DNA from: a virus | DNA: 64,000 nucleotides | Direction: 5' to 3' (one strand) | Virus record (IMG/VR): IMGVR_UViG_3300021087_001082 | Coordinates: 1-64,000 of that record | In this document: positions 1-64,000 of the stretch, one piece after another | Position numbering within the stretch: position 1 is the first letter of the stretch | How the letters are laid out: every line of letters starts with the position of its first letter | Program-made: the position numbers and the translations under genes | Notes under the pieces: model-generated | What the model was told of the DNA's origin: nothing | Seen by the model: only the letters and a program-made list of their open reading frames with translations | Database searches by the model: none

Positions 1-83
1 AGCGAACATATACATTTCAATATAAAGGCAAACGACCAAAAGGACACGTAAAGTTTGTCGAACGTCTAACAGCAGCAATATGA
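1..83 (+). CDS. C-terminal end of a truncated upstream gene
   Basis: Reading frame 3 is open from the window edge to a TGA at 81-83 and encodes 26 residues rich in basic and aromatic residues. The other two forward frames close at 23-25 and 49-51. The stop overlaps the ATG of the next small ORF (ATGA at 80-83), the usual coupling in this genome, which supports it being real. Too little is present to assign a family. Confidence 0.45.
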   Translation, partial: RTYTFQYKGKRPKGHVKFVERLTAAI

Positions 84-208
84 AATATTTTTTAATTATA
101 ACCTTGATGATAGCTATGAGTATTCCCGTCACATGTATAACATTGATGACTGATAGCTATGAGATACCGTTTGTAGGTGAGGCAATTGTATTGCTGCAAG
201 GAAAATAA
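80..208 (+). CDS. small membrane or secreted peptide, 42 aa
   Basis: An ATG coupled to the preceding stop opens a 42-residue ORF. The first ~22 residues are a hydrophobic stretch after one Lys, with a Cys at residue 19, so it is either a single-span membrane peptide or a signal peptide; the residues before the Cys (PVT) are a poor lipobox. The remainder is short and acidic. Function unknown; the coupling and the tail-to-tail packing are the only arguments that it is translated. Confidence 0.35.
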   Translation: MKYFLIITLMIAMSIPVTCITLMTDSYEIPFVGEAIVLLQGK

Positions 209-296
209 ATAACAATTATTGGGAGTGGGTGTAAGCTGGAATAAGCTCAGAGCTAGTGATAAACCTACTTCCTTTAACTAAATAGAGAGAGAAATT

Positions 297-470
297 ATGA
301 GTATGATAGTTTGTAAGTATGGATGTCTGAGTGATACAGACGAAGAACCGGATTTTGGATTCGAAGAAATTAAATGTTCGGACGGAACCACAATTCATGA
401 ATATACATGTGAATCTCATATGGAACCAAGAGAATATCCGGAACCAGAATTAGAATATGACACCCATTGA
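297..470 (+). CDS. small Cys/His-containing protein, 57 aa
   Basis: Starts at an ATG preceded by a GAGAGAGA purine tract (285-292) that recurs before other genes here. The protein is acidic and has Cys6, Cys10, Cys27, Cys38 and His41, a spacing compatible with one zinc site. The stop overlaps the next gene by 14 nt. No family recognised; a zinc-ribbon-like host-takeover protein is a guess from composition. Confidence 0.55.
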   Translation: MSMIVCKYGCLSDTDEEPDFGFEEIKCSDGTTIHEYTCESHMEPREYPEPELEYDTH

Positions 471-729
471 GATTTTTGAATATAAGCAGAGATGGAAGCC
501 AAATGGTTTCAGTGTTGCATTTCATTCTGATTGGGACATCCACGTTAAGGCCTGGTTGAAGCAATTAGATAAGACCGAATGGATTTGGGATAACTGGACA
601 GGAGTATATGAACATACATGTTACTTTGAAGACCTGACAGTTGCTCAAGCTTTTACAAAATTCTTAGATGAAGGACACCCACGTGCCAGAATTAAAAAGG
701 CCGTGTTTGATGGACTTCCTGATAAATAG
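457..729 (+). CDS. conserved-looking hypothetical protein, 90 aa
   Basis: A 90-residue soluble protein rich in Trp and other aromatics (seven Trp), without membrane segments. It overlaps the preceding ORF by 14 nt and is followed within 1 nt by the structured RNA at 730. The aromatic-rich composition and lack of low-complexity sequence suggest a folded domain. I do not recognise the family. Confidence 0.65.
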   Translation: MTPIEIFEYKQRWKPNGFSVAFHSDWDIHVKAWLKQLDKTEWIWDNWTGVYEHTCYFEDLTVAQAFTKFLDEGHPRARIKKAVFDGLPDK

Positions 730-990
730 AAAGACCTAAGCATTCTGAGTTAGTGGTAGATCGTGGTCAGAGGTACGGCGGAGGTTCGTTGACCGAAGCT
801 GTAGGGTAACTTCCCCTTCAATGACTCTGAGGTAAGAATGTTATGTGTGAATGTTGTGGATATAAGCAGTCATCAATTTGGTGACAGTAACCACATACAC
901 TGGAGCGGCGATGACGATTCGTGAGAAGTTCGCAGGCCAAAGGTTCCAGGTATCGACGTACAAGGACGGACACATGGTCTTTCTTTTTTT
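730..990 (+). ncRNA. candidate structured RNA 1 (~260 nt), unidentified
   Basis: No convincing ORF. The ends pair: AAAGACC (730-736) with GGTCTTT (976-982), followed at once by a T-run (984-991), so the closing helix doubles as a terminator. Inside are complementary arms AGCATTCT / AGAATGTT, TACGGC / GCTGTA around a hairpin, GTGG / CCAC and GTCATC / GGTGAC. Base composition is much more GC-rich than the flanking genes. It lacks the conserved cores I know for tmRNA or RNase P RNA. Identity unknown. Confidence 0.6.
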
Positions 991-1011
991 TAACCCTAAT
1001 CGGTATATATT

Positions 1012-1299
1012 ATGAGTAAAAATAAAAATAAAAAAAGAATAAGAGATGATGAAACAGTTACATCATGGGGTGCTCTAAGAGAATCAATTAGAGAAGAGGT
1101 CTTAGAAGAGTTCGTTGAAAAAGAACAAAATTATTTGCAGCGTATTGAATATCTAGTAGGTGCAAATAACGAAGCTATGGATTTGTTAAAAGTATGTGAA
1201 GATAAGTGTTCTTGCATGCATGAAGAATTAGATGCCTATCGATATCCAATGTTGCCAGGCCTTGAACAAGGAAAAGAGATAATATACGATCCGTTCTAA
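1012..1299 (+). CDS. hypothetical coiled-coil protein, 95 aa
   Basis: The N-terminus is a Lys/Arg/Asn-rich stretch (residues 2-12), followed by a Glu-rich amphipathic region (about 20-65) with coiled-coil character and a Cys-containing segment (CEDKCSC near residues 62-68). It starts just after structured RNA 1 and ends 6 nt before tRNA-Asn. No family recognised; the basic tail could contact nucleic acid, which is inference. Confidence 0.55.
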   Translation: MSKNKNKKRIRDDETVTSWGALRESIREEVLEEFVEKEQNYLQRIEYLVGANNEAMDLLKVCEDKCSCMHEELDAYRYPMLPGLEQGKEIIYDPF

Positions 1300-1305
1300 T
1301 TACAT

Positions 1306-1380
1306 TCCTCGGTAGCTCAGTGGTAGAGCAGATGACTGTTAATCATCGGGTCGCAGGTTCGAATCCCGCTCGGGGAGCCA
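1306..1380 (+). tRNA. tRNA-Asn (GUU)
   Basis: Complete class I cloverleaf: 7-bp acceptor with G-U pairs, D arm GCTC/GAGC, anticodon loop CTGTTAA giving GUU, TTCGAAT T-loop, discriminator G and encoded CCA. The T stem has one A-C mismatch. It is a canonical Asn tRNA and contrasts with the atypical GUU tRNA-like RNA at 25522-25614. Confidence 0.93.
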
Positions 1381-1401
1381 GCTTATGAAAGAAATAAAAC
1401 C

Positions 1402-1536
1402 ATGACATTAGAAGAAGTAGAAACACGTTTAAAAGAGTTAATTGATATACCTATAATATTATATCAGGAGTGCTTAGAAGAAGGGTTCACAGAGGAAGAG
1501 GCTATTAAGGAAACGTTTATAAGGTTTTATGAATGA
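1402..1536 (+). CDS. small acidic protein, 44 aa
   Basis: An ATG 21 nt after tRNA-Asn opens a 44-codon acidic, helical-looking ORF with no membrane span. Its stop overlaps the start of the next gene by 8 nt, consistent with translational coupling. No homologue recognised. Confidence 0.45.
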   Translation: MTLEEVETRLKELIDIPIILYQECLEEGFTEEEAIKETFIRFYE

Positions 1537-1735
1537 AAAATGGATAAAGTATGGAGGGTGGATGCTCTCGTTGTTGACAATACTGATTGGTGTATCTTTC
1601 ATCTGGCCACATTTTCATGTAGCATTATTGGGATTTGCATTAATTTATTTGGGAGTTCGGATTTTTAATTTTTCTACCTTTGAAGAATATAAAGAAAAAC
1701 GAATATTGTTGATGCTAAAGCTAAGAAAATGGTGA
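1529..1735 (+). CDS. small two-span membrane protein, 68 aa
   Basis: Residues about 11-30 and 31-46 are hydrophobic and form one hairpin or two membrane spans, followed by a basic C-terminal tail (EEYKEKR, KLRKW). This topology is common in phage inner-membrane effectors but is not specific. It sits in the run of small early-type genes between tRNAs. Confidence 0.6.
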   Translation: MNEKWIKYGGWMLSLLTILIGVSFIWPHFHVALLGFALIYLGVRIFNFSTFEEYKEKRILLMLKLRKW

Positions 1736-1736
1736 T

Positions 1737-2009
1737 ATGCCAGTAATGCGATATGATAGTGGATTCGCTGATTTGAAGCATACTAATATGTGCTATCGTT
1801 GTGATTGGTGTGATCAAGGATATAACAGGATCATCTACCTGGCGCAAGTAGGATTAGATTACTTCATGTGCGATCGATGTAGAGAATATTATAAGGTATC
1901 TTATAGTGATGCCAAAAGGTTACAATTCGTAACTAGTAAAAGAGAATGGATATCAGCAGTAGGATTATGGGTACCAGATCCCTTCTGGCGGAAGGATGAT
2001 GATGACTGA
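1737..2009 (+). CDS. putative zinc-ribbon protein, 90 aa
   Basis: Two cysteine clusters, CYRCDWC near residue 19 and CDRC near residue 45, are spaced as in a treble-clef or zinc-ribbon fold. The C-terminus is acidic (KDDDD). The ATG is 1 nt after the previous stop, and the end overlaps the next gene by 14 nt. Likely a small nucleic-acid or protein binding domain; no family name can be given. Confidence 0.6.
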   Translation: MPVMRYDSGFADLKHTNMCYRCDWCDQGYNRIIYLAQVGLDYFMCDRCREYYKVSYSDAKRLQFVTSKREWISAVGLWVPDPFWRKDDDD

Positions 2010-2316
2010 GATCTGGATAGCATTGGTACTTACATGGATGCCAGTAGAGAGAGTAATAGATAAGGAATTCAACACAGAGAAAGAATGCTGGGATTATTAT
2101 GAAACAATAATATCAGAAGGCACAACATATGCTGAAGGTAAATGGGGAAAACAAAATCTAGATCATCAAGGAAGAAGACCAGATATGAATTTTCATTTCA
2201 AAACAAATTGGAATTATCCTATAAGGACTTATAAAGGTTTAGGAGAATCACCAAGGGGTAAAGATCAAGTATGGTTGAGTTGTGAACCAAAATATCCAAA
2301 TATCTATAACAAGTAA
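1996..2316 (+). CDS. hypothetical protein with N-terminal hydrophobic segment, 106 aa
   Basis: Three consecutive ATG codons (1996, 1999, 2002) can start this ORF; the GAAGG tract just upstream fits any of them. Residues 5-16 are hydrophobic and the rest is hydrophilic, with many Trp and Tyr. It may be exported or anchored, but the hydrophobic stretch is short. No recognisable family. Confidence 0.55.
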   Translation: MMMTEIWIALVLTWMPVERVIDKEFNTEKECWDYYETIISEGTTYAEGKWGKQNLDHQGRRPDMNFHFKTNWNYPIRTYKGLGESPRGKDQVWLSCEPKYPNIYNK

Positions 2317-2330
2317 TAAACATCAAAATT

Positions 2331-2532
2331 GATTTGTTGGGTAAACGACAGCTTGTAGGTCACTCGGAGGTAGACCGGCAAGGCTTGTACAAGTGCTCTA
2401 CTCTGGAGAAATTTAAGGTGTTATGTGGGAAGGCCAACGGTATGCGCCAACGGACGATACATAACTTAGGGAATGATGTGTCACTCGGTGATACCCTCTC
2501 ATTCGCACATCCAGAGCTCTACCCAACAAATC
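2331..2532 (+). ncRNA. candidate structured RNA 2 (~200 nt), unidentified
   Basis: The ends form a perfect 13-bp helix: GATTTGTTGGGTA (2331-2343) with TACCCAACAAATC (2520-2532), followed by TTTT. Internal helices include GTTATGT / ACATAAC, GATGTG / CACATC, TCAC-TCG-GTGA, and two copies of GCCAACGG in the middle. It ends 10 nt before tRNA-Asp, so the two may be co-transcribed. An open frame of 100 codons crosses it but runs into the tRNA and is best read as chance. Not tmRNA or RNase P by the motifs I can check. Confidence 0.65.
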
Positions 2533-2542
2533 TTTTATTATT

Positions 2543-2619
2543 GGTCCCATCGTCTAGGCGGCCTAGGACACCGGCCTGTCACGCCGGCAACATGGGTTCG
2601 AATCCCATTGGGACCGCCA
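2543..2619 (+). tRNA. tRNA-Asp (GUC)
   Basis: Complete cloverleaf with acceptor GGTCCCA / TGGGACC, anticodon stem CCGGC / GCCGG, loop CTGTCAC (anticodon GUC), T arm ATGGG / CCCAT, discriminator G and encoded CCA. Confidence 0.95.
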
Positions 2620-2632
2620 CAAAGGAATGTGA

Positions 2633-2839
2633 ATGACAGGGATTACACCAGCAGAATTTCTCGCAATACTTCCAAAAAAAAGTAAAGAGGATCATAAAAA
2701 GGATATTGAAGCAATGAAACAAATGTGGGGAACAAGTAAAAATATAAATCTTAATCCTAAAGTAGATTTAGAAGAAGCCGCAAAAGCAGTCAAAGTTATA
2801 GAAGACAATTTAAAAAAGAAACGAATTGAGGAAACATGA
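2633..2839 (+). CDS. hypothetical Lys-rich protein, 68 aa
   Basis: Begins 13 nt after tRNA-Asp with an AAAGGA ribosome-binding site. The protein is Lys/Glu-rich and mostly helical, with a probable coiled coil at the C-terminus. It overlaps the next gene by 4 nt (ATGA), the first of a chain of three coupled small ORFs (2633-3358). No family recognised. Confidence 0.6.
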   Translation: MTGITPAEFLAILPKKSKEDHKKDIEAMKQMWGTSKNINLNPKVDLEEAAKAVKVIEDNLKKKRIEET

Positions 2840-3090
2840 CTGATAAAATTAAACCACAATCTCCCTGCAAACGTTGGAAGAAAAAAAAATTAGGAAAAAA
2901 TGAATATTGGAGCCCTAATATGAATATAGAATCAAAAGATAAAACATCTTTCGGAGAGTACTTTGACAATCAACGTGATAGAATAGTCAAGGCCATGCAA
3001 GATAAGAATAAGCAATTGAATGTTGAATGGATGGAAAGATATGAAAAGAGAAAGAAAATAGCTAAGGAGATGTTAGATGCACAAGTATAA
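2836..3090 (+). CDS. hypothetical basic protein, 84 aa
   Basis: A strongly basic N-terminal half (KRWKKKKLGK near residues 12-21) is followed by a charged helix. Overlaps the genes on both sides (4 nt upstream, 14 nt downstream), so it is probably translated as part of one coupled set. Could bind nucleic acid from its charge; that is inference. Confidence 0.55.
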   Translation: MTDKIKPQSPCKRWKKKKLGKNEYWSPNMNIESKDKTSFGEYFDNQRDRIVKAMQDKNKQLNVEWMERYEKRKKIAKEMLDAQV

Positions 3091-3358
3091 CTTTGAGAAT
3101 GCTACAGAGAAGAGAGAAGCAGATAAAATAATGGGACATATATTAATGCCTCATCCGGATGGTCAGGTAAAGCATCCAGAACATTTACAACAACATGAAA
3201 TGCTTCAAGTATTACAACGAGAAGCTATAAGTGCTAATTGGGAGGTTGTTAAAAAAACGATTTCTGAATTACCAGAACATCAAAAAAAAGATACAATAGA
3301 AATGTTAAAACGTTCAATGGACGTATCGCGGCACACCTGGCCCGATGATATAGTATGA
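3077..3358 (+). CDS. hypothetical helical protein, 93 aa
   Basis: Predominantly helical, charged, with several His residues in the first third (HILMPHPDGQVKHPEHLQQH). No membrane segment. Overlaps its neighbours by 14 and 4 nt. Function not recognised. Confidence 0.55.
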   Translation: MHKYNFENATEKREADKIMGHILMPHPDGQVKHPEHLQQHEMLQVLQREAISANWEVVKKTISELPEHQKKDTIEMLKRSMDVSRHTWPDDIV

Positions 3359-3576
3359 AAGAAGTTCAAATTTTCATTGATAAAAAAGAAATGCCGTATT
3401 CACATCCAAATATGGTAGTAGCAATTAATTCATGGTTGCCATACTTAACAAATACAGATTTGGATGAATTAATAAAAAGAATCTGTGCTATGAAAGATCA
3501 TCGAGAAGAAAAACAAAAACAAGTAGAAGAAGAATGCAAAAACATTCCGATACAAACAAATAGACACGATACTTAA
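3355..3576 (+). CDS. hypothetical protein, 73 aa
   Basis: Last ORF of the coupled chain; its stop is 1 nt before tRNA-Val. The C-terminal half is Lys/Glu-rich with coiled-coil character. No family recognised. Confidence 0.55.
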   Translation: MKEVQIFIDKKEMPYSHPNMVVAINSWLPYLTNTDLDELIKRICAMKDHREEKQKQVEEECKNIPIQTNRHDT

Positions 3577-3577
3577 T

Positions 3578-3653
3578 AGGTGTTTAGCTCAGATGGGAGA
3601 GCAGGTGTTTAACAGGCATCAGGTCGCTGGTTCGATCCCAGCAACACCTACCA
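3578..3653 (+). tRNA. tRNA-Val (AAC)
   Basis: Full cloverleaf: acceptor AGGTGTT / AACACCT, D arm GCTC / GAGC, anticodon stem GGTGT / GCATC, 7-nt loop TTAACAG, T arm GCTGG / CCAGC, discriminator A and encoded CCA. The D-arm and T-arm text closely resembles bacterial tRNA-Val. The wobble base is A34, which is unusual: bacterial Val tRNAs normally have GAC or UAC anticodons. Confidence 0.88.
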
Positions 3654-3664
3654 TTAGGAAAAAA

Positions 3665-3874
3665 ATGAAAAGGCTATTATTAATTTTTACAATGATGGCA
3701 ACATGGATAGTTGTTAGTTGCAGCAGTACAGCAGGATGTTTTGGGCATTGGGTTAAAGGGCCAGGCCCTCAAAGAGGGACTAGAGATCTTAATCGAGACG
3801 CTAAATTACCTTATTACCAATGTGTAGATGAGAATAACAAAGGTAGTAATTTAGAAAGACGGAGTTCCCCGTGA
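3665..3874 (+). CDS. small lipoprotein, 69 aa
   Basis: The ORF can be extended upstream into tRNA-Val, so I choose the internal ATG at 3665. It gives a clear lipoprotein signal peptide: basic MKR, a hydrophobic core, then a VVSC lipobox with Cys at residue 19. The mature part is about 50 residues with two further Cys. Phage lipoproteins of this size include Rz1-type spanins, but no proline-rich Rz1 signature or partner Rz is visible, so the role is open (lysis or surface exclusion). Confidence 0.65.
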   Translation: MKRLLLIFTMMATWIVVSCSSTAGCFGHWVKGPGPQRGTRDLNRDAKLPYYQCVDENNKGSNLERRSSP

Positions 3875-3878
3875 CCAA

Positions 3879-3952
3879 GCGAGTATCGTATAAAGGCAAT
3901 ACCTGAGATTTCCAATCTCATGATGAGGGTTCGATTCCTTCTACTCGCTCCA
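3879..3952 (+). tRNA. tRNA-Gly (UCC)
   Basis: Cloverleaf with acceptor GCGAGTA / TACTCGC, D stem GTAT / ATAC, anticodon stem TGAGA / TCTCA, loop TTTCCAA (UCC), T arm GAGGG / CCTTC with one G-U, discriminator T and CCA. It starts 4 nt after the lipoprotein stop. Confidence 0.93.
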
Positions 3953-3963
3953 TAAATAAATAT

Positions 3964-4125
3964 ATGGAAGAGCCACATCACGTATTAGTCGCGAGAAGCA
4001 GAGCCCGGAAAGACAAAGATTATTGGATCGAAACTACTTTAGAATATAAAACTCCAGACGGAGATCGTGGATGGATAGTCAAAGTGCACAACGGACCAAA
4101 ACCGAAGACGTATCGGAAGAGATAG
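3964..4125 (+). CDS. small basic protein, 53 aa
   Basis: ATG 11 nt after tRNA-Gly; 53 residues, Arg/Lys-rich at both ends with a central beta-like segment (WIETTLEYKT). It overlaps the next ORF by 55 nt in another frame, more than usual here. Both readings look protein-like, so I keep both with lower confidence. Confidence 0.4.
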   Translation: MEEPHHVLVARSRARKDKDYWIETTLEYKTPDGDRGWIVKVHNGPKPKTYRKR

Positions 4126-4289
4126 ATCTATGCGTTCTTTGTAAAGAACCTACCAATTATAAAATTTCAGATCATATAGATAAAAGAAGAGACTACATAG
4201 AAGGCATGGGCCAAGTATGTAGTAGGTGTAGTTATACTCATCGGCAATATAAAAGCAATGAAGTGACAGACATGTTATATGATATATGA
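4071..4289 (+). CDS. putative zinc-ribbon protein, 72 aa
   Basis: Contains CVLC near residue 21 and CSRC near residue 50, a CxxC...CxxC zinc-ribbon pattern. There is no later ATG, GTG or TTG before the first CxxC, which supports the 4071 start despite the overlap with the previous ORF. Its stop overlaps the radical SAM gene by 4 nt (ATGA), suggesting coupled expression. Confidence 0.55.
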   Translation: MDSQSAQRTKTEDVSEEIDLCVLCKEPTNYKISDHIDKRRDYIEGMGQVCSRCSYTHRQYKSNEVTDMLYDI

Positions 4290-5623
4290 ATCCTAAAGAC
4301 CATCCAACATATTGCCATTACCCTTTTAAGGCTATGACGTTTAAAAAGTGGTCTACAGATGGTAGACGACCAACAAATGTAACGCCTTGCTGTATGATGA
4401 TGAATCCTGTGGAACAAAAGGGAGAGGCTGCAGATATGCATTACAACATGGGTCTTTCCGAAAAGGCGTTAGCAGGAATGAATCCCCTTGAAATATTTAA
4501 TTCTCCTCAATACGAAAAGTTAAGAAACGATTTAACGAATGGTATAAAGAATGAAGCATGTTCTGTCTGCTGGAGGATGGAAGAAAAAGGTTTAGAATCG
4601 TTTAGACAATGTTCTGATTTATATGGAGGCACTGAAGGTCTATTTGAATTTGACATTACACTCTCTAACCTTTGTAACCTAGCTTGTAGAATGTGCAATG
4701 TTGGAAGTTCTCATCAGATAGGTAAAGATGTGGACGCTATGGTTAAGAATGGTACTCACGATGAATTTATGAGCGTAAGTGATAGAGCAATGCCAATAGA
4801 GAAAGGTGTTATCTATGATAAAGAGTCTAACGAAGTAATTGATTGGTTAATGAATAATACTCATCAGATAAAAATGTTAAAAGCATCTGGTGGAGAACCT
4901 TTTTATGATAGACGAGTTGTAAAGGTATTAGAAAAGTATGTTGAAGATGGCACTGCTAAAAATACAACTTTAAAGTTCCATACTAATGCTACTCAATTTA
5001 CACCTGAGTTAGCAAATCTATTAAACAACTTTAAAGAACAGGGCCACACATTTAGTATAGATGGCACACAAAGAACATATAATTATATTAGACACAATTC
5101 TAATTGGGGTGATTTAAATAATAGTTTAGATTGTTATTTAAGTAGGTGTAAAAATGTTAAACATCAATATTTTAATATGGTGTTATCTGGTATTAATGTT
5201 TTAAATGCTGCTGACTATATTGAATGGATTTGTATCAAATGTAAATCATTTGAAGTTCCTGATTGGTATATACATTTTGCTGAAATGTTTCCGGGTAATA
5301 GGGGAACATCAATTAAAAATATTCCCATAGAACTTTTAGAAGAATCATTAGATAGACTTATAGAAGTAATAGATTCCGGTATATCAACTGTCGCTGATTC
5401 AGATACTGTACATGCAACTATAAGAGGAAAAGAATATAAGTCATGGTATAGATTTAATATTCATAATTTAGTTGGACAAATACAAAACGCAATTAATAAT
5501 CATAACGGGGATTATAAGAAGTTTCAAAGAGAATTAGTTATTTTAGATAATGTTAGAAATCAATCCTATAAGGATTATATAGACCCTTTATTAGTAAAAC
5601 ATCTGGATAATATAAATGTATAA
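4286..5623 (+). CDS. radical SAM protein, twitch/SPASM-type
   Basis: 445 residues. The 4Fe-4S/SAM motif CNLACRMC has Cys130, Cys134 and Cys137 (CxxxCxxC). It is followed by the radical SAM region with a GGEP-like segment (SGGEPF). Before it are extra cysteines (PCC at 34-36, ACSVC at 91-95), typical of twitch or SPASM-like members that hold an auxiliary cluster. Such enzymes often modify peptides or proteins. It is coupled to the small Cys protein upstream and overlaps the SET gene downstream by 8 nt, so a shared substrate is plausible. Substrate unknown. Confidence 0.85.
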   Translation: MNPKDHPTYCHYPFKAMTFKKWSTDGRRPTNVTPCCMMMNPVEQKGEAADMHYNMGLSEKALAGMNPLEIFNSPQYEKLRNDLTNGIKNEACSVCWRMEEKGLESFRQCSDLYGGTEGLFEFDITLSNLCNLACRMCNVGSSHQIGKDVDAMVKNGTHDEFMSVSDRAMPIEKGVIYDKESNEVIDWLMNNTHQIKMLKASGGEPFYDRRVVKVLEKYVEDGTAKNTTLKFHTNATQFTPELANLLNNFKEQGHTFSIDGTQRTYNYIRHNSNWGDLNNSLDCYLSRCKNVKHQYFNMVLSGINVLNAADYIEWICIKCKSFEVPDWYIHFAEMFPGNRGTSIKNIPIELLEESLDRLIEVIDSGISTVADSDTVHATIRGKEYKSWYRFNIHNLVGQIQNAINNHNGDYKKFQRELVILDNVRNQSYKDYIDPLLVKHLDNINV

Positions 5624-5930
5624 ACCACTGCCCCACTATATAACAATTAAAAAATCTCCTATTAGTGGACTTGGACTTTTTGCAACAGAGAAAATTGAAG
5701 CCAATTCATTAATTGGGATTACACATCATCCTCGAAAAGAAAGTGAAGATGGATACATTCGCACACCTCTAGGTGGATTCGGAAATCATTCTGATGACCC
5801 CAATTGTAGTAAAATATTAATGGAAGATGGCTCGTGGTGGATTTGTGCTTCAAAAGATATTGAGTCGGGAGAAGAACTTACTTGGACATATACTTTATAT
5901 AAAATTACTTTTAATGAAGTTTTTAGTTGA
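5616..5930 (+). CDS. SET-domain protein (putative protein lysine methyltransferase)
   Basis: 104 residues, the minimal size of a SET core. It has the SGLGLFA N-terminal SET motif, the GNHSDDPNC segment corresponding to the NHS/C-PN pseudoknot, and the C-terminal GEELTWTY motif that completes the active site. SET enzymes use S-adenosylmethionine to methylate lysine. The gene overlaps the radical SAM gene, and a sigma70-type promoter starts inside its stop codon. The target could be a host or phage protein. Confidence 0.8.
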   Translation: MYKPLPHYITIKKSPISGLGLFATEKIEANSLIGITHHPRKESEDGYIRTPLGGFGNHSDDPNCSKILMEDGSWWICASKDIESGEELTWTYTLYKITFNEVFS

Positions 5931-5955
5931 CATTTTTGAAAAAATGCTGTATAAT
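5927..5955 (+). promoter_or_regulatory. sigma70-type promoter upstream of 5988
   Basis: TTGACA at 5927-5932, 17-bp spacer, TATAAT at 5950-5955: a perfect consensus. It overlaps the SET gene stop codon and lies 32 bp before the Asp/Asn-hydroxylase-like gene. Confidence 0.85.
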
Positions 5956-5987
5956 AATAAATGTTGTACCACAAGGGATAATAATAA

Positions 5988-6659
5988 ATGGAAATACCAG
6001 ATTATAGTTACCTAGAAAATTTGAGAATTAAAGCGAACAGAAGTCAATTAGATAATACTATGTCAATGAAAGATGTAGAAAGATTAAGGAAAGCCCAACC
6101 ACCACTGAGAGTTAGATTAGGAAGTACTGATAGAACTATGTCAATCAAAGAAGACATTGATATAGAAAAGATAAACAAAGAAGTAGAAGAAACAGTTAAT
6201 AAGTTAAACCCAGAATGGAAGAAATCAGGAAATTGTCAAATATTATTACAAGGGTGTTTTGAAGGAAAGAATGATCCTTATTTTGGGTCGAGAAGAGTTA
6301 AAGAATTAGAAGATAGTGGTCACGAAGAAAAAGATTTTATTGTTCCTATATTTGATATGCCATATACTAATAAGTTAATAAAACAACTAAAGATGTATAG
6401 GACTCGATTAATGTTATTAAAACCTAAATCGTGTCTATCATGGCATTATGATCTAGGAATGAGAATACATATTCCCTTATATGGGGATAGTGACAGTTTT
6501 CATATTATAGAAGACAATGAAGGTAATAAAATTGTACACCAAATAAGACCAACAGGAGGAGCTCATTTAATGAACACAGAAGTTTATCACTCTGGAATTA
6601 ATCTATCTATGGATGTGGATAGATGTCATATAGTAGGATGTGTTAATGTAGACGAATAA
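5988..6659 (+). CDS. aspartyl/asparaginyl beta-hydroxylase-like 2OG-Fe(II) oxygenase
   Basis: 223 residues. The iron-binding facial triad is visible as HYD (His153, Asp155) and distal His201 in VYHSGIN, with a 2-oxoglutarate-binding Arg212 in DVDRCHIVG. The IHIPL strand after the HxD is typical of the family. The N-terminal ~80 residues are extra and charged, with two similar short segments (TMSMKD, TMSIKE). A shorter paralogue lies at 17441. It is the first gene after its own promoter. Family members hydroxylate proteins or small molecules; the substrate here is unknown. Confidence 0.8.
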   Translation: MEIPDYSYLENLRIKANRSQLDNTMSMKDVERLRKAQPPLRVRLGSTDRTMSIKEDIDIEKINKEVEETVNKLNPEWKKSGNCQILLQGCFEGKNDPYFGSRRVKELEDSGHEEKDFIVPIFDMPYTNKLIKQLKMYRTRLMLLKPKSCLSWHYDLGMRIHIPLYGDSDSFHIIEDNEGNKIVHQIRPTGGAHLMNTEVYHSGINLSMDVDRCHIVGCVNVDE

Positions 6660-6668
6660 AGGAGATCT

Positions 6669-6863
6669 ATGTATACTCGAAGAATAGTTATTGATAAAGT
6701 TAACAAACATATTAATGCTATGTACCCATACACAGGTGAATATATTATTGATCAGATGACACTACAAGGAGAAATGTCTCAGAACCTAGATAATGTTTTA
6801 GATAAAGCATATAAAATGTATAGAAAATTAATTAATGGAAATAAACAAGTATTGGACAAATAA
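6669..6863 (+). CDS. hypothetical protein, 64 aa
   Basis: Has a good ribosome-binding site (AAAGGAGAT) 8 nt after the oxygenase stop. Helical and charged; no membrane segment. Overlaps the next gene by 29 nt. No family recognised. Confidence 0.5.
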   Translation: MYTRRIVIDKVNKHINAMYPYTGEYIIDQMTLQGEMSQNLDNVLDKAYKMYRKLINGNKQVLDK

Positions 6864-7539
6864 AGGATATGGCTCTGGGTTTGGGGATTTAATAAATCAG
6901 ATATCATATGATTATATAAGTGCTAGTGAACCTACAATAATTAATTGGCATTTACAACCTCGAACCCATAGACAAGTAAAACGAATATTAAACTTTTTTA
7001 AACCTAATGATTTAATTACACATGAGTTTAAAACATTTACTCAAACAGATGAACCGCCATTGAGTCAACATCCACATGATTATTGGCTAGCAAAAGAAAT
7101 TCATCAAGGCGGGGATTATGTAGCCATATGGTTATATACACAACATAAATCAAAATCCCCTCATCATCAAGAAAAGGTAGTGGATATTACTTCTTTGGAA
7201 ATGATGATAAGAAGTCTTAAAGCAAATGGGCATAAGATAGTTATTGTTCCAAGCTTGGGACCTAACAGGACGATCTATAATATCGAATATAATTTTGATC
7301 GATATGGTTATATGTTAACTAGTGTATTAAAGAATTGTAAATTTTTAATTTGTTCAGAAGGTGGCATTGCTCATTTAGCTAGAATGATGAGAGTTCCCTC
7401 TTTAGTTTATTTTAATCAAAAAGCGCCATGGAAGGGCCAACCTGGACCCGATTTAAGGGAATTTTGGATTACTGAATATAGTAGACCGATAGATACGTTA
7501 ACTAGAGCAGCTGCCGAAGGTGCAAAGCTAAATGTTTAA
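6835..7539 (+). CDS. glycosyltransferase family 9 (heptosyltransferase)-like protein
   Basis: 234 residues. The N-terminus has a GYGSGFGDLI stretch like the glycine-rich sugar-nucleotide-binding loop of GT9 enzymes, and residues 167-190 (CKFLICSEGGIAHLARMMRVP) resemble the GT-B donor-site segment with its conserved Gly-His. It is shorter than bacterial heptosyltransferases (about 320-350 aa), so it may be a reduced or divergent form. The location between two oxygenases suggests a surface-glycan or small-molecule role. Family call is moderate. Confidence 0.5.
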   Translation: MEINKYWTNKGYGSGFGDLINQISYDYISASEPTIINWHLQPRTHRQVKRILNFFKPNDLITHEFKTFTQTDEPPLSQHPHDYWLAKEIHQGGDYVAIWLYTQHKSKSPHHQEKVVDITSLEMMIRSLKANGHKIVIVPSLGPNRTIYNIEYNFDRYGYMLTSVLKNCKFLICSEGGIAHLARMMRVPSLVYFNQKAPWKGQPGPDLREFWITEYSRPIDTLTRAAAEGAKLNV

Positions 7540-8086
7540 AGTAATACCTGGATTTGTGGATGAGGACTATTGTAAAGTATTTACAGTATATGCTCTCAAT
7601 GAACGATTAGAGCGATTTAAGCCCTACAGCAAAAAGAAACATGAAACACCTGGGCCTGATACTCACGGCAGATATAAAGACCATTTTGCTGAAGCATCGT
7701 TAAAAGCTTTTTTACCAAGAGTGCAACGATACTTTGGAGATAAAGAAATTTATCCTTCTTATTCATATTACATTGTGTATGAAAATGGTGCACGTTTAAA
7801 TAAACATATTGACAAGGAAGTTTGTGAAATATCTCTTACTATACCTACAGGTTACCTTTATAGTGATAGCTATCAAGGGTCTGTATGGCCTCTATATATC
7901 GATGACGATGTTCCAATAAAGCTAAATATTGGAGATGCTTTTTTATACACGCAAGACCCCAAGAAGCACGTACATTGGCGATTACCTTTTGAAGGAATAT
8001 ATCAAGTTCAATTATTACTTCATTATGTAACGGGATCTAATACAAAGTCCCCCATCCCCGTTCAAAGATTAATGCAAGATGCTTAG
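7532..8086 (+). CDS. 2OG-Fe(II) oxygenase, prolyl-hydroxylase-like
   Basis: 184 residues. The motif YENGARLNKHIDKEVCEIS contains the HxD (His92, Asp94) followed by the typical CEIS strand, with a distal His near 146-148 and Arg150. This arrangement matches the double-stranded beta-helix oxygenases that many marine phages carry. It overlaps the glycosyltransferase-like gene by 8 nt. Substrate unknown; protein or glycan hydroxylation are both possible. Confidence 0.75.
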   Translation: MFKVIPGFVDEDYCKVFTVYALNERLERFKPYSKKKHETPGPDTHGRYKDHFAEASLKAFLPRVQRYFGDKEIYPSYSYYIVYENGARLNKHIDKEVCEISLTIPTGYLYSDSYQGSVWPLYIDDDVPIKLNIGDAFLYTQDPKKHVHWRLPFEGIYQVQLLLHYVTGSNTKSPIPVQRLMQDA

Positions 8087-8174
8087 GAACCTAATGATCC
8101 GTAATATAATTATTATTTGCTTTTGTTTAGCCTTTGTTGCATTTTATACCCATATTGTCATGACAGGGATGTAG
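8079..8174 (+). CDS. single-span membrane peptide, 31 aa
   Basis: An ATG overlapping the previous stop by 8 nt opens 31 codons; residues 6-25 are hydrophobic with two Cys. It fits the pattern of tiny membrane ORFs elsewhere in the window, but so short an ORF could be chance. Confidence 0.3.
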   Translation: MLRNLMIRNIIIICFCLAFVAFYTHIVMTGM

Positions 8175-8192
8175 CTCAGACCCCCCTACCAA
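8165..8192 (+). other. possible tRNA remnant
   Basis: AGGGATGTAGCTCAGA reads like the 5' acceptor and D-stem start of a bacterial tRNA, and CCTACCA follows within 10 nt like a 3' end. The anticodon and T arms are absent. It may be the scar of a deleted tRNA gene; chance similarity cannot be excluded. Confidence 0.3.
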
Positions 8193-8195
8193 AAA

Positions 8196-10145
8196 ATGTT
8201 GCCAAAGAAAAAAGATAATTTAGAAAATCCGTTAGGTTATCCACTAGAAGAACATTTGCCTGAAATTAAATCCATAATAGGAAAATATAATAATACTTTA
8301 TATACACCTAATGGTATAACTAGTGATTGGTCAAATTATAAATTACATTTACAACAAACTAAACCTAATTTAAAACCTAGAGTTTTATTTCTTAGTCATG
8401 ATATAAGTGAAATAGAAAATATTACTTTAATGGCATTGGGTGGTATAGTTCGTGACATGAATGGTGAACGATATTATTTGTTAGTTAATGAAAGTAATAT
8501 ACACAAAACATATGAAGTAATAGAACAATTTAAACCCGATTGGATAGGAATTAGTTTATATACCGGTGTCAGTAATTATTTTTTTGATTGGGTTAAACAA
8601 TATAAATTTTCAAATAAAAAAACAATACCTATAATAATTGGCGGTCATTATAATAATTATAATTTTAAAGAAGCAAAAGAATTTGGTGGAGATTATGTTG
8701 TAAGAGGAAAGGGAATTAATATTTTTAGAGATATATTATTAGGATTATATCGACCAGGAATATATCACGATCCTATGCCTTATGCTAATATTCCTCGTAT
8801 GGATAGAGAAAAATTTTATGAAGACACTTTTAATTTTTCAGACAAAACTAAAATATATGCATTGAGTGAAGTTAAATCTGTTCTTACTGCTCTTGGTTGT
8901 GCATATTCTTGCACATATTGTTATATAAGTTCTTTAATAGAAAATTTAAAAGAAGCATATGATGGATCAAATATTTTACCTCCTAGTATAATACAAGATA
9001 GACCAATAGAAACTCTAATCGAAGAAGGTAAAGATATATTAAGATTAGATGAAAAATATAATATTAAAACAACAGCGATATTTGATCAAGCAGATATTTC
9101 TCTTAATAATATTAAATGGTGGAAAGAGTTAAGTGTTAGATGGAAAGAAATTAATATACCATTTTATATACAAGCTAGACCAGGAATGTTGGCGGGTAAA
9201 GGTGGTAAAGATAGAATAAATATTATTTCAAAAAATAACATAGTAGCAGGTATATCTATGGCAATAGAATCGGGTGATCCTAATATTAGAAAATTATTAT
9301 TAGACAGACACGAATCTAATGAAACTATCATAGATGCTATTAACAATGTTAAACAATTTAATATAGAATTAAGAACACAAGCAATAGTCGGATTACCAAC
9401 AGTTAAACCAAAACAATATGTAAAGCCATCTAAGGACTTGCCGTTAAAAGAATATTATTATGAAGACCCTATACAAGAGTCTTTAAAATGTTTAGATCTA
9501 ATTTCTAAATCTAATTTTAGAAAAGAAGATTATTATTGGAATGCACTCTATTCCCCATTTCCGGGAACCCCTTTAGGAGATTATTCTGTTGCTGCTGGAT
9601 TTGCTAATGATAATACAAACTCCAATATATATCAATTTACACAAGATAGTGGATTAAATTGTTTCACAGGAAATATACTAAAAAGACAAATTGCATTTAG
9701 CCAAACATCAAATTTTTTCTCGCATTTAAAAAATGCAAAGGACATGATGACATTATTTCTTTATGGGAATAACGATTTTGATTTGAATGTATATGCAGAT
9801 TTTATTAATAAGAATCGGAAATTATTTAAATTTAAACAACAATCAAATAATAAAGAAATATTTCCTGATGTAAATAAACATGAGTTAAAACTATTTTTTG
9901 ATTATGCATATAAAAACAATAAACCTTTTAAAAAAATAAATCTTAAATTAATACCATATTATCTAAATTTATATGATGGTATTATTTTGGCTGCAAAAGT
10001 AGCAGTTGACTTTTTTAATAAAGAACATTATAATTTAAAAGAATTTTATAGAACAGAACGATTGCATTATTATGATTACAACTATAATAAACATTATATT
10101 CCCAAAGAATATAAAGAATTTCTAACAAATTTATTATCTTATTGA
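8196..10145 (+). CDS. B12-binding-domain radical SAM protein
   Basis: 649 residues. Residues about 60-185 look like a cobalamin-binding Rossmann-type domain (IIIGGHYNN, GGDYVVRG). The radical SAM motif GCAYSCTYC has Cys235, Cys239 and Cys242, and the SAM-barrel segments IQARPGM and AIESGDP follow. The last ~200 residues are unassigned. The DxHxxG base-off cobalamin motif is not visible. B12 radical SAM enzymes catalyse methylations and ring rearrangements; the substrate is unknown. The gene is visibly more AT-rich than its neighbours, which may indicate separate acquisition. Confidence 0.8.
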   Translation: MLPKKKDNLENPLGYPLEEHLPEIKSIIGKYNNTLYTPNGITSDWSNYKLHLQQTKPNLKPRVLFLSHDISEIENITLMALGGIVRDMNGERYYLLVNESNIHKTYEVIEQFKPDWIGISLYTGVSNYFFDWVKQYKFSNKKTIPIIIGGHYNNYNFKEAKEFGGDYVVRGKGINIFRDILLGLYRPGIYHDPMPYANIPRMDREKFYEDTFNFSDKTKIYALSEVKSVLTALGCAYSCTYCYISSLIENLKEAYDGSNILPPSIIQDRPIETLIEEGKDILRLDEKYNIKTTAIFDQADISLNNIKWWKELSVRWKEINIPFYIQARPGMLAGKGGKDRINIISKNNIVAGISMAIESGDPNIRKLLLDRHESNETIIDAINNVKQFNIELRTQAIVGLPTVKPKQYVKPSKDLPLKEYYYEDPIQESLKCLDLISKSNFRKEDYYWNALYSPFPGTPLGDYSVAAGFANDNTNSNIYQFTQDSGLNCFTGNILKRQIAFSQTSNFFSHLKNAKDMMTLFLYGNNDFDLNVYADFINKNRKLFKFKQQSNNKEIFPDVNKHELKLFFDYAYKNNKPFKKINLKLIPYYLNLYDGIILAAKVAVDFFNKEHYNLKEFYRTERLHYYDYNYNKHYIPKEYKEFLTNLLSY

Positions 10146-10283
10146 AATCATTATAGATATTTGTTTATCAATGATATCAACACCCTCTAATTATCCTATT
10201 GAAATCATTGATAATCTTTTATCAGCAATGATATCAACGGTTTCTAATTATCCTATTGAAATCATTGATAATCATTTCTGTTG
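10141..10283 (+). repeat. tandem ~60-nt repeats with inverted ATCATTGATAA-type sites
   Basis: Three degenerate units begin with ATTATC(C/T)TATTGAAATCATT. Units 1 and 2 each contain AATGATATCAA (10170-10180, 10227-10237) facing an inverted ATCATT(G) arm; units 2 and 3 share AATCATTGATAATC (10203-10216, 10260-10273). The last unit runs into the promoter at 10281. The same elements occur before the promoter at 27551, so this looks like an operator or regulator-binding array. Confidence 0.7.
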
Positions 10284-10309
10284 CTTTTTTGGTCTAGATG
10301 TGATATAAT
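10281..10309 (+). promoter_or_regulatory. sigma70-type promoter upstream of 10345
   Basis: TTGCTT at 10281-10286, 17-bp spacer, TATAAT at 10304-10309. The -10 region and flanks (CTAGATGTGATATAATATA) are identical to those of the 27551 promoter; the -35 is weaker (TTGCTT against TTGACA). Confidence 0.75.
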
Positions 10310-10344
10310 ATATACAGAGATAAAAAAACTAGCCGGAGAGAGAT

Positions 10345-10608
10345 ATGATAGAGCCAGAAGTAAGTACGATCGCAAAAGAGATGGTTGAGGGGTTCCATAA
10401 TTATGAACCACTTGTTGGCGCAACGTTAAAATCATACGTTGAGACTACAAGTTCTATTGGCCTTGTCACTGCAGATAACAGTAATTTGTTATTTGGCGGT
10501 TTCAGCTTATTCTGTTCTACACTTCCTGGTACTCAGTTCATATGTGTACCAATGGCAGTAGGTTTTGTCTACGAATGGTTCGATCAGACGATCGCACACA
10601 TGTTTTAA
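10345..10608 (+). CDS. hypothetical membrane-associated protein, 87 aa
   Basis: Starts after a GGAGAGAG tract 35 nt downstream of the -10 box. Residues about 36-77 are hydrophobic with small residues and two Cys, giving one or two possible spans. As the first gene after a host-type promoter it is probably early. No family recognised. Confidence 0.6.
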   Translation: MIEPEVSTIAKEMVEGFHNYEPLVGATLKSYVETTSSIGLVTADNSNLLFGGFSLFCSTLPGTQFICVPMAVGFVYEWFDQTIAHMF

Positions 10609-10621
10609 CATACCGGTGATC

Positions 10622-10656
10622 AACCACCGAAGCGAAGAGTTGGGAGGGTGGCGGTT
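10622..10656 (+). other. hairpin in an intergenic leader
   Basis: AACCACC (10622-10628) pairs with GGTGG-C-GGTT (10647-10656) with one bulge. It sits between two small genes; no T-run follows, so it is not an obvious terminator. It may protect or process the mRNA. Confidence 0.35.
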
Positions 10657-10670
10657 AACTTTAATTTATT

Positions 10671-10775
10671 ATGAGAGAGATTATGCTATTACAAGAGATA
10701 TTAAGATTCATAGGAACGACCATCGTCTTTGGTGGTCTGATGTATTTAACAACAATTCTTTTCTTTGTATTATAG
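10671..10775 (+). CDS. single-span membrane peptide, 34 aa
   Basis: An ATG after the hairpin opens 34 codons; residues 12-34 are hydrophobic. It ends 7 nt before the next gene, whose ribosome-binding site (AGAGG) is inside its stop region. Function unknown. Confidence 0.4.
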   Translation: MREIMLLQEILRFIGTTIVFGGLMYLTTILFFVL

Positions 10776-10782
10776 AGGCTGT

Positions 10783-11163
10783 ATGGAAGATAATAATTTT
10801 TTAGTTGGTGATAAAGTAGTCATTGGAACTTCTATAAGAGAAGAAGCCGGTGAAATTAAACATCAATTTTTTACAATGACAGGACCAGCTTACGTGGTTG
10901 AATATGATGATGGAACTGCAGAAACTGCAGACCATGATGATATAATTTTAGCACCAGAAGATTTTGTTGCACCTGTTGTGGGATTTAAATATGCAACTAT
11001 TGAAATCTTGAGAGAGAAAGAAACGATTTTCGATTCACCAACATCTGGAAAATATTTTGTTCGAGAGTGGACAGTGACAGATGGAGAAAGAGAAGAGCGA
11101 TCAGGAACGTTTTTTAAAACAATGAATGAGGCTGAAAATTATGTCAATGAATATCAAAGTTAA
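10783..11163 (+). CDS. hypothetical protein, 126 aa
   Basis: The ORF is open from 10765, but the ATG at 10783 has AGAGG a few bases upstream and is preferred. The first half looks like a small beta barrel (VGDKVVIGTS, YVVEYDDGTAE), similar in feel to Tudor/SH3-like folds; the second half is mixed alpha/beta. No family can be named. Confidence 0.6.
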   Translation: MEDNNFLVGDKVVIGTSIREEAGEIKHQFFTMTGPAYVVEYDDGTAETADHDDIILAPEDFVAPVVGFKYATIEILREKETIFDSPTSGKYFVREWTVTDGEREERSGTFFKTMNEAENYVNEYQS

Positions 11164-11302
11164 TATGAAAAATGATAATCCGTTTAAACCTAATACTAGT
11201 AGAGTTGATAGATTAGAAACTCAGATATTAATTCTTATGGAGAGAGTCGCTACATTAGAAAGGGACTTAACATATCATATAAAAGAGTCTGAAAGATGTT
11301 AA
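11141..11302 (+). CDS. small coiled-coil protein, 53 aa
   Basis: GAGG lies 9 nt before the ATG at 11141; an internal ATG at 11165 is also possible. The C-terminal 30 residues form a heptad-like coiled coil (RLETQILILMERVATLERDL). Overlaps both neighbours. Confidence 0.45.
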   Translation: MSMNIKVNMKNDNPFKPNTSRVDRLETQILILMERVATLERDLTYHIKESERC

Positions 11303-11514
11303 CATACTTATGGAGTCAAGGAATGGTAGATACAATAGCAAAAAAAGTTGCTGAAGAACCTACTGATTTTCAAATTGCAGAACAAATATTGGATAATGTA
11401 CCTCAACATGTGATTGATGAGGAACGTGGAGATATGATTAGAATGTTGAGAAAGGAACAAGCTCAACGTGAAATGTATGATGATCCTTATATGAATTGGT
11501 CAGGTCATAGATGA
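11296..11514 (+). CDS. hypothetical protein, 72 aa
   Basis: Helical, acidic/basic mixed protein without membrane segments; overlaps its neighbours by 7 and 4 nt. Not recognised. Confidence 0.5.
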   Translation: MLTYLWSQGMVDTIAKKVAEEPTDFQIAEQILDNVPQHVIDEERGDMIRMLRKEQAQREMYDDPYMNWSGHR

Positions 11515-11720
11515 TAATAACAACTACAGCTATAATGGCGGTTCAAGCTATTATTGTTACATGGATAATGGTTACCGCACCCGAAGAATGTCCTATGAAG
11601 TATAGGAAGACAATTGAAGAAGGTGGTGTACTAGAACATCAAGGACAGCTGAATGATTATTGTGTTACCGCATCCCTACCTTATGGAAGATATTACTGGG
11701 TTTTAAAAGAAGAAGAATAA
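11511..11720 (+). CDS. small membrane or secreted protein, 69 aa
   Basis: Residues 2-22 form a hydrophobic segment (signal anchor or signal peptide) followed by about 45 hydrophilic residues with two Cys. Coupled by ATGA to the upstream gene and by TAATG to the downstream gene. Probably exported to or anchored in the inner membrane; role unknown. Confidence 0.5.
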   Translation: MIITTTAIMAVQAIIVTWIMVTAPEECPMKYRKTIEEGGVLEHQGQLNDYCVTASLPYGRYYWVLKEEE

Positions 11721-11890
11721 TGTTGAAATATATTATTTTAGGATTTTTATTAGGCTATGCATTTAGTTTTGTTAGCCAAGATTGGTACATGTTTTTTCAT
11801 CTTCACTTTATTAAAGCTTGTAGATGGGCAGAATTACCACACGAAGTTTGGGCATTCATGGATCAATATATATTTTTCGGGGCCTTATAA
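11720..11890 (+). CDS. small membrane protein, 56 aa
   Basis: The ORF is open upstream, but the ATG at 11720 overlaps the preceding stop (TAATG) and yields a protein that begins with a hydrophobic span. Trp- and Phe-rich. It stops directly before tRNA-Cys. Confidence 0.5.
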   Translation: MLKYIILGFLLGYAFSFVSQDWYMFFHLHFIKACRWAELPHEVWAFMDQYIFFGAL

Positions 11891-11964
11891 CTCGCAGTGT
11901 CCGAGTGATTAGGAGATGGTCTGCAAAACCATTTACGTTGGTTCGATTCCAACCTGCGAGTCCA
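11891..11964 (+). tRNA. tRNA-Cys (GCA)
   Basis: Acceptor CTCGCAG / CTGCGAG, D stem TCC / GGA, anticodon stem ATGGT / ACCAT, loop CTGCAAA (GCA), T arm GTTGG / CCAAC, discriminator U as usual for Cys, encoded CCA. Confidence 0.95.
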
Positions 11965-11972
11965 CTTTTACC

Positions 11973-12001
11973 TTGACATTTTATTTTTAATGTAGTATAA
12001 T
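11973..12001 (+). promoter_or_regulatory. sigma70-type promoter upstream of 12036
   Basis: TTGACA at 11973-11978, 17-bp spacer, TATAAT at 11996-12001, perfect consensus, just 3' of tRNA-Cys. Confidence 0.85.
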
Positions 12002-12035
12002 ATAACTTTATAATAATTAACAGAAAGGAATAAGC

Positions 12036-12182
12036 ATGGAAGCTATGACACATTGTTCTGAAATAATATCTACTCTCACAACTACACATCTTATTGGGGG
12101 TATAATGTTCTTCGCTATGGCATTTTGTTTAGGAGCACTTTTTGAAAAGATACAGCAGGAGAAAGCGAATGCAGTCAGGTAA
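12036..12182 (+). CDS. single-span membrane protein, 48 aa
   Basis: ATG preceded by AAAGGAA, 34 nt after the -10 box. Residues 18-36 are hydrophobic. First gene of a host-promoter transcript, so probably early; overlaps the next gene by 14 nt. Confidence 0.5.
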   Translation: MEAMTHCSEIISTLTTTHLIGGIMFFAMAFCLGALFEKIQQEKANAVR

Positions 12183-12378
12183 GCGAGTCCGACAAGAGAA
12201 TGCTTTAAAGCGTTTAGAGAAAACCGTGATCGCTCATACTGCGGGTCCGGAATTGGTAAATAAGATTTTGGGGGATAAAAAACTCTCCAAAACTTCCGAT
12301 GAGATAGAAAAAATTCGGAAGAAAAAACTGGTCCGCGCCCAGCTAACAATTGATAATACAAAAGCGCGATTAAGATAG
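12169..12378 (+). CDS. small basic protein, 69 aa
   Basis: The frame is open from 12142 (TTG), but the ATG at 12169 has GGAG 7 nt upstream and is preferred. Strongly Lys/Arg-rich and helical, so a nucleic-acid-binding role is plausible. Its stop abuts structured RNA 3, which may be its 3' untranslated region or partner. Confidence 0.55.
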   Translation: MQSGKRVRQENALKRLEKTVIAHTAGPELVNKILGDKKLSKTSDEIEKIRKKKLVRAQLTIDNTKARLR

Positions 12379-12652
12379 GTATACCGAGGCGGTGGCTAGA
12401 AGGTCAGCCCTCCCTAAACTGGAGCAGGGGATCTTCGAAGGCTGGAGGTAATGTAGTACATCAACTACATTATTGCTCACTGGGTGATGGCCTCACCAAG
12501 CACCTTATCGATGTCTTTCCATATAAGGAAAGACTTAACGGTTTGGGAAATTTTCCTAACTACATCTTAACGCGTTGAGATGACAATTGGAAATGCTGGT
12601 GACCAGGTGTAGGTATACTAGGAGAAGGGGGTTCCTGATCAGGGCTCCCTTG
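12378..12652 (+). ncRNA. candidate structured RNA 3 (~275 nt), unidentified
   Basis: The 302-nt gap before 12681 has no coding ORF. GTATAC at 12379-12384 pairs with GTATAC at 12613-12618 to close the domain. Inside are at least six clear hairpins: AATGTAGT / ACTACATT, GGTGA / TCACC, GTCTTTCC / GGAAAGAC, GGGAAA / TTTTCC, CATCTTAAC / GTTGAGATG and CTGG / CCAG. A last hairpin, AAGGGGG / CTCCCTT (12625-12651), follows. GC is far above the flanks. The size and many hairpins recall large phage-associated RNAs, but no known family motif was recognised. It lies between tRNA-Cys and tRNA-Tyr. Confidence 0.7.
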
Positions 12653-12680
12653 TCCGTTAACAATTAGAAAGGAATTATTA

Positions 12681-13046
12681 ATGCATTATTGCTTCGATAT
12701 TGATGGTACTATTTGTACTAACAGAGATACAGTAAGAAAAGAAAAAAATGATAATACGATTACTTATATGGATATGGAACCATGGCAGGATCGGATCGAT
12801 CATATAAACGCTCTATATGATAAAGGTCATCGTATTATAATGTGGACAGGAAGAGGTTGTAGAACTTATTCTGATAATCCAGAATTTTGGAAACCACAGA
12901 CTGCAGAACAATTAAAAAAATGGGGTGTTAAGTACCATGAATTAATTGTAGGTAAACCTTTTTTTGATGTATACATTTGTGACAAATCTCAAAACTCTGA
13001 AGCATGGTTTTCTATTAGTGAGGCATTAGACGGCGATGCCCTTTGA
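12681..13046 (+). CDS. HAD-superfamily phosphatase-like protein
   Basis: 121 residues beginning with the HAD motif I CFDIDGTI (nucleophile Asp6, acid Asp8). MWTGRG at 54-59 is motif II, and GKPFFDVYICDK near 91-102 supplies the motif III Lys and motif IV Asp. Small cap-less members occur in capsule and sugar-phosphate clusters and in phages. Preceded by GAAAGGAA. It overlaps the next gene by 11 nt. Substrate unknown. Confidence 0.75.
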   Translation: MHYCFDIDGTICTNRDTVRKEKNDNTITYMDMEPWQDRIDHINALYDKGHRIIMWTGRGCRTYSDNPEFWKPQTAEQLKKWGVKYHELIVGKPFFDVYICDKSQNSEAWFSISEALDGDAL

Positions 13047-13326
13047 AGTTAAAACGAAGCAATATGAAACCCATATACAAGGTAAGGAATTTAAACCGAT
13101 GAAAGCTATATTAGAATTTGAATTGCCTGAAGACTATGAGAACTATCTTCAATCACAATACGGTATGAATTGGTCTTTAGCTATGTGGGATTTAGAACAG
13201 TATTGCAGAAATGAGATTAAACACCGAGAAGAATATTATTCAGAGGGGGAACAGGAAGTTTTACAAACAGTCCGTGATAAGATAGTAGAGATCATGAACG
13301 AATATAATTTAAAATACCCAACATAA
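13036..13326 (+). CDS. hypothetical protein, 96 aa
   Basis: Mixed alpha/beta then helical, aromatic-rich, no membrane span. The frame-shifted overlap with the HAD gene and the stop adjoining tRNA-Tyr leave no gap. Family not recognised. Confidence 0.6.
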   Translation: MPFEVKTKQYETHIQGKEFKPMKAILEFELPEDYENYLQSQYGMNWSLAMWDLEQYCRNEIKHREEYYSEGEQEVLQTVRDKIVEIMNEYNLKYPT

Positions 13327-13411
13327 GGGGAGGCTGTGCAATGGTGAGCTCAACAGACTGTAAATCTGCCGTCTTTCGACTGTGATGGTTCGACTCCATC
13401 CCTCCCCACCA
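13327..13411 (+). tRNA. tRNA-Tyr (GUA), class II
   Basis: Acceptor GGGGAGG / CCTCCCC, anticodon stem CAGA / TCTG, loop CTGTAAA (GUA), a long variable arm with GTC-TTTC-GAC, T arm GATGG / CCATC, discriminator A, encoded CCA. Starts directly after the preceding stop codon. Confidence 0.93.
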
Positions 13412-13421
13412 AAGGAATATT

Positions 13422-13739
13422 ATGAGTATAACAGAAGGTGCTTTATATGATAGATTTGATCTAGAAGAATCTATAGTACAGTTAGGACAAATTTCAGATG
13501 ATGTAAAATTACTATCTGAGAATGTTATGGAGAATCTTGATATTAATACTGATACAATTGTTAATGCATTAACGGGATTAGAGACAATACATAATATGCG
13601 TTTTGATAAATGCATTGAAGTATTAGAATATGTTATTGGTACAAAGATATTAGATAATAAAAATTATAATCATCCTAATTTAGTAAAAAAGGTCCCAAAA
13701 GACGAATGGGATGAGACAGGAAGTTTTCAGGACTTCTAA
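13422..13739 (+). CDS. hypothetical protein, 105 aa
   Basis: Preceded by AAAGGAA; acidic and mostly helical, with Leu/Ile/Val heptads between residues 15 and 75, so it may oligomerise. Soluble. Not recognised. Confidence 0.55.
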   Translation: MSITEGALYDRFDLEESIVQLGQISDDVKLLSENVMENLDINTDTIVNALTGLETIHNMRFDKCIEVLEYVIGTKILDNKNYNHPNLVKKVPKDEWDETGSFQDF

Positions 13740-13744
13740 AATTA

Positions 13745-13752
13745 TATAAATA
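13745..13752 (+). promoter_or_regulatory. T4-type late promoter motif
   Basis: TATAAATA at 13745-13752, 41 bp before the gp67-like gene. This octamer is the T4 late promoter consensus; a prohead gene is expected to be late. Confidence 0.6.
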
Positions 13753-13792
13753 AAGTAAATAAGAAACTGACAATAAATTACGGAGTGTATCA

Positions 13793-14503
13793 ATGTCGGA
13801 TAAGGAAATACAAGAAGAAGTAAATAATGACGATGCAACTGAGGTTATGGAGACTCCTTCGAATCCTGCGTCAGAACTGGTGGATTTAGTCCTATCCGGT
13901 GAGCTACACGCAGCCAATGAGAAGTTCCATGGAATCGTTGAATCTAAAGTGGTTACAGCAATTGAAGATGAAAAATTAAAAATCGCTCAAACTCTTTTTG
14001 CAGAAGAAGATGAAGAGCCCCTTGAAGAAGCACCTAAAGCAAAAGTAAAAGAAGATGATGATGATAGTGATGACGACGAGGACGACGATGAGGAAGAAGA
14101 TAGCGGCGAAGATAAGCCAGCTCCGCCATCGGATAAGGAAGATGACGATGATGATTCAGATTCAGATGATGACGATGATTCTGGAGATAAGGCTAAACCG
14201 AAGAAGGGTAAAATACCCCCTCAATTCATGAAAAAAGAAGACGTAGAACCCGTTGATCAAAATGAAGGGATCACTGGTGATGATGATGCGAATCAAAGAG
14301 CGTTAGATAAAAACCGCGCTATGGCAAAGAAGTATGGCCAAGTTCGACAGGGTATTCCTCCTGAAAAAAAGAAAGAAGAAAAGAAAGAGGAAGTATCACC
14401 TGAACAATCTTTTGATCCAGGCGAAGAGAGTTCAAATGCTCCTATCCCTGAAGGTTCTTTCGTAGCACAAGTAGCAGATTACTTAGCTGGAAACCGTAAA
14501 TAA
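13793..14503 (+). CDS. 67: prohead core protein, gp67-like
   Basis: 236 residues. The N-terminal part (ELVDLVLSGELHAANEKF to about residue 70) has the pattern I recall for T4 gp67: short helical head, IA..LF, then acid-rich sequence. Two Asp/Glu/Ser tracts (about residues 86-145) dominate the middle and a Lys/Glu-rich region follows. T4 gp67 is an acidic scaffolding-core protein cut during head maturation; this one is longer. The late promoter upstream and terminator downstream fit a single late transcript. Other head genes are not in the window, so the call rests on the N-terminus and acidity. Confidence 0.6.
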   Translation: MSDKEIQEEVNNDDATEVMETPSNPASELVDLVLSGELHAANEKFHGIVESKVVTAIEDEKLKIAQTLFAEEDEEPLEEAPKAKVKEDDDDSDDDEDDDEEEDSGEDKPAPPSDKEDDDDDSDSDDDDDSGDKAKPKKGKIPPQFMKKEDVEPVDQNEGITGDDDANQRALDKNRAMAKKYGQVRQGIPPEKKKEEKKEEVSPEQSFDPGEESSNAPIPEGSFVAQVADYLAGNRK

Positions 14504-14520
14504 GAACGCAACTTAGGATT

Positions 14521-14560
14521 GGCTGCTGCCTTTGGTAAGCACAGCCTTTCCTTTTGCTTT
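14521..14560 (+). terminator. intrinsic terminator after the gp67-like gene
   Basis: GGCTG-C-TGC (14521-14529) pairs with GCACAGCC (14539-14546) with one bulged base, followed by T-rich TTTCCTTTT. Confidence 0.65.
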
Positions 14561-14580
14561 CCTCAATTTAAAATAATCAA

Positions 14581-14787
14581 ATGAATATTTGGTTAGAGTA
14601 TTTTAAATATAATGATAAGAGTAGTAATTATCATGCGCAGATGAAAGAGAATGTCAAGTGGAGCGCGCCTGATAAAAAAGATATCCAAAGAAGACCCTGC
14701 ATAGATAGAGAAATGGCACTAAAGATAGCTAAGTCTCTACAAGATCAAGGTTACCACGTAACTATAAAAACAGATGGGCCTATTTGA
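14581..14787 (+). CDS. hypothetical protein, 68 aa
   Basis: Small soluble alpha/beta protein with Lys-rich centre. Isolated between a terminator and the glutaredoxin gene. Not recognised. Confidence 0.5.
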   Translation: MNIWLEYFKYNDKSSNYHAQMKENVKWSAPDKKDIQRRPCIDREMALKIAKSLQDQGYHVTIKTDGPI

Positions 14788-14830
14788 AATAGCCTACCAA
14801 TAAAACAATTACAAATAGAAATGAAAAAAA

Positions 14831-15073
14831 ATGAATCTGGAAATCAGAGGGAATGTTGTAGTTAGACATCAGTCCGTTCCCGATTGTGAATGGTGCGATA
14901 AAGCAAAAGAATTATTAGACCAAAAAGGAATGAAGTATACAGTTATTGATAGTGATAAGAAGTTGTTTTATAATCTTATGCAAGAAACAAACAGTAAGAA
15001 AGTACCACAAATTATATTAGATGGAAAATTTGTTGGTGACTATAACGATCTATTAGAACATTTTGATATATAA
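14831..15073 (+). CDS. grx: glutaredoxin
   Basis: 80 residues, full length for a glutaredoxin. Active site CEWC (Cys19, Cys22), the cis-Pro motif KVPQI (Pro59) and the glutathione-site GDYNDL near residue 69. Phage glutaredoxins reduce ribonucleotide reductase and other disulfides; a class II reductase is at 62022. The ATG lies downstream of an AAAATG-rich leader without a strong ribosome-binding site. Confidence 0.9.
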   Translation: MNLEIRGNVVVRHQSVPDCEWCDKAKELLDQKGMKYTVIDSDKKLFYNLMQETNSKKVPQIILDGKFVGDYNDLLEHFDI

Positions 15074-15171
15074 TTAACGTCGCAACGTTCGGTCGAAGGA
15101 GGTGTTTTACTTACCGGACATAGACATGATTCGTCTAATATTTTTCTCCCTATATATTTAAAGGAGTTATT

Positions 15172-15375
15172 ATGAATAAAAGTATTAGACGAATAGAATT
15201 ACAAGATTTGGAATATGAAGTGAAGGCAGCAAGAGTTAAAGACTCGGTTGAATATGAATTGCAAATATTGGATGAAGAATATGATGTTATTCAAGCGTTA
15301 TCAAGAGATGGAGATTTAACGCCCGTTGAATTTGGATTTCACCATGATGATATCGATTATATGCGCTCTCTTTAA
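15172..15375 (+). CDS. hypothetical acidic protein, 67 aa
   Basis: Strong AAAGGAG site before the ATG. Acidic beta-rich sequence; the last third overlaps the start of the glycosyltransferase gene by 32 nt. Not recognised. Confidence 0.5.
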   Translation: MNKSIRRIELQDLEYEVKAARVKDSVEYELQILDEEYDVIQALSRDGDLTPVEFGFHHDDIDYMRSL

Positions 15376-16066
15376 AGGAAAACGACTTGGTATACCACAC
15401 TCTACAGAAATATATAACGCTGAATGGGCTGATAAATTATATCGCGGTTTAAAGAGAAACATTACAACAGATTTTGAGTTGGTTTGTTTAGTTGATGATG
15501 ACTATACATTTAAAGAACCAATCCGCGCCATTCCTTTCCTAGACCCCAACTCTCCAGGTTGGTCACTCCTAGCAGAATTATTCCGTCCAGATATTACAAC
15601 TAATCGTAGAATGATCATTGGCTTAGACACTGTTATAATGTCTAACATTGATGATATCCTTACATTCCCTTTGGATGTTGGACTATTAACAGATCCAATG
15701 TCTGGCATAGGTATCATTCCAGAGAATGAAGTATGTAATGCAATATGTATTGTTAGTGATAAGACATCTAATTATATTTGGGATGTTTGGACTAATAAAC
15801 GAGATTGGGTTTTACAACATTGTAGATTACAGCCGTGGAATACACCATCTGAATTATCAATGATGAGAAAGTTATTTAATGAAGATGGTAAAGTTCCAAG
15901 AATAGATATTGGATTCCCAGATCGTATCTTATCTTATAAAATGCATATATGTACAAATCCAAAACTATTAGAGACGGCTTCAATTGTTTACTTCCACGGT
16001 AAACCTAAATTACACCAACTAAAGAATGTTCAATTTAACATAAAGGTATTGGAGAATTGGATATGA
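15344..16066 (+). CDS. GT-A-type glycosyltransferase-like protein
   Basis: 240 residues from the ATG at 15344 (ATG at 15347 equally possible; the longer TTG start is unlikely). The VDDDYTF segment and MIIGLDTVIM (LDT at 94-96, in place of DxD) followed by NIDDIL resemble GT8-type nucleotide-sugar enzymes. It ends in an ATGA overlap with the next gene, the start of a coupled run 15344-17404. Likely cytoplasmic glycan synthesis; donor and acceptor unknown. Confidence 0.6.
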   Translation: MMISIICALFKGKRLGIPHSTEIYNAEWADKLYRGLKRNITTDFELVCLVDDDYTFKEPIRAIPFLDPNSPGWSLLAELFRPDITTNRRMIIGLDTVIMSNIDDILTFPLDVGLLTDPMSGIGIIPENEVCNAICIVSDKTSNYIWDVWTNKRDWVLQHCRLQPWNTPSELSMMRKLFNEDGKVPRIDIGFPDRILSYKMHICTNPKLLETASIVYFHGKPKLHQLKNVQFNIKVLENWI

Positions 16067-16812
16067 ATCCTGTACTAATGATAATGCAGCCGAGAATAAT
16101 ACCTCCGGCTATAACATCTATAAGAGAGAATTGGAACAATCCTAGAGTATGGTTTAAAGCATTTACAGAACCTCAAGTAGTAAATGAAATGAATCGGTTT
16201 GTTAGAGAATCTGACTATAGTCATTATATTGTTATATCAGATGATGCTATATGTTATAAAAGAGCTTTTGATAATGTATTAGCTAATGCACCCAAGTACG
16301 ATGTTTTCACCGGATGGTGTAATATGGAAATGTACGGAGATAAAATAAGTTCACATTCTAATGTTTCATTTCATGCATTACCATTAATAGATGAAAATGC
16401 ATCTCTTGTTAGACCTTTATATGATGACTATCCTCCTTGGGCTTCCGTTGATGAGGTATTAAGTAAAGAAGGAAATTTTCAAACCGCAATTGCAAGTTTT
16501 GCAACTAGTTGTTTTACTAGAGATATTTTATTAAAGTATCCTTTAGGAGTTTGGGAGAATGGTAAAGCTTCTGATCATCACATTTCATATAGACTTCAAA
16601 AAGATAGAATACCAATATGGACTAGTAGAGATGTTTTTGTAAGACACTTACGTCAAGGTAGAGAGTCATATTTAAAAAATACTAAAGCATGGCTAGTAGG
16701 TAATGTTCCATCACAAATAATTTATGAGTTAGATAAAAAGCAATATCAATTTGATGGACAGAGACAATATGAATATGAACCTTTATTTGTAGGGACAAAT
16801 GGCAGAATTTAA
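16063..16812 (+). CDS. putative glycosyltransferase
   Basis: 249 residues; the ATG at 16063 (ATGA with the previous stop) is preferred over the TTG at 16057. The segment YIVISDDAICY near residue 65 resembles the acidic metal-binding turn of GT-A enzymes, and SDHHISYRL near residue 170 resembles the acceptor-side Asp-containing motif. It overlaps the LpxA-like gene by 14 nt. Family placement is tentative. Confidence 0.5.
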   Translation: MNPVLMIMQPRIIPPAITSIRENWNNPRVWFKAFTEPQVVNEMNRFVRESDYSHYIVISDDAICYKRAFDNVLANAPKYDVFTGWCNMEMYGDKISSHSNVSFHALPLIDENASLVRPLYDDYPPWASVDEVLSKEGNFQTAIASFATSCFTRDILLKYPLGVWENGKASDHHISYRLQKDRIPIWTSRDVFVRHLRQGRESYLKNTKAWLVGNVPSQIIYELDKKQYQFDGQRQYEYEPLFVGTNGRI

Positions 16813-17404
16813 TGATTGGTATAATGTAGGTTCAAATAAAATACATAAGACAGCTCTTATTAATTGGGATGTTGTTGAGATAGGTGAAAATAATATTATA
16901 GGAGCTTATACTTGTATCGGTACAGATGCTCAAAGTGTTAGAGGTAAATCTACAGGTGTTATTTCTATTGGAGATAATAATACATTTAGAGAAGCTGTTT
17001 CTGTAAATATGCCAACTGAATGGTCAAAGTTAACAGCTATAGAAGATAATTGCTATTTGATGATTAATGCTAACATAGCACATGATTGTTATGTTGAATC
17101 AAATTGTATTATTAGTAATAATGCAGCTTTTGGTGGGCACGTATATGTTATGAAAAATACAAATATAGGTTATAGTGTATCAATACATCAGTTCCAAGTT
17201 ATAGGTTCATATTGTATGCTAGGTATGGGTTCTATCGTACCTAAGGGGGCTGATCTTAAATGTGGGACATTGTGGTATGGATCCCCAGCAAAATTTAAAA
17301 AGTATAATGAAGTTGGATTGCAACGAAACGAGCTGGCAGTAGAAGATATGAAACTTGAAGATGAAAGACGACAAAAGATTATTGAAGAAAGATCTAAATA
17401 CTAA
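16799..17404 (+). CDS. LpxA-like left-handed beta-helix acyltransferase
   Basis: 201 residues. Hexapeptide-repeat sequence begins at IHKTALI, and the LpxA hallmarks follow in order: FREAVSVN (64-70), AHDC with putative catalytic His95, NNAAFGGHV (His113), IHQF (His130-Gln-Phe) and LGMGSIVPKG. LpxA moves a beta-hydroxyacyl chain from ACP to UDP-GlcNAc in lipid A synthesis; related enzymes act on other sugar nucleotides. It is shorter than E. coli LpxA (262 aa), with a reduced C-terminal helical domain. Coupled to two glycosyltransferases. It may alter host lipid A or make a modified sugar. Confidence 0.75.
   Translation: MAEFNDWYNVGSNKIHKTALINWDVVEIGENNIIGAYTCIGTDAQSVRGKSTGVISIGDNNTFREAVSVNMPTEWSKLTAIEDNCYLMINANIAHDCYVESNCIISNNAAFGGHVYVMKNTNIGYSVSIHQFQVIGSYCMLGMGSIVPKGADLKCGTLWYGSPAKFKKYNEVGLQRNELAVEDMKLEDERRQKIIEERSKY
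17382..17404 (+). repeat. 23-bp direct repeat, copy 1
   Basis: Identical to 18002-18024. It encodes the EERSKY C-terminus and stop codon of the LpxA-like protein and includes CTAAATAC, close to a late-promoter motif. Confidence 0.9.
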
Positions 17405-17440
17405 GCTGGGAAGGCCCACATAATTTAAGGAACCTTTAAA

Positions 17441-17914
17441 ATGTTATACGATATATCAAGAATTAAAGAAGAGGTATTTGACCTAGTAGATATAAACTTT
17501 ATGGGAATAGATTGGAATCAAATTTATCTTCAAGGAAAAGAAAAAGGTTGGGCTCAAGGTAAAAACCAAATGATGTGGCCGGAAATAGATCAAGAAGAAG
17601 AACAATGGGATGTGAATCTATTTGAATTTCCGTATATCAATTCAATTATGGATGAACATAATCTATGTCGAACCAGAATCATTAAATCAAAACCAAAGTC
17701 ATGTTTTCTATGGCACAAAGACCCACGAAAAAGGTTACATATTCCAGTAGTAACAAATGAACATTGTTTTTTATTGCTAGAAAAAGATGGTAGAATACAT
17801 CTACCGGCCACAGGAGAAGCATACGTTGTTGATACCACACAACACCATACACAAATAAATGCATCAAGGGAAGAAAGAATACACATAGTAGGATCATTGA
17901 AATGGAAAAATTAA
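17441..17914 (+). CDS. aspartyl/asparaginyl beta-hydroxylase-like 2OG-Fe(II) oxygenase
   Basis: 157 residues, a shorter paralogue of 5988. Iron ligands His92 and Asp94 (WHKD), distal His135/136 (TQHHTQIN) and Arg146 (REERIHIVG); the HIPVV strand follows the HxD as in the other copy (HIPLY). It lacks the ~60-residue N-terminal extension of the paralogue. It sits between the two copies of a 23-bp direct repeat together with the small gene 17902. Substrate unknown; the two copies may act on different targets. Confidence 0.8.
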   Translation: MLYDISRIKEEVFDLVDINFMGIDWNQIYLQGKEKGWAQGKNQMMWPEIDQEEEQWDVNLFEFPYINSIMDEHNLCRTRIIKSKPKSCFLWHKDPRKRLHIPVVTNEHCFLLLEKDGRIHLPATGEAYVVDTTQHHTQINASREERIHIVGSLKWKN

Positions 17915-18024
17915 AAAGAGTTAAAACAAAAAAAGATCCCGATAACTATTCAGTTACCGAAAAACATATGTCCGTATTAGAAAAAGGACAAATTACTGAT
18001 CTTGAAGAAAGATCTAAATACTAA
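17902..18024 (+). CDS. small basic protein, 40 aa
   Basis: Overlaps the oxygenase end by 13 nt. Lys-rich N-terminus. Its last six residues EERSKY and stop lie in the second copy of the 23-bp repeat, so it shares a C-terminus with the LpxA-like protein through duplication rather than function. Confidence 0.45.
   Translation: MEKLKRVKTKKDPDNYSVTEKHMSVLEKGQITDLEERSKY
18002..18024 (+). repeat. 23-bp direct repeat, copy 2
   Basis: Exact copy of 17382-17404. The two copies bracket the 17441 oxygenase and the 17902 small gene. Confidence 0.9.
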
Positions 18025-18025
18025 T

Positions 18026-18265
18026 ATGAACAAAGAAGCGTTTTTATCTATTGTAGACGACAAATTATGTGTGGATACAACTGTTTTTGAATTACATGAA
18101 TTAAGAGAATGTAAAGAGTATCTACAAAAAAATAATTATAAATCATCCCAATTCTTTTCCAAAGATAAAAGTGATGTAGATAAACTACATTCTATTATAG
18201 AAAAGATGGGGAAATTATCACCAGAATGTGCTGGGAAAGATATTGATAGTTTTTATTTAAACTAA
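18026..18265 (+). CDS. hypothetical protein, 79 aa
   Basis: The ATG at 18026 follows the repeat by 1 nt; an upstream TTG start would run through the repeat and is less likely. Charged helical protein with three Cys. Not recognised. Confidence 0.5.
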   Translation: MNKEAFLSIVDDKLCVDTTVFELHELRECKEYLQKNNYKSSQFFSKDKSDVDKLHSIIEKMGKLSPECAGKDIDSFYLN

Positions 18266-18276
18266 TAGAGGAGAAT

Positions 18277-19488
18277 ATGTACACACAAGATGATGTTGAT
18301 CGATTAAGTGGCTCGGTCCATATTGAATACACACTTGCAAAGCTAGGAGCAGCAAAATTACGTAAAAAATTAACGAATCAAAAATACGTTAGTGCACTTG
18401 GGGCATTAACAGGCAACCAAGCAATGCAACAAGCAAAGGCTGGGTTAGATTCAGTTTACCTTTCGGGGTGGCAAGTAGCAGGCGATGCTAATGATAGTTT
18501 AGAGATGTATCCTGATCAATCTCTTTATGCAGTTAGCAGTGTACCCACAGTAGTTAAAAGAATTAATAATACATTTATTAGAGCAGATCAAATTCAATGG
18601 ATGGAGGGAAGAGGTGACCCAGGTTTTAATCATATTGATTATTTTTTGCCAATTATTGCTGATGCTGAGTCCGGTTTTGGCGGTGTTCTTAATACACATG
18701 AACTAGTGAAAGATTTAATCGAAGCAGGAGCAGCAGGTATTCATTTAGAAGATCAATTATCGTCTGCAAAGAAATGTGGACATATGGGAGGGAAGGTTTT
18801 AGTTCCAACTCAAGAGATGGTATCTAAATTAAAGGCTTCTCGATTAGCAGCAGACATAATGGGTGTTGATACAATTATTATTGCCCGTACTGATTCATTA
18901 GCCGGAGCATTATTAGTTACTGATGCTGACGCACATGATAATAGATTCATAACAGGTGATCGTACTGATGAAGGTTTCTTTAGAGTGGAAGCAGGAATGG
19001 ATCAAGCAGTTGCAAGGGGTATTTCATATGCTCCCTATTGTGATTTAATTTGGATGGAAACTGGTAATCCCGACATTGGTGAAATAACAGAATTTACAAA
19101 AGAAGTTCGTAAAGAGTTTCCTAATAAACAGTTTGCATATAACTGTTCACCATCTTTTAATTGGAAGAAGAAGTTATCTGATAGTGAAATAAGTTCCTTT
19201 AAAGATGAGCTCGGCGAGCTAGGTGTTACATATCAATTTATAACACTAGCAGGATTTCACTCATTGAATTATAGCATGTTTGAATTATCTGAGAACTATA
19301 GAGACAACGGAATGTCTGGTTATGTTGAATTACAAGAAAAAGAATTCGCAGCTCAGAAGAGAGGTTTTACAGCAGTGAAACATCAACGTGAAGTTGGCGC
19401 TAGTTATTTTGATGAAATTAATCAAATGTGTACTAATAGTACAGAACTTAGTTCATTAGAAGGATCAACAGAAAAAGAACAGTTCTAA
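18277..19488 (+). CDS. aceA: isocitrate lyase
   Basis: 403 residues. The signature KKCGHM (165-170, catalytic Cys167) defines true isocitrate lyase rather than PEP mutase or methylisocitrate lyase. Segments such as SALGALTGNQAMQQAKAG, SGWQVAGDAN, YPDQSLY, IADAESGFGG, AYNCSPSFNWKK and QFITLAGFHS match bacterial AceA almost residue for residue. Compared with E. coli AceA (434 aa) it lacks about 30 N-terminal residues. It cleaves isocitrate to glyoxylate and succinate. No malate synthase is in the window. AGAGGAGA precedes the ATG. The end abuts the next ORF. Confidence 0.92.
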   Translation: MYTQDDVDRLSGSVHIEYTLAKLGAAKLRKKLTNQKYVSALGALTGNQAMQQAKAGLDSVYLSGWQVAGDANDSLEMYPDQSLYAVSSVPTVVKRINNTFIRADQIQWMEGRGDPGFNHIDYFLPIIADAESGFGGVLNTHELVKDLIEAGAAGIHLEDQLSSAKKCGHMGGKVLVPTQEMVSKLKASRLAADIMGVDTIIIARTDSLAGALLVTDADAHDNRFITGDRTDEGFFRVEAGMDQAVARGISYAPYCDLIWMETGNPDIGEITEFTKEVRKEFPNKQFAYNCSPSFNWKKKLSDSEISSFKDELGELGVTYQFITLAGFHSLNYSMFELSENYRDNGMSGYVELQEKEFAAQKRGFTAVKHQREVGASYFDEINQMCTNSTELSSLEGSTEKEQF

Positions 19489-20207
19489 TGGAAATTATAT
19501 TAAATGGTCCAGGCGGTACAGTATCAACTTGGAAATTGACCGAAGCGGCTTATGATTATTGGAAAGATAAGCCGAGAAAAATGCTATTTGATTTTTCTTG
19601 GAATCTACCTGATCTTAGAAGTGATAATATTTTTGATGAAGAACATCCTCCTAGAGATAAGCTTGGTGTGCCCGATGAAGCATGGTTTTTTAAACCGTTA
19701 GATGGAATATGGCGAAATGGAGACTGGTCACAACCGGCTACGCCAACTGGCTGGTGCATAGATATTTGTGAATATGATAAAGCAACAATTTGGATAGAAG
19801 ATAATAACGAAATAACACAATATCATCCAGATGAAATACCATCTATAAGATTTGATAAAACATATGCGCCCCCATCTGAATTATTCTATTCAGCAGTTTC
19901 TACAGAAATAGGCAATTGGCAACATAAGTGGTATTCAAGATCTATCCCTTTACATAAATTTAGATTACATACAATGCGTATTAATGATAAGAAATGGATC
20001 TTTAATCTCGATACAGCTCAAAGAGAAAATTGGAATATGTATAGAATGGTTAGAACTGATTGGGCTTATAGACTCCATGTTAGAAATAAACCATTTGTTG
20101 ATAGTATGAGTTCATTTACAGGTATTGATTTATCATATGATATGAATACTGGAAACCACGAACAAGATTGTTCTCACTTTAAAGTTCATGATCAATGGGG
20201 CCACTGA
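19488..20207 (+). CDS. hypothetical protein, 239 aa
   Basis: Soluble, Trp-rich (14 or so Trp), with His-containing C-terminus (GNHEQDCSHFKVHD). The ATG overlaps the isocitrate lyase stop by 1 nt. The folds cannot be guessed; it may be an enzyme of the same pathway since the genes are coupled. Confidence 0.6.
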   Translation: MEIILNGPGGTVSTWKLTEAAYDYWKDKPRKMLFDFSWNLPDLRSDNIFDEEHPPRDKLGVPDEAWFFKPLDGIWRNGDWSQPATPTGWCIDICEYDKATIWIEDNNEITQYHPDEIPSIRFDKTYAPPSELFYSAVSTEIGNWQHKWYSRSIPLHKFRLHTMRINDKKWIFNLDTAQRENWNMYRMVRTDWAYRLHVRNKPFVDSMSSFTGIDLSYDMNTGNHEQDCSHFKVHDQWGH

Positions 20208-20210
20208 TCT

Positions 20211-20903
20211 GTGATACATGTATTCGGTGATTCATATTGTGATCCTCTCAATGGAAAGGGTGGAGGAATATCATCAGAAAAAAGGTGGTTCAATCTTTTA
20301 GACGAGCCTTCATTTGTTTTTGGTTTAGCGGGTTCTAGTATTGATTGGTCTTTGAATGTTTTTCTTGAAGGGCATAGGCATAGAGAAGGCAAAGTAATTT
20401 TTATTGAATCTATTCCAAGAAGATTTCATTTTGAGTTCTTACAATATCCCGGCCATGCAGGTGCGGTTCTATTTGATGATATGAAAGAGTGGGAAAATGA
20501 TAAATGGCTTTCATCACCACAAATGATATACCTTAATCAACATAAAAAGTTTATAGAATATTTTCATATAAATTATAAGGACTATCATAAAGCAACAAAA
20601 ACAAGATGTACGTTAAAAGCTTTATCCGATCAATATGAGAAGGTCATTTACTTTGCCACATCACATAATAGAAATTTATATGCCCCTGCGGAAATAGAAA
20701 ATACAGAAAAATTTATTATACCTGACATAACATTAATGGATATATCTCGAGCAGAGATAAAGAACGATTATGATCCTTCATTTAAAGATTGGAGATCAAA
20801 TCATTTTACAGAAGAGAATCATATAAATTTATCATCTTATATAAAGAGATTGTTTAATAATGAACCTGTGAATGATATAATATTTAATAAGAATGTGATA
20901 TGA
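20211..20903 (+). CDS. SGNH-hydrolase-like protein
   Basis: 230 residues from a GTG start 4 nt after the previous stop. FGDSYCD at residues 5-11 is the GDS block with nucleophile Ser; SIDWS near 44 could be block II; NHFTEENHINLSSYI near 203-217 fits the block V His. SGNH enzymes are esterases or acetylhydrolases on glycans and lipids. It overlaps the carbamoyltransferase by 4 nt. A second SGNH-like gene is at 22859. Confidence 0.6.
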   Translation: MIHVFGDSYCDPLNGKGGGISSEKRWFNLLDEPSFVFGLAGSSIDWSLNVFLEGHRHREGKVIFIESIPRRFHFEFLQYPGHAGAVLFDDMKEWENDKWLSSPQMIYLNQHKKFIEYFHINYKDYHKATKTRCTLKALSDQYEKVIYFATSHNRNLYAPAEIENTEKFIIPDITLMDISRAEIKNDYDPSFKDWRSNHFTEENHINLSSYIKRLFNNEPVNDIIFNKNVI

Positions 20904-22348
20904 TATATTGGGGTATTACTTGTGGATCACATGACGGTGCTTTAGCTGTTTATGATAGTGCGAAACAAGAGGTTCTATTTGCAACCGACGCTGAAAGATT
21001 CTCTAGAAAAAAGAACGATCCTCAAATACCTTTAAGCTTGTTAGATTATGTGAGAGAAGAATATGATGTCCCGGATAAAATTTATTTTTATGAGGATCCT
21101 CGTATAAAGATTTCTCGAAGATGGTATGCTGGACAGAAGCCAGCTTGGAAACCACCTGTGTTACCACATCCTTATAATACTAAACATTATAAGATGAAGT
21201 ATACCTCGCATCATAGGTCACATGCGACATATGGTTATTATACATCTCCTTTTACTGAATGTATGATATTATGTATTGATGCTATAGGAGAATGGGAAAC
21301 ATTAACTACTTGGTACGTTAAAGATCATAAATTTAAAAAATTATGGAACTGGAAATATCCTAAGTCTTTAGGATTAATGTATTCAGCATTGACACAGTAC
21401 TCAGGTTGGAAACCCAATGAAGAAGAATATATTATGATGGGGGCTGCTGCTAGACAATCATATCCATATGATGTAGTAGTAAATAGAATTAGAGATTGTT
21501 GGGAAACAAAAAATATAACCTGGCATAAAGGATGTAATAATATTCCAGAGTGGAATGTGAAACCAGAAATACATCCTCAGGATGTACCTACTGCTGCACA
21601 ACATGTTTATGAAGAAGAGTTTCGTAAAGTATTAGGCCTATTAAGTCAACATAAGTTAAATAATGGAAATATAGTATTCGTGGGAGGATGTGCTTTAAAT
21701 GTTAGTGCCAATAGATTTTTATCTGATTATTTTTCTAATATCTATATACCAGCTAATCCAGGTGACTCTGGATCTGCTATTGGATGTATTCTTGCAAGAA
21801 CAAGAAACCATATTAGTCCTACTCCTTATCTTGGTTATGATATACAAGGACCGTATCCGTCCAAAGAAATAATTGAACACTTGATGATCGATCGAGTGGT
21901 TGGAGTAGCAAACGGAAAATGCGAATTCGGACCACGTGCTTTAGGTAATAGAACACTCTTCGGAGATCCTACTGATAAAAAAATAAAACAAAAAATAAAT
22001 GAAACAAAGGGTAGAGAACAGTTCAGACCTTTTGCTCCGATGATATTACCTGAAGACGTGGCACAGTATTTTAATGGTGGATTTCATTCACCTTATATGA
22101 GTTGCGCATTATCAGCAACAGAAGAATTTAAACAGAAATATCCTGGTGTTGTTCATTTAGATGGAACATCAAGATTACAAGTTGTTGATTCAGAACCTCA
22201 TATAACATTATTAAAAATTTGGAAGGAGATAACAGGATGTCCTGTATTATTAAACACTTCCTTAAATGTAAAGGGACAACCAATTGTCAACACAAGAGAA
22301 GAAGCCGAAGCTTTCACTAAGAGAACAGGTGTTACTGTTCTTTCTTAA
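20900..22348 (+). CDS. carbamoyltransferase, NodU/CmcH/TobZ family
   Basis: 482 residues, slightly shorter than the usual 540-620. The N-terminal kinase-like domain has GITCGSHDGALAV and the metal-site HHRSHATYGYY (104-114); VGGCALNVSANR follows. The C-terminal YrdC-like carbamoyltransfer domain has CEFGPRALGNRT and REQFRPFAPMI. The family transfers carbamoyl from carbamoyl phosphate to hydroxyls of sugars or antibiotics. It is flanked by SGNH-like genes and downstream of glycosyltransferases, so a carbamoylated glycan or nucleoside is a reasonable inference. Confidence 0.88.
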   Translation: MIYWGITCGSHDGALAVYDSAKQEVLFATDAERFSRKKNDPQIPLSLLDYVREEYDVPDKIYFYEDPRIKISRRWYAGQKPAWKPPVLPHPYNTKHYKMKYTSHHRSHATYGYYTSPFTECMILCIDAIGEWETLTTWYVKDHKFKKLWNWKYPKSLGLMYSALTQYSGWKPNEEEYIMMGAAARQSYPYDVVVNRIRDCWETKNITWHKGCNNIPEWNVKPEIHPQDVPTAAQHVYEEEFRKVLGLLSQHKLNNGNIVFVGGCALNVSANRFLSDYFSNIYIPANPGDSGSAIGCILARTRNHISPTPYLGYDIQGPYPSKEIIEHLMIDRVVGVANGKCEFGPRALGNRTLFGDPTDKKIKQKINETKGREQFRPFAPMILPEDVAQYFNGGFHSPYMSCALSATEEFKQKYPGVVHLDGTSRLQVVDSEPHITLLKIWKEITGCPVLLNTSLNVKGQPIVNTREEAEAFTKRTGVTVLS

Positions 22349-22409
22349 AATTAAAGAAAAGATTTTTGGTAAAAAGAAACAAGATTTAGATCCATTTATA
22401 TATGATTGA
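22329..22409 (+). CDS. possible 26-aa basic peptide
   Basis: A GTG-initiated ORF overlaps the carbamoyltransferase end and the next gene start. Lys-rich after a short hydrophobic start. It fills the 53-nt gap between genes but may be chance. Confidence 0.2.
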   Translation: MLLFFLKIKEKIFGKKKQDLDPFIYD

Positions 22410-22890
22410 AAAAGTATTAATCGGACCTGCAGAACGATTAAGTTTTATGTTAAGACAGCATCATCTTGATGGTATGTATGATGATAAAGAGTTGGGGTTT
22501 GATTATCAAGAACATTTGATTCGCAAATGTTTCGAAGAGAAGGGTTCTGATATTTCTGTATATTTGATATATCAGAATTTTCATAAGAGCATAGGGTTTG
22601 ATGAAGATAAAATATATCCTAGAGATAGAGAACATGCTGAAGGTAAGAAGACATTATCTGAAGTAGAAGGATCTCAAGGTAGTAAAATATTAATGAGAAA
22701 TAAAAACGTAAAAATTAAAAAGAGTCTTCATTGGAAACCTTTTTTGGAATATTATTGTAATCATGAATTTTGGGAAATTGAATATAATAAATTTTTAAAA
22801 ACTTTACCTTACTATAAAAAAGTTTTTACTAATTTTAACTATGGACATATAAAGGATTATGAAAGTTGGAATAATTGGATGCTCTCATAG
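22402..22890 (+). CDS. hypothetical protein, 162 aa
   Basis: Soluble, charged, with many aromatic residues and a His-rich segment around RQHHLDGMYDD. No hydrophobic spans. The end overlaps the next gene by 32 nt. Not recognised. Confidence 0.55.
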   Translation: MIEKVLIGPAERLSFMLRQHHLDGMYDDKELGFDYQEHLIRKCFEEKGSDISVYLIYQNFHKSIGFDEDKIYPRDREHAEGKKTLSEVEGSQGSKILMRNKNVKIKKSLHWKPFLEYYCNHEFWEIEYNKFLKTLPYYKKVFTNFNYGHIKDYESWNNWMLS

Positions 22891-23764
22891 TGCTGGTGTA
22901 AGCCAAGCAGGTCTCCTTAATAAAGCAGGTGGATTTAATGCCTGGAAAGGTTGGCCTCGTCAATTAGCAAAGAAATTTCCTCAACATGAGATTCATCTAT
23001 TTGCATCGCCAGGAGGTGGACAGAATAATATGGAAGCTGCTTTGAGGACTTGCCTTGTTGAAGATTATGAAATGGTGATCCTTCAATTTACAACACAACG
23101 TCAAATGTATCCTTTGACAATAGAAAGAAAATCAAAGAAGTATGATGGGTCATTAGATTCATGGTTCTATGCAGGTAATAGAGAAAACTTCTTTCTACAT
23201 CAACAAAGGATGAAATGTCTTTCTATAAAGAATTATGTATTAGAACGAAAATGTGTTAAGGTCGGCCCCCATTGGGATAACCGTATGGGATTAGATCTTG
23301 ATGGTACAAAAGTAAATACAAATGAATTACCCCAAGTTATATTAGATGCTCTTATAGATAATGAATACTTTAATGAGATGGCAGAGACATTTTATAATTG
23401 TCGAAATATGTATAAGAAATTATTTAAATATTTTTTCTCTATGTTATGGGTGCCTACTTATAAGCACGGTCCAACTAATAGCGATCAAGCTTTAATCGAG
23501 GTAGAAGGAAAGGTCCCGGTTTTTGTGGAAGAGTTTTTAACTGGTAAAGAATTAACAGACCAGGTGGATTGGAAAATAACTATATATGATTGGTTAGTTA
23601 AACATTATTCAAAAACAAAAAATATATCTCATCAAGATGCTAATAGAATTATATTTCATGAGTATAGAAAACACAAAGGACATTTAGGGGAAAAGCAACA
23701 ACATGAAGTTTTAAATCAATATTTACTTGCTAATGGAGAATTTTACGGAGCTTTAGATGGATAA
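22859..23764 (+). CDS. SGNH-like hydrolase-fold protein
   Basis: 301 residues. IGCSHSAG (residues 6-13) resembles the GDSHS-type block I with Ser9 as nucleophile; GGGQNN near 52-57 fits block III (Gly-x-Asn); HKGHLGEKQQHEVLNQYL near the C-terminus could supply the block V His. This layout is seen in many phage proteins annotated SGNH. Overlaps the metallo-beta-lactamase-fold gene by 8 nt. Confidence 0.5.
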   Translation: MKVGIIGCSHSAGVSQAGLLNKAGGFNAWKGWPRQLAKKFPQHEIHLFASPGGGQNNMEAALRTCLVEDYEMVILQFTTQRQMYPLTIERKSKKYDGSLDSWFYAGNRENFFLHQQRMKCLSIKNYVLERKCVKVGPHWDNRMGLDLDGTKVNTNELPQVILDALIDNEYFNEMAETFYNCRNMYKKLFKYFFSMLWVPTYKHGPTNSDQALIEVEGKVPVFVEEFLTGKELTDQVDWKITIYDWLVKHYSKTKNISHQDANRIIFHEYRKHKGHLGEKQQHEVLNQYLLANGEFYGALDG

Positions 23765-25007
23765 ACATCTACAGTTCTTAAATCATAGTTCATTATTATT
23801 AACTACATCTAAAACTAAAATCCTATGTGATCCTTGGTTTAAAGGGACAGCTTTTAGTGATGGGTGGTCATTATTATACGATGAGTCTCATAACATCAAT
23901 GAGTTAGACTTTGACTATATTTGGATGTCACATGAACACCCTGATCACTTTTCAATACCCACATTACGAGAACTGAACAAAAGTTGTACTTTTCTTTTTC
24001 AAGAAACAAAAGATAAGAAAGTAAAAAAGTATCTTGAAGAAAAAGGTCATTTAGTAATAGAGCTTAAGAATAAAGAAGAAACAAAAATTGGTGACTTAAA
24101 GATTACATCTATTGTATGTGATGGCTTTGATTCAAGCCTGTTAGTAAAATATCCTGATGATAAGGTTTTACTAAACATTAATGATGCAATGGTATTAGAT
24201 GATATAGAAGTTGATAAAGTTGATTTACTTACATTTCAGTATAGCTATGCAAATTGGGCTGGTAATAAAGGTGATAAAAAAATACCTAAGTATCTTCAGA
24301 GTATAATAGATAGTAAGAATGATAAGGCAATAGCAAAGTTTAAACCAACTGCTATTATGCCATTTGCGAGTTTTGTATATTTTTCTCATGAAGAAAATTT
24401 TTACTGGAATGACAATAATTGGATAGATCATGTGTTTAACAAATATTTATTTAATGAATCTTTTCTAATATTCCCTAAACCAGATCAATCAATATCATTA
24501 AACAATCTTGAGAAAACACATTATGATCTGTCTGCTTGTGCATTTTGGAAAGACAAATATAAGAATCTAATTATAAAAGATAAAGTTAAGCCACTATCTT
24601 TAGATCAAATTGAAGATTGTTATTTGAAGTTCAATAAAAAACTAAATCAAGAAAATACTATTGATAGTGATCTCTCATTAAATATAAAAATTAATGACCT
24701 AGATAAGATTATTAAGGTTGGATTAGTAGAGACCTCATTTGAAGTAGTTGATGAAGAAGAGACGATTAGTGTCTCATCTGAAACCGCAGGCTTCTTATTT
24801 TCTCAATTATTTGCAAGAGGTACAGTATGTGTTAATTCAAGAGTGTCTTTTAATTATAAAACAGCACACAAATTCTTTTTGTTCTTTTTTATACCTTATG
24901 CAAACAATATTGGAAAATATTTTAAACAGTTTCCAAAAGATGCATATACATCAATAATGAAAACATCAGTAATGAGTGCAATTAATGGAAGTGATAACCT
25001 CGTATGA
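23757..25007 (+). CDS. metallo-beta-lactamase-fold hydrolase
   Basis: 416 residues. MSHEHPDHF carries the HxHxDH zinc motif (His59, His61, Asp63, His64), and LCDPWFKG before it matches the UlaG / CMP-Neu5Ac-hydroxylase-like branch. The C-terminal ~130 residues are an added domain of unknown fold. Overlaps by 4 nt the ORF leading to the transporter. Given the surrounding glycan genes, action on a sugar or sugar nucleotide is possible. Confidence 0.7.
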   Translation: MDKHLQFLNHSSLLLTTSKTKILCDPWFKGTAFSDGWSLLYDESHNINELDFDYIWMSHEHPDHFSIPTLRELNKSCTFLFQETKDKKVKKYLEEKGHLVIELKNKEETKIGDLKITSIVCDGFDSSLLVKYPDDKVLLNINDAMVLDDIEVDKVDLLTFQYSYANWAGNKGDKKIPKYLQSIIDSKNDKAIAKFKPTAIMPFASFVYFSHEENFYWNDNNWIDHVFNKYLFNESFLIFPKPDQSISLNNLEKTHYDLSACAFWKDKYKNLIIKDKVKPLSLDQIEDCYLKFNKKLNQENTIDSDLSLNIKINDLDKIIKVGLVETSFEVVDEEETISVSSETAGFLFSQLFARGTVCVNSRVSFNYKTAHKFFLFFFIPYANNIGKYFKQFPKDAYTSIMKTSVMSAINGSDNLV

Positions 25008-25060
25008 AAAAAAAACATAGACAACTTTATGATTCATGGAAATATAAAAAAGGAGGCTTA

Positions 25061-25498
25061 ATGGAATTTAATAATCCCATTTTTCAGACCCTATTAGGGT
25101 TAGTGATTTTTTACATTGGTTTAAAAATGTTTTCGGGTGGAATGAAAAGCATGGGTAAGTTAGAACACCTTGAAGTCTTTCTTGGAAATCCTTACTATAT
25201 GTTTATTGGTGGTATTGTGATGACTCTTTTGTGGCAATCTTCATCACTCTCTACTACTGCAATTATCGGATTGGTCGCGAGTGGCGCACTTCCTCTCCCC
25301 GCAGCAATCGGTGCAGTTCTTGGAGCTAACATCGGAACGACAGGTACTATATGGTTAGCAGGGATAATGGTTTCTGATGGAATGCCTCAAGGAATAACAA
25401 AACAGGTAGCCATGGTCCATACAGGAGTCAACCTGTTCATGGCAGTTCTCTTGTTACCATTTGCTCAACATATAGCTAGGTTTATATCAAGATTCTGA
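25061..25498 (+). CDS. half-size Na+/phosphate cotransporter-like protein
   Basis: 145 residues from the ATG at 25061, which follows a strong GGAGG site; an in-frame ATG at 25004 would add a 19-residue basic tail. The sequence is one repeat of the Na/Pi cotransporter II family: WQSSSLSTTAI (QSSS at 59-62) and LGANIGTTGTIWLA (GANIGTT at 88-94), with about four hydrophobic segments. Full-length NptA-like proteins contain two such inverted repeats. A single repeat might work as a dimer. Could assist phosphate uptake. Confidence 0.75.
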   Translation: MEFNNPIFQTLLGLVIFYIGLKMFSGGMKSMGKLEHLEVFLGNPYYMFIGGIVMTLLWQSSSLSTTAIIGLVASGALPLPAAIGAVLGANIGTTGTIWLAGIMVSDGMPQGITKQVAMVHTGVNLFMAVLLLPFAQHIARFISRF

Positions 25499-25521
25499 TA
25501 AATAAATCTTTACATTGGAAT

Positions 25522-25614
25522 TGGCTCTGGGGGTTGGATTCGAACCAACACGCCCCTCTGCAAAAGGGACAATACGTAAACAACGCATCACGTCTACCGT
25601 TTCGTCACCCCAGA
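25522..25614 (-). tRNA. tRNA-like RNA, long variable arm, anticodon GUU
   Basis: 93 nt with CCA. Acceptor TCTGGGG / CCCCAGA is perfect; U8; D stem ACG / CGT with AAACGGTAGA loop, the layout of tRNA-Leu; anticodon stem ATGCG / CGTAT with one G-U and loop TTGTTTA, giving GUU (Asn) with unusual U37; long variable arm TCCCT-TTTGCAG-AGGGG; T arm GTTGG-TTCGAAT-CCAAC; discriminator G. A class II frame with an Asn anticodon is abnormal. An alternative fold using the variable hairpin as an anticodon arm (UGC) would need a 36-nt D region. Its 5' end overlaps the stop of the zinc-finger gene by 10 nt. Confidence 0.75.
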
Positions 25615-25832
25615 GTCCGTTCTTTTATAAGATGTCCCATTTGATGCTCTGCAAGCGCATCAAGGTCTGTATATGTTTCGTCGCATTCGAAGCAACTAGC
25701 AAATCCATTTTTCTTATAAAAGTTTTCTTCATCTATCATTTCTCTTGCTTGCCTTTGTAGCTCATTTATCACGTCGTGTATTCCATGTCCACCTGGGTAG
25801 ATCGGAAATACTTTATTGCTACTTTTAGGCAT
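25605..25832 (-). CDS. C2H2 zinc-finger protein, 75 aa
   Basis: The C-terminal half contains CFECDETYTDLDALAEHQMGH: Cys47, Cys50, His63 and His67 in the classical C-x2-C-x12-H-x3-H arrangement. The N-terminal half is a helix following a short Gly-Pro-rich start. The ATG overlaps the synthetase-like stop codon (TAATG), so the two are translated together, and the TGA lies in the first bases of the tRNA-like gene. May bind the tRNA-like RNA or DNA; inference only. Confidence 0.7.
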   Translation of the reverse strand: MPKSSNKVFPIYPGGHGIHDVINELQRQAREMIDEENFYKKNGFASCFECDETYTDLDALAEHQMGHLIKERTLG

Positions 25833-26704
25833 TACATAAGTCCTGCTCTTTTCATTCCACTAATAAGTCTCGTCATTCCTATTCCACCTCCAAACCTAGG
25901 TCTGAAGTCATGCCCCAGAAATTCATCAAGTTCTGCTTCTACTCTTTCTTCACCGAATAGATCATACAATAAACTGGCATACCCACCATCTGATATTGTA
26001 TGGAATTGTTTCCTCATTTCATCAACATCGGTTGCACGTTCAGCACTACCGATTGTTTCCATGCCACCAATAATAACATCGCATTTATTAGCAAGGCTGG
26101 CAGTTTTTTTCACATCTTGTTGACCAAGTTTCATGTTCCAGAAAGGACTTGTTGATTCCGGAAAATGGGTTAAAAAGAATACATCTCCATATTCTTGATA
26201 CATTTCTTCTTCATGGCCAGCATCTAATTCTTCACCAGTATATTTTGCTAATACACTTTGATACATGCCACCCGGAAAATCTAAATCTTTATATGGAGCT
26301 CTTCCATGATCACAATGAAATCCTAAATGAATTAATAAATCATTTTCCAGTTTTAATAATTCTTCAAAGTCGCCAGGAGCTTCAAATTCAAACATTGGGA
26401 AGATTAGTTCATGTCTTCCTTCTATTGAATTTTGTTCTTGCCTGTAACTTGTGCTAACACAATAACAACCTGGCAGATCAGGTTTAGTTAACAATTCATA
26501 TTCTAACCACATTTGCCCTGTTTGTGGTAATGGCCATATTTGACCATTATAATTATAGGTAGCAACTGTAGTGGGATCTTCGCATGCGGCGAGGATTGAT
26601 AATCTGCTTTGGGTATGTACTTCTTGAAAATTACGTGAGGAAAAAAAGGAACGGAGTTGTGAGACTACATTAGTGAAATCGGTTGGATCGATTAAACTAG
26701 TTAT
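25832..26704 (-). CDS. class II aminoacyl-tRNA-synthetase-like protein (Asx/Lys type core)
   Basis: 290 residues from an ATA at 26704 placed 4 nt after AGGAGGG; no ATG, GTG or TTG occurs before the ATG at 26512. The 64 residues upstream of that ATG look genuine: LRSFFSSRNFQEVHTQ is motif 1-like. Motif 2 is SYRQEQNSIEGRHELIFP (Arg88, Glu90), with PMFEFE following, and motif 3 is GGGIGMTRL (Arg279). There is no OB-fold anticodon-binding domain, as in EpmA (PoxA) or AsnA-type paralogues. It likely forms an aminoacyl-adenylate; acceptor unknown. First gene of the only minus-strand block. Confidence 0.8.
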   Translation of the reverse strand: MTSLIDPTDFTNVVSQLRSFFSSRNFQEVHTQSRLSILAACEDPTTVATYNYNGQIWPLPQTGQMWLEYELLTKPDLPGCYCVSTSYRQEQNSIEGRHELIFPMFEFEAPGDFEELLKLENDLLIHLGFHCDHGRAPYKDLDFPGGMYQSVLAKYTGEELDAGHEEEMYQEYGDVFFLTHFPESTSPFWNMKLGQQDVKKTASLANKCDVIIGGMETIGSAERATDVDEMRKQFHTISDGGYASLLYDLFGEERVEAELDEFLGHDFRPRFGGGIGMTRLISGMKRAGLM

Positions 26705-26759
26705 AATACCCTCCTTTGATAATTAAAATGTTAACCTCCTTTTATTTCACAAATCTTAA

Positions 26760-26767
26760 TATTTATA
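26760..26767 (-). promoter_or_regulatory. T4-type late promoter motif, minus strand
   Basis: Reads TATAAATA on the minus strand, about 55 bp upstream of the synthetase-like gene. A second AGGAGG (minus strand, around 26733-26738) lies between it and the gene and could translate a tiny leader. Confidence 0.5.
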
Positions 26768-26813
26768 GAATCTCTTTATTCAACAAAATTTCTAAATAAT
26801 CATAGGAGGAAGT

Positions 26814-27419
26814 ATGGTAACATATTCACATTTATCAATGATTGCTTTTGTGATATTAGGTTTATCTATGGTGAGATTAATGATTAACTATAGTTCATTA
26901 GTTGCTAAAAATTTTAATGATAGTCCAGATGATGATGTTGTGTTTTATTGGCCACATACGGCAATGAGTTTTATAACTTTTTTTACTATTATATTATTTT
27001 GGTGGACTTCTTATCCACTGAGAGATGTGAATTATTTTCCAAACGAAGGATGGAATTTATTTACATTTTTATTATATCTTTCAGTACCATTCTTATTTTT
27101 TATGGTTACTGAAGTGATCGCTCCACAAATTGAAGAACATAGAACGAAGGAAGTTAATTTAAAAGATTATTATTATAATAATCATAAGGTCATATTAGGG
27201 TTGGCAGTAATGTTACAATGCGTTCTGCTCGCAAATCTTTTTGTATTCTTTAAAGGAGAATTGCTATCATTGAAAGTGATAGGCAGAGTCATATTGATTT
27301 GTGTCATGACTCCAATGATATTCAGTATCAATAAAAGATTACATGAAATTGGTATGACAATATTTTTTCTAGGATTCATCTATACCATAATAAAGTATCA
27401 TATCTATCCAGTGATATAA
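26814..27419 (+). CDS. multi-span membrane protein, 201 aa
   Basis: Strong AGGAGG before the ATG. About six hydrophobic segments: residues 7-24, 46-64, 80-100, 127-146, 156-172 and 180-199. The loop EVIAPQIEEHRTKEVN is charged. No transporter motif recognised. It is transcribed divergently from the minus-strand block and ends just before the GC-rich hairpin at 27428. Confidence 0.65.
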   Translation: MVTYSHLSMIAFVILGLSMVRLMINYSSLVAKNFNDSPDDDVVFYWPHTAMSFITFFTIILFWWTSYPLRDVNYFPNEGWNLFTFLLYLSVPFLFFMVTEVIAPQIEEHRTKEVNLKDYYYNNHKVILGLAVMLQCVLLANLFVFFKGELLSLKVIGRVILICVMTPMIFSINKRLHEIGMTIFFLGFIYTIIKYHIYPVI

Positions 27420-27427
27420 TGAGATGC

Positions 27428-27464
27428 GAGGGGCCTGGGGTGTCGTCCCAGCGGCACGCTCCTC
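27428..27464 (+). other. GC-rich hairpin without T-run
   Basis: GAGGGGC (27428-27434) pairs with GCTCCTC (27458-27464) and CTGGG (27435-27439) with CCCAG (27447-27451), leaving loop GTGTCGT and a CGGCAC bulge. No T-run follows on either strand, so it is not a normal terminator. It stands out in an AT-rich background. Confidence 0.6.
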
Positions 27465-27495
27465 CATTCTCAAAAAAAAATCAAAAAAGATCATT

Positions 27496-27553
27496 AATGA
27501 TATCAAAGCGATAGCGCCTAAGTCGTTGTAATCATTGATAATCATTTCTGTTG
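27496..27553 (+). repeat. second copy of the 10.2-kb regulatory elements
   Basis: AATGATATCAA at 27496-27506 (inside the palindrome ATCATTAATGAT) and a 24-bp segment at 27530-27553 identical to 10260-10283. The order of elements before the promoter matches the 10.2-kb locus. Confidence 0.75.
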
Positions 27554-27579
27554 ACATTTTGAGCTAGATGTGATATAAT
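27551..27579 (+). promoter_or_regulatory. sigma70-type promoter upstream of 27617
   Basis: TTGACA at 27551-27556, 17-bp spacer, TATAAT at 27574-27579, perfect consensus; the -10 flank is shared with the 10281 promoter. Confidence 0.88.
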
Positions 27580-27616
27580 ATAAGTACAGAATAAGAAAAG
27601 CGAACGAGAGAGAAAC

Positions 27617-30169
27617 ATGAGCGAATTACGAGAACAAAAATCAATCCTAGCTAAGTTGATGGCTTCCGAGAATATCACGGTCCGTCACGCTAAAGTTCCT
27701 ACCGCAGGATTTGATCCTAAATCAAGAACCTTGATTCTTCCAATCCTTAAAGAGATGGAAGGAGAAGTCTATGACTTGTTTGTTTGTCATGAGGTTGGAC
27801 ACGCCTTATATACACCAGCAGAAGGTTGGCATAAAGTGGTTTCCGAACAAGGACCAAACTACAAAAGTTTTTTAAATATTGTCGAAGATGCCCGAATTGA
27901 AAAATTGATCAAACGCAAATATCATGGTGCAGCAAAAGCAATGCATGCAGGATATCAGGTTTTGATGCATGAACGCGATTTTATGGGACTCAAGAAATAT
28001 AAGATAGATATCAATACAGCCCCTCTGATTGATAAACTCAATATACATTTCAAAGGTGGATTACGCGAAGCAGTACGATTTACTGAAGAGGAAATGTATT
28101 TCGTCCACGAGATGGAAAATCTTGAAACATGGGATGATGTAGAACAATTAACAGGTGAGCTTTGGGATTGGTGTTCAGATCGAGAAGAACAGTTACAAGA
28201 GTTCGATGAATTTCAGATGCAAATGGATACTGAAGAGGATTCAGATTGTGAGGAAGATTGTGAATGGGATGACAATGACAATATGCAAAATATTGTACCT
28301 CCATCTGAAGATAAAGAAAATCCAGAAAATGAAGAACAGGTAAGTAAAGAAGATTGTGATGCCCCAGTTGATAGCTGTCCTGAATCAACGGATGGAGACG
28401 GACCAGAAGAACAGTTGAAAGCAGATGAAGATGGAAACAAACCTGCAGATCAATCTAAAGATGAATCTCAAGAAGAAGCTAAACCGAATAATCAAGCTGG
28501 TAGATCAGAAGGTGGAGATGATGCATGGTATGATGAAGATCCTTGGAAGTGGAATAAGCCTGAACCACAATCAATTACTGATCAAGAGTTTAGAGCCCAT
28601 GAAGAAGAATTAGTTCATGAAGAAGCGATCGAAATTCGATATTTTAATTCACCGAAACTGCATATCAAAAACAATGGTTTGATTGTCACTTATAAAGAGT
28701 TGATGAAAGACCACAAGATCAGAATCGAAAAGAAGGTGGCGGATTATGAAGTTGAATCACAACTTCCATTTGAATATGCACGCAAGTATTTGAAATTAGT
28801 TGATAAGGATAATAAACCAGTTGTTAATTATCTCGCAAAAGAATTTGAGATGAAGAAGAAAGCCGCGGAATATAAAAGATCACAGACTGCTAATTCCGGA
28901 CTCATATCTTTATCAGATATTCACAAATACAAATATTCAGATAATATTTTCAAGAAAGTCACGATCGTTCCAGAAGGAAAGAATCACGGATTATATATGT
29001 TGTGTGATTGGTCAGGATCGATGCACGATAAGATGATTCCAACATTTATTCAGTTGTTGCAATTAGTAGACTTTTGCAGAAAGTGCGCAATCAAACATGA
29101 AGTATATGCATTCGTAGATTATGCTTATGATGAAGAAGGGAATGACGTATTAGTAAAGAAGGAACAAAGGCCTTTAGAAGATAAGATAGCTGGAAATATT
29201 TCATCTGCAGGTAATCACCGAGCAGTTCAATTAATAGAGATCTTTTCAGATAAAATGTCAGCAAAAGATTTTCGTGAGATGAGAGAACAATTGGTTGTGT
29301 CTTTACTTCGATGTGATAATGAGTTTCACCAAGCCCCTTATCAGGAAAACAAAAGAAGAGAGGCTAAGATAAAAGCAGAAGTATATGATAGAAAGCTTAA
29401 AATAATTAAAGAGACCAAGCAAGAGATTGTTTGGAATATGATGAAAGAAGAAAATCCGGAATTATCTACATGGGATTGGAGCGCGCTCTGCTCTCGATAT
29501 AATTTTCCATTATCACGACTTTGTGGAACACCATTAAATTCTGCAATTATGTTTAGTATTCCAAATGCAAATAGATTCAGAAAAGATAATAGATTAGATA
29601 TTGTTAATACAATTATTTTAACAGATGGCGAATCAAATTCAGCTCATAGTTATTGGAAAGAGGACGAAGGTGTCATGAGGGCTTATAACATTGAAAATCA
29701 ACTGGGAGGTGATCCTGTTCGTAATAAGCTGGTAGATACTGAAACAAAAAAAGTATTTGATTGGAACCGTAGAAGTAATTGGAGTGAAACCCGTAATACA
29801 CTTGAGTATTACAAATATAAAACTTTTTCGAATGTGGTTGGATTCTTCCTTTGTACTAGTGGAGATACGGCTGGTAGGATAGGATCAAGGGATATTCAAT
29901 TGAAAACCGGATCAACGTTCAATCAAGAATCATATACAGTTGCAAAATCAGAATATAATAGGAACGGATTTTTTATAAGTAAGAACTTAGGATATTCAGA
30001 ATTGTATGTGATCAAAGCAAATAAATCAGTTCAGACGGAAGATGAGATTGATCTTGATACTGATAAGGAATTGTCCACGGCACAGATAACACGTGCATTT
30101 AAAAAGTTTCAGAAAGGAAAACTTGAGAAGCGCGTTCTGCTTAATCGATTTGCCGAGATGGTTGCGTAA
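27617..30169 (+). CDS. CobT-like metallopeptidase/vWA-domain protein
   Basis: 850 residues. The N-terminal domain has HEVGH (58-62) and EDARIEKL (90-97), the HExxH plus Glu arrangement of the CobT-like peptidase family. An Asp/Glu-rich linker spans about residues 195-330. The C-terminal von Willebrand A domain begins near 460 with the MIDAS motif DWSGS and has ILTDGES later. In CobN-CobS-CobT cobaltochelatase, CobT is the vWA partner of the AAA+ CobS; the next gene is CobS-like. In phages such pairs may instead remodel host proteins. Translation site is a GAGAGAG tract. Confidence 0.78.
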   Translation: MSELREQKSILAKLMASENITVRHAKVPTAGFDPKSRTLILPILKEMEGEVYDLFVCHEVGHALYTPAEGWHKVVSEQGPNYKSFLNIVEDARIEKLIKRKYHGAAKAMHAGYQVLMHERDFMGLKKYKIDINTAPLIDKLNIHFKGGLREAVRFTEEEMYFVHEMENLETWDDVEQLTGELWDWCSDREEQLQEFDEFQMQMDTEEDSDCEEDCEWDDNDNMQNIVPPSEDKENPENEEQVSKEDCDAPVDSCPESTDGDGPEEQLKADEDGNKPADQSKDESQEEAKPNNQAGRSEGGDDAWYDEDPWKWNKPEPQSITDQEFRAHEEELVHEEAIEIRYFNSPKLHIKNNGLIVTYKELMKDHKIRIEKKVADYEVESQLPFEYARKYLKLVDKDNKPVVNYLAKEFEMKKKAAEYKRSQTANSGLISLSDIHKYKYSDNIFKKVTIVPEGKNHGLYMLCDWSGSMHDKMIPTFIQLLQLVDFCRKCAIKHEVYAFVDYAYDEEGNDVLVKKEQRPLEDKIAGNISSAGNHRAVQLIEIFSDKMSAKDFREMREQLVVSLLRCDNEFHQAPYQENKRREAKIKAEVYDRKLKIIKETKQEIVWNMMKEENPELSTWDWSALCSRYNFPLSRLCGTPLNSAIMFSIPNANRFRKDNRLDIVNTIILTDGESNSAHSYWKEDEGVMRAYNIENQLGGDPVRNKLVDTETKKVFDWNRRSNWSETRNTLEYYKYKTFSNVVGFFLCTSGDTAGRIGSRDIQLKTGSTFNQESYTVAKSEYNRNGFFISKNLGYSELYVIKANKSVQTEDEIDLDTDKELSTAQITRAFKKFQKGKLEKRVLLNRFAEMVA

Positions 30170-30176
30170 ATAAACC

Positions 30177-30205
30177 TTGACATTTTGTCAAACTTATGGT
30201 ATAAT
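30177..30205 (+). promoter_or_regulatory. sigma70-type promoter upstream of 30243
   Basis: TTGACA at 30177-30182, 17-bp spacer, TATAAT at 30200-30205, perfect consensus. Confidence 0.88.
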
Positions 30206-30242
30206 ATATCATAATGAAAATAATAACGAGAGAGAGTATATT

Positions 30243-31400
30243 ATGACACACCGAGACCAATTAGTTGAAGCCTGGAAGCAAGTACATGGAGATTCAAAAG
30301 TACTTGATAGATCTGAGGTAAATAGAATAGCCGTTGATGCGGGACTCAAAGAACCGAATCAAAATTTTCTGAGTAAAATCAGAGTAGGTCGAAATCAGTT
30401 TTCGATCGCAAATTATGGACAAGTAGCAGTAATGCCACAAGCAAAATGGGGTGATCGTTATCGTAAGCCTAAAGCAATTGACGTACGTGAAGTACAACAT
30501 GAGACAGCAATTAAAAAGGTTAGCGAAGAAGTTTCATTTGTGCCTGATCATGATCCCAATTATGTTAAAGCAGGTTATTTTACAGAACTTGTAAGAATCA
30601 TAAATTCCGGAATGTTCATTCCAACATTCATTACTGGTCTTTCTGGTATGGGGAAAACCAAAGAGGTTTTCGAAGCAGCAGCAAAAACTAAACGTGAATT
30701 AATTCGAGTCAATATTACAATTGAAACTGATGAAGATGATTTACTTGGACACTATACTCTTAAAGATGGTGAAACTGTTTGGGAAGACGGTCCTGTTATC
30801 GTTGCAATGGAAAGAGGAGCAATTCTTCTTCTTGATGAGATTGACCTTGCATCAAATAAGATCATGTGTCTACAACCAGTACTTGAAGGTGGAGATATCT
30901 TCTTGAAGAAGATTAACAGACTCGTTAAACCAGTACCTGGATTCAATATTATTGCGACAGCGAATACTAAAGGAAAAGGATCTGAAGATGGAAGATTCAT
31001 TGGAACAAACATTCTTAATGAAGCTTTCCTTGATCGTTTCCCATTGACATTCGAACAAGATTATCCAAATGCGTCAACAGAGAAAAAGATTATTACTAAG
31101 ATCCTCGCAAATTATGAAGTCAAGGATGAAACATTTGTTGATCACTTAGTACAGTGGACCGATGTAATTCGTAGGACTTATGATGACGGTGGTATTGATG
31201 AGATCATCTCAACACGTCGTTTGGTAAACATTGTTAATTCGTATATGGTATTCAGAGACAAGATGAAAGCGATCGAATTTTCGATCAATCGTTTCGATGA
31301 AGATACTAAAAATGGTTTTATGGATCTATGGAGCAAAGTGGACCCTGCAGCAACCCCCGAAACAGATGAAGAACCTGCCGAAGAAGCAAAAGAAGAATAA
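30243..31400 (+). CDS. cobS: CobS-like (MoxR-type) AAA+ ATPase
   Basis: 385 residues from the ATG at 30243, after GAGAGAG; the longer TTG start would lie inside the promoter. VPDHDPNYV near 100-108 is the CobS N-terminal motif; GLSGMGKT (132-139) is Walker A; AILLLDEID is Walker B; FIGTN...FLDRFPL contains the sensor/arginine-finger region. The C-terminus is an acidic tail. It probably forms the hexameric ATPase partner of the vWA protein at 27617. Cobalamin synthesis is the textbook role; in phages it is unproven. Confidence 0.85.
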   Translation: MTHRDQLVEAWKQVHGDSKVLDRSEVNRIAVDAGLKEPNQNFLSKIRVGRNQFSIANYGQVAVMPQAKWGDRYRKPKAIDVREVQHETAIKKVSEEVSFVPDHDPNYVKAGYFTELVRIINSGMFIPTFITGLSGMGKTKEVFEAAAKTKRELIRVNITIETDEDDLLGHYTLKDGETVWEDGPVIVAMERGAILLLDEIDLASNKIMCLQPVLEGGDIFLKKINRLVKPVPGFNIIATANTKGKGSEDGRFIGTNILNEAFLDRFPLTFEQDYPNASTEKKIITKILANYEVKDETFVDHLVQWTDVIRRTYDDGGIDEIISTRRLVNIVNSYMVFRDKMKAIEFSINRFDEDTKNGFMDLWSKVDPAATPETDEEPAEEAKEE

Positions 31401-31414
31401 AAACAAAATAGTCC

Positions 31415-31443
31415 TTGACATTTTAAACGTTATCTTCTATAAT
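31415..31443 (+). promoter_or_regulatory. sigma70-type promoter upstream of 31498
   Basis: TTGACA at 31415-31420, 17-bp spacer, TATAAT at 31438-31443; a TATAAATA late motif at 31450-31457 follows 6 bp downstream, so early and late transcription of the gp45 cluster are both possible. Confidence 0.85.
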
Positions 31444-31497
31444 ATACAATATAAATAGATGATAACGTTTTCTGTTTATTTAATATGAAAGGAGTGA

Positions 31498-32496
31498 ATG
31501 CAGATCGAAGTACCAATAGCTGAGTTAAGAAAGAAACGTATATTTGTTGCTACACCAATGTATGGTGGAATGTGTAGTGGAATGTATACTAAAGCTTGTT
31601 GCGACCTAGCAACTACAGCCACCAAATATCAAATCGATTTAAAATTCTTTTATCTATTCAATGAATCTTTAATTACAAGAGCACGAAATTATTGTGTTGA
31701 TGAGTTCTTGAGATCTGAATATACACATCTCATGTTCATTGATGCAGATATTTGTTTCGATCCGAATTACGTTCTTACATTAGCAGCACTATGTGATAGT
31801 ACGAAACCAATCGTTGGTGGAATATATCCTAAGAAGTGTATTGCTTGGGAGAAGGTTCGTAATGCTGTTGATAAAGGATTAGCTGATGATGATCCGACGA
31901 TGCTTGAAAGGTTTACAGGCGATTTTGTTTTCAATCCAGTAGGAGGTCAACAAACTATTTCATTATCAGAACCAGTAGAAGCTTTGGAAATTGGAACTGG
32001 ATTTATGATGCTTCAACGTGAAGTGTTAGATAAGTTCGCAAAAGAATATCCTAAGTTTCGATATAAACCAGATCATAACCGTTCAGAACACTTTGACGGT
32101 TCCAGATACATTCATGCATTCTTTGATACTATTATTGATAATGATCAATGGATGGGTGAAGGTAAATCGGAAAATTCCGATCGTTATCTATCAGAAGATT
32201 ATATGTTCTGTCAATTAGCACATAAGATAGATATCAAAACTTTTCTATGTCCTTGGATGAAATTATCACATGTTGGAACATATGTATTCTCCGGTAACTT
32301 ACCAGATATGGGTGCATTGGAATATGCAGCGCATGGATATGATACTGAGAGTAGACCTTTCTTAGAAGACAGAAAAAAGAAAAAGTCTTCAGAAGGCATG
32401 AATAGAAAAGAACGTAGAAAACTCGCTGCGGCAAAACGCAAAGAGGATAAGAAGTCAGGGAAACCTGATTATTCAAAAAGTCCTAACCATTTATAG
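31498..32496 (+). CDS. GT-A glycosyltransferase-like protein
   Basis: 332 residues; strong AAAGGAG site. The N-terminus IFVATPMYGGMC and HLMFIDADICFDP (DAD as DxD near residue 81) are the nucleotide and metal sites, and GTGFMMLQREVL is the acceptor-side segment. A Lys/Arg-rich tail (RKERRKLAAAKRK) may bind DNA or membrane. It heads the replication transcript, so DNA base glucosylation, as in T4, or surface glycosylation are both conceivable. Confidence 0.7.
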   Translation: MQIEVPIAELRKKRIFVATPMYGGMCSGMYTKACCDLATTATKYQIDLKFFYLFNESLITRARNYCVDEFLRSEYTHLMFIDADICFDPNYVLTLAALCDSTKPIVGGIYPKKCIAWEKVRNAVDKGLADDDPTMLERFTGDFVFNPVGGQQTISLSEPVEALEIGTGFMMLQREVLDKFAKEYPKFRYKPDHNRSEHFDGSRYIHAFFDTIIDNDQWMGEGKSENSDRYLSEDYMFCQLAHKIDIKTFLCPWMKLSHVGTYVFSGNLPDMGALEYAAHGYDTESRPFLEDRKKKKSSEGMNRKERRKLAAAKRKEDKKSGKPDYSKSPNHL

Positions 32497-32502
32497 GAAA
32501 AC

Positions 32503-33189
32503 ATGATTATACATAATGAGACTGTTGAATATTTAAAAAACTTTGCTGAGATTAATCAAAGCCTGGTTATCGAAAAAGGTAAAGTCATTAAGACAGTTAG
32601 TGAACAGACAAATGTAATGGCAAAAGCAGAACTCGGACAAGAGTTCCCACAAGACTTTGCGATCTATGATCTCAATAAGTTTCTGGGTGTTCTTTCTTTA
32701 TTCGTTGAGCCACGATTTGAATTTAGTGAAAAATCTGTAAAAGTTCAATCAAGTGTTGATGCAAATAATTATACAGCTGGAGATCAGATAGCCGAATATC
32801 AATTTGCCAACATGTCTTTGTTTGAAAACGAAAAAAAGATTCTTGCAAAAGATATTGAGTTGCCAGAACCGGAAGCTTCATTTAAACTTGAAGAGAAGTA
32901 TTTCGTTTCTATTATGAGAGCAGCTTCAGTTATGAGTCTACCAGAAATTGCTGTTATAGCAAAAGATGGAAAGATTAAATTGCAAGCAATTGATTCCAAA
33001 ACATCCGTCGATAGTTATGCAGTTGACTTGGGTAATTCTGATTCTAATTTTAAAATGATTTTCAAACTTGAAAATCTTAAATTAATGAAAGGGACTTATG
33101 ATGTGAGAATATCAAATAAGGGTCTCGGACATTTTAAGAACACAGAGAAAAAACTTGAGTATTGGATTGCAACTGAACAGACAATATAA
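32503..33189 (+). CDS. 45: sliding clamp (gp45)
   Basis: 228 residues, the normal length for T4 gp45 (228 aa). The protein matches the T4-type clamp in layout: NETVEYLKNFAEIN at the N-terminus, the AIYDLNKFLGVLSLF strand-turn, and KGTYDVRISNKGLGHF and LEYWIATE at the C-terminus. It forms the trimeric ring that tethers DNA polymerase and, in T4, also activates late transcription. It directly precedes the clamp loader genes, the conserved T4 order 45-44-62-regA. Confidence 0.93.
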   Translation: MIIHNETVEYLKNFAEINQSLVIEKGKVIKTVSEQTNVMAKAELGQEFPQDFAIYDLNKFLGVLSLFVEPRFEFSEKSVKVQSSVDANNYTAGDQIAEYQFANMSLFENEKKILAKDIELPEPEASFKLEEKYFVSIMRAASVMSLPEIAVIAKDGKIKLQAIDSKTSVDSYAVDLGNSDSNFKMIFKLENLKLMKGTYDVRISNKGLGHFKNTEKKLEYWIATEQTI

Positions 33190-33194
33190 GGATT

Positions 33195-34133
33195 ATGACA
33201 GATAATATATTATGGGTTGAGGCGTATAGACCTCAAAAGGTAGCAGACTGTATTCTTTCTGATCATCTAAAGAATCCATTCCAATCATTTGTAGAAAAAG
33301 GAAATATTCCTAATCTATTATTGACTGGAGGACCTGGTGTTGGTAAAACAACAATTGCGAAAGCAATGTGTAAGGAGATTGGATCTGATTATCTTGTTGT
33401 GAATGGTTCTCAAGAATCTGGTATTGATTTATTGAGAGTCAAACTAGAAAATTATTGTAGTAGTGTTTCATTACTGGGTGGTAGAAAAGTTGTTATAATT
33501 GATGAGGCAGATTATTTAAACCCACAATCTACACAACCAGCTTTAAGAGGATTTATTGAACAGTTCTCTGAAAACTGTAGTTTTATTTTTACTTGTAATT
33601 ATTTACATAGGATTATTGAACCAATTCATTCCAGATGTTCTGTAATTGAATTTAAGATAGATAAAAAGGATGCGCCTGTGATTGCTCAATCTATGTTAGA
33701 TAGAGCAAAGCAAATCCTTGACGAGAATAATGTTAATTATAATGAAAAGGTTCTCGTTGAATTAATAATGAGATATTATCCAGATTTTAGAAGGACATTA
33801 AATGAATTACAACGTTATAGTGCTACAGGTGATATTGATAGTGGGGTTCTCGGTCAATTGGGCGATGCTAACTTTCTCGCTCTTATTAATGCATTAAAAG
33901 AAAAGAACTTTACAAAGGTTCGTAAATGGGTAAATGATTCAAGTCATACAGATCCAAGAAACATATATAGACAATTATATGATAACTTACATGAACATTT
34001 AACACCTAACACATTACCACCAATTATTTTATTATTGGCTGATTATCAATATAAATCTGCATTCGCAGCAGATCAACAAATCAATCTAACCGCATGCTTG
34101 ATCGAAGTAATGGTTGAAGGGCAATGGCAATGA
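33195..34133 (+). CDS. 44: clamp loader large subunit (gp44), AAA+ ATPase
   Basis: 312 residues. Walker A GGPGVGKTT (45-53), Walker B VVIIDEADYLN near 98-108 and sensor/Arg-finger HSRCSVIEF near 149. The WVEAYRPQKVADC opening is typical of the family. It loads gp45 onto primer-template junctions with gp62. Overlaps gp62 by 10 nt. Confidence 0.95.
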   Translation: MTDNILWVEAYRPQKVADCILSDHLKNPFQSFVEKGNIPNLLLTGGPGVGKTTIAKAMCKEIGSDYLVVNGSQESGIDLLRVKLENYCSSVSLLGGRKVVIIDEADYLNPQSTQPALRGFIEQFSENCSFIFTCNYLHRIIEPIHSRCSVIEFKIDKKDAPVIAQSMLDRAKQILDENNVNYNEKVLVELIMRYYPDFRRTLNELQRYSATGDIDSGVLGQLGDANFLALINALKEKNFTKVRKWVNDSSHTDPRNIYRQLYDNLHEHLTPNTLPPIILLLADYQYKSAFAADQQINLTACLIEVMVEGQWQ

Positions 34134-34549
34134 ATCCATTCGATTTTGTAAAAGATATAAACTATAAGAAAAAAGATTTGTTACAAGATGATCCCGATGG
34201 TCATATAGAACGGGATTATAAACCCTTTTTAATTAATAGAACATTAAGTTTTACCTCTGATACGGCGCTTCATGCTAACGAAATGAACGTAAGACCGTTT
34301 CTAGATAACAAGCTTCAATACCACTATTTGCTAAATATCATTAGACCCAAGAACAGATTTGGTCGATGGTTAAAAGCCGAGAAGTACGAAGCCATAGATC
34401 TTATCGTTGAATATTATGGTTACTCCTTGCAAAAAGCTAGGGAAGTCGTTGATATATTCACGGATGAGGACTTACGTACTCTCAAGCAAAAATTATTTAC
34501 AGGTGGATTGAAGGAGTTAAATGAGTATAGAGGTCGAAGCGCTCGTTGA
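34124..34549 (+). CDS. 62: clamp loader small subunit (gp62)
   Basis: 141 residues; ATG at 34124 or 34130. FLINRTLSFTSDTALHANEM and YHYLLNIIRPKNRFGRW carry the conserved gp62 motifs, and its place between gp44 and RegA is diagnostic. T4 gp62 is somewhat longer (187 aa); marine T4-like versions are short. Confidence 0.92.
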   Translation: MAMNPFDFVKDINYKKKDLLQDDPDGHIERDYKPFLINRTLSFTSDTALHANEMNVRPFLDNKLQYHYLLNIIRPKNRFGRWLKAEKYEAIDLIVEYYGYSLQKAREVVDIFTDEDLRTLKQKLFTGGLKELNEYRGRSAR

Positions 34550-34946
34550 AATCAAGCTGAAACAACCTGATGATTTTTTAAAAGTAAAAGAGACTTTAAC
34601 AAGAATTGGTGTGGCATCCAAGAAAGATAAGACTCTATATCAGAGTTGTCACATTCTTCATAAACAAAGTCGGTATTACATAGTACATTTTAAAGAGTTG
34701 TTCATGCTAGATGGGAAACCATCTAATTTTTCAGATAATGATGCAGCACGGCGTAATACAATAGTTAATCTATTAGCAGAATGGGATTTAGTACAAATTG
34801 TGGATAACGATAAAGTTAATGACAATATTGTTCCCATTAATCAACTAAAGATTATATCGTTCAAAGAAAAGGACGAATGGAATTTAGTGGCAAAATATAA
34901 TATTGGAAATAAGAAAAGTGACGACACTAAAATTGAAAGTACATAA
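34521..34946 (+). CDS. regA: RegA translational repressor
   Basis: 141 residues. DDFLKVKETLTRIG, YQSCHILHKQSRYYIVHFKE and ISFKEKDEWNLVAKYNIGN agree closely with T4 RegA, which binds mRNA start regions and represses early genes. It overlaps gp62 by 29 nt and extends into the dUTPase gene by 29 nt. A short N-terminal addition (MSIEVEAL) precedes the T4-like start. Confidence 0.93.
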   Translation: MSIEVEALVEIKLKQPDDFLKVKETLTRIGVASKKDKTLYQSCHILHKQSRYYIVHFKELFMLDGKPSNFSDNDAARRNTIVNLLAEWDLVQIVDNDKVNDNIVPINQLKIISFKEKDEWNLVAKYNIGNKKSDDTKIEST

Positions 34947-35427
34947 ATTATTTGATGATGTTCAAATTCCCCAATTTTCCACAAAAGGTTCAGCATGCTT
35001 TGATATACATGCATACTATAGACCTGAAGCTGGATATAAGGTTTGGAATGAAGATAAAAAAACATTTATAGAAAGAAAAGATTCTTCTATAACAATTCAT
35101 CCATTTCAAAGGGCATTGATTCCAACAGGATTGATTTTAGATATCCCAAATGGATATTCAGTAAGAATACACCCTAGATCTGGAACAGCAATTAAACAGG
35201 GCATGAGCTTAATTAATTGCGAAGGCGTAATCGATTATGATTACGTAGAACCATTGTTTATTGCTTGTGTGAACCTTTCAGAAGTTCAAACAATCATTAT
35301 AAATAATGGCGACAGAGTCGCTCAGGGCGAACTTGTCGAAATGACTCATTACGAAATTGAGGAGTCGTCTACTAAGCCTACTCAAAAGACTGACCGCGAC
35401 GGTGGTTTTGGAAGTACTGGCAAATGA
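34918..35427 (+). CDS. dut: dUTPase
   Basis: 169 residues from a GTG at 34918 (TTG at 34903 is the alternative; no ATG is available). The five dUTPase motifs are present: CFDIHAY, HPRSGTAIKQG, NCEGVIDYDY, GDRVAQGEL and the C-terminal RDGGFGSTG. It hydrolyses dUTP to dUMP, which feeds ThyX (61201). Overlaps RegA by 29 nt. Confidence 0.93.
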   Translation: MTTLKLKVHKLFDDVQIPQFSTKGSACFDIHAYYRPEAGYKVWNEDKKTFIERKDSSITIHPFQRALIPTGLILDIPNGYSVRIHPRSGTAIKQGMSLINCEGVIDYDYVEPLFIACVNLSEVQTIIINNGDRVAQGELVEMTHYEIEESSTKPTQKTDRDGGFGSTGK

Positions 35428-35618
35428 GTAGATTTAAAGTTTTAGGGCACAGTTACGACTTAGAAATATACGAAGAAGTTTTAACTGATCCTGAAAAAGG
35501 TACTATTGAATTCGACGAGGTCGGAGTGTATAGTGCCAAATCCATACTAGAGTTAGTATGGATTGTTCTTAAACATCGGTTTGAACATCTGCTCGCTGGT
35601 GAGGGATGGAGAGACTGA
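35424..35618 (+). CDS. hypothetical protein, 64 aa
   Basis: Overlaps the dUTPase stop by 4 nt. Small alpha/beta protein with LELVWIVLKHRFEHLL helix. Position in the replication cluster suggests an accessory role, but no family is recognised. Confidence 0.55.
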   Translation: MSRFKVLGHSYDLEIYEEVLTDPEKGTIEFDEVGVYSAKSILELVWIVLKHRFEHLLAGEGWRD

Positions 35619-35644
35619 TAATCTTGCTTTTATAAGGAGATAAT

Positions 35645-36112
35645 ATGTTATATACAAACGCCGCATCACTGTTTACAAATCCCAAACATTTACAACACTT
35701 GACTCAGTCCGCAATTGGATTAGATAATCTGTTTGAAAGAGTGTTTGGAGAATTGTCTAATTTTAATCAAAATCAAACTTCAAGTTACCCACCTTATAAC
35801 TTGAAAAAAGATGGAGATGATTATATAATAGAGTTAGCAGTTGCAGGACTCAATGAAGAAGACATTACAGTGAATGTTGAAAACGGTGTATTAACCGTCG
35901 AATCAACAACAGATAAATCAGATGAAGATTTTCTTTATCAAGGGATTGCAAAGCGTTCTTTTAAACGTTGTTGGACTCTCTCTGATGATATAATTGTTAA
36001 AGAAGCAGCATTAGACGCTGGGATGTTAACAATTACAATGGAGAAGATTATTCCTGAGGAAAAGAAGGCAAAGCAGATTAAGATTGTAACAAATCAAAAG
36101 AAGCTTTCCTAA
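35645..36112 (+). CDS. hsp20: small heat-shock protein Hsp20
   Basis: 155 residues. The alpha-crystallin domain runs from YNLKKDGDDYIIELAVAG through the conserved AALDAGMLTITM strand (A-x-x-x-n-G-v-L). A short N-terminal NLFERVF helix region precedes it. Hsp20 genes are a hallmark of marine T4-like phages; proposed to assist virion assembly. AAGGAG site before the ATG. Confidence 0.92.
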   Translation: MLYTNAASLFTNPKHLQHLTQSAIGLDNLFERVFGELSNFNQNQTSSYPPYNLKKDGDDYIIELAVAGLNEEDITVNVENGVLTVESTTDKSDEDFLYQGIAKRSFKRCWTLSDDIIVKEAALDAGMLTITMEKIIPEEKKAKQIKIVTNQKKLS

Positions 36113-36119
36113 TTTCGAC

Positions 36120-36158
36120 GGGGTCGTTGAAGATAAATACTTTCTAACCAGCGACCCC
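36120..36158 (+). other. 10-bp hairpin with a late-promoter-like motif in its loop
   Basis: GGGGTCGTTG (36120-36129) pairs with CAGCGACCCC (36149-36158) with one G-U. The loop contains GATAAATA (36132-36139), close to the T4 late consensus. No T-run follows. It separates hsp20 from the M15 peptidase gene. Confidence 0.55.
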
Positions 36159-36174
36159 ATAATAGGAGTGAAAA

Positions 36175-36660
36175 GTGAATGAAGCTGAAGATATTAGGGT
36201 AGCACCGAACTTTACCCTACCTGAATTACTAAAAAGTTCAACAGCAGATAGAATGGGCTTAGATAATACACCTGCCACAGATCAAGTTTTAGTTAATCTT
36301 ACCAATGTAGCAAATCATATTTTACAACCAGTTCGAGAAAAATTTGGACCAGTTCGTGTAAATAGTGGTTACAGAGGACCTGCTTTAAATAAGGCAGTTG
36401 GAGGATCTAAGACAAGTCAACATTGCCATGGAGAAGCAGCAGACTTTGAATGTTCAAGAGTTGGTAACGATGAGTTGGCAGAATGGGTCAGAGACAATTT
36501 AGAATTTGATCAGTTAATCTTAGAGTTCTATCAACAAGGAAAACCATCAAGTGGATGGGTTCATTGTAGTTTTAAAACAAATGGTAAAAATCGTGGAAAG
36601 ATTACGACTGCTTTGAGAGTTAATGGTAAAACTCAATATAAAGAAGGACTAATCAAATGA
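36175..36660 (+). CDS. peptidase M15-family endolysin-like protein
   Basis: 161 residues from a GTG with AGGAG 6 nt upstream. VNSGYRGPALNKAVGG, SQHCHGEAADFE (His and Asp zinc ligands) and WVHCSF (third ligand His) define the M15 D,D-carboxypeptidase / L-Ala-D-Glu peptidase fold. No signal peptide. Acts on peptidoglycan; common in marine T4-like phages either as lysin or virion enzyme. Confidence 0.88.
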   Translation: MNEAEDIRVAPNFTLPELLKSSTADRMGLDNTPATDQVLVNLTNVANHILQPVREKFGPVRVNSGYRGPALNKAVGGSKTSQHCHGEAADFECSRVGNDELAEWVRDNLEFDQLILEFYQQGKPSSGWVHCSFKTNGKNRGKITTALRVNGKTQYKEGLIK

Positions 36661-36675
36661 GAGGGAGAATGGAAG

Positions 36676-36840
36676 ATGAAACTTCTTATTTTAATTTACC
36701 TACAGTTCCTTTATACAATAGGAGCATTTACAGGTAGGTGTTGGATAGACCAACAGATATTATGGTGTTATAAAACACTAGAATCAAAGGGACATAAAGT
36801 AGAACATTATTATAGCATTCCTGAAAAACAAAATAAATGA
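36676..36840 (+). CDS. small membrane or secreted protein, 54 aa
   Basis: Hydrophobic N-terminal segment (residues 2-19) then a hydrophilic tail with two Cys. Its TGA overlaps the DNA polymerase ATG (ATGA), so it is probably translated. Next to the endolysin it could be lysis-related; unproven. Confidence 0.5.
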   Translation: MKLLILIYLQFLYTIGAFTGRCWIDQQILWCYKTLESKGHKVEHYYSIPEKQNK

Positions 36841-39341
36841 AATTTTACACTAATGTTCATCAAATTGGTGATCATATATTAGTAAGAGGATATGAGAATG
36901 GTCAGAAGTTCGATGACCGTGTTGAATATCGGCCTACCATTTTTATACCTTCTAGAGAGAAGTCAAGTCATACAACTATTGAGGGGAAATATCTATCCCC
37001 TGTTAAACCTGGAACAATAAAAGAAACAAGAGATTTTATTCGTAGATATGAAGGTGTTGATAACTTTCAAATTTATGGAATGAATACTTATAGGTATAGT
37101 TGGATCTATGATAACTTTCCAAAAGACAAAGGTATAGAATATGATTTTGGTTTATTGTCAATCGCGTCTATTGATATTGAGGTTGGTTCAGAACATGGCT
37201 TTCCTGATCCTATATCTGCAATTGAAGAAATACAAGCAATCACCGTTGGTAATAATGGGAAGTATTATGTTTTCGGTTGTGGGGATTATAAAGCCCATGA
37301 AGATAACATAGAATATTTTCAATGTTCTGATGAGAATCATTTACTTCAAGAGTTTCTTGGCTTCTGGGAAAAGCTAGCTCCAGATATTATTACAGGTTGG
37401 AATATTCAAGGCTTTGATATTCCTTATTTGTATAATCGCATAGTCAGGTTATATGAAGTTAAAGAAGCCCGCAGGCTATCTCCGTGGAGGTTAATACATG
37501 AGCGAGTTACTCAGTTTCGTGGAAAAGATGTTACTTTTCATGATATTATTGGCATTTCTGTTATTGACTATATTGACGTTTACAGACGTAATAGTCCCCC
37601 TGCTGAATCTTATCGGCTCGATTACATCGCATCAATAGAACTAGGAGAAAGAAAATTATCATTTGAAGAGTATGGTAATCTCTATACATTATATAAAGAA
37701 AACTTCCAACTGTTCATTGAATATAATATTAAAGACGTACAATTAGTTGAGCGATTAGAAGAAAAGAAAAAGTTAATCGAAATGGTAGTCGCTCTTGCAT
37801 ATGAAGCAAAAGTAAATTATCAAGATACATTTGGAATGGTTATGATGTGGGAAGTGATTCTCGCAAACGATTTAATGAATAGAAATATTGTTGTCCCACC
37901 AAAGAAAGATAATACAAAGAATAAAGCTTATGTAGGTGCGTATGTAAAGGAAGTACAAACAGGTATGCATAATTGGGTTGTTAGCTTCGATTTAAACAGC
38001 CTATATCCTCATTTAATTATGCAATACAATGTTAGTCCTGAAACTATTTTAACAGGTATTACACAGCAATGTGGCATTGATAACCTATTAAATAAGAAGA
38101 TCGATTTAGATAAGTTCTATGAAAAAGATATTACTATTGCAGCAAGTGGTCAAGCATTCAGAAAAGACACACAAGGATTCTTGCCTAGATTAATGCAAGA
38201 GAAGTATAATAATCGTGTCATCTTTAAAAAGAAGATGATTGAAGCAAAGAAGAAGTTAGAAAAAGAAACAGATCCAAAGAAGATTGATAAACTGCAGAAG
38301 GAAGCAGATTCGTTTGGTAATAAGCAGACCGCCATGAAGTTAATGCTTAATAGTGTTTATGGCGCTTTCGGTAATCCATATTTTAGATTTTATGATTTAA
38401 GAATTTCTGAGGCAATTACATTAGGAGGGCAGCTCAGTATCAGATGGGCGGAAACCACTGTCAATAATTATCTCAATCAAATATTGGAAACAAAGGAGGT
38501 TGATTATGTATTGGCATCGGATACTGACTCCCTCTATATTACTTTGGATGCTTTAGTTAAAAAGGTATTCCCAGAGGATGTGGAGACAACAAAGGTTATT
38601 GATTTTCTAGATAAGGTTTGTGAAGAGAAGATAACAAAGATAATTGATACAGGATATGCTGATTTAGCAAAGTATATGAATGCTTATGATCAGAAGATGT
38701 TTATGAAAAGAGAATGTCTTGCTGATAAAGGAATATGGACTGGTAAGAAACATTATATTTTAAATGTTCATGATAATGAAGGTGTTCGATATACAAATCC
38801 TCGAATTAAAGTTATGGGAATTGAATCTGTTAAATCTTCAACACCAACATCTTGTAGAGATAAATTAAAAAAGTCTTTTGATATTATCATTAATAAAGAT
38901 GAATTAGCCATACAACAATTTATTGCGGATTTTAGAACACAGTTTGAAAAAGAACCTATCGAGAATATTGCATTTCCTAGATCTGTAAAAGGAATTGAAA
39001 AGTATAATGGTGGACATACTTTATATGCTAAAGGAACACCGATACATGTGAAAGCAACACGTTTATATAATCATTTTTTAAAAGAGAAAAAGTTACAAAA
39101 TAAACATCCTTTAATTCAAGAGGGTGAGAAGATTAAGTTCGTTTATTTAAAACAACCTAACCCTATTAGGGATAGTGTGATAGCCATGATGGAGGGGCTA
39201 CCTGAAGAGTTTGGTCTCCATGATTACATTGATTATGAGAAGCAATTTGAGAAATCATTTAGGGGACCATTGAATGAAATACTGAAAGTAATTGGTTGGT
39301 CACCAGAGAAGGTAAGTTCTTTGGAAGCGTTTTTTGTTTGA
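36837..39341 (+). CDS. 43: DNA polymerase, family B (gp43)
   Basis: 834 residues (T4 gp43 is 898). The 3'-5' exonuclease has DIE (Asp113, Glu115) and GWNIQGFDIPYLYNR; the polymerase domain has SFDLNSLYPHLI near 382 (motif A), KLMLNSVYGAFG (motif B) and SDTDS near 561 (motif C). All catalytic residues are present; no intron or intein is seen. Works with gp45/44/62, gp41 and gp61. Confidence 0.97.
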   Translation: MKFYTNVHQIGDHILVRGYENGQKFDDRVEYRPTIFIPSREKSSHTTIEGKYLSPVKPGTIKETRDFIRRYEGVDNFQIYGMNTYRYSWIYDNFPKDKGIEYDFGLLSIASIDIEVGSEHGFPDPISAIEEIQAITVGNNGKYYVFGCGDYKAHEDNIEYFQCSDENHLLQEFLGFWEKLAPDIITGWNIQGFDIPYLYNRIVRLYEVKEARRLSPWRLIHERVTQFRGKDVTFHDIIGISVIDYIDVYRRNSPPAESYRLDYIASIELGERKLSFEEYGNLYTLYKENFQLFIEYNIKDVQLVERLEEKKKLIEMVVALAYEAKVNYQDTFGMVMMWEVILANDLMNRNIVVPPKKDNTKNKAYVGAYVKEVQTGMHNWVVSFDLNSLYPHLIMQYNVSPETILTGITQQCGIDNLLNKKIDLDKFYEKDITIAASGQAFRKDTQGFLPRLMQEKYNNRVIFKKKMIEAKKKLEKETDPKKIDKLQKEADSFGNKQTAMKLMLNSVYGAFGNPYFRFYDLRISEAITLGGQLSIRWAETTVNNYLNQILETKEVDYVLASDTDSLYITLDALVKKVFPEDVETTKVIDFLDKVCEEKITKIIDTGYADLAKYMNAYDQKMFMKRECLADKGIWTGKKHYILNVHDNEGVRYTNPRIKVMGIESVKSSTPTSCRDKLKKSFDIIINKDELAIQQFIADFRTQFEKEPIENIAFPRSVKGIEKYNGGHTLYAKGTPIHVKATRLYNHFLKEKKLQNKHPLIQEGEKIKFVYLKQPNPIRDSVIAMMEGLPEEFGLHDYIDYEKQFEKSFRGPLNEILKVIGWSPEKVSSLEAFFV

Positions 39342-39347
39342 TAAATA
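39340..39347 (+). promoter_or_regulatory. late-promoter-like motif GATAAATA
   Basis: GATAAATACTT overlaps the DNA polymerase stop; the same 11-mer is in the loop of the 36120 hairpin. It lies 21 bp before the phosphoribosyltransferase gene. Confidence 0.4.
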
Positions 39348-39367
39348 CTTAATAGTGGAGATTTGTT

Positions 39368-39865
39368 ATGAATAAATTATGGTACACTTGGCAGGAAATG
39401 TGTCTTGATGTTAATCAACTCTGTAGAGAGATTACATTAGATAACTTTACGCCGGACGTGATCGTGGGTTTAAGTAGGGGAGGTCTAACGCCTGGCGTTA
39501 TGATGTCTCATTGGTTAAAAAAACCTTTTAAGCCCGTGAAGAGCTCTCTTAGAGATTTTCCAGAATGGGAAGATTATCTTCCTAGAAAATCAGATGAGAG
39601 GGTTTTAATAGTAGATGACATATGCGATAGTGGTGAAACGTTTGAACGTATATCATCTTTTATTAAGGGCCCAAGAAAGGATCAGCCCTTAGAAATCAGT
39701 TGTGATGTAAAATTTGCATCCCTCTGGTGGAATAATGAAGTTAAATTCGAACCTCATTATTACGTAAGGGAGGTAGCAAAAGATACCGAGAATCTCTGGA
39801 TTCATTTTCCATGGGAATCATGGTGGTCTGCGCCTCTTACTTTTCAAAACAATTTAAAAGGATAA
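39368..39865 (+). CDS. phosphoribosyltransferase
   Basis: 165 residues. VIVGLSRGGLTPG is the PPi-binding loop region and RVLIVDDICDSGETF the PRPP-binding signature (two Asp followed by SGET). Most like hypoxanthine/xanthine-guanine phosphoribosyltransferases, but the base-specificity hood cannot be read. It opens the purine cassette 39368-43048. Confidence 0.82.
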   Translation: MNKLWYTWQEMCLDVNQLCREITLDNFTPDVIVGLSRGGLTPGVMMSHWLKKPFKPVKSSLRDFPEWEDYLPRKSDERVLIVDDICDSGETFERISSFIKGPRKDQPLEISCDVKFASLWWNNEVKFEPHYYVREVAKDTENLWIHFPWESWWSAPLTFQNNLKG

Positions 39866-39868
39866 TTT

Positions 39869-40090
39869 ATGTTAGATAACGTGCTCGGTTGGATTAGAGG
39901 TATAACCGAATTAGGTCTTGCAATAATTGCTCTTGGCGTTGTTCTTCAAGTAATTTTTGGTGCAGCTGTACCATTTCTCGGAATGGATATCGTGGGTTCA
40001 GTAGTGTCACTCGTAAAACAATTAGGTGCAGAAGGATTAATCGGCCTAGTTTCAATATGGGTACTTTGGGGAATCTACTCTAAGAGGTAA
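39869..40090 (+). CDS. small membrane protein, 73 aa
   Basis: Two hydrophobic segments (about 15-40 and 54-70) with a Gly-rich first span. Size and topology fit a holin, but the location between nucleotide genes does not demand it. Ends 14 nt before a terminator. Confidence 0.5.
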   Translation: MLDNVLGWIRGITELGLAIIALGVVLQVIFGAAVPFLGMDIVGSVVSLVKQLGAEGLIGLVSIWVLWGIYSKR

Positions 40091-40104
40091 GATAACTAAA
40101 AAAT

Positions 40105-40129
40105 AAAAGGCCTCTTCGGGGGCCTTTTT
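40105..40129 (+). terminator. intrinsic terminator
   Basis: AAAAGGCCTC-TTCG-GGGGCCTTTTT: a 10-bp stem with a stable UUCG tetraloop and T-run. It separates the phosphoribosyltransferase/membrane pair from the BMP-permease genes. Confidence 0.92.
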
Positions 40130-40213
40130 ATACGCGAGAGCGGTGAAGGGGTTGGAAGACCCGTTAATGATGAGCGAGAGAGATTAACACACACTTTTCT
40201 TGGAAGGAGAAAA

Positions 40214-41305
40214 ATGAAAAAATTAATTTCAATTTTTATAATTTTGGTTGCAGGTGCAACCTTATTTGGTATTACGGCAGTTAGTAAAAAATTGCCTTCA
40301 GTTGGTTATGTTCTAGTGGGACCAAAAAACGATGGCGGATGGTCAATGAGACATTATCATGGATTCATGTCATTAAAAAAACATGGTTATAACGTAGCTG
40401 GTGTCGAAATGGTACCAGAATCAGAATCAACAAAAGTATTTCGTAAACTTGCCAGAAAACATGATATTGTCTTTGCAACTTCATTCGGTTATATGGATGG
40501 AATGGTAAAAGCTGCAACGAAAGACCCAGATACAATTTTCATGCATGCCACAGGTTACAAGGGTAATGATACAAATATGGACAACTACGTTTGTCACTCA
40601 TTTCAAGCACGATACCTAACAGGGATTGCGGCTGGAATGTTGACAAAGACAAATAAGATTGGTGTAGTTGGCTCACACCCTATTCCTGAAATTATTCGTA
40701 ATATTAATGCACTTACACTTGGTGCACAAACAGTAAATCCTGATATTGAAGTTTCTATAGTATGGATAAATTCTTGGTTTGATCCACCTAAAGATATGGA
40801 TGCGGCCAAGGCTCTTCTTGATGCAGGAAATGATATACTCTATACAACAACCGATTCACCTAGTGTAGTTGCTCTTGCTCAACAAGCATGGAAAACTAAT
40901 GGTAAAGAAGTTTGGAGTATGGGTAATGATGCACCTATGGGAAGTAACGGCCCAGACCGATACATCACAGGAATGATGTTCAACTGGAATGTTCTTTACA
41001 AACATATCGTTGACCAACTTGCAGCTGGAAAACTCAAAATGAACCAGAGATGGAATTGGGGCTTACAAGAAAATTGTGTAGGTCTATCTCCATGGGGTAA
41101 GAATGTTCCGGGTGAAGTTGTTAATAAAGTTGAAACCGTCAAGATGCAATGGATTCAAGATGATCTGGATACATTCTTTCCTTTTGATCAAGGAATCACA
41201 AAAGCTGATGGAAGCACAGTTGGTAAAGGTGAAATTGCTAGACCTCAAATAGAAACTATGCAATATTTTGTTAAAGGGGTTGTTTCCCGATTTCCCTCAA
41301 AATAA
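40214..41305 (+). CDS. BMP-family (PnrA-like) substrate-binding protein
   Basis: 363 residues. The N-terminus is a Sec signal peptide (MKKL, hydrophobic to about residue 22; no lipobox Cys). SVGYVLVGPKNDGGWSMRHY, FATSFGYMDGM, YLTGIAAGMLTKTNKIG and WINSWFDPPKD are BMP-family landmarks; the family binds purine nucleosides for ABC import in the periplasm. No ABC ATPase or ABC permease is in the window; the next gene is an NCS2-like permease. GGAAGGAG site. A phage-encoded periplasmic binding protein is unusual. Confidence 0.88.
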   Translation: MKKLISIFIILVAGATLFGITAVSKKLPSVGYVLVGPKNDGGWSMRHYHGFMSLKKHGYNVAGVEMVPESESTKVFRKLARKHDIVFATSFGYMDGMVKAATKDPDTIFMHATGYKGNDTNMDNYVCHSFQARYLTGIAAGMLTKTNKIGVVGSHPIPEIIRNINALTLGAQTVNPDIEVSIVWINSWFDPPKDMDAAKALLDAGNDILYTTTDSPSVVALAQQAWKTNGKEVWSMGNDAPMGSNGPDRYITGMMFNWNVLYKHIVDQLAAGKLKMNQRWNWGLQENCVGLSPWGKNVPGEVVNKVETVKMQWIQDDLDTFFPFDQGITKADGSTVGKGEIARPQIETMQYFVKGVVSRFPSK

Positions 41306-41322
41306 TATAATGAAAGGTATAT

Positions 41323-42456
41323 ATGGAAGGCTTATTTGAAAGCATTCTGACCGCAGTAGCGGTTGTTATTAATGGTATCCCTCAGGGAATTTTGGCGTTA
41401 AGCTTTGGCTTCGCAGCTTTTCCTACGGCAATAGCATTTGTAATTGGTATCATTGGTTCGGCATTCTTTATGTCTGTCGCAACTATATCCTTTCAAGCAG
41501 AAACAATCACGTTAGCTGGTACTCTAGGTAATAATATAAAAGAAAGACTTTCTCTTATATTTTGGGGTGCCACCCTACTGTTGATTCCCTCTTTGCTTGG
41601 AATGAATGAAGCGTTAGTTAATTTTATTGGTCCCCTAGTTGTCACATCAATGATGGCTGGAGTGGGTATTATGTTAGCGAATGTTTCTGTAGATTTGTTT
41701 AAGTCAGAAAAATGGACAGGAGGAGTATCTTTAATTAGTGCTTTACTTGCTTGGTTTTGGACTAAAGACTTAGCACAAACAATTATATGGTCCGTGAGTT
41801 TATCTACACTTTTTTATGTTGCATTAAAGTTTTATGCTCCATTACGCGAAAAGTTAGGTGTCGTACTAGAAGAAATTGTAGTAGACAGCTCACGCGAAAA
41901 GTTTACAACGGGCAACATTGAGTGGAAGTTTTGGACTAATAGAAACATCGTTATTGGTGCTTTATCATTAGCATGTTTAAACATTGGGGCCAATATTTCA
42001 TTTGGTAAAATTACTGGAAGTATTGCAGGGACTAATACAAATATAGATCATCTTGCAATTTATTCTAGTCTTGCAGATATGGGCTCAGCATTCTTTGGTG
42101 GTGGTCCAGTTGAAGCGATAATTTCTGGAACTGCGGCCGCACCTATGCCAATAGTTGCATCTTGTATTATGATGGGAATTATGGCAGTTATTCTATTAAG
42201 CAAAGCATTGCCTTTGATCGGGCAGTATGTACATAGAGCATCTATTGCAGGTTTTCTTTTTGTATTAGGTGTATTCGTTACCTTTGCTACAAATATTGCT
42301 GGTGCTATTAGCATTGGTGGAACCTTTGCTGGACCATATGGATTTGGAGCAGCAGGAATGGTAATTGGCGCTGCAGCATTTGTAACTGCAAAATTTAATC
42401 CTTTTTATGGTTTGCTTGCAGGATTTGCTACAAGCCTAATCATGATGGGGGCTTAA
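41323..42456 (+). CDS. NCS2/AzgA-like nucleobase permease
   Basis: 377 residues with about 11-12 hydrophobic segments. Residues around 225-275 (NIGANISFGKITGSIAG, SSLADMGSAFFGGGPVEAI) resemble the central half-helix region of nucleobase:cation symporters, where substrate-contacting acidic residues lie. It follows the binding protein by 17 nt and precedes a purine-type phosphoribosyltransferase by 1 nt, which supports purine transport. Exact substrate not readable. Confidence 0.65.
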   Translation: MEGLFESILTAVAVVINGIPQGILALSFGFAAFPTAIAFVIGIIGSAFFMSVATISFQAETITLAGTLGNNIKERLSLIFWGATLLLIPSLLGMNEALVNFIGPLVVTSMMAGVGIMLANVSVDLFKSEKWTGGVSLISALLAWFWTKDLAQTIIWSVSLSTLFYVALKFYAPLREKLGVVLEEIVVDSSREKFTTGNIEWKFWTNRNIVIGALSLACLNIGANISFGKITGSIAGTNTNIDHLAIYSSLADMGSAFFGGGPVEAIISGTAAAPMPIVASCIMMGIMAVILLSKALPLIGQYVHRASIAGFLFVLGVFVTFATNIAGAISIGGTFAGPYGFGAAGMVIGAAAFVTAKFNPFYGLLAGFATSLIMMGA

Positions 42457-42457
42457 T

Positions 42458-43048
42458 ATGGCTTGGGGAGAACCTTTTACAGATGAGTTCTACGAATTAA
42501 AAGTCGCAGGACTTACACGTAAGTTACCCAAAGTCAAAATCAATGACGAGCTCGCTATTGCGAGCTTTGTCATATTGGGTGATACAGAATTAATAGAAGA
42601 ATGTGCTGAAGCAATGATTCTTCTGAATAATTTTCCAAAGAAAGATGAAATTGATATTTTTTGTACACCAGAAGCAAAGGGAATACCGTTGGTACATACC
42701 ATTGCAAGAAGGTTAGAAAAAGATTATGTCATTGCAAGAAAATCTATCAAAGGATATATGAATGATCCTATGATAGAAAAAGTTCAATCTATCACTACAA
42801 TCGGCGCACAAACACTTGTCCTTGATAGGAGTGATGTTAAGAAATTAGAAGGAAAGAGAGTAGGTATTATTGATGATGTAGTATCTACAGGGGGCTCTTT
42901 GATAGGACTTCAGACAATGTTAGAAAAAATTGATTGTTCTATTGTATGTAAAGCAGCTGTTTTATTGGAAGAGGCTGGATATGCCAAAGGTGATATACTT
43001 TATTTAGAAAAACTCCCAATTTTTAAACCAGATGATTCCGATAATTGA
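42458..43048 (+). CDS. adenine/xanthine-type phosphoribosyltransferase
   Basis: 196 residues. VIARKSIKGYM and the PRPP motif VGIIDDVVSTGGSL are typical of type I phosphoribosyltransferases of the APRT/XPRT group; FCTPEAKGIPLVH matches the APRT-type upstream strand. It converts an imported purine base plus PRPP to the nucleotide. Overlaps the IPNS-like oxygenase by 17 nt. Confidence 0.85.
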   Translation: MAWGEPFTDEFYELKVAGLTRKLPKVKINDELAIASFVILGDTELIEECAEAMILLNNFPKKDEIDIFCTPEAKGIPLVHTIARRLEKDYVIARKSIKGYMNDPMIEKVQSITTIGAQTLVLDRSDVKKLEGKRVGIIDDVVSTGGSLIGLQTMLEKIDCSIVCKAAVLLEEAGYAKGDILYLEKLPIFKPDDSDN

Positions 43049-43928
43049 TTTGAAAAGTGATACTTGCGAAGCGCAGATGTATGACGCTTATACAACTGTG
43101 GGATTCGCAGTATTCACTAATGTTTATGATGAGTGGCTATCAGAATTTCAAGACTGGAAGCAACTCATGGACGAGTTCTTCCAACTACCATTAGATGTGA
43201 AAAAGAAATATGTATATAATGGAGTAAAGGGTTCCTCAACATGTCGTGCCGGCTGGGGCGAGATGGGTTATATTCAGAGTCGAGATGGTGATTCGAAAGA
43301 ATCATATAATTGGATTGAACCAGCAAGAATGCAAGAACAATATTGGCCTACAGAAATTCCAGAGTTTAAACCATTAGCTCAATCTATCCTTCAGATCTCT
43401 CAACGTCTTTCTTATCAATTTTTCAATAAGTTTGAAAGTATGTTCAAACATAAAAAAGGATATTTAATAGATAAGCATACGAATGGTTATGTTAATATGA
43501 GAATGCTTCATTATCCAGCGCACAAGAAGCAAGAGGATCACGAGTTCGGAGGAGAACATACTGATTATGGTTCTATCACTTTACTCTTTCGTTTCGATGA
43601 TGTTGGAGGTTTACAAGTACAGGATAGAAAAACAGATGAATGGATTGATGCTCCTGTAGTGAAAAATTCAATAGTATTAAACATTGGAGATATGTTTCAA
43701 AGATGGTCTAATGATACGTTAAAATCAACTAATCATAGAGTTGTTAATACAGTTCATACAAACTCTAGATATTCAATGCCGTATTTTGTAGATCCCGGTA
43801 GAGATGTATTAATTAAGAATTTCACAGATGAACCAGATAAACATTTACCAATTTCTACCGATGAATATTTTAAACAGACACTAGCTCTACACAATGTTGA
43901 ACAGAGTTGGGAACAACAGATTAATTAA
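43032..43928 (+). CDS. isopenicillin-N-synthase-like 2OG-Fe(II) oxygenase
   Basis: 298 residues, full length for the family. GEHTDYGSITLLF gives His/Asp, STNHRVV the distal His, and RYSMPYF the RxS co-substrate motif. The N-terminal PIIDL opening is also typical. Bacterial relatives act on small molecules, including 2OG oxidases of thymine/pyrimidine or amino acids. Its overlap with the phosphoribosyltransferase hints at a nucleobase or nucleoside substrate; this is inference. Confidence 0.85.
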   Translation: MIPIIDLKSDTCEAQMYDAYTTVGFAVFTNVYDEWLSEFQDWKQLMDEFFQLPLDVKKKYVYNGVKGSSTCRAGWGEMGYIQSRDGDSKESYNWIEPARMQEQYWPTEIPEFKPLAQSILQISQRLSYQFFNKFESMFKHKKGYLIDKHTNGYVNMRMLHYPAHKKQEDHEFGGEHTDYGSITLLFRFDDVGGLQVQDRKTDEWIDAPVVKNSIVLNIGDMFQRWSNDTLKSTNHRVVNTVHTNSRYSMPYFVDPGRDVLIKNFTDEPDKHLPISTDEYFKQTLALHNVEQSWEQQIN

Positions 43929-43938
43929 AAAGGAAAAT

Positions 43939-44244
43939 ATGTTACCAGTATTATTATTTAATGTGATTTCAGGACTTGTTATGGACAAAGCTCAAGACCT
44001 TGCGAAAGAACACGTGGAAGCAATGATTGATAGTATCATTCCAGATGATGCAAAAGAAGAGTTAGATGATCTCGTTAAATCAGATCCTACTCACATGTTT
44101 GAAACAGCAAAAGATGCTTTAGTAGGTGCAGTCGAAGGAAAGCTTCCTATACCATTAAAAGATGGAACTATTAAACCTATAGAACTTATTATTAAAGTGA
44201 AATTCGATCCTACCACTATGGATTTAGATATCGAAAAAGCTTGA
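43939..44244 (+). CDS. hypothetical protein, 101 aa
   Basis: ATG at 43939 with AAAGGAAA upstream; the in-frame extension to 43894 overlaps the oxygenase. Helical first two thirds, beta-like end. The stop is inside the -35 of the next promoter. Not recognised. Confidence 0.6.
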   Translation: MLPVLLFNVISGLVMDKAQDLAKEHVEAMIDSIIPDDAKEELDDLVKSDPTHMFETAKDALVGAVEGKLPIPLKDGTIKPIELIIKVKFDPTTMDLDIEKA

Positions 44245-44269
44245 CATTTGTTTTAACCTGTGGTATAAT
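44241..44269 (+). promoter_or_regulatory. sigma70-type promoter upstream of uvsX
   Basis: TTGACA at 44241-44246, 17-bp spacer, TATAAT at 44264-44269, perfect consensus, 27 bp before uvsX. Confidence 0.9.
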
Positions 44270-44296
44270 ATATAATGATTAAAGTGAAAGGATTAA

Positions 44297-45361
44297 ATGA
44301 GTTATTTTGATGAAATGTTGAAAGTAGCGAACAACACTTATGGTTCAAAAGTGAGTGATGGTGTTGAAGCTGGAGATGTCGAAAGTTATATCGACACAGG
44401 ATCATACATATTAAATGGATTATTATCTGGGAGTATCTATGGAGGATTACCTTCTAATAAAATCACTGCGTTCGCTGGTGAAAGTTCTACAGGAAAAACT
44501 TTCTTTGTCTTGGGTTGTGTCAGACAGTTTCTTGCAGATAATCCTAGCGGCGGTGTTATTTACTTTGAGTCTGAATCCGCTTTAACAAAACAGATGATAG
44601 AATCAAGAGGAATTGATTCTAACCGAATGATTATCCTGCCCGTTGCAACAGTTCAAGAATTTAGAACACAAGCAACAAAAATTTTAGAAAAACATTTAGA
44701 AGAATCTGAAAAAGATCGACCACCAATGATGTTATGTTTAGATTCATTAGGTAATCTTTCTACCTCTAAAGAGATGGAAGATGTTAGCGATGGTAAAGAG
44801 ACCAGAGATATGACCAGAGCTCAAATGGTTAAAGGAACATTTAGAGTTCTTACTTTGTTAGGAGGTAAAGCAAAGGTTCCTCTTGTTGTTACTAATCACA
44901 CATATGATCAAATAGGGACACTGTTTCCTCAAAAGATTATGGGTGGTGGAACCGGTCTCCATTATGCCGCATCTAGCATAGTATTCCTGTCTAAGAAGAA
45001 AGAAAAGGATGGGACTGAGGTAATTGGTAATATAGTCCATTGTAGAAATTTTAAATCTCGGCTCACTAAAGAGAATAAGATGATTGATGTTCTTCTTACT
45101 TATAAAGAAGGATTAAATCGTTATTATGGTTTAGCAGAATTAGCTGAGAAGTATGGAATCTTTAAAAAGGTTTCTACTAGATTAGAAATGCCAGATGGTG
45201 AAAAAGTTTTCTTGAAATCAATTCTAAAAAATCCTACTAAGTATTTTACCAAAGAGATTTTAGATAAAATAGATGCAGTAGCCCATAAAGAATTTCTTTA
45301 TGGTGAAGTCGGTCTTGAAGAAGAAGCAGCAGAGGAAGAGGATGTCGAACGAACTGACTAA
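44297..45361 (+). CDS. uvsX: UvsX recombinase (RecA/RadA-like)
   Basis: 354 residues. Walker A GESSTGKT (61-68), Walker [11 protein letters not shown], and the L2-like region [14 protein letters not shown]. Glu-rich C-terminal tail as in T4 UvsX. It drives strand invasion in recombination-dependent replication. The end overlaps the next gene by 20 nt. Confidence 0.95.
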
Positions 45362-45761
45362 AGAAGATTATGTTAGGATTAATACTTATTATAGATTAGT
45401 CCCTCATCCAGAATATCCTGATGATATTGCTAATCAATGCATAGAGATGACAACCGGACCTTTTAAAGGTGTCATTTATAAGTATGGTAAATTTCAAGTA
45501 GCCCCGCCAGATGCAGAAGATGAAAGTACTGCAAAGTATGAATATGATGTAATACTAGTTCCACCTGAATTAGAAGGAGTTGAACACTCTGATGAAGAAG
45601 GTGAAGAATTTGAATTTATGATTGGTGAAATATTAGTGAAATTATTATGGGACAGATATTTAGAACAAGACAACGCAGAAATGACAAACCCAATAACCTT
45701 TGTGGAGGACGATGAATCAACGGATAGAGCACCTAATACTATCTCATTTGATACACAATGA
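45342..45761 (+). CDS. hypothetical acidic protein, 139 aa
   Basis: ATG at 45342 with GAGG just before it; a TTG extension to 45300 is less likely. The segment [20 protein letters not shown] looks like a compact beta domain, the rest is acidic. It occupies the place between uvsX and gp41 and overlaps both; probably a recombination/replication accessory protein. No name recognised. Confidence 0.65.
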
Positions 45762-47121
45762 ACCTTTTTCCCGAAAGGTTTCCCCTTATATAAGGCAAGA
45801 ATATTTTGATGATAATTCAGAAAAACTTATCTTCAAACAAGTACAAGACTATATTGTTAAACATAATAGTCTACCTACAAAGCAAAGTCTTCTAATTGAT
45901 TTAGATCAACAAGAAGGTTTGCATGAGAATGAATATCAAAAAGCTACAGAAATAATTAATACCTTAGATAAACCTGAGGATAAAGATGTAACTGCTTGGC
46001 TTATTGAACAATCAGAAACCTTCTGCCAAGATAAGGCAATTTATAATGCGGTTGTTGATGCAATTGCTATTTTAGAAGGTAACGAAAATAAATCAAATTT
46101 ACAAAAAGGTGCTATTCCATCTTTATTGTCAGATGCGTTAGCAGTATCATTTGATCCCCATGTAGGTCATGATTTTATTGAAGATGCAAATGAAAGATTT
46201 GATTTTTATCATAGAATCGAAGAGAAGATTGAATTCGATCTTGAAATGTTTAATAAGATCACTAAAGGAGGGTTACCTAACAAAACCCTTAATATATGTC
46301 TTGCTGGAACTGGTGTCGGTAAGTCTCTTTTTATGTGCCATCATGCTGCTAGTTGTTTATCCATAAACAAGAATGTTCTTTATATTACTTTGGAAATGGC
46401 TGAAGAAAGGATCGCTGAAAGAATAGATGCAAATCTTTTAGATATACCTATTAGTCAATTAGAAGAACTTTCAAGGGATATGTATCAAAAGAAAATTGAT
46501 AAGATAAATGCAAAGACTAAGGGTAAAATTATTATTAAGGAATACCCCACTGCTGCAGCAAGTGCAATGCATTTTAAAAATCTTTTATCAGAATTAAAGT
46601 TGAAACGTAATTTTACTCCTGATATAATATTCATAGATTATTTGAATATATGTTCAAGTGCAAGAATCAGAACAGGAGCAAACGTAAATTCGTATACTTA
46701 TATTAAATCAATTGCTGAAGAGTTAAGAGGATTAGCGGTAGAATTTAATGTTCCCATTGTATCCGCGACGCAGACCACAAGATCAGGTTTTACAAGTACA
46801 GATATTGGATTAGAAGATACTTCTGAAAGTTTTGGTTTACCAGCAACTGCTGATTTTATGTTTGCTATAATATCCTCTGATGAAATGGAAGAATTAAATC
46901 AATTACTTGTAAAACAATTAAAGAATAGATATAATGATCCCACATCTTATAAGAAGTTTATTATAGGTATAGACAGATCTAAGATGAGATTATATGACGT
47001 AGAACAAAAGGCCCAAGATGATATTGCAGATAGTGGGCAAGATGATGAACCATTATTTGATCAATCCACCGGCAATAGAATGCGCAATAAAGTAGACTTT
47101 GGTACTTTTCAATATGAATGA
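45712..47121 (+). CDS. 41: replicative DNA helicase (gp41, DnaB-like)
   Basis: 469 residues from the ATG at 45712, which follows GGAGG; the TTG at 45700 is less likely. Walker A LAGTGVGKSLF near 196, Walker B IIFIDYLNIC near 305, and SATQTTRSGF (motif 4 region). The N-terminal domain is the DnaB-like helical domain. Acts 5'-3' on the lagging strand with gp61. Overlaps uvsX-neighbour by 50 nt and the next ORF by 8 nt. Confidence 0.95.
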   Translation: MNQRIEHLILSHLIHNEPFSRKVSPYIRQEYFDDNSEKLIFKQVQDYIVKHNSLPTKQSLLIDLDQQEGLHENEYQKATEIINTLDKPEDKDVTAWLIEQSETFCQDKAIYNAVVDAIAILEGNENKSNLQKGAIPSLLSDALAVSFDPHVGHDFIEDANERFDFYHRIEEKIEFDLEMFNKITKGGLPNKTLNICLAGTGVGKSLFMCHHAASCLSINKNVLYITLEMAEERIAERIDANLLDIPISQLEELSRDMYQKKIDKINAKTKGKIIIKEYPTAAASAMHFKNLLSELKLKRNFTPDIIFIDYLNICSSARIRTGANVNSYTYIKSIAEELRGLAVEFNVPIVSATQTTRSGFTSTDIGLEDTSESFGLPATADFMFAIISSDEMEELNQLLVKQLKNRYNDPTSYKKFIIGIDRSKMRLYDVEQKAQDDIADSGQDDEPLFDQSTGNRMRNKVDFGTFQYE

Positions 47122-47731
47122 TTTAGATTTTGTTAAAAATTCATTAGGATGTATAAACGAAGCCTTTAAAGAATTTAAGAGTTCTTATAATACATTGGAA
47201 TTCGGCTTCCGGAAACCTATTTCTCATTGGCATGTCTGCGCCAACAGAATGGAAGAAATATTAGAAGAAGAATTAGATTTTTCTTGTTATGTTACTATAC
47301 GAAAAGATAGAAGCCATGCTTTATATGAAATGACCTTTGATGGAGCCGCTAATGTTCCCGAAGAACATATTTCAGAATCTGAATTAGAAATAACAATTAA
47401 CTTATCACCAGAATTTTATACGCAACAACTATCTATTCCGGACGATACTTGGGAAAACTATAAACAACAACTTACCCTCACTTTCATTCATGAATTAACA
47501 CATTCTTTACAATTAGATGACGGCAAAAAGAAAAAAGATAATGATTATTTTTCAAGCCCATTTGAAATAGATGCGTATAGTTCTGAACTCGCCTTTGATA
47601 TGTTTCTTTATAATAAAGAAGAAAAAACTTGCGATTCGTATGCAAGGTATGCTACAATAGATTCTAAGGTTTCTAATAAAATGAAAACCTTGGCAAAAGA
47701 GAAATATCAGTATCTTAAAAATACTAAATAG
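47114..47731 (+). CDS. HExxH zincin-like protein
   Basis: 205 residues from the ATG at 47114. FIHELTHSLQ has the zinc motif HELTH (His126, His130), and FEIDAYSSELAFD downstream provides a possible third acidic ligand. The N-terminal half is unassigned. Could cleave host or phage proteins, or be a structural relative. It follows gp41 directly and precedes the capsid-targeting-like genes. Confidence 0.65.
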   Translation: MNDLDFVKNSLGCINEAFKEFKSSYNTLEFGFRKPISHWHVCANRMEEILEEELDFSCYVTIRKDRSHALYEMTFDGAANVPEEHISESELEITINLSPEFYTQQLSIPDDTWENYKQQLTLTFIHELTHSLQLDDGKKKKDNDYFSSPFEIDAYSSELAFDMFLYNKEEKTCDSYARYATIDSKVSNKMKTLAKEKYQYLKNTK

Positions 47732-47780
47732 AGTATAATTCTAATAATTGGAGAAGAATGGATTATACGGTAGAGAAAAA

Positions 47781-49286
47781 ATGAAAACATATACAACTTT
47801 CATGGCTCCAATTGAAACTAAATCGGAAATTAGAACCCTTTTAGAGAGAGTAACACCAGAACTTAAAAAACAAGTGCTTGATCAAATCGAAATGATTGAC
47901 AAGGACGAGGTGTTAAAAAATGTATTAGAGGCCATTCAAAAAGATGTGATGGGCAACATGCTAAGAGTGAAAGCAGCTGACGCCAAAATCACTATGAATG
48001 TAGATCTGTTTATTGATTCTATAATATCTATAATTAATAAAACAGGTGATAGTGCAGAAGACCAAGTTACTTTTCTTAAAGACCTACTTGATGGCAAAGT
48101 AATAGATTGTATCAAAATGGTCAAAGATAGTTTGAATAAAGTAGTTAAAATGGATTCATATGTTAAGACAAAGAGTCCATTATGGTCCAAGGTTAAAGAT
48201 AAATTAATCGCTTTAGATATAAAAATTGATAATCAAAATATAGGTCCTGGTGAAATTCTTTATATAATATCAACACCAGGAGGCAAAAAAGGCGATGAAG
48301 AGAATAAAGGTGATTGTTGGTTAGCACAAGGTGTTAATGTTGAATTAAAGAAAGATGGAGGAACCTTTTCAAAACCAACTAAATTTGCTGATGCCAGATT
48401 AGCATGGATTAATGCATTTAAAGACTTAGGAAGAGATTTAAGTGGTGCAGATGCAGATACAATGGGCCTTGGTGGAACAAGTATATACGGCGAATCAAAT
48501 AAAGGTGGTGGTATAGCTAATGCATTATCCATAGGAAGTAAAGACTATACAACATTGTATATGGATAACAAAGGCGTTACTCAAAGACTAGCAGACAAAG
48601 CCTGTGAATCATTATATGCTAAAGTTTGTGCTATAGCTTGTCCTAATAACGGCGCGCTTCCATATACATTTAATAAAACAGTAAAAAATGGATTAACTGA
48701 CCCTAATGAATTTGTAAGACAATGGAATGCTAATGCCTTACATGATTATAAAGTACATGGTTGGGATTACTTAACATTATTTAATGCTGATTCAGGTGAT
48801 ACAATTTCATTTATGAGTGCACAGGATTTATATAAGTCTAAACAATGGAATGTGGGTTCTGAATGGATGTTAAGATGGACTGGAGGCGGAGGTTTCGGAG
48901 GTACTGGGTCTTCAACAAGAGTTTATGCTGGCACATTTAAAAATATAGCTACATATGATCCTGGTGATACCGATTTTGAGAAAAAGGTAGCAGAAAAAAA
49001 TAATATAAGAAAAGCTTTAGAGCACGCTTTCGGACAATTAAGCAACAAGAAAAATTCAGGAAAAATAAAAGCGGCATTTAGTAAAGCTAATGATTTAAAA
49101 GGTCCTATGAACGATCTTTCAAAGAATAACGAACCTAAAGATTTTAAACCTCTTGTAGGTCAAATAGGACAAAAAATAAGTGACTATTTTCAGGCTAAGA
49201 ATGAACTTAATTTTGGGAGAGATAAATCAGATAGAGATCTAGGAAAAAGCTTCGCGGATATGAAACGGAAATTGGGAGTAAGGTGA
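47781..49286 (+). CDS. large protein with capsid-targeting-like N-terminus, 501 aa
   Basis: ATG at 47781; the TTG at 47748 is less likely because the coding-like sequence starts MKTYTTFMAPIE, which resembles the T4 internal-protein targeting peptide MKTYQEFIAE. Residues 40-130 are helical. The centre is Gly-rich with WNANALHDYKVHGWDYLTLF, a segment that looks like a nuclease or structural core. No family is recognised. It overlaps the next gene by 4 nt (GTGA), the first of a four-gene coupled chain 47781-51518. Confidence 0.65.
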   Translation: MKTYTTFMAPIETKSEIRTLLERVTPELKKQVLDQIEMIDKDEVLKNVLEAIQKDVMGNMLRVKAADAKITMNVDLFIDSIISIINKTGDSAEDQVTFLKDLLDGKVIDCIKMVKDSLNKVVKMDSYVKTKSPLWSKVKDKLIALDIKIDNQNIGPGEILYIISTPGGKKGDEENKGDCWLAQGVNVELKKDGGTFSKPTKFADARLAWINAFKDLGRDLSGADADTMGLGGTSIYGESNKGGGIANALSIGSKDYTTLYMDNKGVTQRLADKACESLYAKVCAIACPNNGALPYTFNKTVKNGLTDPNEFVRQWNANALHDYKVHGWDYLTLFNADSGDTISFMSAQDLYKSKQWNVGSEWMLRWTGGGGFGGTGSSTRVYAGTFKNIATYDPGDTDFEKKVAEKNNIRKALEHAFGQLSNKKNSGKIKAAFSKANDLKGPMNDLSKNNEPKDFKPLVGQIGQKISDYFQAKNELNFGRDKSDRDLGKSFADMKRKLGVR

Positions 49287-50509
49287 AACAATATAAACAA
49301 TTTCTTACTGAAGCTTCTGGAAAAAATCTTCATATGGAACATCTCGAAGATGAGGTGTTAAATGGTGGGGTTAATGGTACTAGAGGTGCTATTGATTTTT
49401 TAAGATCTTTAAGAAACATGTTAGCCGGTCATAATAAAGAAGCAGTTAATGTTACTGTTAAATGGGATGGTGCTCCTGCTATATGCGCCGGTATTCATCC
49501 TAATGGAAAATTCTTTGTTGATTATAAGTCAATGAGACGTCCATGTTTTATTCAAGCCGATGTTGATGAACATTTCAGTGGTGGCCCCCTTCATTCTAAA
49601 ATGAGTGCTTTATTAGAACATTTACCTAAGTTAAAGATTCCAGGTAATATTTTTCAAGGTGATGTTCTTTGGACAGAGGATAAAGATAAGAAGATACAGA
49701 CAATTGATAAGGAAAGACAGATTACGTTTACACCTAATACGATAACTTATGCCGTTCCTTTAAATACAGAATTAGCAAATGCCATAATTAGAGCAAAGAT
49801 TGGAATTGTTTTTCATACAACATACAGAACAGCGGGACAAGAAGACTTAGCAGATTTGAAAGCCGAGTTTGGTGCAGATGTAAATCAATGGACATCACAT
49901 AAGGATGTTTGGGCTGTTAATGCGGACTTTACAGATGTAAGTGGAACAGCAACATTTACAAAGGCAGATGAAAAGAAAGTAACAGATATGTTATCTCAGT
50001 TAGGAAAAGATTTTAATAAAGTCAATGGTCGTTTTCTTGATGGTATCAAAGATGATAATATATTAAAAGTTCATATTAAGACCTATATAAATTCTAAAGT
50101 CAGAGAAGGTGAATTTATAGAAGAAAGGTTAGCAAGAGATTGTGTAAAATTTATTAAAGCTAAGTTAGATAAGGATGTTGCAAAGTTAAAATCAGAAAAA
50201 GGTCGTACACGAAAACAAATGACTGTTGATGAATACTTAAAGAAATTAAATGGTAATATAGATCAGATAGGTACTGTTTTTCGTATAATGGCTTTAATAA
50301 ATAATATTAAGCTATATATTGTAGAGAAATTAGAAGAGGTAAAAGGTTTAACTTCTACCTTTATTAAAACCTCAACAGGTTATAAAGTAACAAAACCAGA
50401 AGGGTTTGTTGCTATTGACTCATTTGATTCTGGTAAGGGATTAAAATTAGTTAACAGAATGGAATTTAGTAGAATAAATTTTACCGCAGAAAAGGATTGG
50501 GACCAATGA
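49283..50509 (+). CDS. RNA-ligase-like nucleotidyltransferase with capsid-targeting-like N-terminus
   Basis: 408 residues from a GTG. MKQYKQFLTEAS resembles a T4 capsid-targeting peptide ending in an LTE cleavage-type site. VTVKWDGAPA (Lys60-Trp-Asp-Gly) is the ligase motif I KxDG; IFQGDVLW (126-130) fits motif III; PEGFVAI (373-376) motif IV; GLKLVNR (Lys388) motif V. This order defines the covalent nucleotidyltransferase (ligase) fold. The protein may seal RNA or DNA; substrate unproven. Coupled to both neighbours by 4-nt overlaps. Confidence 0.65.
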   Translation: MKQYKQFLTEASGKNLHMEHLEDEVLNGGVNGTRGAIDFLRSLRNMLAGHNKEAVNVTVKWDGAPAICAGIHPNGKFFVDYKSMRRPCFIQADVDEHFSGGPLHSKMSALLEHLPKLKIPGNIFQGDVLWTEDKDKKIQTIDKERQITFTPNTITYAVPLNTELANAIIRAKIGIVFHTTYRTAGQEDLADLKAEFGADVNQWTSHKDVWAVNADFTDVSGTATFTKADEKKVTDMLSQLGKDFNKVNGRFLDGIKDDNILKVHIKTYINSKVREGEFIEERLARDCVKFIKAKLDKDVAKLKSEKGRTRKQMTVDEYLKKLNGNIDQIGTVFRIMALINNIKLYIVEKLEEVKGLTSTFIKTSTGYKVTKPEGFVAIDSFDSGKGLKLVNRMEFSRINFTAEKDWDQ

Positions 50510-50772
50510 AAAATTACAAAGAATTCTCAAAGCGCGACCTGAAAGAATCTAAGTATTCTGATCAGTTGATTGATGCATTACGTGATTGCATTGATTCCGC
50601 GCCTGATAGAACTAAAAATAAACTAGCACAAGTATATGAGGACTATGTTCATAAGTTTATGAGACGTCCACAAAAATTACCATATATGTTACAAGGGTTC
50701 TTAGATGCTATCGAAGAAGGTACCGATGCAAGAATAGAATGGAAGGGTGGCGGAGATAGGAGCGACTGGTGA
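50506..50772 (+). CDS. small protein with capsid-targeting-like N-terminus, 88 aa
   Basis: ATG at 50506 (ATGA overlap) is chosen over the TTG at 50497 because it gives MKNYKEFSKRDLKES, similar to the starts of its neighbours. Soluble helical protein. GTGA overlap with the next gene. No other family feature. Confidence 0.6.
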   Translation: MKNYKEFSKRDLKESKYSDQLIDALRDCIDSAPDRTKNKLAQVYEDYVHKFMRRPQKLPYMLQGFLDAIEEGTDARIEWKGGGDRSDW

Positions 50773-51518
50773 AAACATATAAAGAATATACAGAATCTCC
50801 AGTTAATGAAGTTGATTCATCCGGCATAGATATGTATGATAATAAAAGAAAAGAATCAGAGAGGAAGAAGAAGGCTCGGGAAACTCCTTCTTCTCCAGAA
50901 ACTCAAGCTAAGCTTAAAAAGGTAAGAGCAGGGGAAACTGTTGATGAATATGTGGGATCAGTAGAGTATAAGAAAAGAATGAAGAAAAAGGGTTATCCCG
51001 AACATAAGAAAGACAGGTCTTCTGGTTATGTTGAAGATATTAAGAAGACTTTCGCTGAAATTACAACTGGTCTTTTAAACCGCGCCGCAGGTGCAGCAAA
51101 GAAGGATGCCGCAACACAAAGAGACGCGCAAGATTGGGCGACGAGAGTGAAAGGTAAAGGACATGCTTTTGGTGCTGCAGAAGCCGGCAAAAAAGCAGCA
51201 AAGAGAGAGAAACAAGCTGGAAAATTCAGTGCTGCCGCCGATGTCAAACAACGGAATACAGCCTTTAAAAAGGAAGGTGTCATGACTGGATATGTTGATG
51301 AACTTTCAAAAGGCTTATTACAACGCGCGCAACAATCAGCTAAAGCGAAAGCTGGACAACAAAGAGCCGTATCGGCTAAAGCCGCTTCAAGAGTTGGTGA
51401 CACTAGTCAACCACCAGGACAAAATCTTAAATCGAAACGTGCAGATTTCAAAGCAGCAAAAAAAGATTATCAAGCATTTAAATTTAAGAAAGCAGCAGAC
51501 AAGAAAGAAGAGGAATAA
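50769..51518 (+). CDS. basic Lys/Ala-rich internal-head-type protein, 249 aa
   Basis: GTG start, MKTYKEYTESPVNE: capsid-targeting-like. The protein is highly Lys/Ala/Arg-rich and histone-H1-like after residue 85. It has a repeated unit: SGYVEDIKKTFAEITTGLLN near 84 and TGYVDELSKGLLQRAQQ near 177, each followed by an Ala-rich basic helix. This fits a DNA-binding protein packed with the genome. Overlaps neighbours by 4 and 1 nt. Confidence 0.65.
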   Translation: MKTYKEYTESPVNEVDSSGIDMYDNKRKESERKKKARETPSSPETQAKLKKVRAGETVDEYVGSVEYKKRMKKKGYPEHKKDRSSGYVEDIKKTFAEITTGLLNRAAGAAKKDAATQRDAQDWATRVKGKGHAFGAAEAGKKAAKREKQAGKFSAAADVKQRNTAFKKEGVMTGYVDELSKGLLQRAQQSAKAKAGQQRAVSAKAASRVGDTSQPPGQNLKSKRADFKAAKKDYQAFKFKKAADKKEEE

Positions 51519-51727
51519 TGTCTAAAGATAAACATGATTATTTTGGTGAAGGCCCATTTTCAGGACCACAAAGCGATCTAGTCGCTTCGGTTATGAGAAT
51601 AGCAGAAAAAGCAGAAAAAGAAAAGCCTGAAGAAGAAGAAGTAAAAGGTTTTGAAAAAATGTCTAACGACAAATTAAATCAGTCTGTTAAAGACGCATAT
51701 CTCGATAAGGTTCGAGGGGGAATGTGA
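51518..51727 (+). CDS. hypothetical protein, 69 aa
   Basis: Glu/Lys-rich with a Gly-rich N-terminal segment (YFGEGPFSGPQSD). Overlaps the next start by 4 nt. Likely a virion or core accessory protein by position only. Confidence 0.5.
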   Translation: MSKDKHDYFGEGPFSGPQSDLVASVMRIAEKAEKEKPEEEEVKGFEKMSNDKLNQSVKDAYLDKVRGGM

Positions 51728-53169
51728 TTTCATTTACTCAATTACGGGAAGGGTCGTTAAAAACAGCAGTATTTGCTTTTGGTCGGTTTAATCCTCCCAC
51801 AATTGGACACGAGATTCTAGTTAATAAAGTAACTACAGTTGCTAAACGCAATCGTGGTGATGCTTTTATATTTCCTAGTTCCACACAAGATTCTAAAAAG
51901 AATCCATTAGATTATAAAGAAAAGATTAAATGGATGAAAAAAATGTTTAAACCGAAAGGCGAAGACATTTTTAAGTATTCCGAAGATCAACCTAAAGAAG
52001 TACTGAAATCTCTTTCATTATTACATGATGAAGGATATGAAGAAGTTATTATGGTTGTAGGAAGTGATAGAGTAAATCAATTTAAAAAACTATTGCCTCA
52101 ATATAATGGTGTTGATGGTAAAACACATGGTTTTTATGATTTCAAAAAAATAGAAATAGAAAGCGCTGGTGAAAGAGATCCAGATGCAGATGATGCTACA
52201 GGAATGTCAGCATCTAAATTAAGATCACTTGCTGTTGATGGTGATTTTGATAAGTTTAAAGAAGGGTTACCAGATATCTTATCTGATAAAGATAAACGTT
52301 CATTATATCAATCATTACGAAAAGGTATGAGACTATCCGTTATTGAATCCCAAATGAAAGAAAAATTGGGTCCTGGTGCACCAATTGGAAAAATGAAAAA
52401 TAGTGTATCGGATCCTAAAAAGGCAATGGGAAAATTTGTATCTAAAACTGCTCCACCAAGAGCAAACGATGATGCAGGAATAGATGATATAATGCAAAAA
52501 GCAGATTCAGGAGTTAAACCATCGAGCCCATCTACTAAAATAAAAAATAAGCAGACGCAGTTAAAGCCACCATCGTCTTCATCAGTAGATAAAGAATCAT
52601 TATGTATGGATAAACTATATTATGAAGATGATGTTTATCATTTAGAAACTGAAACGAAAGAATTATTTAAGTATTTGGAACAATTCGCTACAACTAAACC
52701 CAAACAAGAATATTATAAACGTGCTTTAAAAGAAACAGAAGAATTTTGGAGTAAATATGAAATGGCATTCGGTGGATCTGTTAAAGTGGCACTATGGGAA
52801 ATATCCCGATTAAGAGAACATACAAAGAAAGCTGCTGATTTTATTACATTGTTAGGTGAAGATGTTGATTATAACGTAGCAAACCTTTCTTATATGAATG
52901 AACGAATAGATGAATTGCCTACAAATAACATAGATATTAATAAACCAGTAAGTTCTAAATTACAAGAAATACTTGGTTTAAAGGAATGGCACAAGGATAG
53001 AGCCAAAGAAGGTCAACAGTTAGAAATCGGAACCGATAAATATAGACAGTACCTTGTAGATTTGACTCCGGGAGAGGAGTTTAAATCAGAACAAAATAAA
53101 AAACGCGAACAACAAGCGGAAAGAGTCAGTAAGATGATTTCCAAAATTATTGCCAACAGGAGCAAATAA
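51724..53169 (+). CDS. cytidylyltransferase-fold protein, 481 aa
   Basis: GTG start. MISFTQLREG is a possible targeting-type start. FAFGRFNPPTIGHE (residues 17-30) contains the T/HxGH nucleotidyltransferase motif, and GMSASKLRSLA near 156-166 corresponds to the second signature (ISSTxxR). NMN adenylyltransferase or phosphopantetheine-type chemistry is possible. The C-terminal ~250 residues are an unassigned helical region, absent from housekeeping relatives. Overlaps the next gene by 1 nt. Confidence 0.7.
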   Translation: MISFTQLREGSLKTAVFAFGRFNPPTIGHEILVNKVTTVAKRNRGDAFIFPSSTQDSKKNPLDYKEKIKWMKKMFKPKGEDIFKYSEDQPKEVLKSLSLLHDEGYEEVIMVVGSDRVNQFKKLLPQYNGVDGKTHGFYDFKKIEIESAGERDPDADDATGMSASKLRSLAVDGDFDKFKEGLPDILSDKDKRSLYQSLRKGMRLSVIESQMKEKLGPGAPIGKMKNSVSDPKKAMGKFVSKTAPPRANDDAGIDDIMQKADSGVKPSSPSTKIKNKQTQLKPPSSSSVDKESLCMDKLYYEDDVYHLETETKELFKYLEQFATTKPKQEYYKRALKETEEFWSKYEMAFGGSVKVALWEISRLREHTKKAADFITLLGEDVDYNVANLSYMNERIDELPTNNIDINKPVSSKLQEILGLKEWHKDRAKEGQQLEIGTDKYRQYLVDLTPGEEFKSEQNKKREQQAERVSKMISKIIANRSK

Positions 53170-55052
53170 TGGATTGGTCAAAATATTATCCCGCGAATTA
53201 CTCGGCGATAACAGAAGCAGACATTGAGATGATAAGGGAGAAACGAAAGTTAGAAACTCCTGTTGAAGACAATACTAATGATGAGCCAGATGACGGCGAA
53301 GGAATGGATAAAGTCCAACCTAAAGCGCTAAAGAAAAAGTTTGATAAACGTAAAGATAAAGATATCGACAATGATGGCGATACAGATGATTCTGATGAAG
53401 TTATTCACGCTAAAAGAAAAGCTATTGGTAAAAATATTGCTAAGCAAGATGAATCTAAAGGCGAAATGTGTCCGGAAGAGTGTTGTGGTGTACCAGTTAG
53501 TGAATGTACATGTCCACCAGATTGTCCACATTGTGATTGTAATGCTATTAATGAAATGTCTAAGGATGAATATAAAGATGATAATATGAAAAGACAACAG
53601 GCGAAGAAGAAAAAGAAAGATGAGCCTGAAGAAACAGAATTTTCCAAACAACAGGATACAGTTACAGATATGGAATCAGTCTCTCATGGAAAACCAGGAG
53701 TAATTGATATCTATAAAGAAACATTAGCATTAGCAAAAGTAACAAGAGGTAGAGATAAGTTGTCTCTTGAAGGCGCAGCCAAGTTAATAAAGCAACGTTC
53801 TTATGATAAGTTAGCACCTTACTTAGATAGTATGGAAGAAGAGCCACGACAATCTGTTTTAATGATCTTAATGAATGATCAAAAGATTGCAGATAAAGTC
53901 ATGAGGAAGATGAAGACAGAAAAGTATCATGGTTGGTTGATGTCTGAAATGCATCAGAAGTATGATGGCCTTACATGGGCAGAGATTGGGGAACGTTTAA
54001 TTAGAACACCAGAACGTAGATTAGTTTCTCTTGCATATGCTACTAAGATGGGAACAATTGATGCACCTTCACCTGAAGTCCAAAAATTAGCAGATGATTG
54101 TTCGTTGGAAGATTTAGAAAAAGCAGCCGGGGAAATTATCGGTGAAGATGATGAACTAGAAGAGGCAAAATCAGATGCGGAAAAGATTGCTGATAAACAA
54201 GCTAGCAATAATAAGATAAAACAAAAGTCATCTAATCAGGACAATCAGGCAGACGCAAAAAAAGCAGATAAAGCTCGTGAAACACAAGCTAATACAAATG
54301 ATAAAGAACAGGAAAAACGACAGGCTCAATCAGATAAAGAAAGAGCAGCAAAGAAAAAACAACAAGCTGCTGCCCGTGCTAGAGAAACTGATGATCCTAC
54401 AGTCAAGAGAGACGGCGGTCCAACTACAATGCGTTCAAAAATTGCAAATATAGCATTTTCTGCAATGGAAGACGCCGAAGATGTTCCTGAAACTATTGAT
54501 GCAAGACGTAGAGTATTTAAAGAAAAAATTAGAAAGCTTGCTTATGAGAAGGCCAAAGAATTAATTGCAAAGCAACAATCAGTGCCTGATCCAACTTATG
54601 ATGAAGCTAAAAAAGAAGAAGAAGAGGATTCTGAAGAAATCGGATCCAAAGTTAAAGAGACTGGTAAGGTCGATAACAAAATAAAGATGGAGCCAACAGT
54701 GAAAGAAAGTACAGGTGTTTCCTTTGTGCGGAAGTATAAGAATAAAATGTCAGCGGAACAGCGAGATGCAACTCTCGAAAATAATATACTTGAATATCTA
54801 GCAGGTGGTAGTTCTTTTGGTCGTGTAAAAAGGGCAGTACCTGTTGGTGCCGAATTTGCTTCTGATGATTCGCCAGCTTCAGCTACTTCAATTGCTCGTG
54901 CATTGAAGTGTAGTCCAATGCAAGTACAAAAGTTATTGGATGATATGTTAGAAGCAGGACAGATATCACGTGTAGGCGATGCATATTCATATGCTTCCCC
55001 TAGACCAGCTGATCCACAGGGTGAAAAAGAAGAGTCCGGACTAGAAGTATAA
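53169..55052 (+). CDS. large EF-hand/Cys-rich virion-type protein, 627 aa
   Basis: Domains in order: short N-terminus; an EF-hand-like loop DIDNDGDTDDSDE (65-77) followed by KRKAIGK, as seen in marine T4-like virion proteins; a compact cluster of eight Cys (101-124), probably metal-binding; a helical domain (about 175-320); a Lys/Glu/Ala-rich low-complexity coiled region (325-420); and a C-terminal winged-helix-like domain (about 525-610, TSIARALKCSPMQVQKLL). Function unknown; position and composition suggest a head or core protein. Confidence 0.6.
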   Translation: MDWSKYYPANYSAITEADIEMIREKRKLETPVEDNTNDEPDDGEGMDKVQPKALKKKFDKRKDKDIDNDGDTDDSDEVIHAKRKAIGKNIAKQDESKGEMCPEECCGVPVSECTCPPDCPHCDCNAINEMSKDEYKDDNMKRQQAKKKKKDEPEETEFSKQQDTVTDMESVSHGKPGVIDIYKETLALAKVTRGRDKLSLEGAAKLIKQRSYDKLAPYLDSMEEEPRQSVLMILMNDQKIADKVMRKMKTEKYHGWLMSEMHQKYDGLTWAEIGERLIRTPERRLVSLAYATKMGTIDAPSPEVQKLADDCSLEDLEKAAGEIIGEDDELEEAKSDAEKIADKQASNNKIKQKSSNQDNQADAKKADKARETQANTNDKEQEKRQAQSDKERAAKKKQQAAARARETDDPTVKRDGGPTTMRSKIANIAFSAMEDAEDVPETIDARRRVFKEKIRKLAYEKAKELIAKQQSVPDPTYDEAKKEEEEDSEEIGSKVKETGKVDNKIKMEPTVKESTGVSFVRKYKNKMSAEQRDATLENNILEYLAGGSSFGRVKRAVPVGAEFASDDSPASATSIARALKCSPMQVQKLLDDMLEAGQISRVGDAYSYASPRPADPQGEKEESGLEV

Positions 55053-55061
55053 ACAAACAAT

Positions 55062-55805
55062 ATGAATGTAGTGATTGGAAACGGTGAAAGTCGTAAGGCT
55101 TTTAATCTTAATTTATTATTGGATCATACAACATATGGATGTAATGCGATGTATAGGGATTGGAACCCTACACATCTTATATGTATAGACAATAAGATGC
55201 TGCATGAAATAGTAACATCACAGTATCCAAAGTTACATCATTGTTGGTTTAGAAATTTTCAGTTACTGGATCCTGATATGTATCCAGTTTTCAGGTCAAC
55301 AGTTACGCCTGATATTGAAGTAATAGAGAATAAGAATACAGGATATAAATTCGCCTATTACGGACAAGAAATAAGTAGAGTTTATCATGATGATACTCAT
55401 ACAATGGATCTGCTAGATAAACCGGTTCATTATTTTACATGGGTATCAGAACAAGATAAAATAGATGTGGTGGACGATTTAAAACATATACCAATGTTAG
55501 ATTCAGGACCACTCGCAACTTGGATATGTTGTGAACAAGAAAAACCGGAAACGGTTTATTTAATGGGTTTTGATTTTAACATAAATGATGGAAAAGTAAA
55601 CAATATATATAAAGACACAGATTGTTATGCTCCTAATTATGCATTGCCAGTGAAAGCGGCAGGGTGGATTCAGAATTTTGAAGTTATGTTTACTGAACAT
55701 TTTCCTGAAGTCAATTTTGTACATATTCAGGAAGAAGAGTGCTTTAATAAAGAAATTCCAAACATAGATACAATATCTATGGATGAGTTTAAAGAGTTGT
55801 TATAA
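55062..55805 (+). CDS. DUF115/GT42-like putative glycosyltransferase
   Basis: 247 residues. VIGNGESRK (4-12) resembles the GNGPSL nucleotide-sugar loop of sialyltransferase CST-I and DUF115 proteins, NAMYRDWNPTHLICID is the following strand, and VYLMGFDFN near 173 is another hallmark. It may glycosylate a virion protein, as its late position suggests. The family call is moderate. Confidence 0.5.
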   Translation: MNVVIGNGESRKAFNLNLLLDHTTYGCNAMYRDWNPTHLICIDNKMLHEIVTSQYPKLHHCWFRNFQLLDPDMYPVFRSTVTPDIEVIENKNTGYKFAYYGQEISRVYHDDTHTMDLLDKPVHYFTWVSEQDKIDVVDDLKHIPMLDSGPLATWICCEQEKPETVYLMGFDFNINDGKVNNIYKDTDCYAPNYALPVKAAGWIQNFEVMFTEHFPEVNFVHIQEEECFNKEIPNIDTISMDEFKELL

Positions 55806-55808
55806 ATA
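55801..55808 (+). promoter_or_regulatory. T4-type late promoter motif
   Basis: TATAAATA at 55801-55808 includes the stop codon of the preceding gene and lies 25 bp before a structural gene. Confidence 0.65.
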
Positions 55809-55832
55809 TTTAAAAATTAATAGGAGAAATTC

Positions 55833-56402
55833 ATGCCTCTATGGGGAAAAGCCGCTGCTGGTACTCAGGCACAAAAACCAAAATGGGTTGGTACCACAGA
55901 AGGTGCACAATACAATAAACAAGATATCTATGGCGCTAACAATGGCTGGGTTATTAATACTAAAGCCAGTAAAAATGCTTCAGCTGCCCCAGAGATTCTA
56001 GTTGCAATGGGCGAACTTGGTACCGCTCTTGCCGCACCAACTGTTACATCAATGAGATTTACTGCATCAGCAATCACAGGTGGATCAAGAACAATTGCTG
56101 TTCAGGTCACTTGGGATGAAAGAGTTACAGTTACTGGAACACCACAAGTTGCTATTGCAAACGGTAACCAAGGAACTGGATCTGGTCGAGGACCACATAC
56201 AGCTTCATACGCTTCAGGTTCTGGAACAAACAGACTCACTTTCAGCGTAGCAAGTCAAACAGTTGCAACAGATGACGTTCTTACATTGGGTGGATCTAAT
56301 GTGGCACTAAATAGTGGTACAATTAAAGATACAACTGATGGATCAACTGTAGCATTGTTAGTTCTTTCAGGATTAACTGCGGTAACATTGACAGTAACTT
56401 AA
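55833..56402 (+). CDS. virion structural protein with Ig-like domain, 189 aa
   Basis: The N-terminus MPLWGKAAAGTQAQKPKW and GANNGWVINTKAS are typical of T4-like marine virion proteins, which commonly start MPLWG. Residues about 70-189 are a Thr/Val/Ala-rich beta domain (IAVQVTWDERVTVTGTPQ...) like bacterial Ig/cadherin-like modules on phage surface proteins. AGGAG site and late promoter upstream. Exposed decoration or fibre role is likely. Confidence 0.7.
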   Translation: MPLWGKAAAGTQAQKPKWVGTTEGAQYNKQDIYGANNGWVINTKASKNASAAPEILVAMGELGTALAAPTVTSMRFTASAITGGSRTIAVQVTWDERVTVTGTPQVAIANGNQGTGSGRGPHTASYASGSGTNRLTFSVASQTVATDDVLTLGGSNVALNSGTIKDTTDGSTVALLVLSGLTAVTLTVT

Positions 56403-56417
56403 TAGTTAACTGATATT

Positions 56418-56642
56418 ATGGAATATGTGGAAAATATAAATGTTGCTATAGTATTACAGCAACTACAGTCATACAAAGCTGAGAAAGAAAAACTTACCCA
56501 AAAACTTTCTCAGCTTAATGACGAAGCAGAAAAAAGTAAACGTGGTATACATAGTTATGACGGCGCTATACAAGCCCTTGATGCATTACTACAAACAGCT
56601 GAATCTAAAGAGATTGATGTTCCTGAATTGGAAGAAAATTAA
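56418..56642 (+). CDS. small coiled-coil protein, 74 aa
   Basis: Residues 10-60 form a long heptad coiled coil (QLQSYKAEKEKLTQKLSQLN). It resembles in length and layout the 58334 protein, and both are next to a MADK-type structural gene. Possibly a fibre chaperone or trimerisation factor. Overlaps the next gene by 1 nt. Confidence 0.6.
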   Translation: MEYVENINVAIVLQQLQSYKAEKEKLTQKLSQLNDEAEKSKRGIHSYDGAIQALDALLQTAESKEIDVPELEEN

Positions 56643-57484
56643 TGGCAGATAAAACGATACCCGCTTTAAATACACATGATAGTCCTACAGCGGAAGACTT
56701 ATTAATTATAGTTGATGATCCTTCGGGTAATCCTGTAAATAAGAAAATACGTGTAGACACATTACTATCAGCACTTTCTACAGATACAACAACTAGAAGT
56801 GTAGCAAATAAGGTTCAATCTAGAGCTGATACTAATATTGCAAGAGATTTAAATTTACGAAATTCTAAAACTGTTTTACAGCCAGAAGTATTGAAAGGTG
56901 AACAGGATGATATGACTGTCATTTTGGGGACCTTAGATATGGCAGAAAATTCTGTATGGCATGTAGAGATTGATGGAACATCTTCTTCAGCAAATGATAC
57001 ATTTAAATGGTGGAGAGATGGAAATACTCAGACCGGTGCAGCAACTGTCACTATTGACGGAACTACGCAAGCATTAGCAAATGGTGTAAGTATTAAATTT
57101 GATGGTGTTACAGGACACAAAGTTACAGATAAATGGCAAATTGTCGGTTTAATAGAATCCAGAATTGATTTTCAGGGAAGTATTTTAGTTGAAGATAGTG
57201 TTCCGGAAAATGGTTCTTTTACCAGTACCTTTTCAGAAACTGGTAATTTGCAATTAGAATCTGGAATAGATATGGCGTTTGAAGATGGTACAGAAAAAGA
57301 TATGTACATATCTGCAAATACCACAGTAATAAGATTTGTGGGTGGTCTACAATTAGGTGAATCCGCGGATCCAGTTGGATTTTTTGGTACTACACCAGTA
57401 TCAGCCAATGCAACATTTGTCGCAGGTGCTAGCACCGCGGCACATATTATAGCCGAATTAGAAAGATTAGGTTTAGTATCATAA
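56642..57484 (+). CDS. virion structural (fibre-like) protein, 280 aa
   Basis: The N-terminal 35 residues (MADKTIPALNTHDSPTAEDL, then IIVDDPSGNPVNKK) are shared with the 57588 gene and with many marine phage fibre proteins, where they attach or trimerise. The rest is a beta-rich Thr/Asp/Gly sequence without enzyme motifs. Ends in a possible late promoter. Confidence 0.65.
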   Translation: MADKTIPALNTHDSPTAEDLLIIVDDPSGNPVNKKIRVDTLLSALSTDTTTRSVANKVQSRADTNIARDLNLRNSKTVLQPEVLKGEQDDMTVILGTLDMAENSVWHVEIDGTSSSANDTFKWWRDGNTQTGAATVTIDGTTQALANGVSIKFDGVTGHKVTDKWQIVGLIESRIDFQGSILVEDSVPENGSFTSTFSETGNLQLESGIDMAFEDGTEKDMYISANTTVIRFVGGLQLGESADPVGFFGTTPVSANATFVAGASTAAHIIAELERLGLVS

Positions 57485-57587
57485 ATAGTTTTTGGATGTC
57501 TGAGGAAGACCCTTCGCAAGAGTGAGCGATTCTCAGCATGATTTTAACTGGTGATGAGTCCCATCACGACGCCAGCAAGGAGATAAG
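57480..57587 (+). promoter_or_regulatory. late-promoter-like motif and structured leader
   Basis: CATAAATA at 57480-57487 differs by one base from the T4 late consensus. The 100-nt leader holds two hairpins: CTGAG / CTCAG around GAAG-ACC-CTTC, and GTGATG-AGTCC-CATCAC. It ends in AAGGAGAT before the 57588 ATG. The leader may stabilise the abundant late mRNA. Confidence 0.5.
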
Positions 57588-58313
57588 ATGGCTGATAAGA
57601 AAATAACGGCTTTAACTGCTGCATCAGAAGCAGCAAGTGAAGACCTTTTACATATAATTGATGATCCTTCAGGATCTCCAGTTAACAAAAAGTTAACTGT
57701 TAAATCATTTGTAGGTAATGTAACACATACAATTACCGGAACCGCACAAGCAACAACAGAGGTAATTCATAAAACTCTACACACCGCTAATTTAGCCCCA
57801 TCGACTGCAAATGTTTTTGATAGTATTGTAACATCAGATGTTACAGTTGATGTTAAAGCAACAGGCTTAAATCAAGGTAATGTTGCTGTATTAACAGCTT
57901 CTTCAGGAACAGCAAAAATCCATGATGGAAACGTTGCTTTTACTTCAGAAGTGTCAGCTGTTAAAGGTGTTCTAGATCTTAATACATTTGACAGTACAGA
58001 TTCGTCTGCAGGTAAGTCATATTGTATTATCGCATCACACGCAAATAGTGCCGCCGCGCCTAGTGCTTCACCAACTGCTTTTCTTAAGTTTGATGTTGCA
58101 AGTTCATTGACGGGTGCTTCACAAAATGTATCATATGCTATTGACGCTACACCAACAGGTGGATATGGTGCCGCAGCCGGTGCAAACGTTGGGCCATTTT
58201 TGACAACCGGAGCAAATACTTCTGGATCATATACGGGACCTGCTAACGGTGCAATTAAATGTAATGTATCTGGTATTACAAAATATGTCCTTCTTTGGGA
58301 TGGAATTGCTTAA
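57588..58313 (+). CDS. virion structural (fibre-like) protein, 241 aa
   Basis: Paralogue of 56642 over the first 35 residues ([33 protein letters not shown]) and divergent afterwards; the C-terminal part is Ala/Thr/Ser-rich beta structure, with a Gly-rich segment near 185-210. Strong AAGGAG site. Probably another fibre or decoration subunit. Confidence 0.65.
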
Positions 58314-58333
58314 TATATAATTAATGGATTATT

Positions 58334-58594
58334 ATGATTAAACGTGAAGATATTGAAAAGCAAATTGAGTTTTTACAAAAAGATGTTGTAAATGTAAGGA
58401 CTAGGTTAGACGCAGTGAGGGGAGAAGAAGAACAACTTGTCTCCACACTGTCTTCCCTTCAAGGTGCCATACAGGTTAGTCAACATTATTTGAGTATATG
58501 TGATAAATCAGAGGATTCTGATGATGCTCCAGGAGATGAACCATCTGAAGAGCCCGTGAAAGAAGAAGAAAAGATCGAGCCGAATGAATTTTGA
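58334..58594 (+). CDS. small coiled-coil protein, 86 aa
   Basis: Residues 5-58 are coiled coil (IEKQIEFLQKDVVNVRTRL) and the last 25 are acidic and disordered. Same arrangement as 56418, so the pair likely arose with the fibre duplication. Overlaps the next gene by 11 nt. Confidence 0.6.
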   Translation: MIKREDIEKQIEFLQKDVVNVRTRLDAVRGEEEQLVSTLSSLQGAIQVSQHYLSICDKSEDSDDAPGDEPSEEPVKEEEKIEPNEF

Positions 58595-58976
58595 TGATAT
58601 TACTGAAAATAATATCGAACTTTTCTGCATGCACAAATACAATAATCCTCAATGTATAAGTACAGAGGATTATAGTGATGATATGAAAAGATTTAAGTAT
58701 TTAAAAAGACACTTAAATCATTATCTTGCATCAGGTGAATTGAAAGAAAGGTTGATTCTTAACCATTTGATTATGATATATAATCTATTTGATAATGAAT
58801 CCGGTACGCGAATATTATTTTATAAAATTGAAGACAACAGTTGGGCAGTATTAAAACCCTTTTTAATTTATTTAAGAAGAATGCCCAAAATAGTTCGTGG
58901 CGTAAAAGGTATGGATATCCGAGACGGTGATATTCAATTAGATCAACATGTAGTAAAGCAGCTAAGATGCCTATAG
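58584..58976 (+). CDS. conserved T4-like phage protein, 130 aa
   Basis: Globular protein with NPQCISTEDYSDDMKRFKYL and GTRILFYKIEDNSWAVLKPF, a pattern I recall from conserved proteins of cyanophages near virion genes. No catalytic motif. Overlaps the next ORF by 10 nt. Function unknown, likely structural or assembly. Confidence 0.65.
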   Translation: MNFDDITENNIELFCMHKYNNPQCISTEDYSDDMKRFKYLKRHLNHYLASGELKERLILNHLIMIYNLFDNESGTRILFYKIEDNSWAVLKPFLIYLRRMPKIVRGVKGMDIRDGDIQLDQHVVKQLRCL

Positions 58977-59755
58977 GATTAAGATCAGCATTAACACAGG
59001 GTTCAGATTTATTCTTCCTATTTTCCTTTTTAAAGCGCCTGGTAACTCCCTTCGAAAAAACTAAAGCATATGCATTAGGCATTGTTGATAAGAATGGTAA
59101 AAATCTTATTAAGAAAAGAAATTTTACCACTCAAGATCAACGCGATGCTTATACAATGATGGATACGCTTATTTTCAATTTGAAAAGACTTTTAGGAAAA
59201 GTGCCTGGTGGTAAGTCAAGAATTGCGACTTATGCTGCGGCCTTGTTATTGCTTAGAGAAGAGAAGCAACTAAAGTTATTACAAGATGAAAAGTTTTTAG
59301 AAGAAGAATTTTCCATTATTTACGAAGATATGTGTTGTGAATGGCAATTAGATATGAATGATCCTGATCAAACGTTTTTGAAAGAAGAAGCGGTTGATGA
59401 GAACCTTGTGACTAAATTCAAAGATGTTCATAGAAATATGAATAGTAAAAAAGCACAGCATGCAATAGCAACTGCACAGGCAATGGGATTAGATCCTCTT
59501 AAAATTCAAATGTATTTGGCGGCAATTTTACCTGTAATGACAACTTTAGGATCAAATTATGAACCTGAAGATGAAGTTATAGAAGATGCGCCTACAATGT
59601 CAATGGGCGCAGGTGGAATTGCAGGTAGTGCTGAAGCAGGTGATGATCCACCTATTAGAAAGAAAAAGAAAAAAGGTGATGCTATGCCAATCCTAGCTAG
59701 GAAAGGGATTAAAGAGCATCTAAGAATTTTCCCATCACAAAATGTAACAATTTAG
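58967..59755 (+). CDS. conserved T4-like phage protein, 262 aa
   Basis: The N-terminal part (LFSFLKRLVTPFEKTKAYAL, then GIVDKNGK) and GKSRIATYAAALLLLREEK resemble proteins conserved in marine T4-like genomes; the C-terminus is Gly/Lys-rich (MSMGAGGIAG, RKKKKKG). There is no transmembrane region. It overlaps its upstream partner and is probably a virion or assembly protein. Confidence 0.6.
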   Translation: MPIGLRSALTQGSDLFFLFSFLKRLVTPFEKTKAYALGIVDKNGKNLIKKRNFTTQDQRDAYTMMDTLIFNLKRLLGKVPGGKSRIATYAAALLLLREEKQLKLLQDEKFLEEEFSIIYEDMCCEWQLDMNDPDQTFLKEEAVDENLVTKFKDVHRNMNSKKAQHAIATAQAMGLDPLKIQMYLAAILPVMTTLGSNYEPEDEVIEDAPTMSMGAGGIAGSAEAGDDPPIRKKKKKGDAMPILARKGIKEHLRIFPSQNVTI

Positions 59756-59765
59756 AAAGGTAATT

Positions 59766-60095
59766 ATGGCAGGAATACAAGAGACAAAAGACGTTTTAGC
59801 TTTTGTGTTTTCACTTGGAAAAGCAACGGCTTCGGCATTGGAAGACGGCGATATTGGTTGGTCAGATGCAATGGACTTTATTGAACCTTTAAAAAAGTTG
59901 GGGCCAGCTATCGACAATATTGAAGACGTTTTAGTTGAACTACAAGACCTAGACGATGCTGAATTCGCAGAATTGGTACAATATGCCAAGGATGAATTTG
60001 GATTAGCTGACTTAGCTGAAGATACCGAAGTAATGGTAGAAGAGGCGATCAATGCAGGGGTTGAAATCGTTAAGATTGTAAGAATGTTTAGCTGA
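59766..60095 (+). CDS. hypothetical helical acidic protein, 109 aa
   Basis: Mostly helical and acidic; helix-turn-helix repeats are plausible from the AxxL pattern. AAAGG site before the ATG. Last gene before a strong terminator, so it closes the structural transcript. Not recognised. Confidence 0.6.
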   Translation: MAGIQETKDVLAFVFSLGKATASALEDGDIGWSDAMDFIEPLKKLGPAIDNIEDVLVELQDLDDAEFAELVQYAKDEFGLADLAEDTEVMVEEAINAGVEIVKIVRMFS

Positions 60096-60109
60096 AGTAC
60101 ATCCTCGGC

Positions 60110-60140
60110 AAAAAAGGGAATCAATTGATTCCCTTTTTTT
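60110..60140 (+). terminator. intrinsic terminator
   Basis: AAAAAAGGGAATCA-ATTGATTCCC-TTTTTTT: a long palindromic stem with A-run and T-run, which could act on both strands. Confidence 0.92.
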
Positions 60141-60144
60141 ATCC

Positions 60145-60173
60145 TTGAAATTTATTATTTATTATGTTATAAT
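60145..60173 (+). promoter_or_regulatory. sigma70-type promoter upstream of gp61
   Basis: TTGAAA at 60145-60150, 17-bp spacer, TATAAT at 60168-60173; one mismatch in the -35. Confidence 0.82.
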
Positions 60174-60208
60174 ATAATTATTATATTAAACCCCCATAAT
60201 TGAGAGAT

Positions 60209-61216
60209 ATGAGTCTTTACATAGATCATAAGTATACAAATTTATTATCATCCCGCCTACAACGTTTTACAAGAAAATCTAGAGAGCTTTACAATTTCAG
60301 ATGTCCATTATGTGGAGATTCATCTAAGAATCAATTTAAAGCTAGAGGCTATCTTTTCAATAAAAAACAACAATTAATTTTTAAATGTCATAATTGTGGT
60401 TCTGGTGGACCTTTAAAAGTATTATTAGATAAAATTGATCCAACATTATCTAAGCAATATTCTTTTGAAAAATATAGAGAAGAAGCCGGTGACGATACTC
60501 ATCCAGAGAGAGAAGAAAAAGTACCAGTTTTTAGAAAACCTCAATTTAAAAAAGTGGGATGTCCTTCACTAAATGAACTAGGCGCAAATCATCCAGCTGT
60601 AAAGTTTTGTGATGTAAGAAGGATACCTAAAGTTCGTTATCATGATATGTATTTTGCAGATTGCTTTAAGAGTTGGGTTAGCAAATATGATATAGAACTC
60701 GCCGCACGATTAAGACCAGATGATCCCAGAATTATTATCCCATTTTTTGATAAAGATAGAAAGTTAATAGCCGCACAAGGAAGAAGTTTAGAAGATTCAA
60801 CTTTAAGATATTTCACCGTTAAGATTGATAAAACAGCTGGCAAACTTTTTGGATTAGATAGAAATGATCCGAAACAATTAACCTATATTGTTGAAGGCCC
60901 TATTGATAGTATGTTTCTTCCTAATGCTTTAGCTATGGCAGGAAGTGACATGGAAGATATGGGTCAATTTTATGCTCGAGACGTTACCTTTGTGTATGAT
61001 AATGAACGACGAAATAAAGAAATTGTAGACAAAATGCATAAAACAGTGAAGAAAGGTTTCGCAGTTTGCATCTGGCCTGACACAATTAAAGTTAAAGATA
61101 TTAATGATATGGTGCTAGATGGAATGGACATATTAGACATAGTTGATACCATAAATAAAAATACATTTCGTGGCTTACCTGCAAGGGTAAAATTGAATCA
61201 ATGGAAAAGAATATGA
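60209..61216 (+). CDS. 61: DNA primase (gp61)
   Basis: 335 residues from the ATG at 60209 (TTG at 60200 is less likely), matching T4 gp61 in length. Zinc-binding domain CPLC (Cys32, Cys35) and CHNC (Cys60, Cys63); TOPRIM-type YIVEGPIDSMF near 227 and FVYDNERRNKE. It synthesises RNA primers with gp41. Overlaps thyX by 16 nt. Confidence 0.93.
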   Translation: MSLYIDHKYTNLLSSRLQRFTRKSRELYNFRCPLCGDSSKNQFKARGYLFNKKQQLIFKCHNCGSGGPLKVLLDKIDPTLSKQYSFEKYREEAGDDTHPEREEKVPVFRKPQFKKVGCPSLNELGANHPAVKFCDVRRIPKVRYHDMYFADCFKSWVSKYDIELAARLRPDDPRIIIPFFDKDRKLIAAQGRSLEDSTLRYFTVKIDKTAGKLFGLDRNDPKQLTYIVEGPIDSMFLPNALAMAGSDMEDMGQFYARDVTFVYDNERRNKEIVDKMHKTVKKGFAVCIWPDTIKVKDINDMVLDGMDILDIVDTINKNTFRGLPARVKLNQWKRI

Positions 61217-62019
61217 GTGAAGAAGTGAAAGTCCATGAGCATGGATTTGTTAAATTATTAGATATAATGGGTGATGATGAAGAAGTAGAAGATGCGGCTC
61301 GAATAAGTTATGGACAGGGAACACGAAAGACTAGTCAGACAAGAAATCTTATTCGGTATCTGATGAGGCATGGTCATACATCACCTTTTGAGATGTGTGA
61401 AGTTAAGTTTCATATGAAGTTACCAATTTTTGTAATGAGACAAATAGTTCGGCATAGGACGGCGAACTTAAATGAGTATTCAGGACGATACTCGATTATG
61501 AGTAATGATTTTTACGTACCTCATGATAATGATATTCAAAAGCAATCAAAACAGAATAACCAAGGTAGGGGGGAAGAAATTGAAAGTAAAGGTTTGGTTA
61601 AATATGAATTTAACAGAATCTATGACAATGCTTCCTGGGCCTACAAAAATTTATTAGATCTTGATTTAGCTCGTGAGTTATCACGTTCAGTACTGCCTGT
61701 TGGCAATTATACAGAGGCTATCTGGAAAATAGATTTACATAACTTTTTTAAGTTTTGTAAATTGAGAATGGATGGACACGCACAAAAAGAAGTTAGAGAT
61801 TATGCAGTTGCCATGTACGGCATGGTAAAACCAAAATTTCCCCTTTGTTGTGAGGCATTTGAAGATTATGTTCAAAATGCGGTTTCATTTTCTCAAAGAG
61901 AATTAAATATTATTAGAGACAATTTAAATGGTAGTTGGGTAATGTCAAAGTACGGATTATCAGAGCGAGAATCAACGGAATTTTTAGAAAAGCTGAAAAC
62001 GATAGAAGGGGAAGAATAG
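61201..62019 (+). CDS. thyX: flavin-dependent thymidylate synthase ThyX
   Basis: 272 residues from 61201 (ATG at 61213 also possible). ThyX motif RHRTANLNEYSGRY (84-97) differs from the usual RHRTAS by an Asn in place of the first Ser. SPFEMCEVKFHMKLPIFVMRQ and NFFKFCKLRMDGHAQKEVRDYA are further landmarks. It converts dUMP to dTMP using FAD, NADPH and methylenetetrahydrofolate; dUMP comes from dUTPase (34918). Confidence 0.94.
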   Translation: MEKNMSEEVKVHEHGFVKLLDIMGDDEEVEDAARISYGQGTRKTSQTRNLIRYLMRHGHTSPFEMCEVKFHMKLPIFVMRQIVRHRTANLNEYSGRYSIMSNDFYVPHDNDIQKQSKQNNQGRGEEIESKGLVKYEFNRIYDNASWAYKNLLDLDLARELSRSVLPVGNYTEAIWKIDLHNFFKFCKLRMDGHAQKEVRDYAVAMYGMVKPKFPLCCEAFEDYVQNAVSFSQRELNIIRDNLNGSWVMSKYGLSERESTEFLEKLKTIEGEE

Positions 62020-62021
62020 AA

Positions 62022-63983
62022 ATGAATTTGCCTACAGAATACCAGTCCTTTATTCATCTTTCAAGATATGCAAGATGGAGATATGATGAAGAAAGGCGAG
62101 AAACATGGCCAGAAACAGTTGGCCGATATTTTGATTTTTTTAAAGAAGATTTAAAAGAAAAATGTAATTTTAAATTAAGTGAAGCAGAACGAGAACAGTT
62201 AGAAGAAGCAGTATTAAAGATGGAAATTATGCCGTCTATGCGATGTATGATGACAGCTGGTGTTCCGTTAAGAAAAGAAAATGTTGCGGGGTATAATTGT
62301 TCATATATTAAATGTGATCAGCCTAGAACATTTGATGAAATTATGTATGTTTTAATGAATGGAACAGGAGTTGGTTTTTCTGTTGAAGAAGAGCATACAA
62401 AACAGATGCCAATAATTGCAGAAGAATTTTATCCTACAGATACTATCATTGTAGTTGCTGATAGTAAATTGGGATGGTGTAAAGCATATAAAGAATTAGT
62501 TGCTTTATTATATCAAGGTCTAATACCTAAATGGGATATTAGTAAAGTTCGACCAGCTGGGATGCCTTTAAAAACTTTCGGAGGTAGAGCAAGTGGCCCA
62601 CAACCTTTAGTTGATTTATTTAACTTTGTTACGGGGATATTTAAACTTGCCGCAGGAAGAAAACTCAAACCAGTTGAATGTCATGATATCATTTGTAAAA
62701 CGGCGGAAGTTGTTGTTGTGGGTGGGGTCAGGCGTAGCGCTCTTATCAGTTTATCTGATCTCAATGATCGTGAAATGCGATTCGCTAAAGCAGGTGAATG
62801 GTGGAAAAACGATGTCCAACGTGCCCTCGCGAATAATTCGGTTAACTATAAGGAAAGACCAGACATTGGTACTTTCATGCGGGAGTGGTTATCTCTCTAC
62901 GATAGTAAATCCGGAGAACGAGGAATCTATAACAGTATGTCTGCCAAAAATCAAGTAGAAAAATTAAATGAAAGAGAAAAAGATGGAAGTGGAAATTACA
63001 TTCGAAGACGAGTACCCAGAGATGACTTCGGCACAAATCCGTGCAGTGAGATCATTTTACGATCCCGAGAATTCTGCAACTTATCTGAAGTCGTTGTCAG
63101 GGGGACAGACACTAGAGAGCATCTCAAAGACAAAGTTCGCAGTGCGACCATTCTTGGAACATTTCAATCCACACTCACCGACTTCAAATATCTTACAAGA
63201 GAGTGGAACAGAAACTGCGCAGAGGAACGATTACTGGGAGTCTCACTTACTGGAATCATGGATAATGGATTAACAAATGGTAAAGTGGGTAAAAAGAAAA
63301 CTGGTGAACTATTGGAAGAACTCCGTGATATTGCCATTAAAACAAATACAGAATGGGCTGATAAACTTGGTATCCCTAGATCGGCCGCCATTACGTGTGT
63401 TAAACCTTCGGGCACTGTTTCTCAGTTGGTTGATTCTGCTAGTGGTATTCATGCCCGTCATAATCCTTATTACATCAGAACAGTGCGAGCAGATAATAAA
63501 GATCCTTTGTGTAAATTTATGATGCAAGCAGGATTCCCTAATGAACCTGATGTAACAAAACCAGAACATACAACAGTATTTTCATTTCCACAGAAGAGTC
63601 CAAAAGGTGCTATTTGTAGAAATGATATGAATGCTTTAGAACAATTGGAACTTTGGAAATTATATCAAGATCATTGGTGTGAACATAAACCATCTGTTAC
63701 AGTTTCTGTTAAAGAACATGAATGGTTGGGTGTAGGCAATTGGGTATGGGACAATTTTGATAATATCAGTGGTATTTCATTTTTACCATTTAGTGAACAT
63801 ACTTATAAGCAAGCACCATATCAAGATTGCGATAAAAAAGAACATGATGAGCTATCAGCGAAAATGCCTAAAGAAGTAGATTGGACGGCATTAGGAGATT
63901 ATGAGAAAGAAGATCACACTGCTGGAGCTCAATCTGCAGCATGTGCAGCTCCTGGTGGCTGCGAAGTGGTTGATTTAATATAG
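62022..63983 (+). CDS. nrdJ: class II (B12-dependent) ribonucleotide reductase
   Basis: 653 residues from the ATG at 62022, 3 nt after thyX; the longer frame into thyX is not used. It has GYNCSYIKC, PSMRCMMTAG and the active-site stretch FGTNPCSEIILRSREFCNL, followed by CVKPSGTVSQL and the C-terminal CAAPGGCEVVDLI redox tail. The single-chain layout and tail match adenosylcobalamin-dependent monomeric reductases of marine phages, not NrdA (no NrdB in the window). It supplies deoxynucleotides and needs B12 from host or environment. Confidence 0.92.
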   Translation: MNLPTEYQSFIHLSRYARWRYDEERRETWPETVGRYFDFFKEDLKEKCNFKLSEAEREQLEEAVLKMEIMPSMRCMMTAGVPLRKENVAGYNCSYIKCDQPRTFDEIMYVLMNGTGVGFSVEEEHTKQMPIIAEEFYPTDTIIVVADSKLGWCKAYKELVALLYQGLIPKWDISKVRPAGMPLKTFGGRASGPQPLVDLFNFVTGIFKLAAGRKLKPVECHDIICKTAEVVVVGGVRRSALISLSDLNDREMRFAKAGEWWKNDVQRALANNSVNYKERPDIGTFMREWLSLYDSKSGERGIYNSMSAKNQVEKLNEREKDGSGNYIRRRVPRDDFGTNPCSEIILRSREFCNLSEVVVRGTDTREHLKDKVRSATILGTFQSTLTDFKYLTREWNRNCAEERLLGVSLTGIMDNGLTNGKVGKKKTGELLEELRDIAIKTNTEWADKLGIPRSAAITCVKPSGTVSQLVDSASGIHARHNPYYIRTVRADNKDPLCKFMMQAGFPNEPDVTKPEHTTVFSFPQKSPKGAICRNDMNALEQLELWKLYQDHWCEHKPSVTVSVKEHEWLGVGNWVWDNFDNISGISFLPFSEHTYKQAPYQDCDKKEHDELSAKMPKEVDWTALGDYEKEDHTAGAQSAACAAPGGCEVVDLI

Positions 63984-64000
63984 AAATTTTTTACTTGATT

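Follow-up and report, generated by a model that had tools for sequence, protein, structure and literature searches.

The window, by which we mean the whole 64,000-nucleotide stretch of viral DNA under analysis, is coded on the plus strand except for three elements on the minus strand, which sit at the positions that an earlier note had given for them. This arrangement raises the question of what an enzyme gene, a short ORF, and a tRNA-like RNA do side by side in a virus. The note had proposed a charging system in which the enzyme would charge the RNA with a zinc-finger protein as its RNA partner. The enzyme and the tRNA stand as a conserved unit, but the zinc-finger partner does not. In our reading, which has about an even chance of being right, the enzyme (ENZ) and the tRNA form a module of viral auxiliary metabolism that serves the synthesis of pyrimidines and in which dihydroorotate would be made from asparagine.

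The ENZ gene occupies positions 25832..26704 (minus strand, as do all features of the module) and encodes, in 290 codons, an AsnRS-like class II stand-alone catalytic core, as judged from PF00152, phrog_29758, and an AlphaFold2 model. The PF00152 match (2.4e-18) bears out the earlier description of a class II synthetase-like core. The family alignment places the start at an ATA codon (26704-26702), and the Shine-Dalgarno sequence GGAGGG (26709..26714) can be read directly ahead of this non-ATG start. The relatives start with ATG or TTG, and the ATA seen here is either an unusual initiation codon or a mistake in the assembly. The reading frame closes with TAA at 25834-25832. An octamer resembling a T4-type late promoter, TATAAATA, was indeed read upstream of ENZ (26760..26767), as had been described, but it is no commoner than chance, with 5 such 8-mers in the window compared with 11.5 expected, and it was therefore set aside as independent evidence.

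As reported earlier, a TAATG joint (25834-25830) couples the ENZ frame to a second ORF of 75 aa (25605..25832). The "C2H2 protein" of the earlier description does have a finger match (PF00096, 0.0019), but this match is weak and below the cut-off. The ORF was rejected as a constant RNA partner because it is limited to the relatives of the window and is often truncated, lost, or absent altogether; it is simply a lineage-specific spacer. In two viral loci without the tRNA (L077 and L083), a short zinc-ribbon-like ORF was seen downstream of ENZ in the place of the tRNA. The third element, the ENZ-linked tRNA (25522..25614), overlaps the stop of the zinc-finger ORF, is called tRNA-Asn(GTT) by ARAGORN, and ends in an encoded CCA (25524-25522). 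It was further identified with Rfam, a model termed R1, and covariation, and has a class II body with a long variable arm, U1-A72, G73, and the anticodon GUU (25579..25581), followed by U37 (25578), where the ordinary phage tRNAs of ENZ loci have a purine.

The AlphaFold2 model of ENZ (pLDDT 88, pTM 0.90) is closest, among solved structures, to AsnRS (top PDB matches 9sh8, 1x54, and 8h53), and AsnRS ranks first in the profile search as well. ENZ resembles AsnRS (class IIb) in the fold of the catalytic core and in motifs 1-3; however, the identity in the structural match is about 20%, and whereas AsnRS carries an N-terminal OB-fold anticodon-binding domain, ENZ (290 aa) starts at the catalytic core. 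Scores of 15-35 bits were obtained with the curated AsnRS families (TIGR00457 and PRK03932), compared with NCBIfam cut-offs of 343-414. In AsnRS, the asparagine amide is bound by a Glu and an Arg (PMC7387524). E69 and R224 of ENZ align with these residues and were kept in 161/161 sequences, and the arginines with which motifs 2 and 3 bind ATP were retained in 161/161 (R89) and 160/161 (R280). The active-site residues are identical in viral and cellular ENZ, and no change marks the viral branch. Although EpmA/GenX, with which ENZ had been compared in the earlier note, is likewise a free-standing class II core, EpmA is of the LysRS type and acts on EF-P, and membership of ENZ in that family (TIGR00462) was rejected because it scored 14-21 bits where the cut-off is 287. 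ENZ belongs to PHROG 29758, whose function is unknown (phrog_29758, 8e-103), and corresponds to cyanophage T4-GC 194, labeled "tRNA ligase" (PMC3037559).

With the Rfam tRNA model under permissive filters, the window tRNA scored 41.6 bits, compared with a gathering score of 29; the fast Rfam scan of the 64 kb missed it. With model R1, it scored 91.9 bits, the best match in the 76.8-kb record, and the ENZ-linked tRNA was also the best R1 match in each tRNA-bearing viral record tested. Among 44 distinct tRNA sequences, 18 of 20 pairs had changed on both sides, 99% of the cells were paired, compensatory cells numbered 257 compared with about 81 in shuffles, and the covariation score was 0.739 compared with 0.199 for shuffles. 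The fold of the ENZ-linked tRNA is genuine, far beyond chance. In the same 44 sequences, U1-A72, G73, G34, and U35 were present without exception and U36 in 43, with one GUC. GUU, G73, and U1-A72 were found in 60/60 sequences of a second set, and an anticodon-blind finder returned 90 further sequences (GUU 88, GUC 1, and one ordinary tRNA-Leu). GUU or GUC, G73, and U1-A72 are the features on record as specifying Asn identity and amidation by GatCAB (PMC9976931). Two independent pointers, the pocket of ENZ and the identity elements of its RNA, thus agree in indicating asparagine.

The ENZ-linked tRNA shares GUU, G73, and U1-A72 with elongator tRNA-Asn, but the short variable region (class I) of the latter is absent in most copies; the variable stem is long in most and short in L014, L015, L033, L038, L047, and L054. 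It also often lacks U33 or a purine at position 37, which standard decoding requires. U33 was found in 30/40 and R37 in 11/40 of the ENZ-linked tRNAs, whereas the ordinary phage tRNAs of the same loci had 42/42 for each, a comparison that leaves aside one special copy folded by ARAGORN in the wrong register. Position 37 is usually U, and the window's own copy has U33 together with U37. With phage-encoded tRNAs, the ENZ-linked tRNA shares the fold and detection by ARAGORN, and in the P-SSM2, P-SSM5, and P-SSM7 records the annotation is tRNA-Asn; it differs from them in being paired one-to-one with an enzyme gene and in joining a Leu-like body to an Asn acceptor. tRNA-Leu, which the body resembles, is also the commonest cellular match to R1. 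The earlier view that codon supply is an unlikely role for this RNA is strengthened by the loss of U33 in about a quarter of copies, by the usual U at position 37, and by P-SSM2, whose 252-kb genome has a single tRNA, the ENZ-linked copy. An ordinary tRNA-Asn does exist elsewhere in the window, as confirmed by ARAGORN. The weak decoding features suggest that the tRNA is kept off ribosomes.

R1 was also run against 21 cellular genomes in search of an equivalent of the special tRNA in cells, and this idea was rejected, as mainly tRNA-Leu was found. The one exception, a GUC tRNA-like RNA of a Chitinophagales genome (G005), was set aside because it is spread across the order regardless of ENZ. This RNA of 118 nt (L169; L187:8760-8877; pattern matches L190-L205) has U1-A72, G73, CCA, GUC in the anticodon loop, and U37, and ARAGORN is blind to it. 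Similar RNAs occur in G071, G081, G085, G094, G078, G196, and other genomes, with and without ENZ.

To follow the pair across viruses, four IMG/VR scans were performed with ENZ queries, each confirming at least about 600 viral stretches in overlapping sets. Among the matches listed, a tRNA finder was positive for 71 of the first 85 loci and additionally for L016, L043, L051, L052, and L061, and in the second set the tRNA was present in 74/74 uncut loci. Two sets seeded with ENZ from tRNA-less loci still yielded the tRNA in 73/77 and 52/72 of the loci listed; several of the misses in the latter set are visible false negatives, and the true tRNA-less loci there number up to 20/72. The tRNA lies immediately downstream of ENZ in nearly all sampled marine viral loci, and this co-occurrence establishes the enzyme and the tRNA as a conserved unit. 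Nevertheless, the tRNA does not adjoin ENZ in some viral lineages (L074, L077, and L083; 4/77 and up to 20/72 in the last two sets), indicating that it is not essential to ENZ.

In GenBank, ENZ was found in the cyanophages P-SSM7, P-SSM2, and P-SSM5 and in two uncultured huge phages (735 and 484 kb). In the three P-SSM phages, a GUU tRNA lies a few bases past the annotated ENZ end or overlaps the extended frame of ENZ. In the huge phages, no such tRNA adjoins ENZ, and R1 finds nothing at the score level of the special tRNA; their ENZ (L004, 735 kb; L005, 484 kb) falls loosely with the cellular sequences, not the viral ones. In the tree, every tRNA-bearing row falls within one viral clade of 61 rows (SH-aLRT 97), and nearly all cellular rows lie outside it. 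The open-access literature yielded no such enzyme-tRNA pair beyond the "tRNA ligase" label of T4-GC 194 and no pyrimidine route of the kind proposed here.

A single scan of GTDB returned 133 ENZ relatives, many of them on MAG contigs, from Patescibacteria, Bacteroidota, Pasteurella, Chlamydia, Dependentiae, Alphaproteobacteria, and DPANN archaea. The cellular homologues are 50-60% identical and have no adjacent tRNA; on GTDB contigs, the tRNA is limited to those that group with viruses. PyrF or UMP synthase lies within 5 kb of cellular ENZ in 22 loci and PyrD in about 18, and pyrE also adjoins ENZ in some. The gene order is pyrD, ENZ, pyrF, and PRTase in Pasteurella atlantica and UMP synthase, pyrD, and ENZ in Aureispira. 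ENZ was rejected as the AsnRS of these cells, as a separate full AsnRS was present in 16 of the 21 genomes tested.

The same genomes are short of the usual first pyrimidine genes. Over the cut-offs, 49 ENZ genomes contained PyrB in 3, CarB in 5, PyrC (TIGR00857) in 2, and PyrD in 32 cases, some of the PyrB and CarB genomes being possibly mixed MAGs, whereas PyrB, CarB, and PyrD were each found in 14/14 control genomes. Within one order, ENZ occurred in 8 and PyrB, over the cut-off, in 167 of 199 genomes, and none of the 8 ENZ genomes had a PyrB match (0/8; hypergeometric p = 1.4e-8, uncorrected for kinship). A Patescibacteria genome in a single contig of 831 kb encodes ENZ, PyrD, PyrE, and a PyrF-like ORF; tblastn with E. 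coli queries found no CarB, PyrB, or PyrC in it, and there was no TIGR00857 match. PyrC was not found in several ENZ genomes, Bacteroidota with ENZ keep TIGR00857 relatives of 200-262 bits, and in many ENZ-bearing Patescibacteria no PyrD was found. In the order to which Aureispira belongs, some 16 genomes have neither PyrB nor ENZ, reflecting incomplete assemblies or another solution; genomes without both include G060, G061, G078, G104, G145, G151, G162, and G174. In the 831-kb contig (G007 C1), 40 tRNA genes were called by ARAGORN, none of them tRNA-Asn, and the gene order in locus L098 (1-10828) is PyrE, PRK06886 amidohydrolase, ArgH, and ENZ. ArgH and the amidohydrolase were not retained as pathway members, as the loci are too few.

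Pyrimidine genes (pyrF, pyrE-like, or pyrD-like) also occur in the flanks of a minority of viral ENZ loci; in the window itself, none was found beside ENZ. One tRNA-bearing viral locus (L021) encodes a PyrF over the NCBIfam cut-off, and another (L082) has the order PyrD-like gene, ENZ, tRNA, and PRTase. The viral PRTase, itself a weak family match, is homologous to the PRTase of the Pasteurella operon. A scan with the viral PyrF gave 8 viral loci, 7 of which had ENZ and the tRNA, and a scan with the PRTase gave both in 7 of 15 further loci. PyrF and PRTase are nearly absent from GenBank phages.

Since cellular ENZ lies among pyr genes in cells without the usual first steps, the enzyme-tRNA pair probably makes pyrimidine precursors from asparagine rather than protein. 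Unrelated to any of the carAB-pyrB-pyrC enzymes and found where they are missing, ENZ apparently fills the same product slot and feeds PyrD, PyrE, and PyrF, which remain. A pyrimidine role for ENZ is, on genomic grounds, well supported. From here, we infer the exact reaction of ENZ and the carrier role of the tRNA. Viral ENZ would descend from a cellular enzyme that replaces carbamoyl-phosphate synthetase and aspartate carbamoyltransferase, and in some genomes at least perhaps dihydroorotase too, with dihydroorotate passing to PyrD. The proposed chemistry rests on structure and on general knowledge of aminoacyl-adenylates. ENZ would bind asparagine as AsnRS does, and ATP would activate the alpha-carboxylate. 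Reaction of the alpha-amine of Asn-AMP with CO2 or bicarbonate may then give an N-carboxyanhydride-like intermediate, whose C2 would be attacked by the side-chain amide nitrogen, closing the six-membered ring of dihydroorotate. The net reaction would be Asn + HCO3- + ATP -> dihydroorotate + AMP + PPi, in which N3 and C4 of dihydroorotate would come from the side-chain amide of asparagine, N1 from its alpha-amine, and C2 from the bicarbonate carbon.

Because ENZ has no anticodon-binding domain and the anticodon is conserved, another reader of the tRNA is indicated, namely host AsnRS or AspRS with GatCAB; the conserved anticodon fits charging by a host enzyme better than charging by ENZ. The viral clade would thus have gained a dedicated tRNA, loaded with asparagine by host AsnRS or by a non-discriminating AspRS and GatCAB, and this tRNA probably brings asparagine to ENZ where the host is short of the free amino acid. 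This carrier role where free asparagine is scarce is the least certain step. The dispensability of the tRNA in some viral lineages is as expected if it is needed only under such scarcity. The elements read in indirect Asn-tRNA synthesis by non-discriminating AspRS and GatCAB, GUU or GUC, G73, and U1-A72, are kept in the ENZ-linked RNA (PMC9976931), but unlike the tRNA-Asn of that route it has a long variable arm and a non-decoding loop, and its charging is putative. Yeast tRNA-Asn is protected from aspartylation by its t6A37, and loss of A37 would therefore not hinder the AspRS/GatCAB route.

The nearest reading to the earlier idea is that ENZ charges the tRNA with asparagine for translation, as a phage AsnRS/tRNA-Asn pair acting, for example, against host tRNA-cleaving defenses. 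Such a pair would account for the AsnRS-type motifs and amide-binding residues, for an RNA with Asn identity and a canonical elbow, and for the tight linkage of the two. It is nonetheless unlikely, given that ENZ lacks a domain to bind the anticodon, although no part of the RNA is better conserved, that U33 and R37 are often lost, that cellular ENZ sits in pyr operons without an adjacent tRNA and alongside a true AsnRS, and that the viral branch shows no active-site change. Sense recoding, with the tRNA inserting another residue at AAY codons and ENZ as its synthetase, would be permitted by GUU on a class II body together with an orthogonal enzyme, a matter of anatomy only. The Asn identity throughout the acceptor (44/44), the ordinary tRNA-Asn in the same window, and the poor decoding loop make it scarcely credible.

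Whether the tRNA delivers the substrate is a separate matter, as ENZ might convert free asparagine to dihydroorotate while the tRNA serves as a regulator, a decoy, or a source of asparagine through simple deacylation. Several viral lineages (L074, L077, L083, and others) keep ENZ and lose the tRNA, and no tRNA lies beside cellular ENZ, as this would predict; near-invariant linkage over very different genomes and strict Asn identity would, however, be odd for a dispensable regulator, and we give this possibility a low probability. ENZ could alternatively function as an asparagine synthetase, as does AS-AR, an archaeal relative of AsnRS (PDB 3p8t; PRK06462), or catalyze some other adenylation of aspartate. 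AS-AR is likewise an AsnRS-derived core without an anticodon-binding domain, serves metabolism rather than translation, as proposed for ENZ, and is weakly matched by it (3p8t, 7e-4; PRK06462 models). Membership was rejected, as ENZ scored 14-34 bits against cut-offs of 309-389; moreover, ENZ has the AsnRS-type E at position 69, its context is pyrimidine rather than asparagine, and a synthetase would leave the loss of carB and pyrB and the pyr neighbors unexplained, so that this alternative appears very improbable.

We therefore return to dihydroorotate synthesis with the tRNA as carrier. In its full form, this amounts to an undescribed route by which an AsnRS-derived enzyme converts asparagine and bicarbonate to dihydroorotate in a range of bacteria and perhaps in archaea, and to which marine viruses have added a dedicated, translation-incompetent tRNA delivering Asn-tRNA; we put its likelihood somewhat below even. 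The usual teaching is that pyrimidines are made de novo by a single, near-universal route of six steps. If the proposal is true, an AsnRS-derived stand-in for its first steps, spread over Patescibacteria, Bacteroidota, and other groups, would close a gap that many genomes show without explanation. The viral form would tie the charging of a tRNA directly to the supply of nucleotides in infected cells, and its tRNA would be one of only a few viral tRNAs known to be used outside the ribosome. The ENZ family concerned is common in the ocean and has been annotated only as "tRNA ligase" or as of unknown function. Beside the module, the plus strand of the window encodes a Na/Pi-cotransporter-like protein (PF02690; 25004-25498), and in 21 of the viral loci its relatives are found no more than 4 kb away from ENZ.

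Follow-up and report, generated by a model that had tools for sequence, protein, structure and literature searches.

Asparaginyl-tRNA synthetase (AsnRS) or a non-discriminating AspRS reads G34-U35-U/C36 together with G73, and the bacterial GatCAB reads the U1-A72 pair. In the anticodon loop, U33, a general rule among elongator tRNAs, gives the U-turn and A37 carries t6A, both of which ready the anticodon for the ribosome. Archaeal asparagine synthetase A (AsnA-type) and EpmA/GenX are truncated class IIb paralogues of such synthetases that act independently of tRNA, and we know of no obligate tRNA partner for either of them. tRNA can also serve as a metabolic carrier, as Glu-tRNA for tetrapyrroles and as tRNA-Gly for peptidoglycan bridges, the latter with a relaxed decoding apparatus. 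In the part of a cyanophage report that deals with it, P-SSM2 and P-SSM7, two phages from Prochlorococcus NATL1A, are the only ones credited with a 'tRNA ligase' gene cluster, and this cluster is not connected to the single tRNA reported in the 252-kb genome of P-SSM2, which belongs to the pair discussed here (PMC3037559). A full-text search, which left subscription papers and preprints largely uncovered, gave no account of the tRNA–enzyme pair or of the pathway proposed below.

Here we analyzed a stretch of 64,000 nucleotides (the window), positions 1 to 64,000 of a virus record of 76,819 bases (IMGVR_UViG_3300021087_001082). An earlier note, made from the letters alone, had described a Leu-like class II tRNA scaffold with a GUU anticodon; it missed the partner enzyme next door, whose presence changes the meaning of the tRNA finding. 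The features are as follows:

25522..25614, minus strand: class II tRNA-Asn(GUU) with a Leu-like D arm, G73 and an encoded CCA (ARAGORN, Rfam, our own covariance model and covariation)
25579..25581, minus strand: anticodon GUU in the loop UUGUUUA (25577-25583), with U37 replacing A37 (sequence and conservation)
25550..25571, minus strand: long variable arm of 22 nt (5-39 nt among relatives)
25605..25832, minus strand: ORF of 75 aa between enzyme and tRNA, its stop codon inside the tRNA 5' end
25832..26704, minus strand: mini-AsnRS, an AsnRS-type catalytic core of 290 aa (profiles, alignment and predicted structure)
26709..26716, minus strand: Shine-Dalgarno-like AAGGAGGG of the mini-AsnRS gene (sequence)
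1306..1380, plus strand: a normal class I tRNA-Asn(GUU) of this phage, which has A37, outside the module and given for contrast only

The scaffold is a real and complete tRNA. ARAGORN calls tRNA-Asn(gtt) at 25522-25614 on the minus strand (the earlier note gave no strand), the Rfam tRNA model RF00005 reaches 41.6 bits with a gathering score of 29, finding the tRNA fold with neither an intron nor a Leu or Ser tRNA of another anticodon, and our own covariance model gives 86.6 bits. A scan over the complete window had passed the tRNA by, presumably owing to its speed filters. Every tRNA part is intact, including G18-G19 and CCA: the acceptor stem is UCUGGGG/CCCCAGA, the D arm (ACG/CGU) has the GAAA..GGUAGA pattern of tRNA-Leu, the anticodon arm is AUGCG-UUGUUUA-CGUAU with U33 present, and the T arm is GUUGG-UUCGAAU-CCAAC. 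In single-sequence folding it folds better than its shuffles (z -2.9). The GUU, U37 and G73 are as described before. With bacterial tRNA-Asn the phage tRNA shares G34, U35 and U36, G73 and U1-A72, yet it is a class II tRNA on a Leu body, with a 22-nt arm and U37 in place of the short class I variable loop and A37, and its relatives are often without U33. With tRNA-Leu it shares the D-arm sequence and the long variable arm, but it has G73 and not A73, and GUU and not NAG or YAA. The suggestion of an altered identity is borne out, in that a Leu-type body has gained the Asn-type GUU, G73 and U1-A72 and has kept them across many phages.

Among 42 aligned homologous tRNAs, 99.3% of the cells are paired and compensatory double changes are found in 18 of the 20 pairs, and with the same sequences slid registers and shuffled controls score far below the true tRNA register. 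Since pairing and covariation are high and no slid register comes close, the tRNA fold is under selection; a chance tRNA-like sequence is ruled out by the covariation. The variable hairpin had also been read as a second anticodon loop with UGC. This is a coincidence, as the arm varies from 5 to 39 nt among 88 distinct tRNAs and its loop is unconserved, and the alternative fold with this hairpin as the anticodon arm is ruled out by the same lack of conservation among relatives.

These 88 distinct tRNAs come from protein-anchored loci and hence were not selected by anticodon. All of them carry G34 and U35, and position 36 is U in 86 and C in two; G73 is found in 88/88 and U1-A72 in 87/88. Position 33, by comparison, is U in only 65 of the 88 (74%; absent in 26%), and A37 is kept in just eight (9%), the others having U (69) or G (11) there. 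U33 is present in all 95 other tRNAs of the same loci, and about 14 changes at position 33 are needed along the phage part of the enzyme tree. The retention of the anticodon triplet while the ribosome-preparing positions 33 and 37 are relaxed makes the earlier idea of a non-decoding RNA plausible, although decoding can still be envisaged because the window tRNA and 74% of the distinct tRNAs do have U33; the accompanying idea of a decoy found no support. The GUC (Asp type) anticodon occurs only in L046:3868-3963 and L310, with U1-A72 and G73 kept, as would be expected if AspRS charged these tRNAs and GatCAB then acted on them. In one locus (L115, after 4828) the tRNA consists of two acceptor strands only (TCCGGGGTCCCCCGGAGCCA), reflecting either a deletion or the loss of a hairpin during assembly.

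The 75-aa ORF and the mini-AsnRS gene lie directly upstream of the tRNA on the same strand, with most of the surrounding genes on the opposite strand. The enzyme belongs to the class II D/K/N synthetase family (Pfam tRNA-synt_2, 4e-13; phrog_29758, 2e-66). Alignment with cyanophage proteins places its start upstream of the first ATG (26512), a start at which would cost motif 1, and judging from the sequence the start codon is probably AUA (or AUU) at 26702-26704, behind AAGGAGG. Because of this probable non-AUG start, annotation pipelines will truncate the gene. Close relatives have TTG, CTG or ATG at this position. The 75-aa ORF contains a C2H2-like zinc finger (under the Pfam cut-off) and the motif IPIYxxGxGIHDxIxELQRQA, and in 16 of 80 loci a related small ORF occupies this position between the two genes.

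The AlphaFold model of mini-AsnRS (pLDDT 90, pTM 0.90) has its best structural matches in AsnRS catalytic domains, with Z 27 and 2.2 Å over 250 residues, followed by AspRS, archaeal asparagine synthetase A and EpmA (the latter two with Z 23-24). Motif 2 (R88/E90) and motif 3 (GGGIGxTR with R279), which mark a class II enzyme, are invariant in phages and bacteria, and residue 68 is the Glu of AsnRS instead of the Lys found in the aligned AspRS. The predicted enzyme shares with AsnRS the class IIb catalytic fold, both motifs and this Asn-type active-site Glu, but the model aligns with human AsnRS residues 230-530 only, so that the N-terminal OB anticodon-binding domain is absent. The window protein reaches 30.2 bits against a cut-off of 414 for asparagine--tRNA ligase (NF003037) and 13.2 against 389 for archaeal asparagine synthetase A; EpmA/GenX gives no match to it and 19.5-20.8 bits against 286.9 with the bacterial relatives. 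Being below every curated NCBIfam cut-off, the enzyme family therefore falls outside AsnRS, AspRS, asparagine synthetase A and EpmA. Like archaeal asparagine synthetase A and EpmA/GenX it is a stand-alone core of ~290 aa; unlike them it is linked to pyrimidine genes. The mini-AsnRS proteins are also very acidic, with a mean net charge of -19.

Protein-anchored scans of viral contigs gave 80 loci and then 80 more, with some contigs recurring, and 158 loci were examined. The tRNA lies just downstream of the enzyme gene in 141 of them; seven of the 17 loci without it end within 225 nt, so that in the testable set the tRNA stands beside 141 of 151 enzyme copies, with ~7% lacking it. A scan of viral contigs by the tRNA pattern only, in which proteins were ignored, gave 117 new loci, five of them with no more than 67 nt of upstream sequence, and in 112 of the 112 testable loci the enzyme gene precedes the tRNA by 7-219 nt, on the same strand. 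As all of these carry the enzyme, this type of tRNA was never seen without it, and hitchhiking or an att-site tRNA is ruled out for the same reason. At the level of sequence, these scans show that the tRNA and mini-AsnRS constitute a conserved and tightly linked two-gene phage module. In P-SSM7, P-SSM2 and P-SSM5 the 'tRNA ligase' homologue adjoins a tRNA-Asn(GUU) of 85-86 nt. The annotation of the P-SSM2 tRNA (AY939844.2, 164094-164179) seems to be shifted by ~2 kb, its real place being at ~162083-162168, beside the 'tRNA ligase'. The giant phages LR756501 (735 kb) and LR756508 (484 kb) encode homologues 45-47% identical to the P-SSM7 protein; no such tRNA was found within ~6 kb of them, and a scan seeded with one of these two homologues gave no matches.

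A scan of bacterial and archaeal genomes gave 125 relatives of the enzyme, of which 80 were kept, mostly 50-60% identical. The carriers are Patescibacteria, Saprospiraceae/Aureispira, Flavobacteria, alphaproteobacterial symbionts, one chlamydia and Pasteurella atlantica (a complete genome). No such tRNA was found near the enzyme in the bacterial loci, apart from a few phage-looking contigs, and in whole-genome searches of the carriers the top covariance-model matches that were typed were ordinary tRNA-Leu genes. Genes for OPRT or OMPDC lie near mini-AsnRS in 24 of 76 bacterial loci and for DHOD in 18 of 76, and in Pasteurella the order is pyrD, mini-AsnRS, pyrF, pyrE. PyrB (aspartate carbamoyltransferase) is over the cut-off in none of 17 carrier genomes, several of which are MAGs or reduced genomes, against 14 of 14 controls; PyrC is over it in 0/17 (controls 11/14), as tested with dihydroorotase TIGR00857, the dimeric type TIGR00856 being outside this test; and CarB is over it in one of the 17 (controls 14/14). 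PyrF (OMP decarboxylase) is present in 14/17. Within one order (198 genomes, eight with mini-AsnRS), a PyrB match is missing in 8/8 carriers and in 16 of the 190 others (Fisher p = 1.4e-8, uncorrected for kinship). The presence of mini-AsnRS thus complements PyrB loss, as would fit a pyrimidine substitute. In the order of Pasteurella only one of 119 genomes has the enzyme, hence no contrast is possible there. A simple replacement of canonical AsnRS was also considered and rejected: as 8/17 carriers also hold an AsnRS over the cut-off, mini-AsnRS is not simply their AsnRS.

In phages, pyrimidine genes accompany the pair in some loci. One of them (L073) has DHOD, mini-AsnRS, the tRNA and PyrE on one strand, another (L016) has PyrF, PEPCK, an HAD phosphatase, PyrE, mini-AsnRS and the tRNA in this order, and about a dozen more loci have PyrE or PyrF close to the pair. 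DHOD, PyrF and PEPCK of these modules are backed by domain searches, and the best profile matches of the small phage PyrE are orotate phosphoribosyltransferases. In 50,697 annotated phage records, a collection that under-samples such marine phages, the module PyrE has no matches and the module PyrF has five. A complement of PyrE, PyrF and DHOD in every phage was looked for and not found; most carry the pair only and would rely on the host's later pyrimidine enzymes. Taken as a whole, the mini-AsnRS module and its link to pyrimidine synthesis are well supported.

The question that is raised from these data is what a truncated AsnRS can do beside pyrimidine genes. Of the atoms that form the six-membered ring of dihydroorotate, asparagine already has five (N1, C6, C5, C4 and N3), and only C2 is missing. 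We suggest an asparagine-dependent bypass to (dihydro)orotate, in which the phage tRNA would be a dedicated, non-translational donor or carrier of asparagine; judged from sequence and gene context, we would give this explanation nearly an even chance. A narrower version, which we put forward more tentatively, is tRNA-dependent pyrimidine synthesis, in which the truncated AsnRS would make dihydroorotate from Asn-tRNA on a tRNA withdrawn from translation, bypassing carbamoyl phosphate, aspartate transcarbamylase and dihydroorotase. Both the chemistry of mini-AsnRS and the exact role of the tRNA are what we infer from predicted structure and context, with the enzyme standing in for the carbamoyl-phosphate steps. 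The alpha-carboxyl of asparagine would be activated as Asn-AMP or Asn-tRNA and its alpha-amine would react with CO2/bicarbonate to give a carbamate; the side-chain amide would then attack the carbamate carbonyl, closing the ring and freeing the alpha-carboxylate, so that the net reaction would be Asn, bicarbonate and activation to dihydroorotate. The phage tRNA would be charged via G34-U35-U/C36, G73 and U1-A72, either by the host (AsnRS, or a non-discriminating AspRS and GatCAB) or by mini-AsnRS itself, and would hand its asparagine to mini-AsnRS. The loss of U33 and A37 would hold this metabolic Asn-tRNA off the ribosome without competition with translation, and a tRNA-borne supply may matter most where hosts make asparagine only on tRNA. 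Like the CarAB-PyrB-PyrC route, the proposed one would supply (dihydro)orotate to DHOD, PyrE and PyrF, whereas the genes of the former are under the cut-off in the mini-AsnRS genomes, one CarB excepted. It would differ from the known metabolic uses of Glu-tRNA and tRNA-Gly in using Asn-tRNA, in serving pyrimidine synthesis and in its dedicated, phage-encoded pair.

Several points speak against this proposal. Most pair-bearing phages have no other pyrimidine gene, and against a use of tRNA stand the very acidic charge of mini-AsnRS and its lack of an anticodon domain. Because the bacterial homologues and ~7% of the phage copies have no adjacent special tRNA, the enzyme may not need one. One other option is an aid to translation: mini-AsnRS would charge its own tRNA-Asn and so keep Asn codons readable once the host tRNA-Asn runs short or is cleaved by anticodon nucleases, which the odd body and loop would withstand. 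The intact tRNA, its conserved anticodon and the known use of tRNAs by phages against tRNA-cutting defences (PMC11555353) are consistent with this, but 26% of the distinct tRNAs are without U33 and 91% without A37, the phage also encodes an ordinary tRNA-Asn, and the bacterial homologues cluster with pyrimidine genes in genomes without PyrB. A pure translation role is made less likely by positions 33 and 37 and by the pyrimidine context, and we consider it unlikely. The enzyme may also make pyrimidines from asparagine independently of tRNA, as its truncated relatives do without tRNA in their own reactions, with the phage tRNA only offsetting the enzyme's drain on the Asn or Asn-tRNA that translation needs. 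The bacterial and some phage copies without an adjacent tRNA, and the acidic protein, make this possible, yet a translation-bound tRNA should retain U33 and A37, and more tRNA does not mean more asparagine; we regard it as rather doubtful.

The remaining options explain less. The tRNA-like element could help to regulate or process the operon transcript, or could act as a decoy for the enzyme or for a host factor. In nearly every locus it closes the enzyme gene or operon on the 3' side, in keeping with such a role, but a processing signal needs no invariant G73, no U1-A72, no anticodon and no encoded CCA, which leaves this reading improbable. An orthogonal synthetase–tRNA pair, which would recode AAY codons or place an unusual residue, recalls PylRS-tRNAPyl in its dedicated enzyme and tRNA and in the odd tRNA body. 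However, the active site keeps AsnRS-type residues, AAY is far too common for recoding and the bacterial copies have no special tRNA, and we hold such a pair to be very improbable. If the asparagine-dependent bypass is true, there is a second way to the pyrimidine ring in Patescibacteria, Bacteroidota, intracellular Proteobacteria and abundant marine phages, which would explain genomes with pyrD, pyrE and pyrF but without the first three steps; the phage tRNA would then clearly exemplify a viral tRNA that serves metabolism and not decoding. As P-SSM2 and P-SSM7 carry the pair and were isolated on Prochlorococcus NATL1A, this idea is directly testable.

Other metabolic genes were seen around the module. 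PEP carboxykinase genes lie beside mini-AsnRS in a phage (L016:1891-3111) and, by sequence resemblance, in five bacterial loci (e.g., L161:6384-7964), and possibly feed oxaloacetate/Asp or CO2. Argininosuccinate-lyase-like genes are found next to mini-AsnRS in at least four bacterial loci, including L097:2648-3934 and L165:3-1376. Another link to pyrimidine nucleotides is a gene that is ThyX-like by sequence, directly after mini-AsnRS in two loci (L332 and L333). The window itself has a ThyX-like gene at 61207-61842 (tblastn 6e-13) and an isocitrate lyase gene at 18277-19488 (Pfam ICL, 2e-97).
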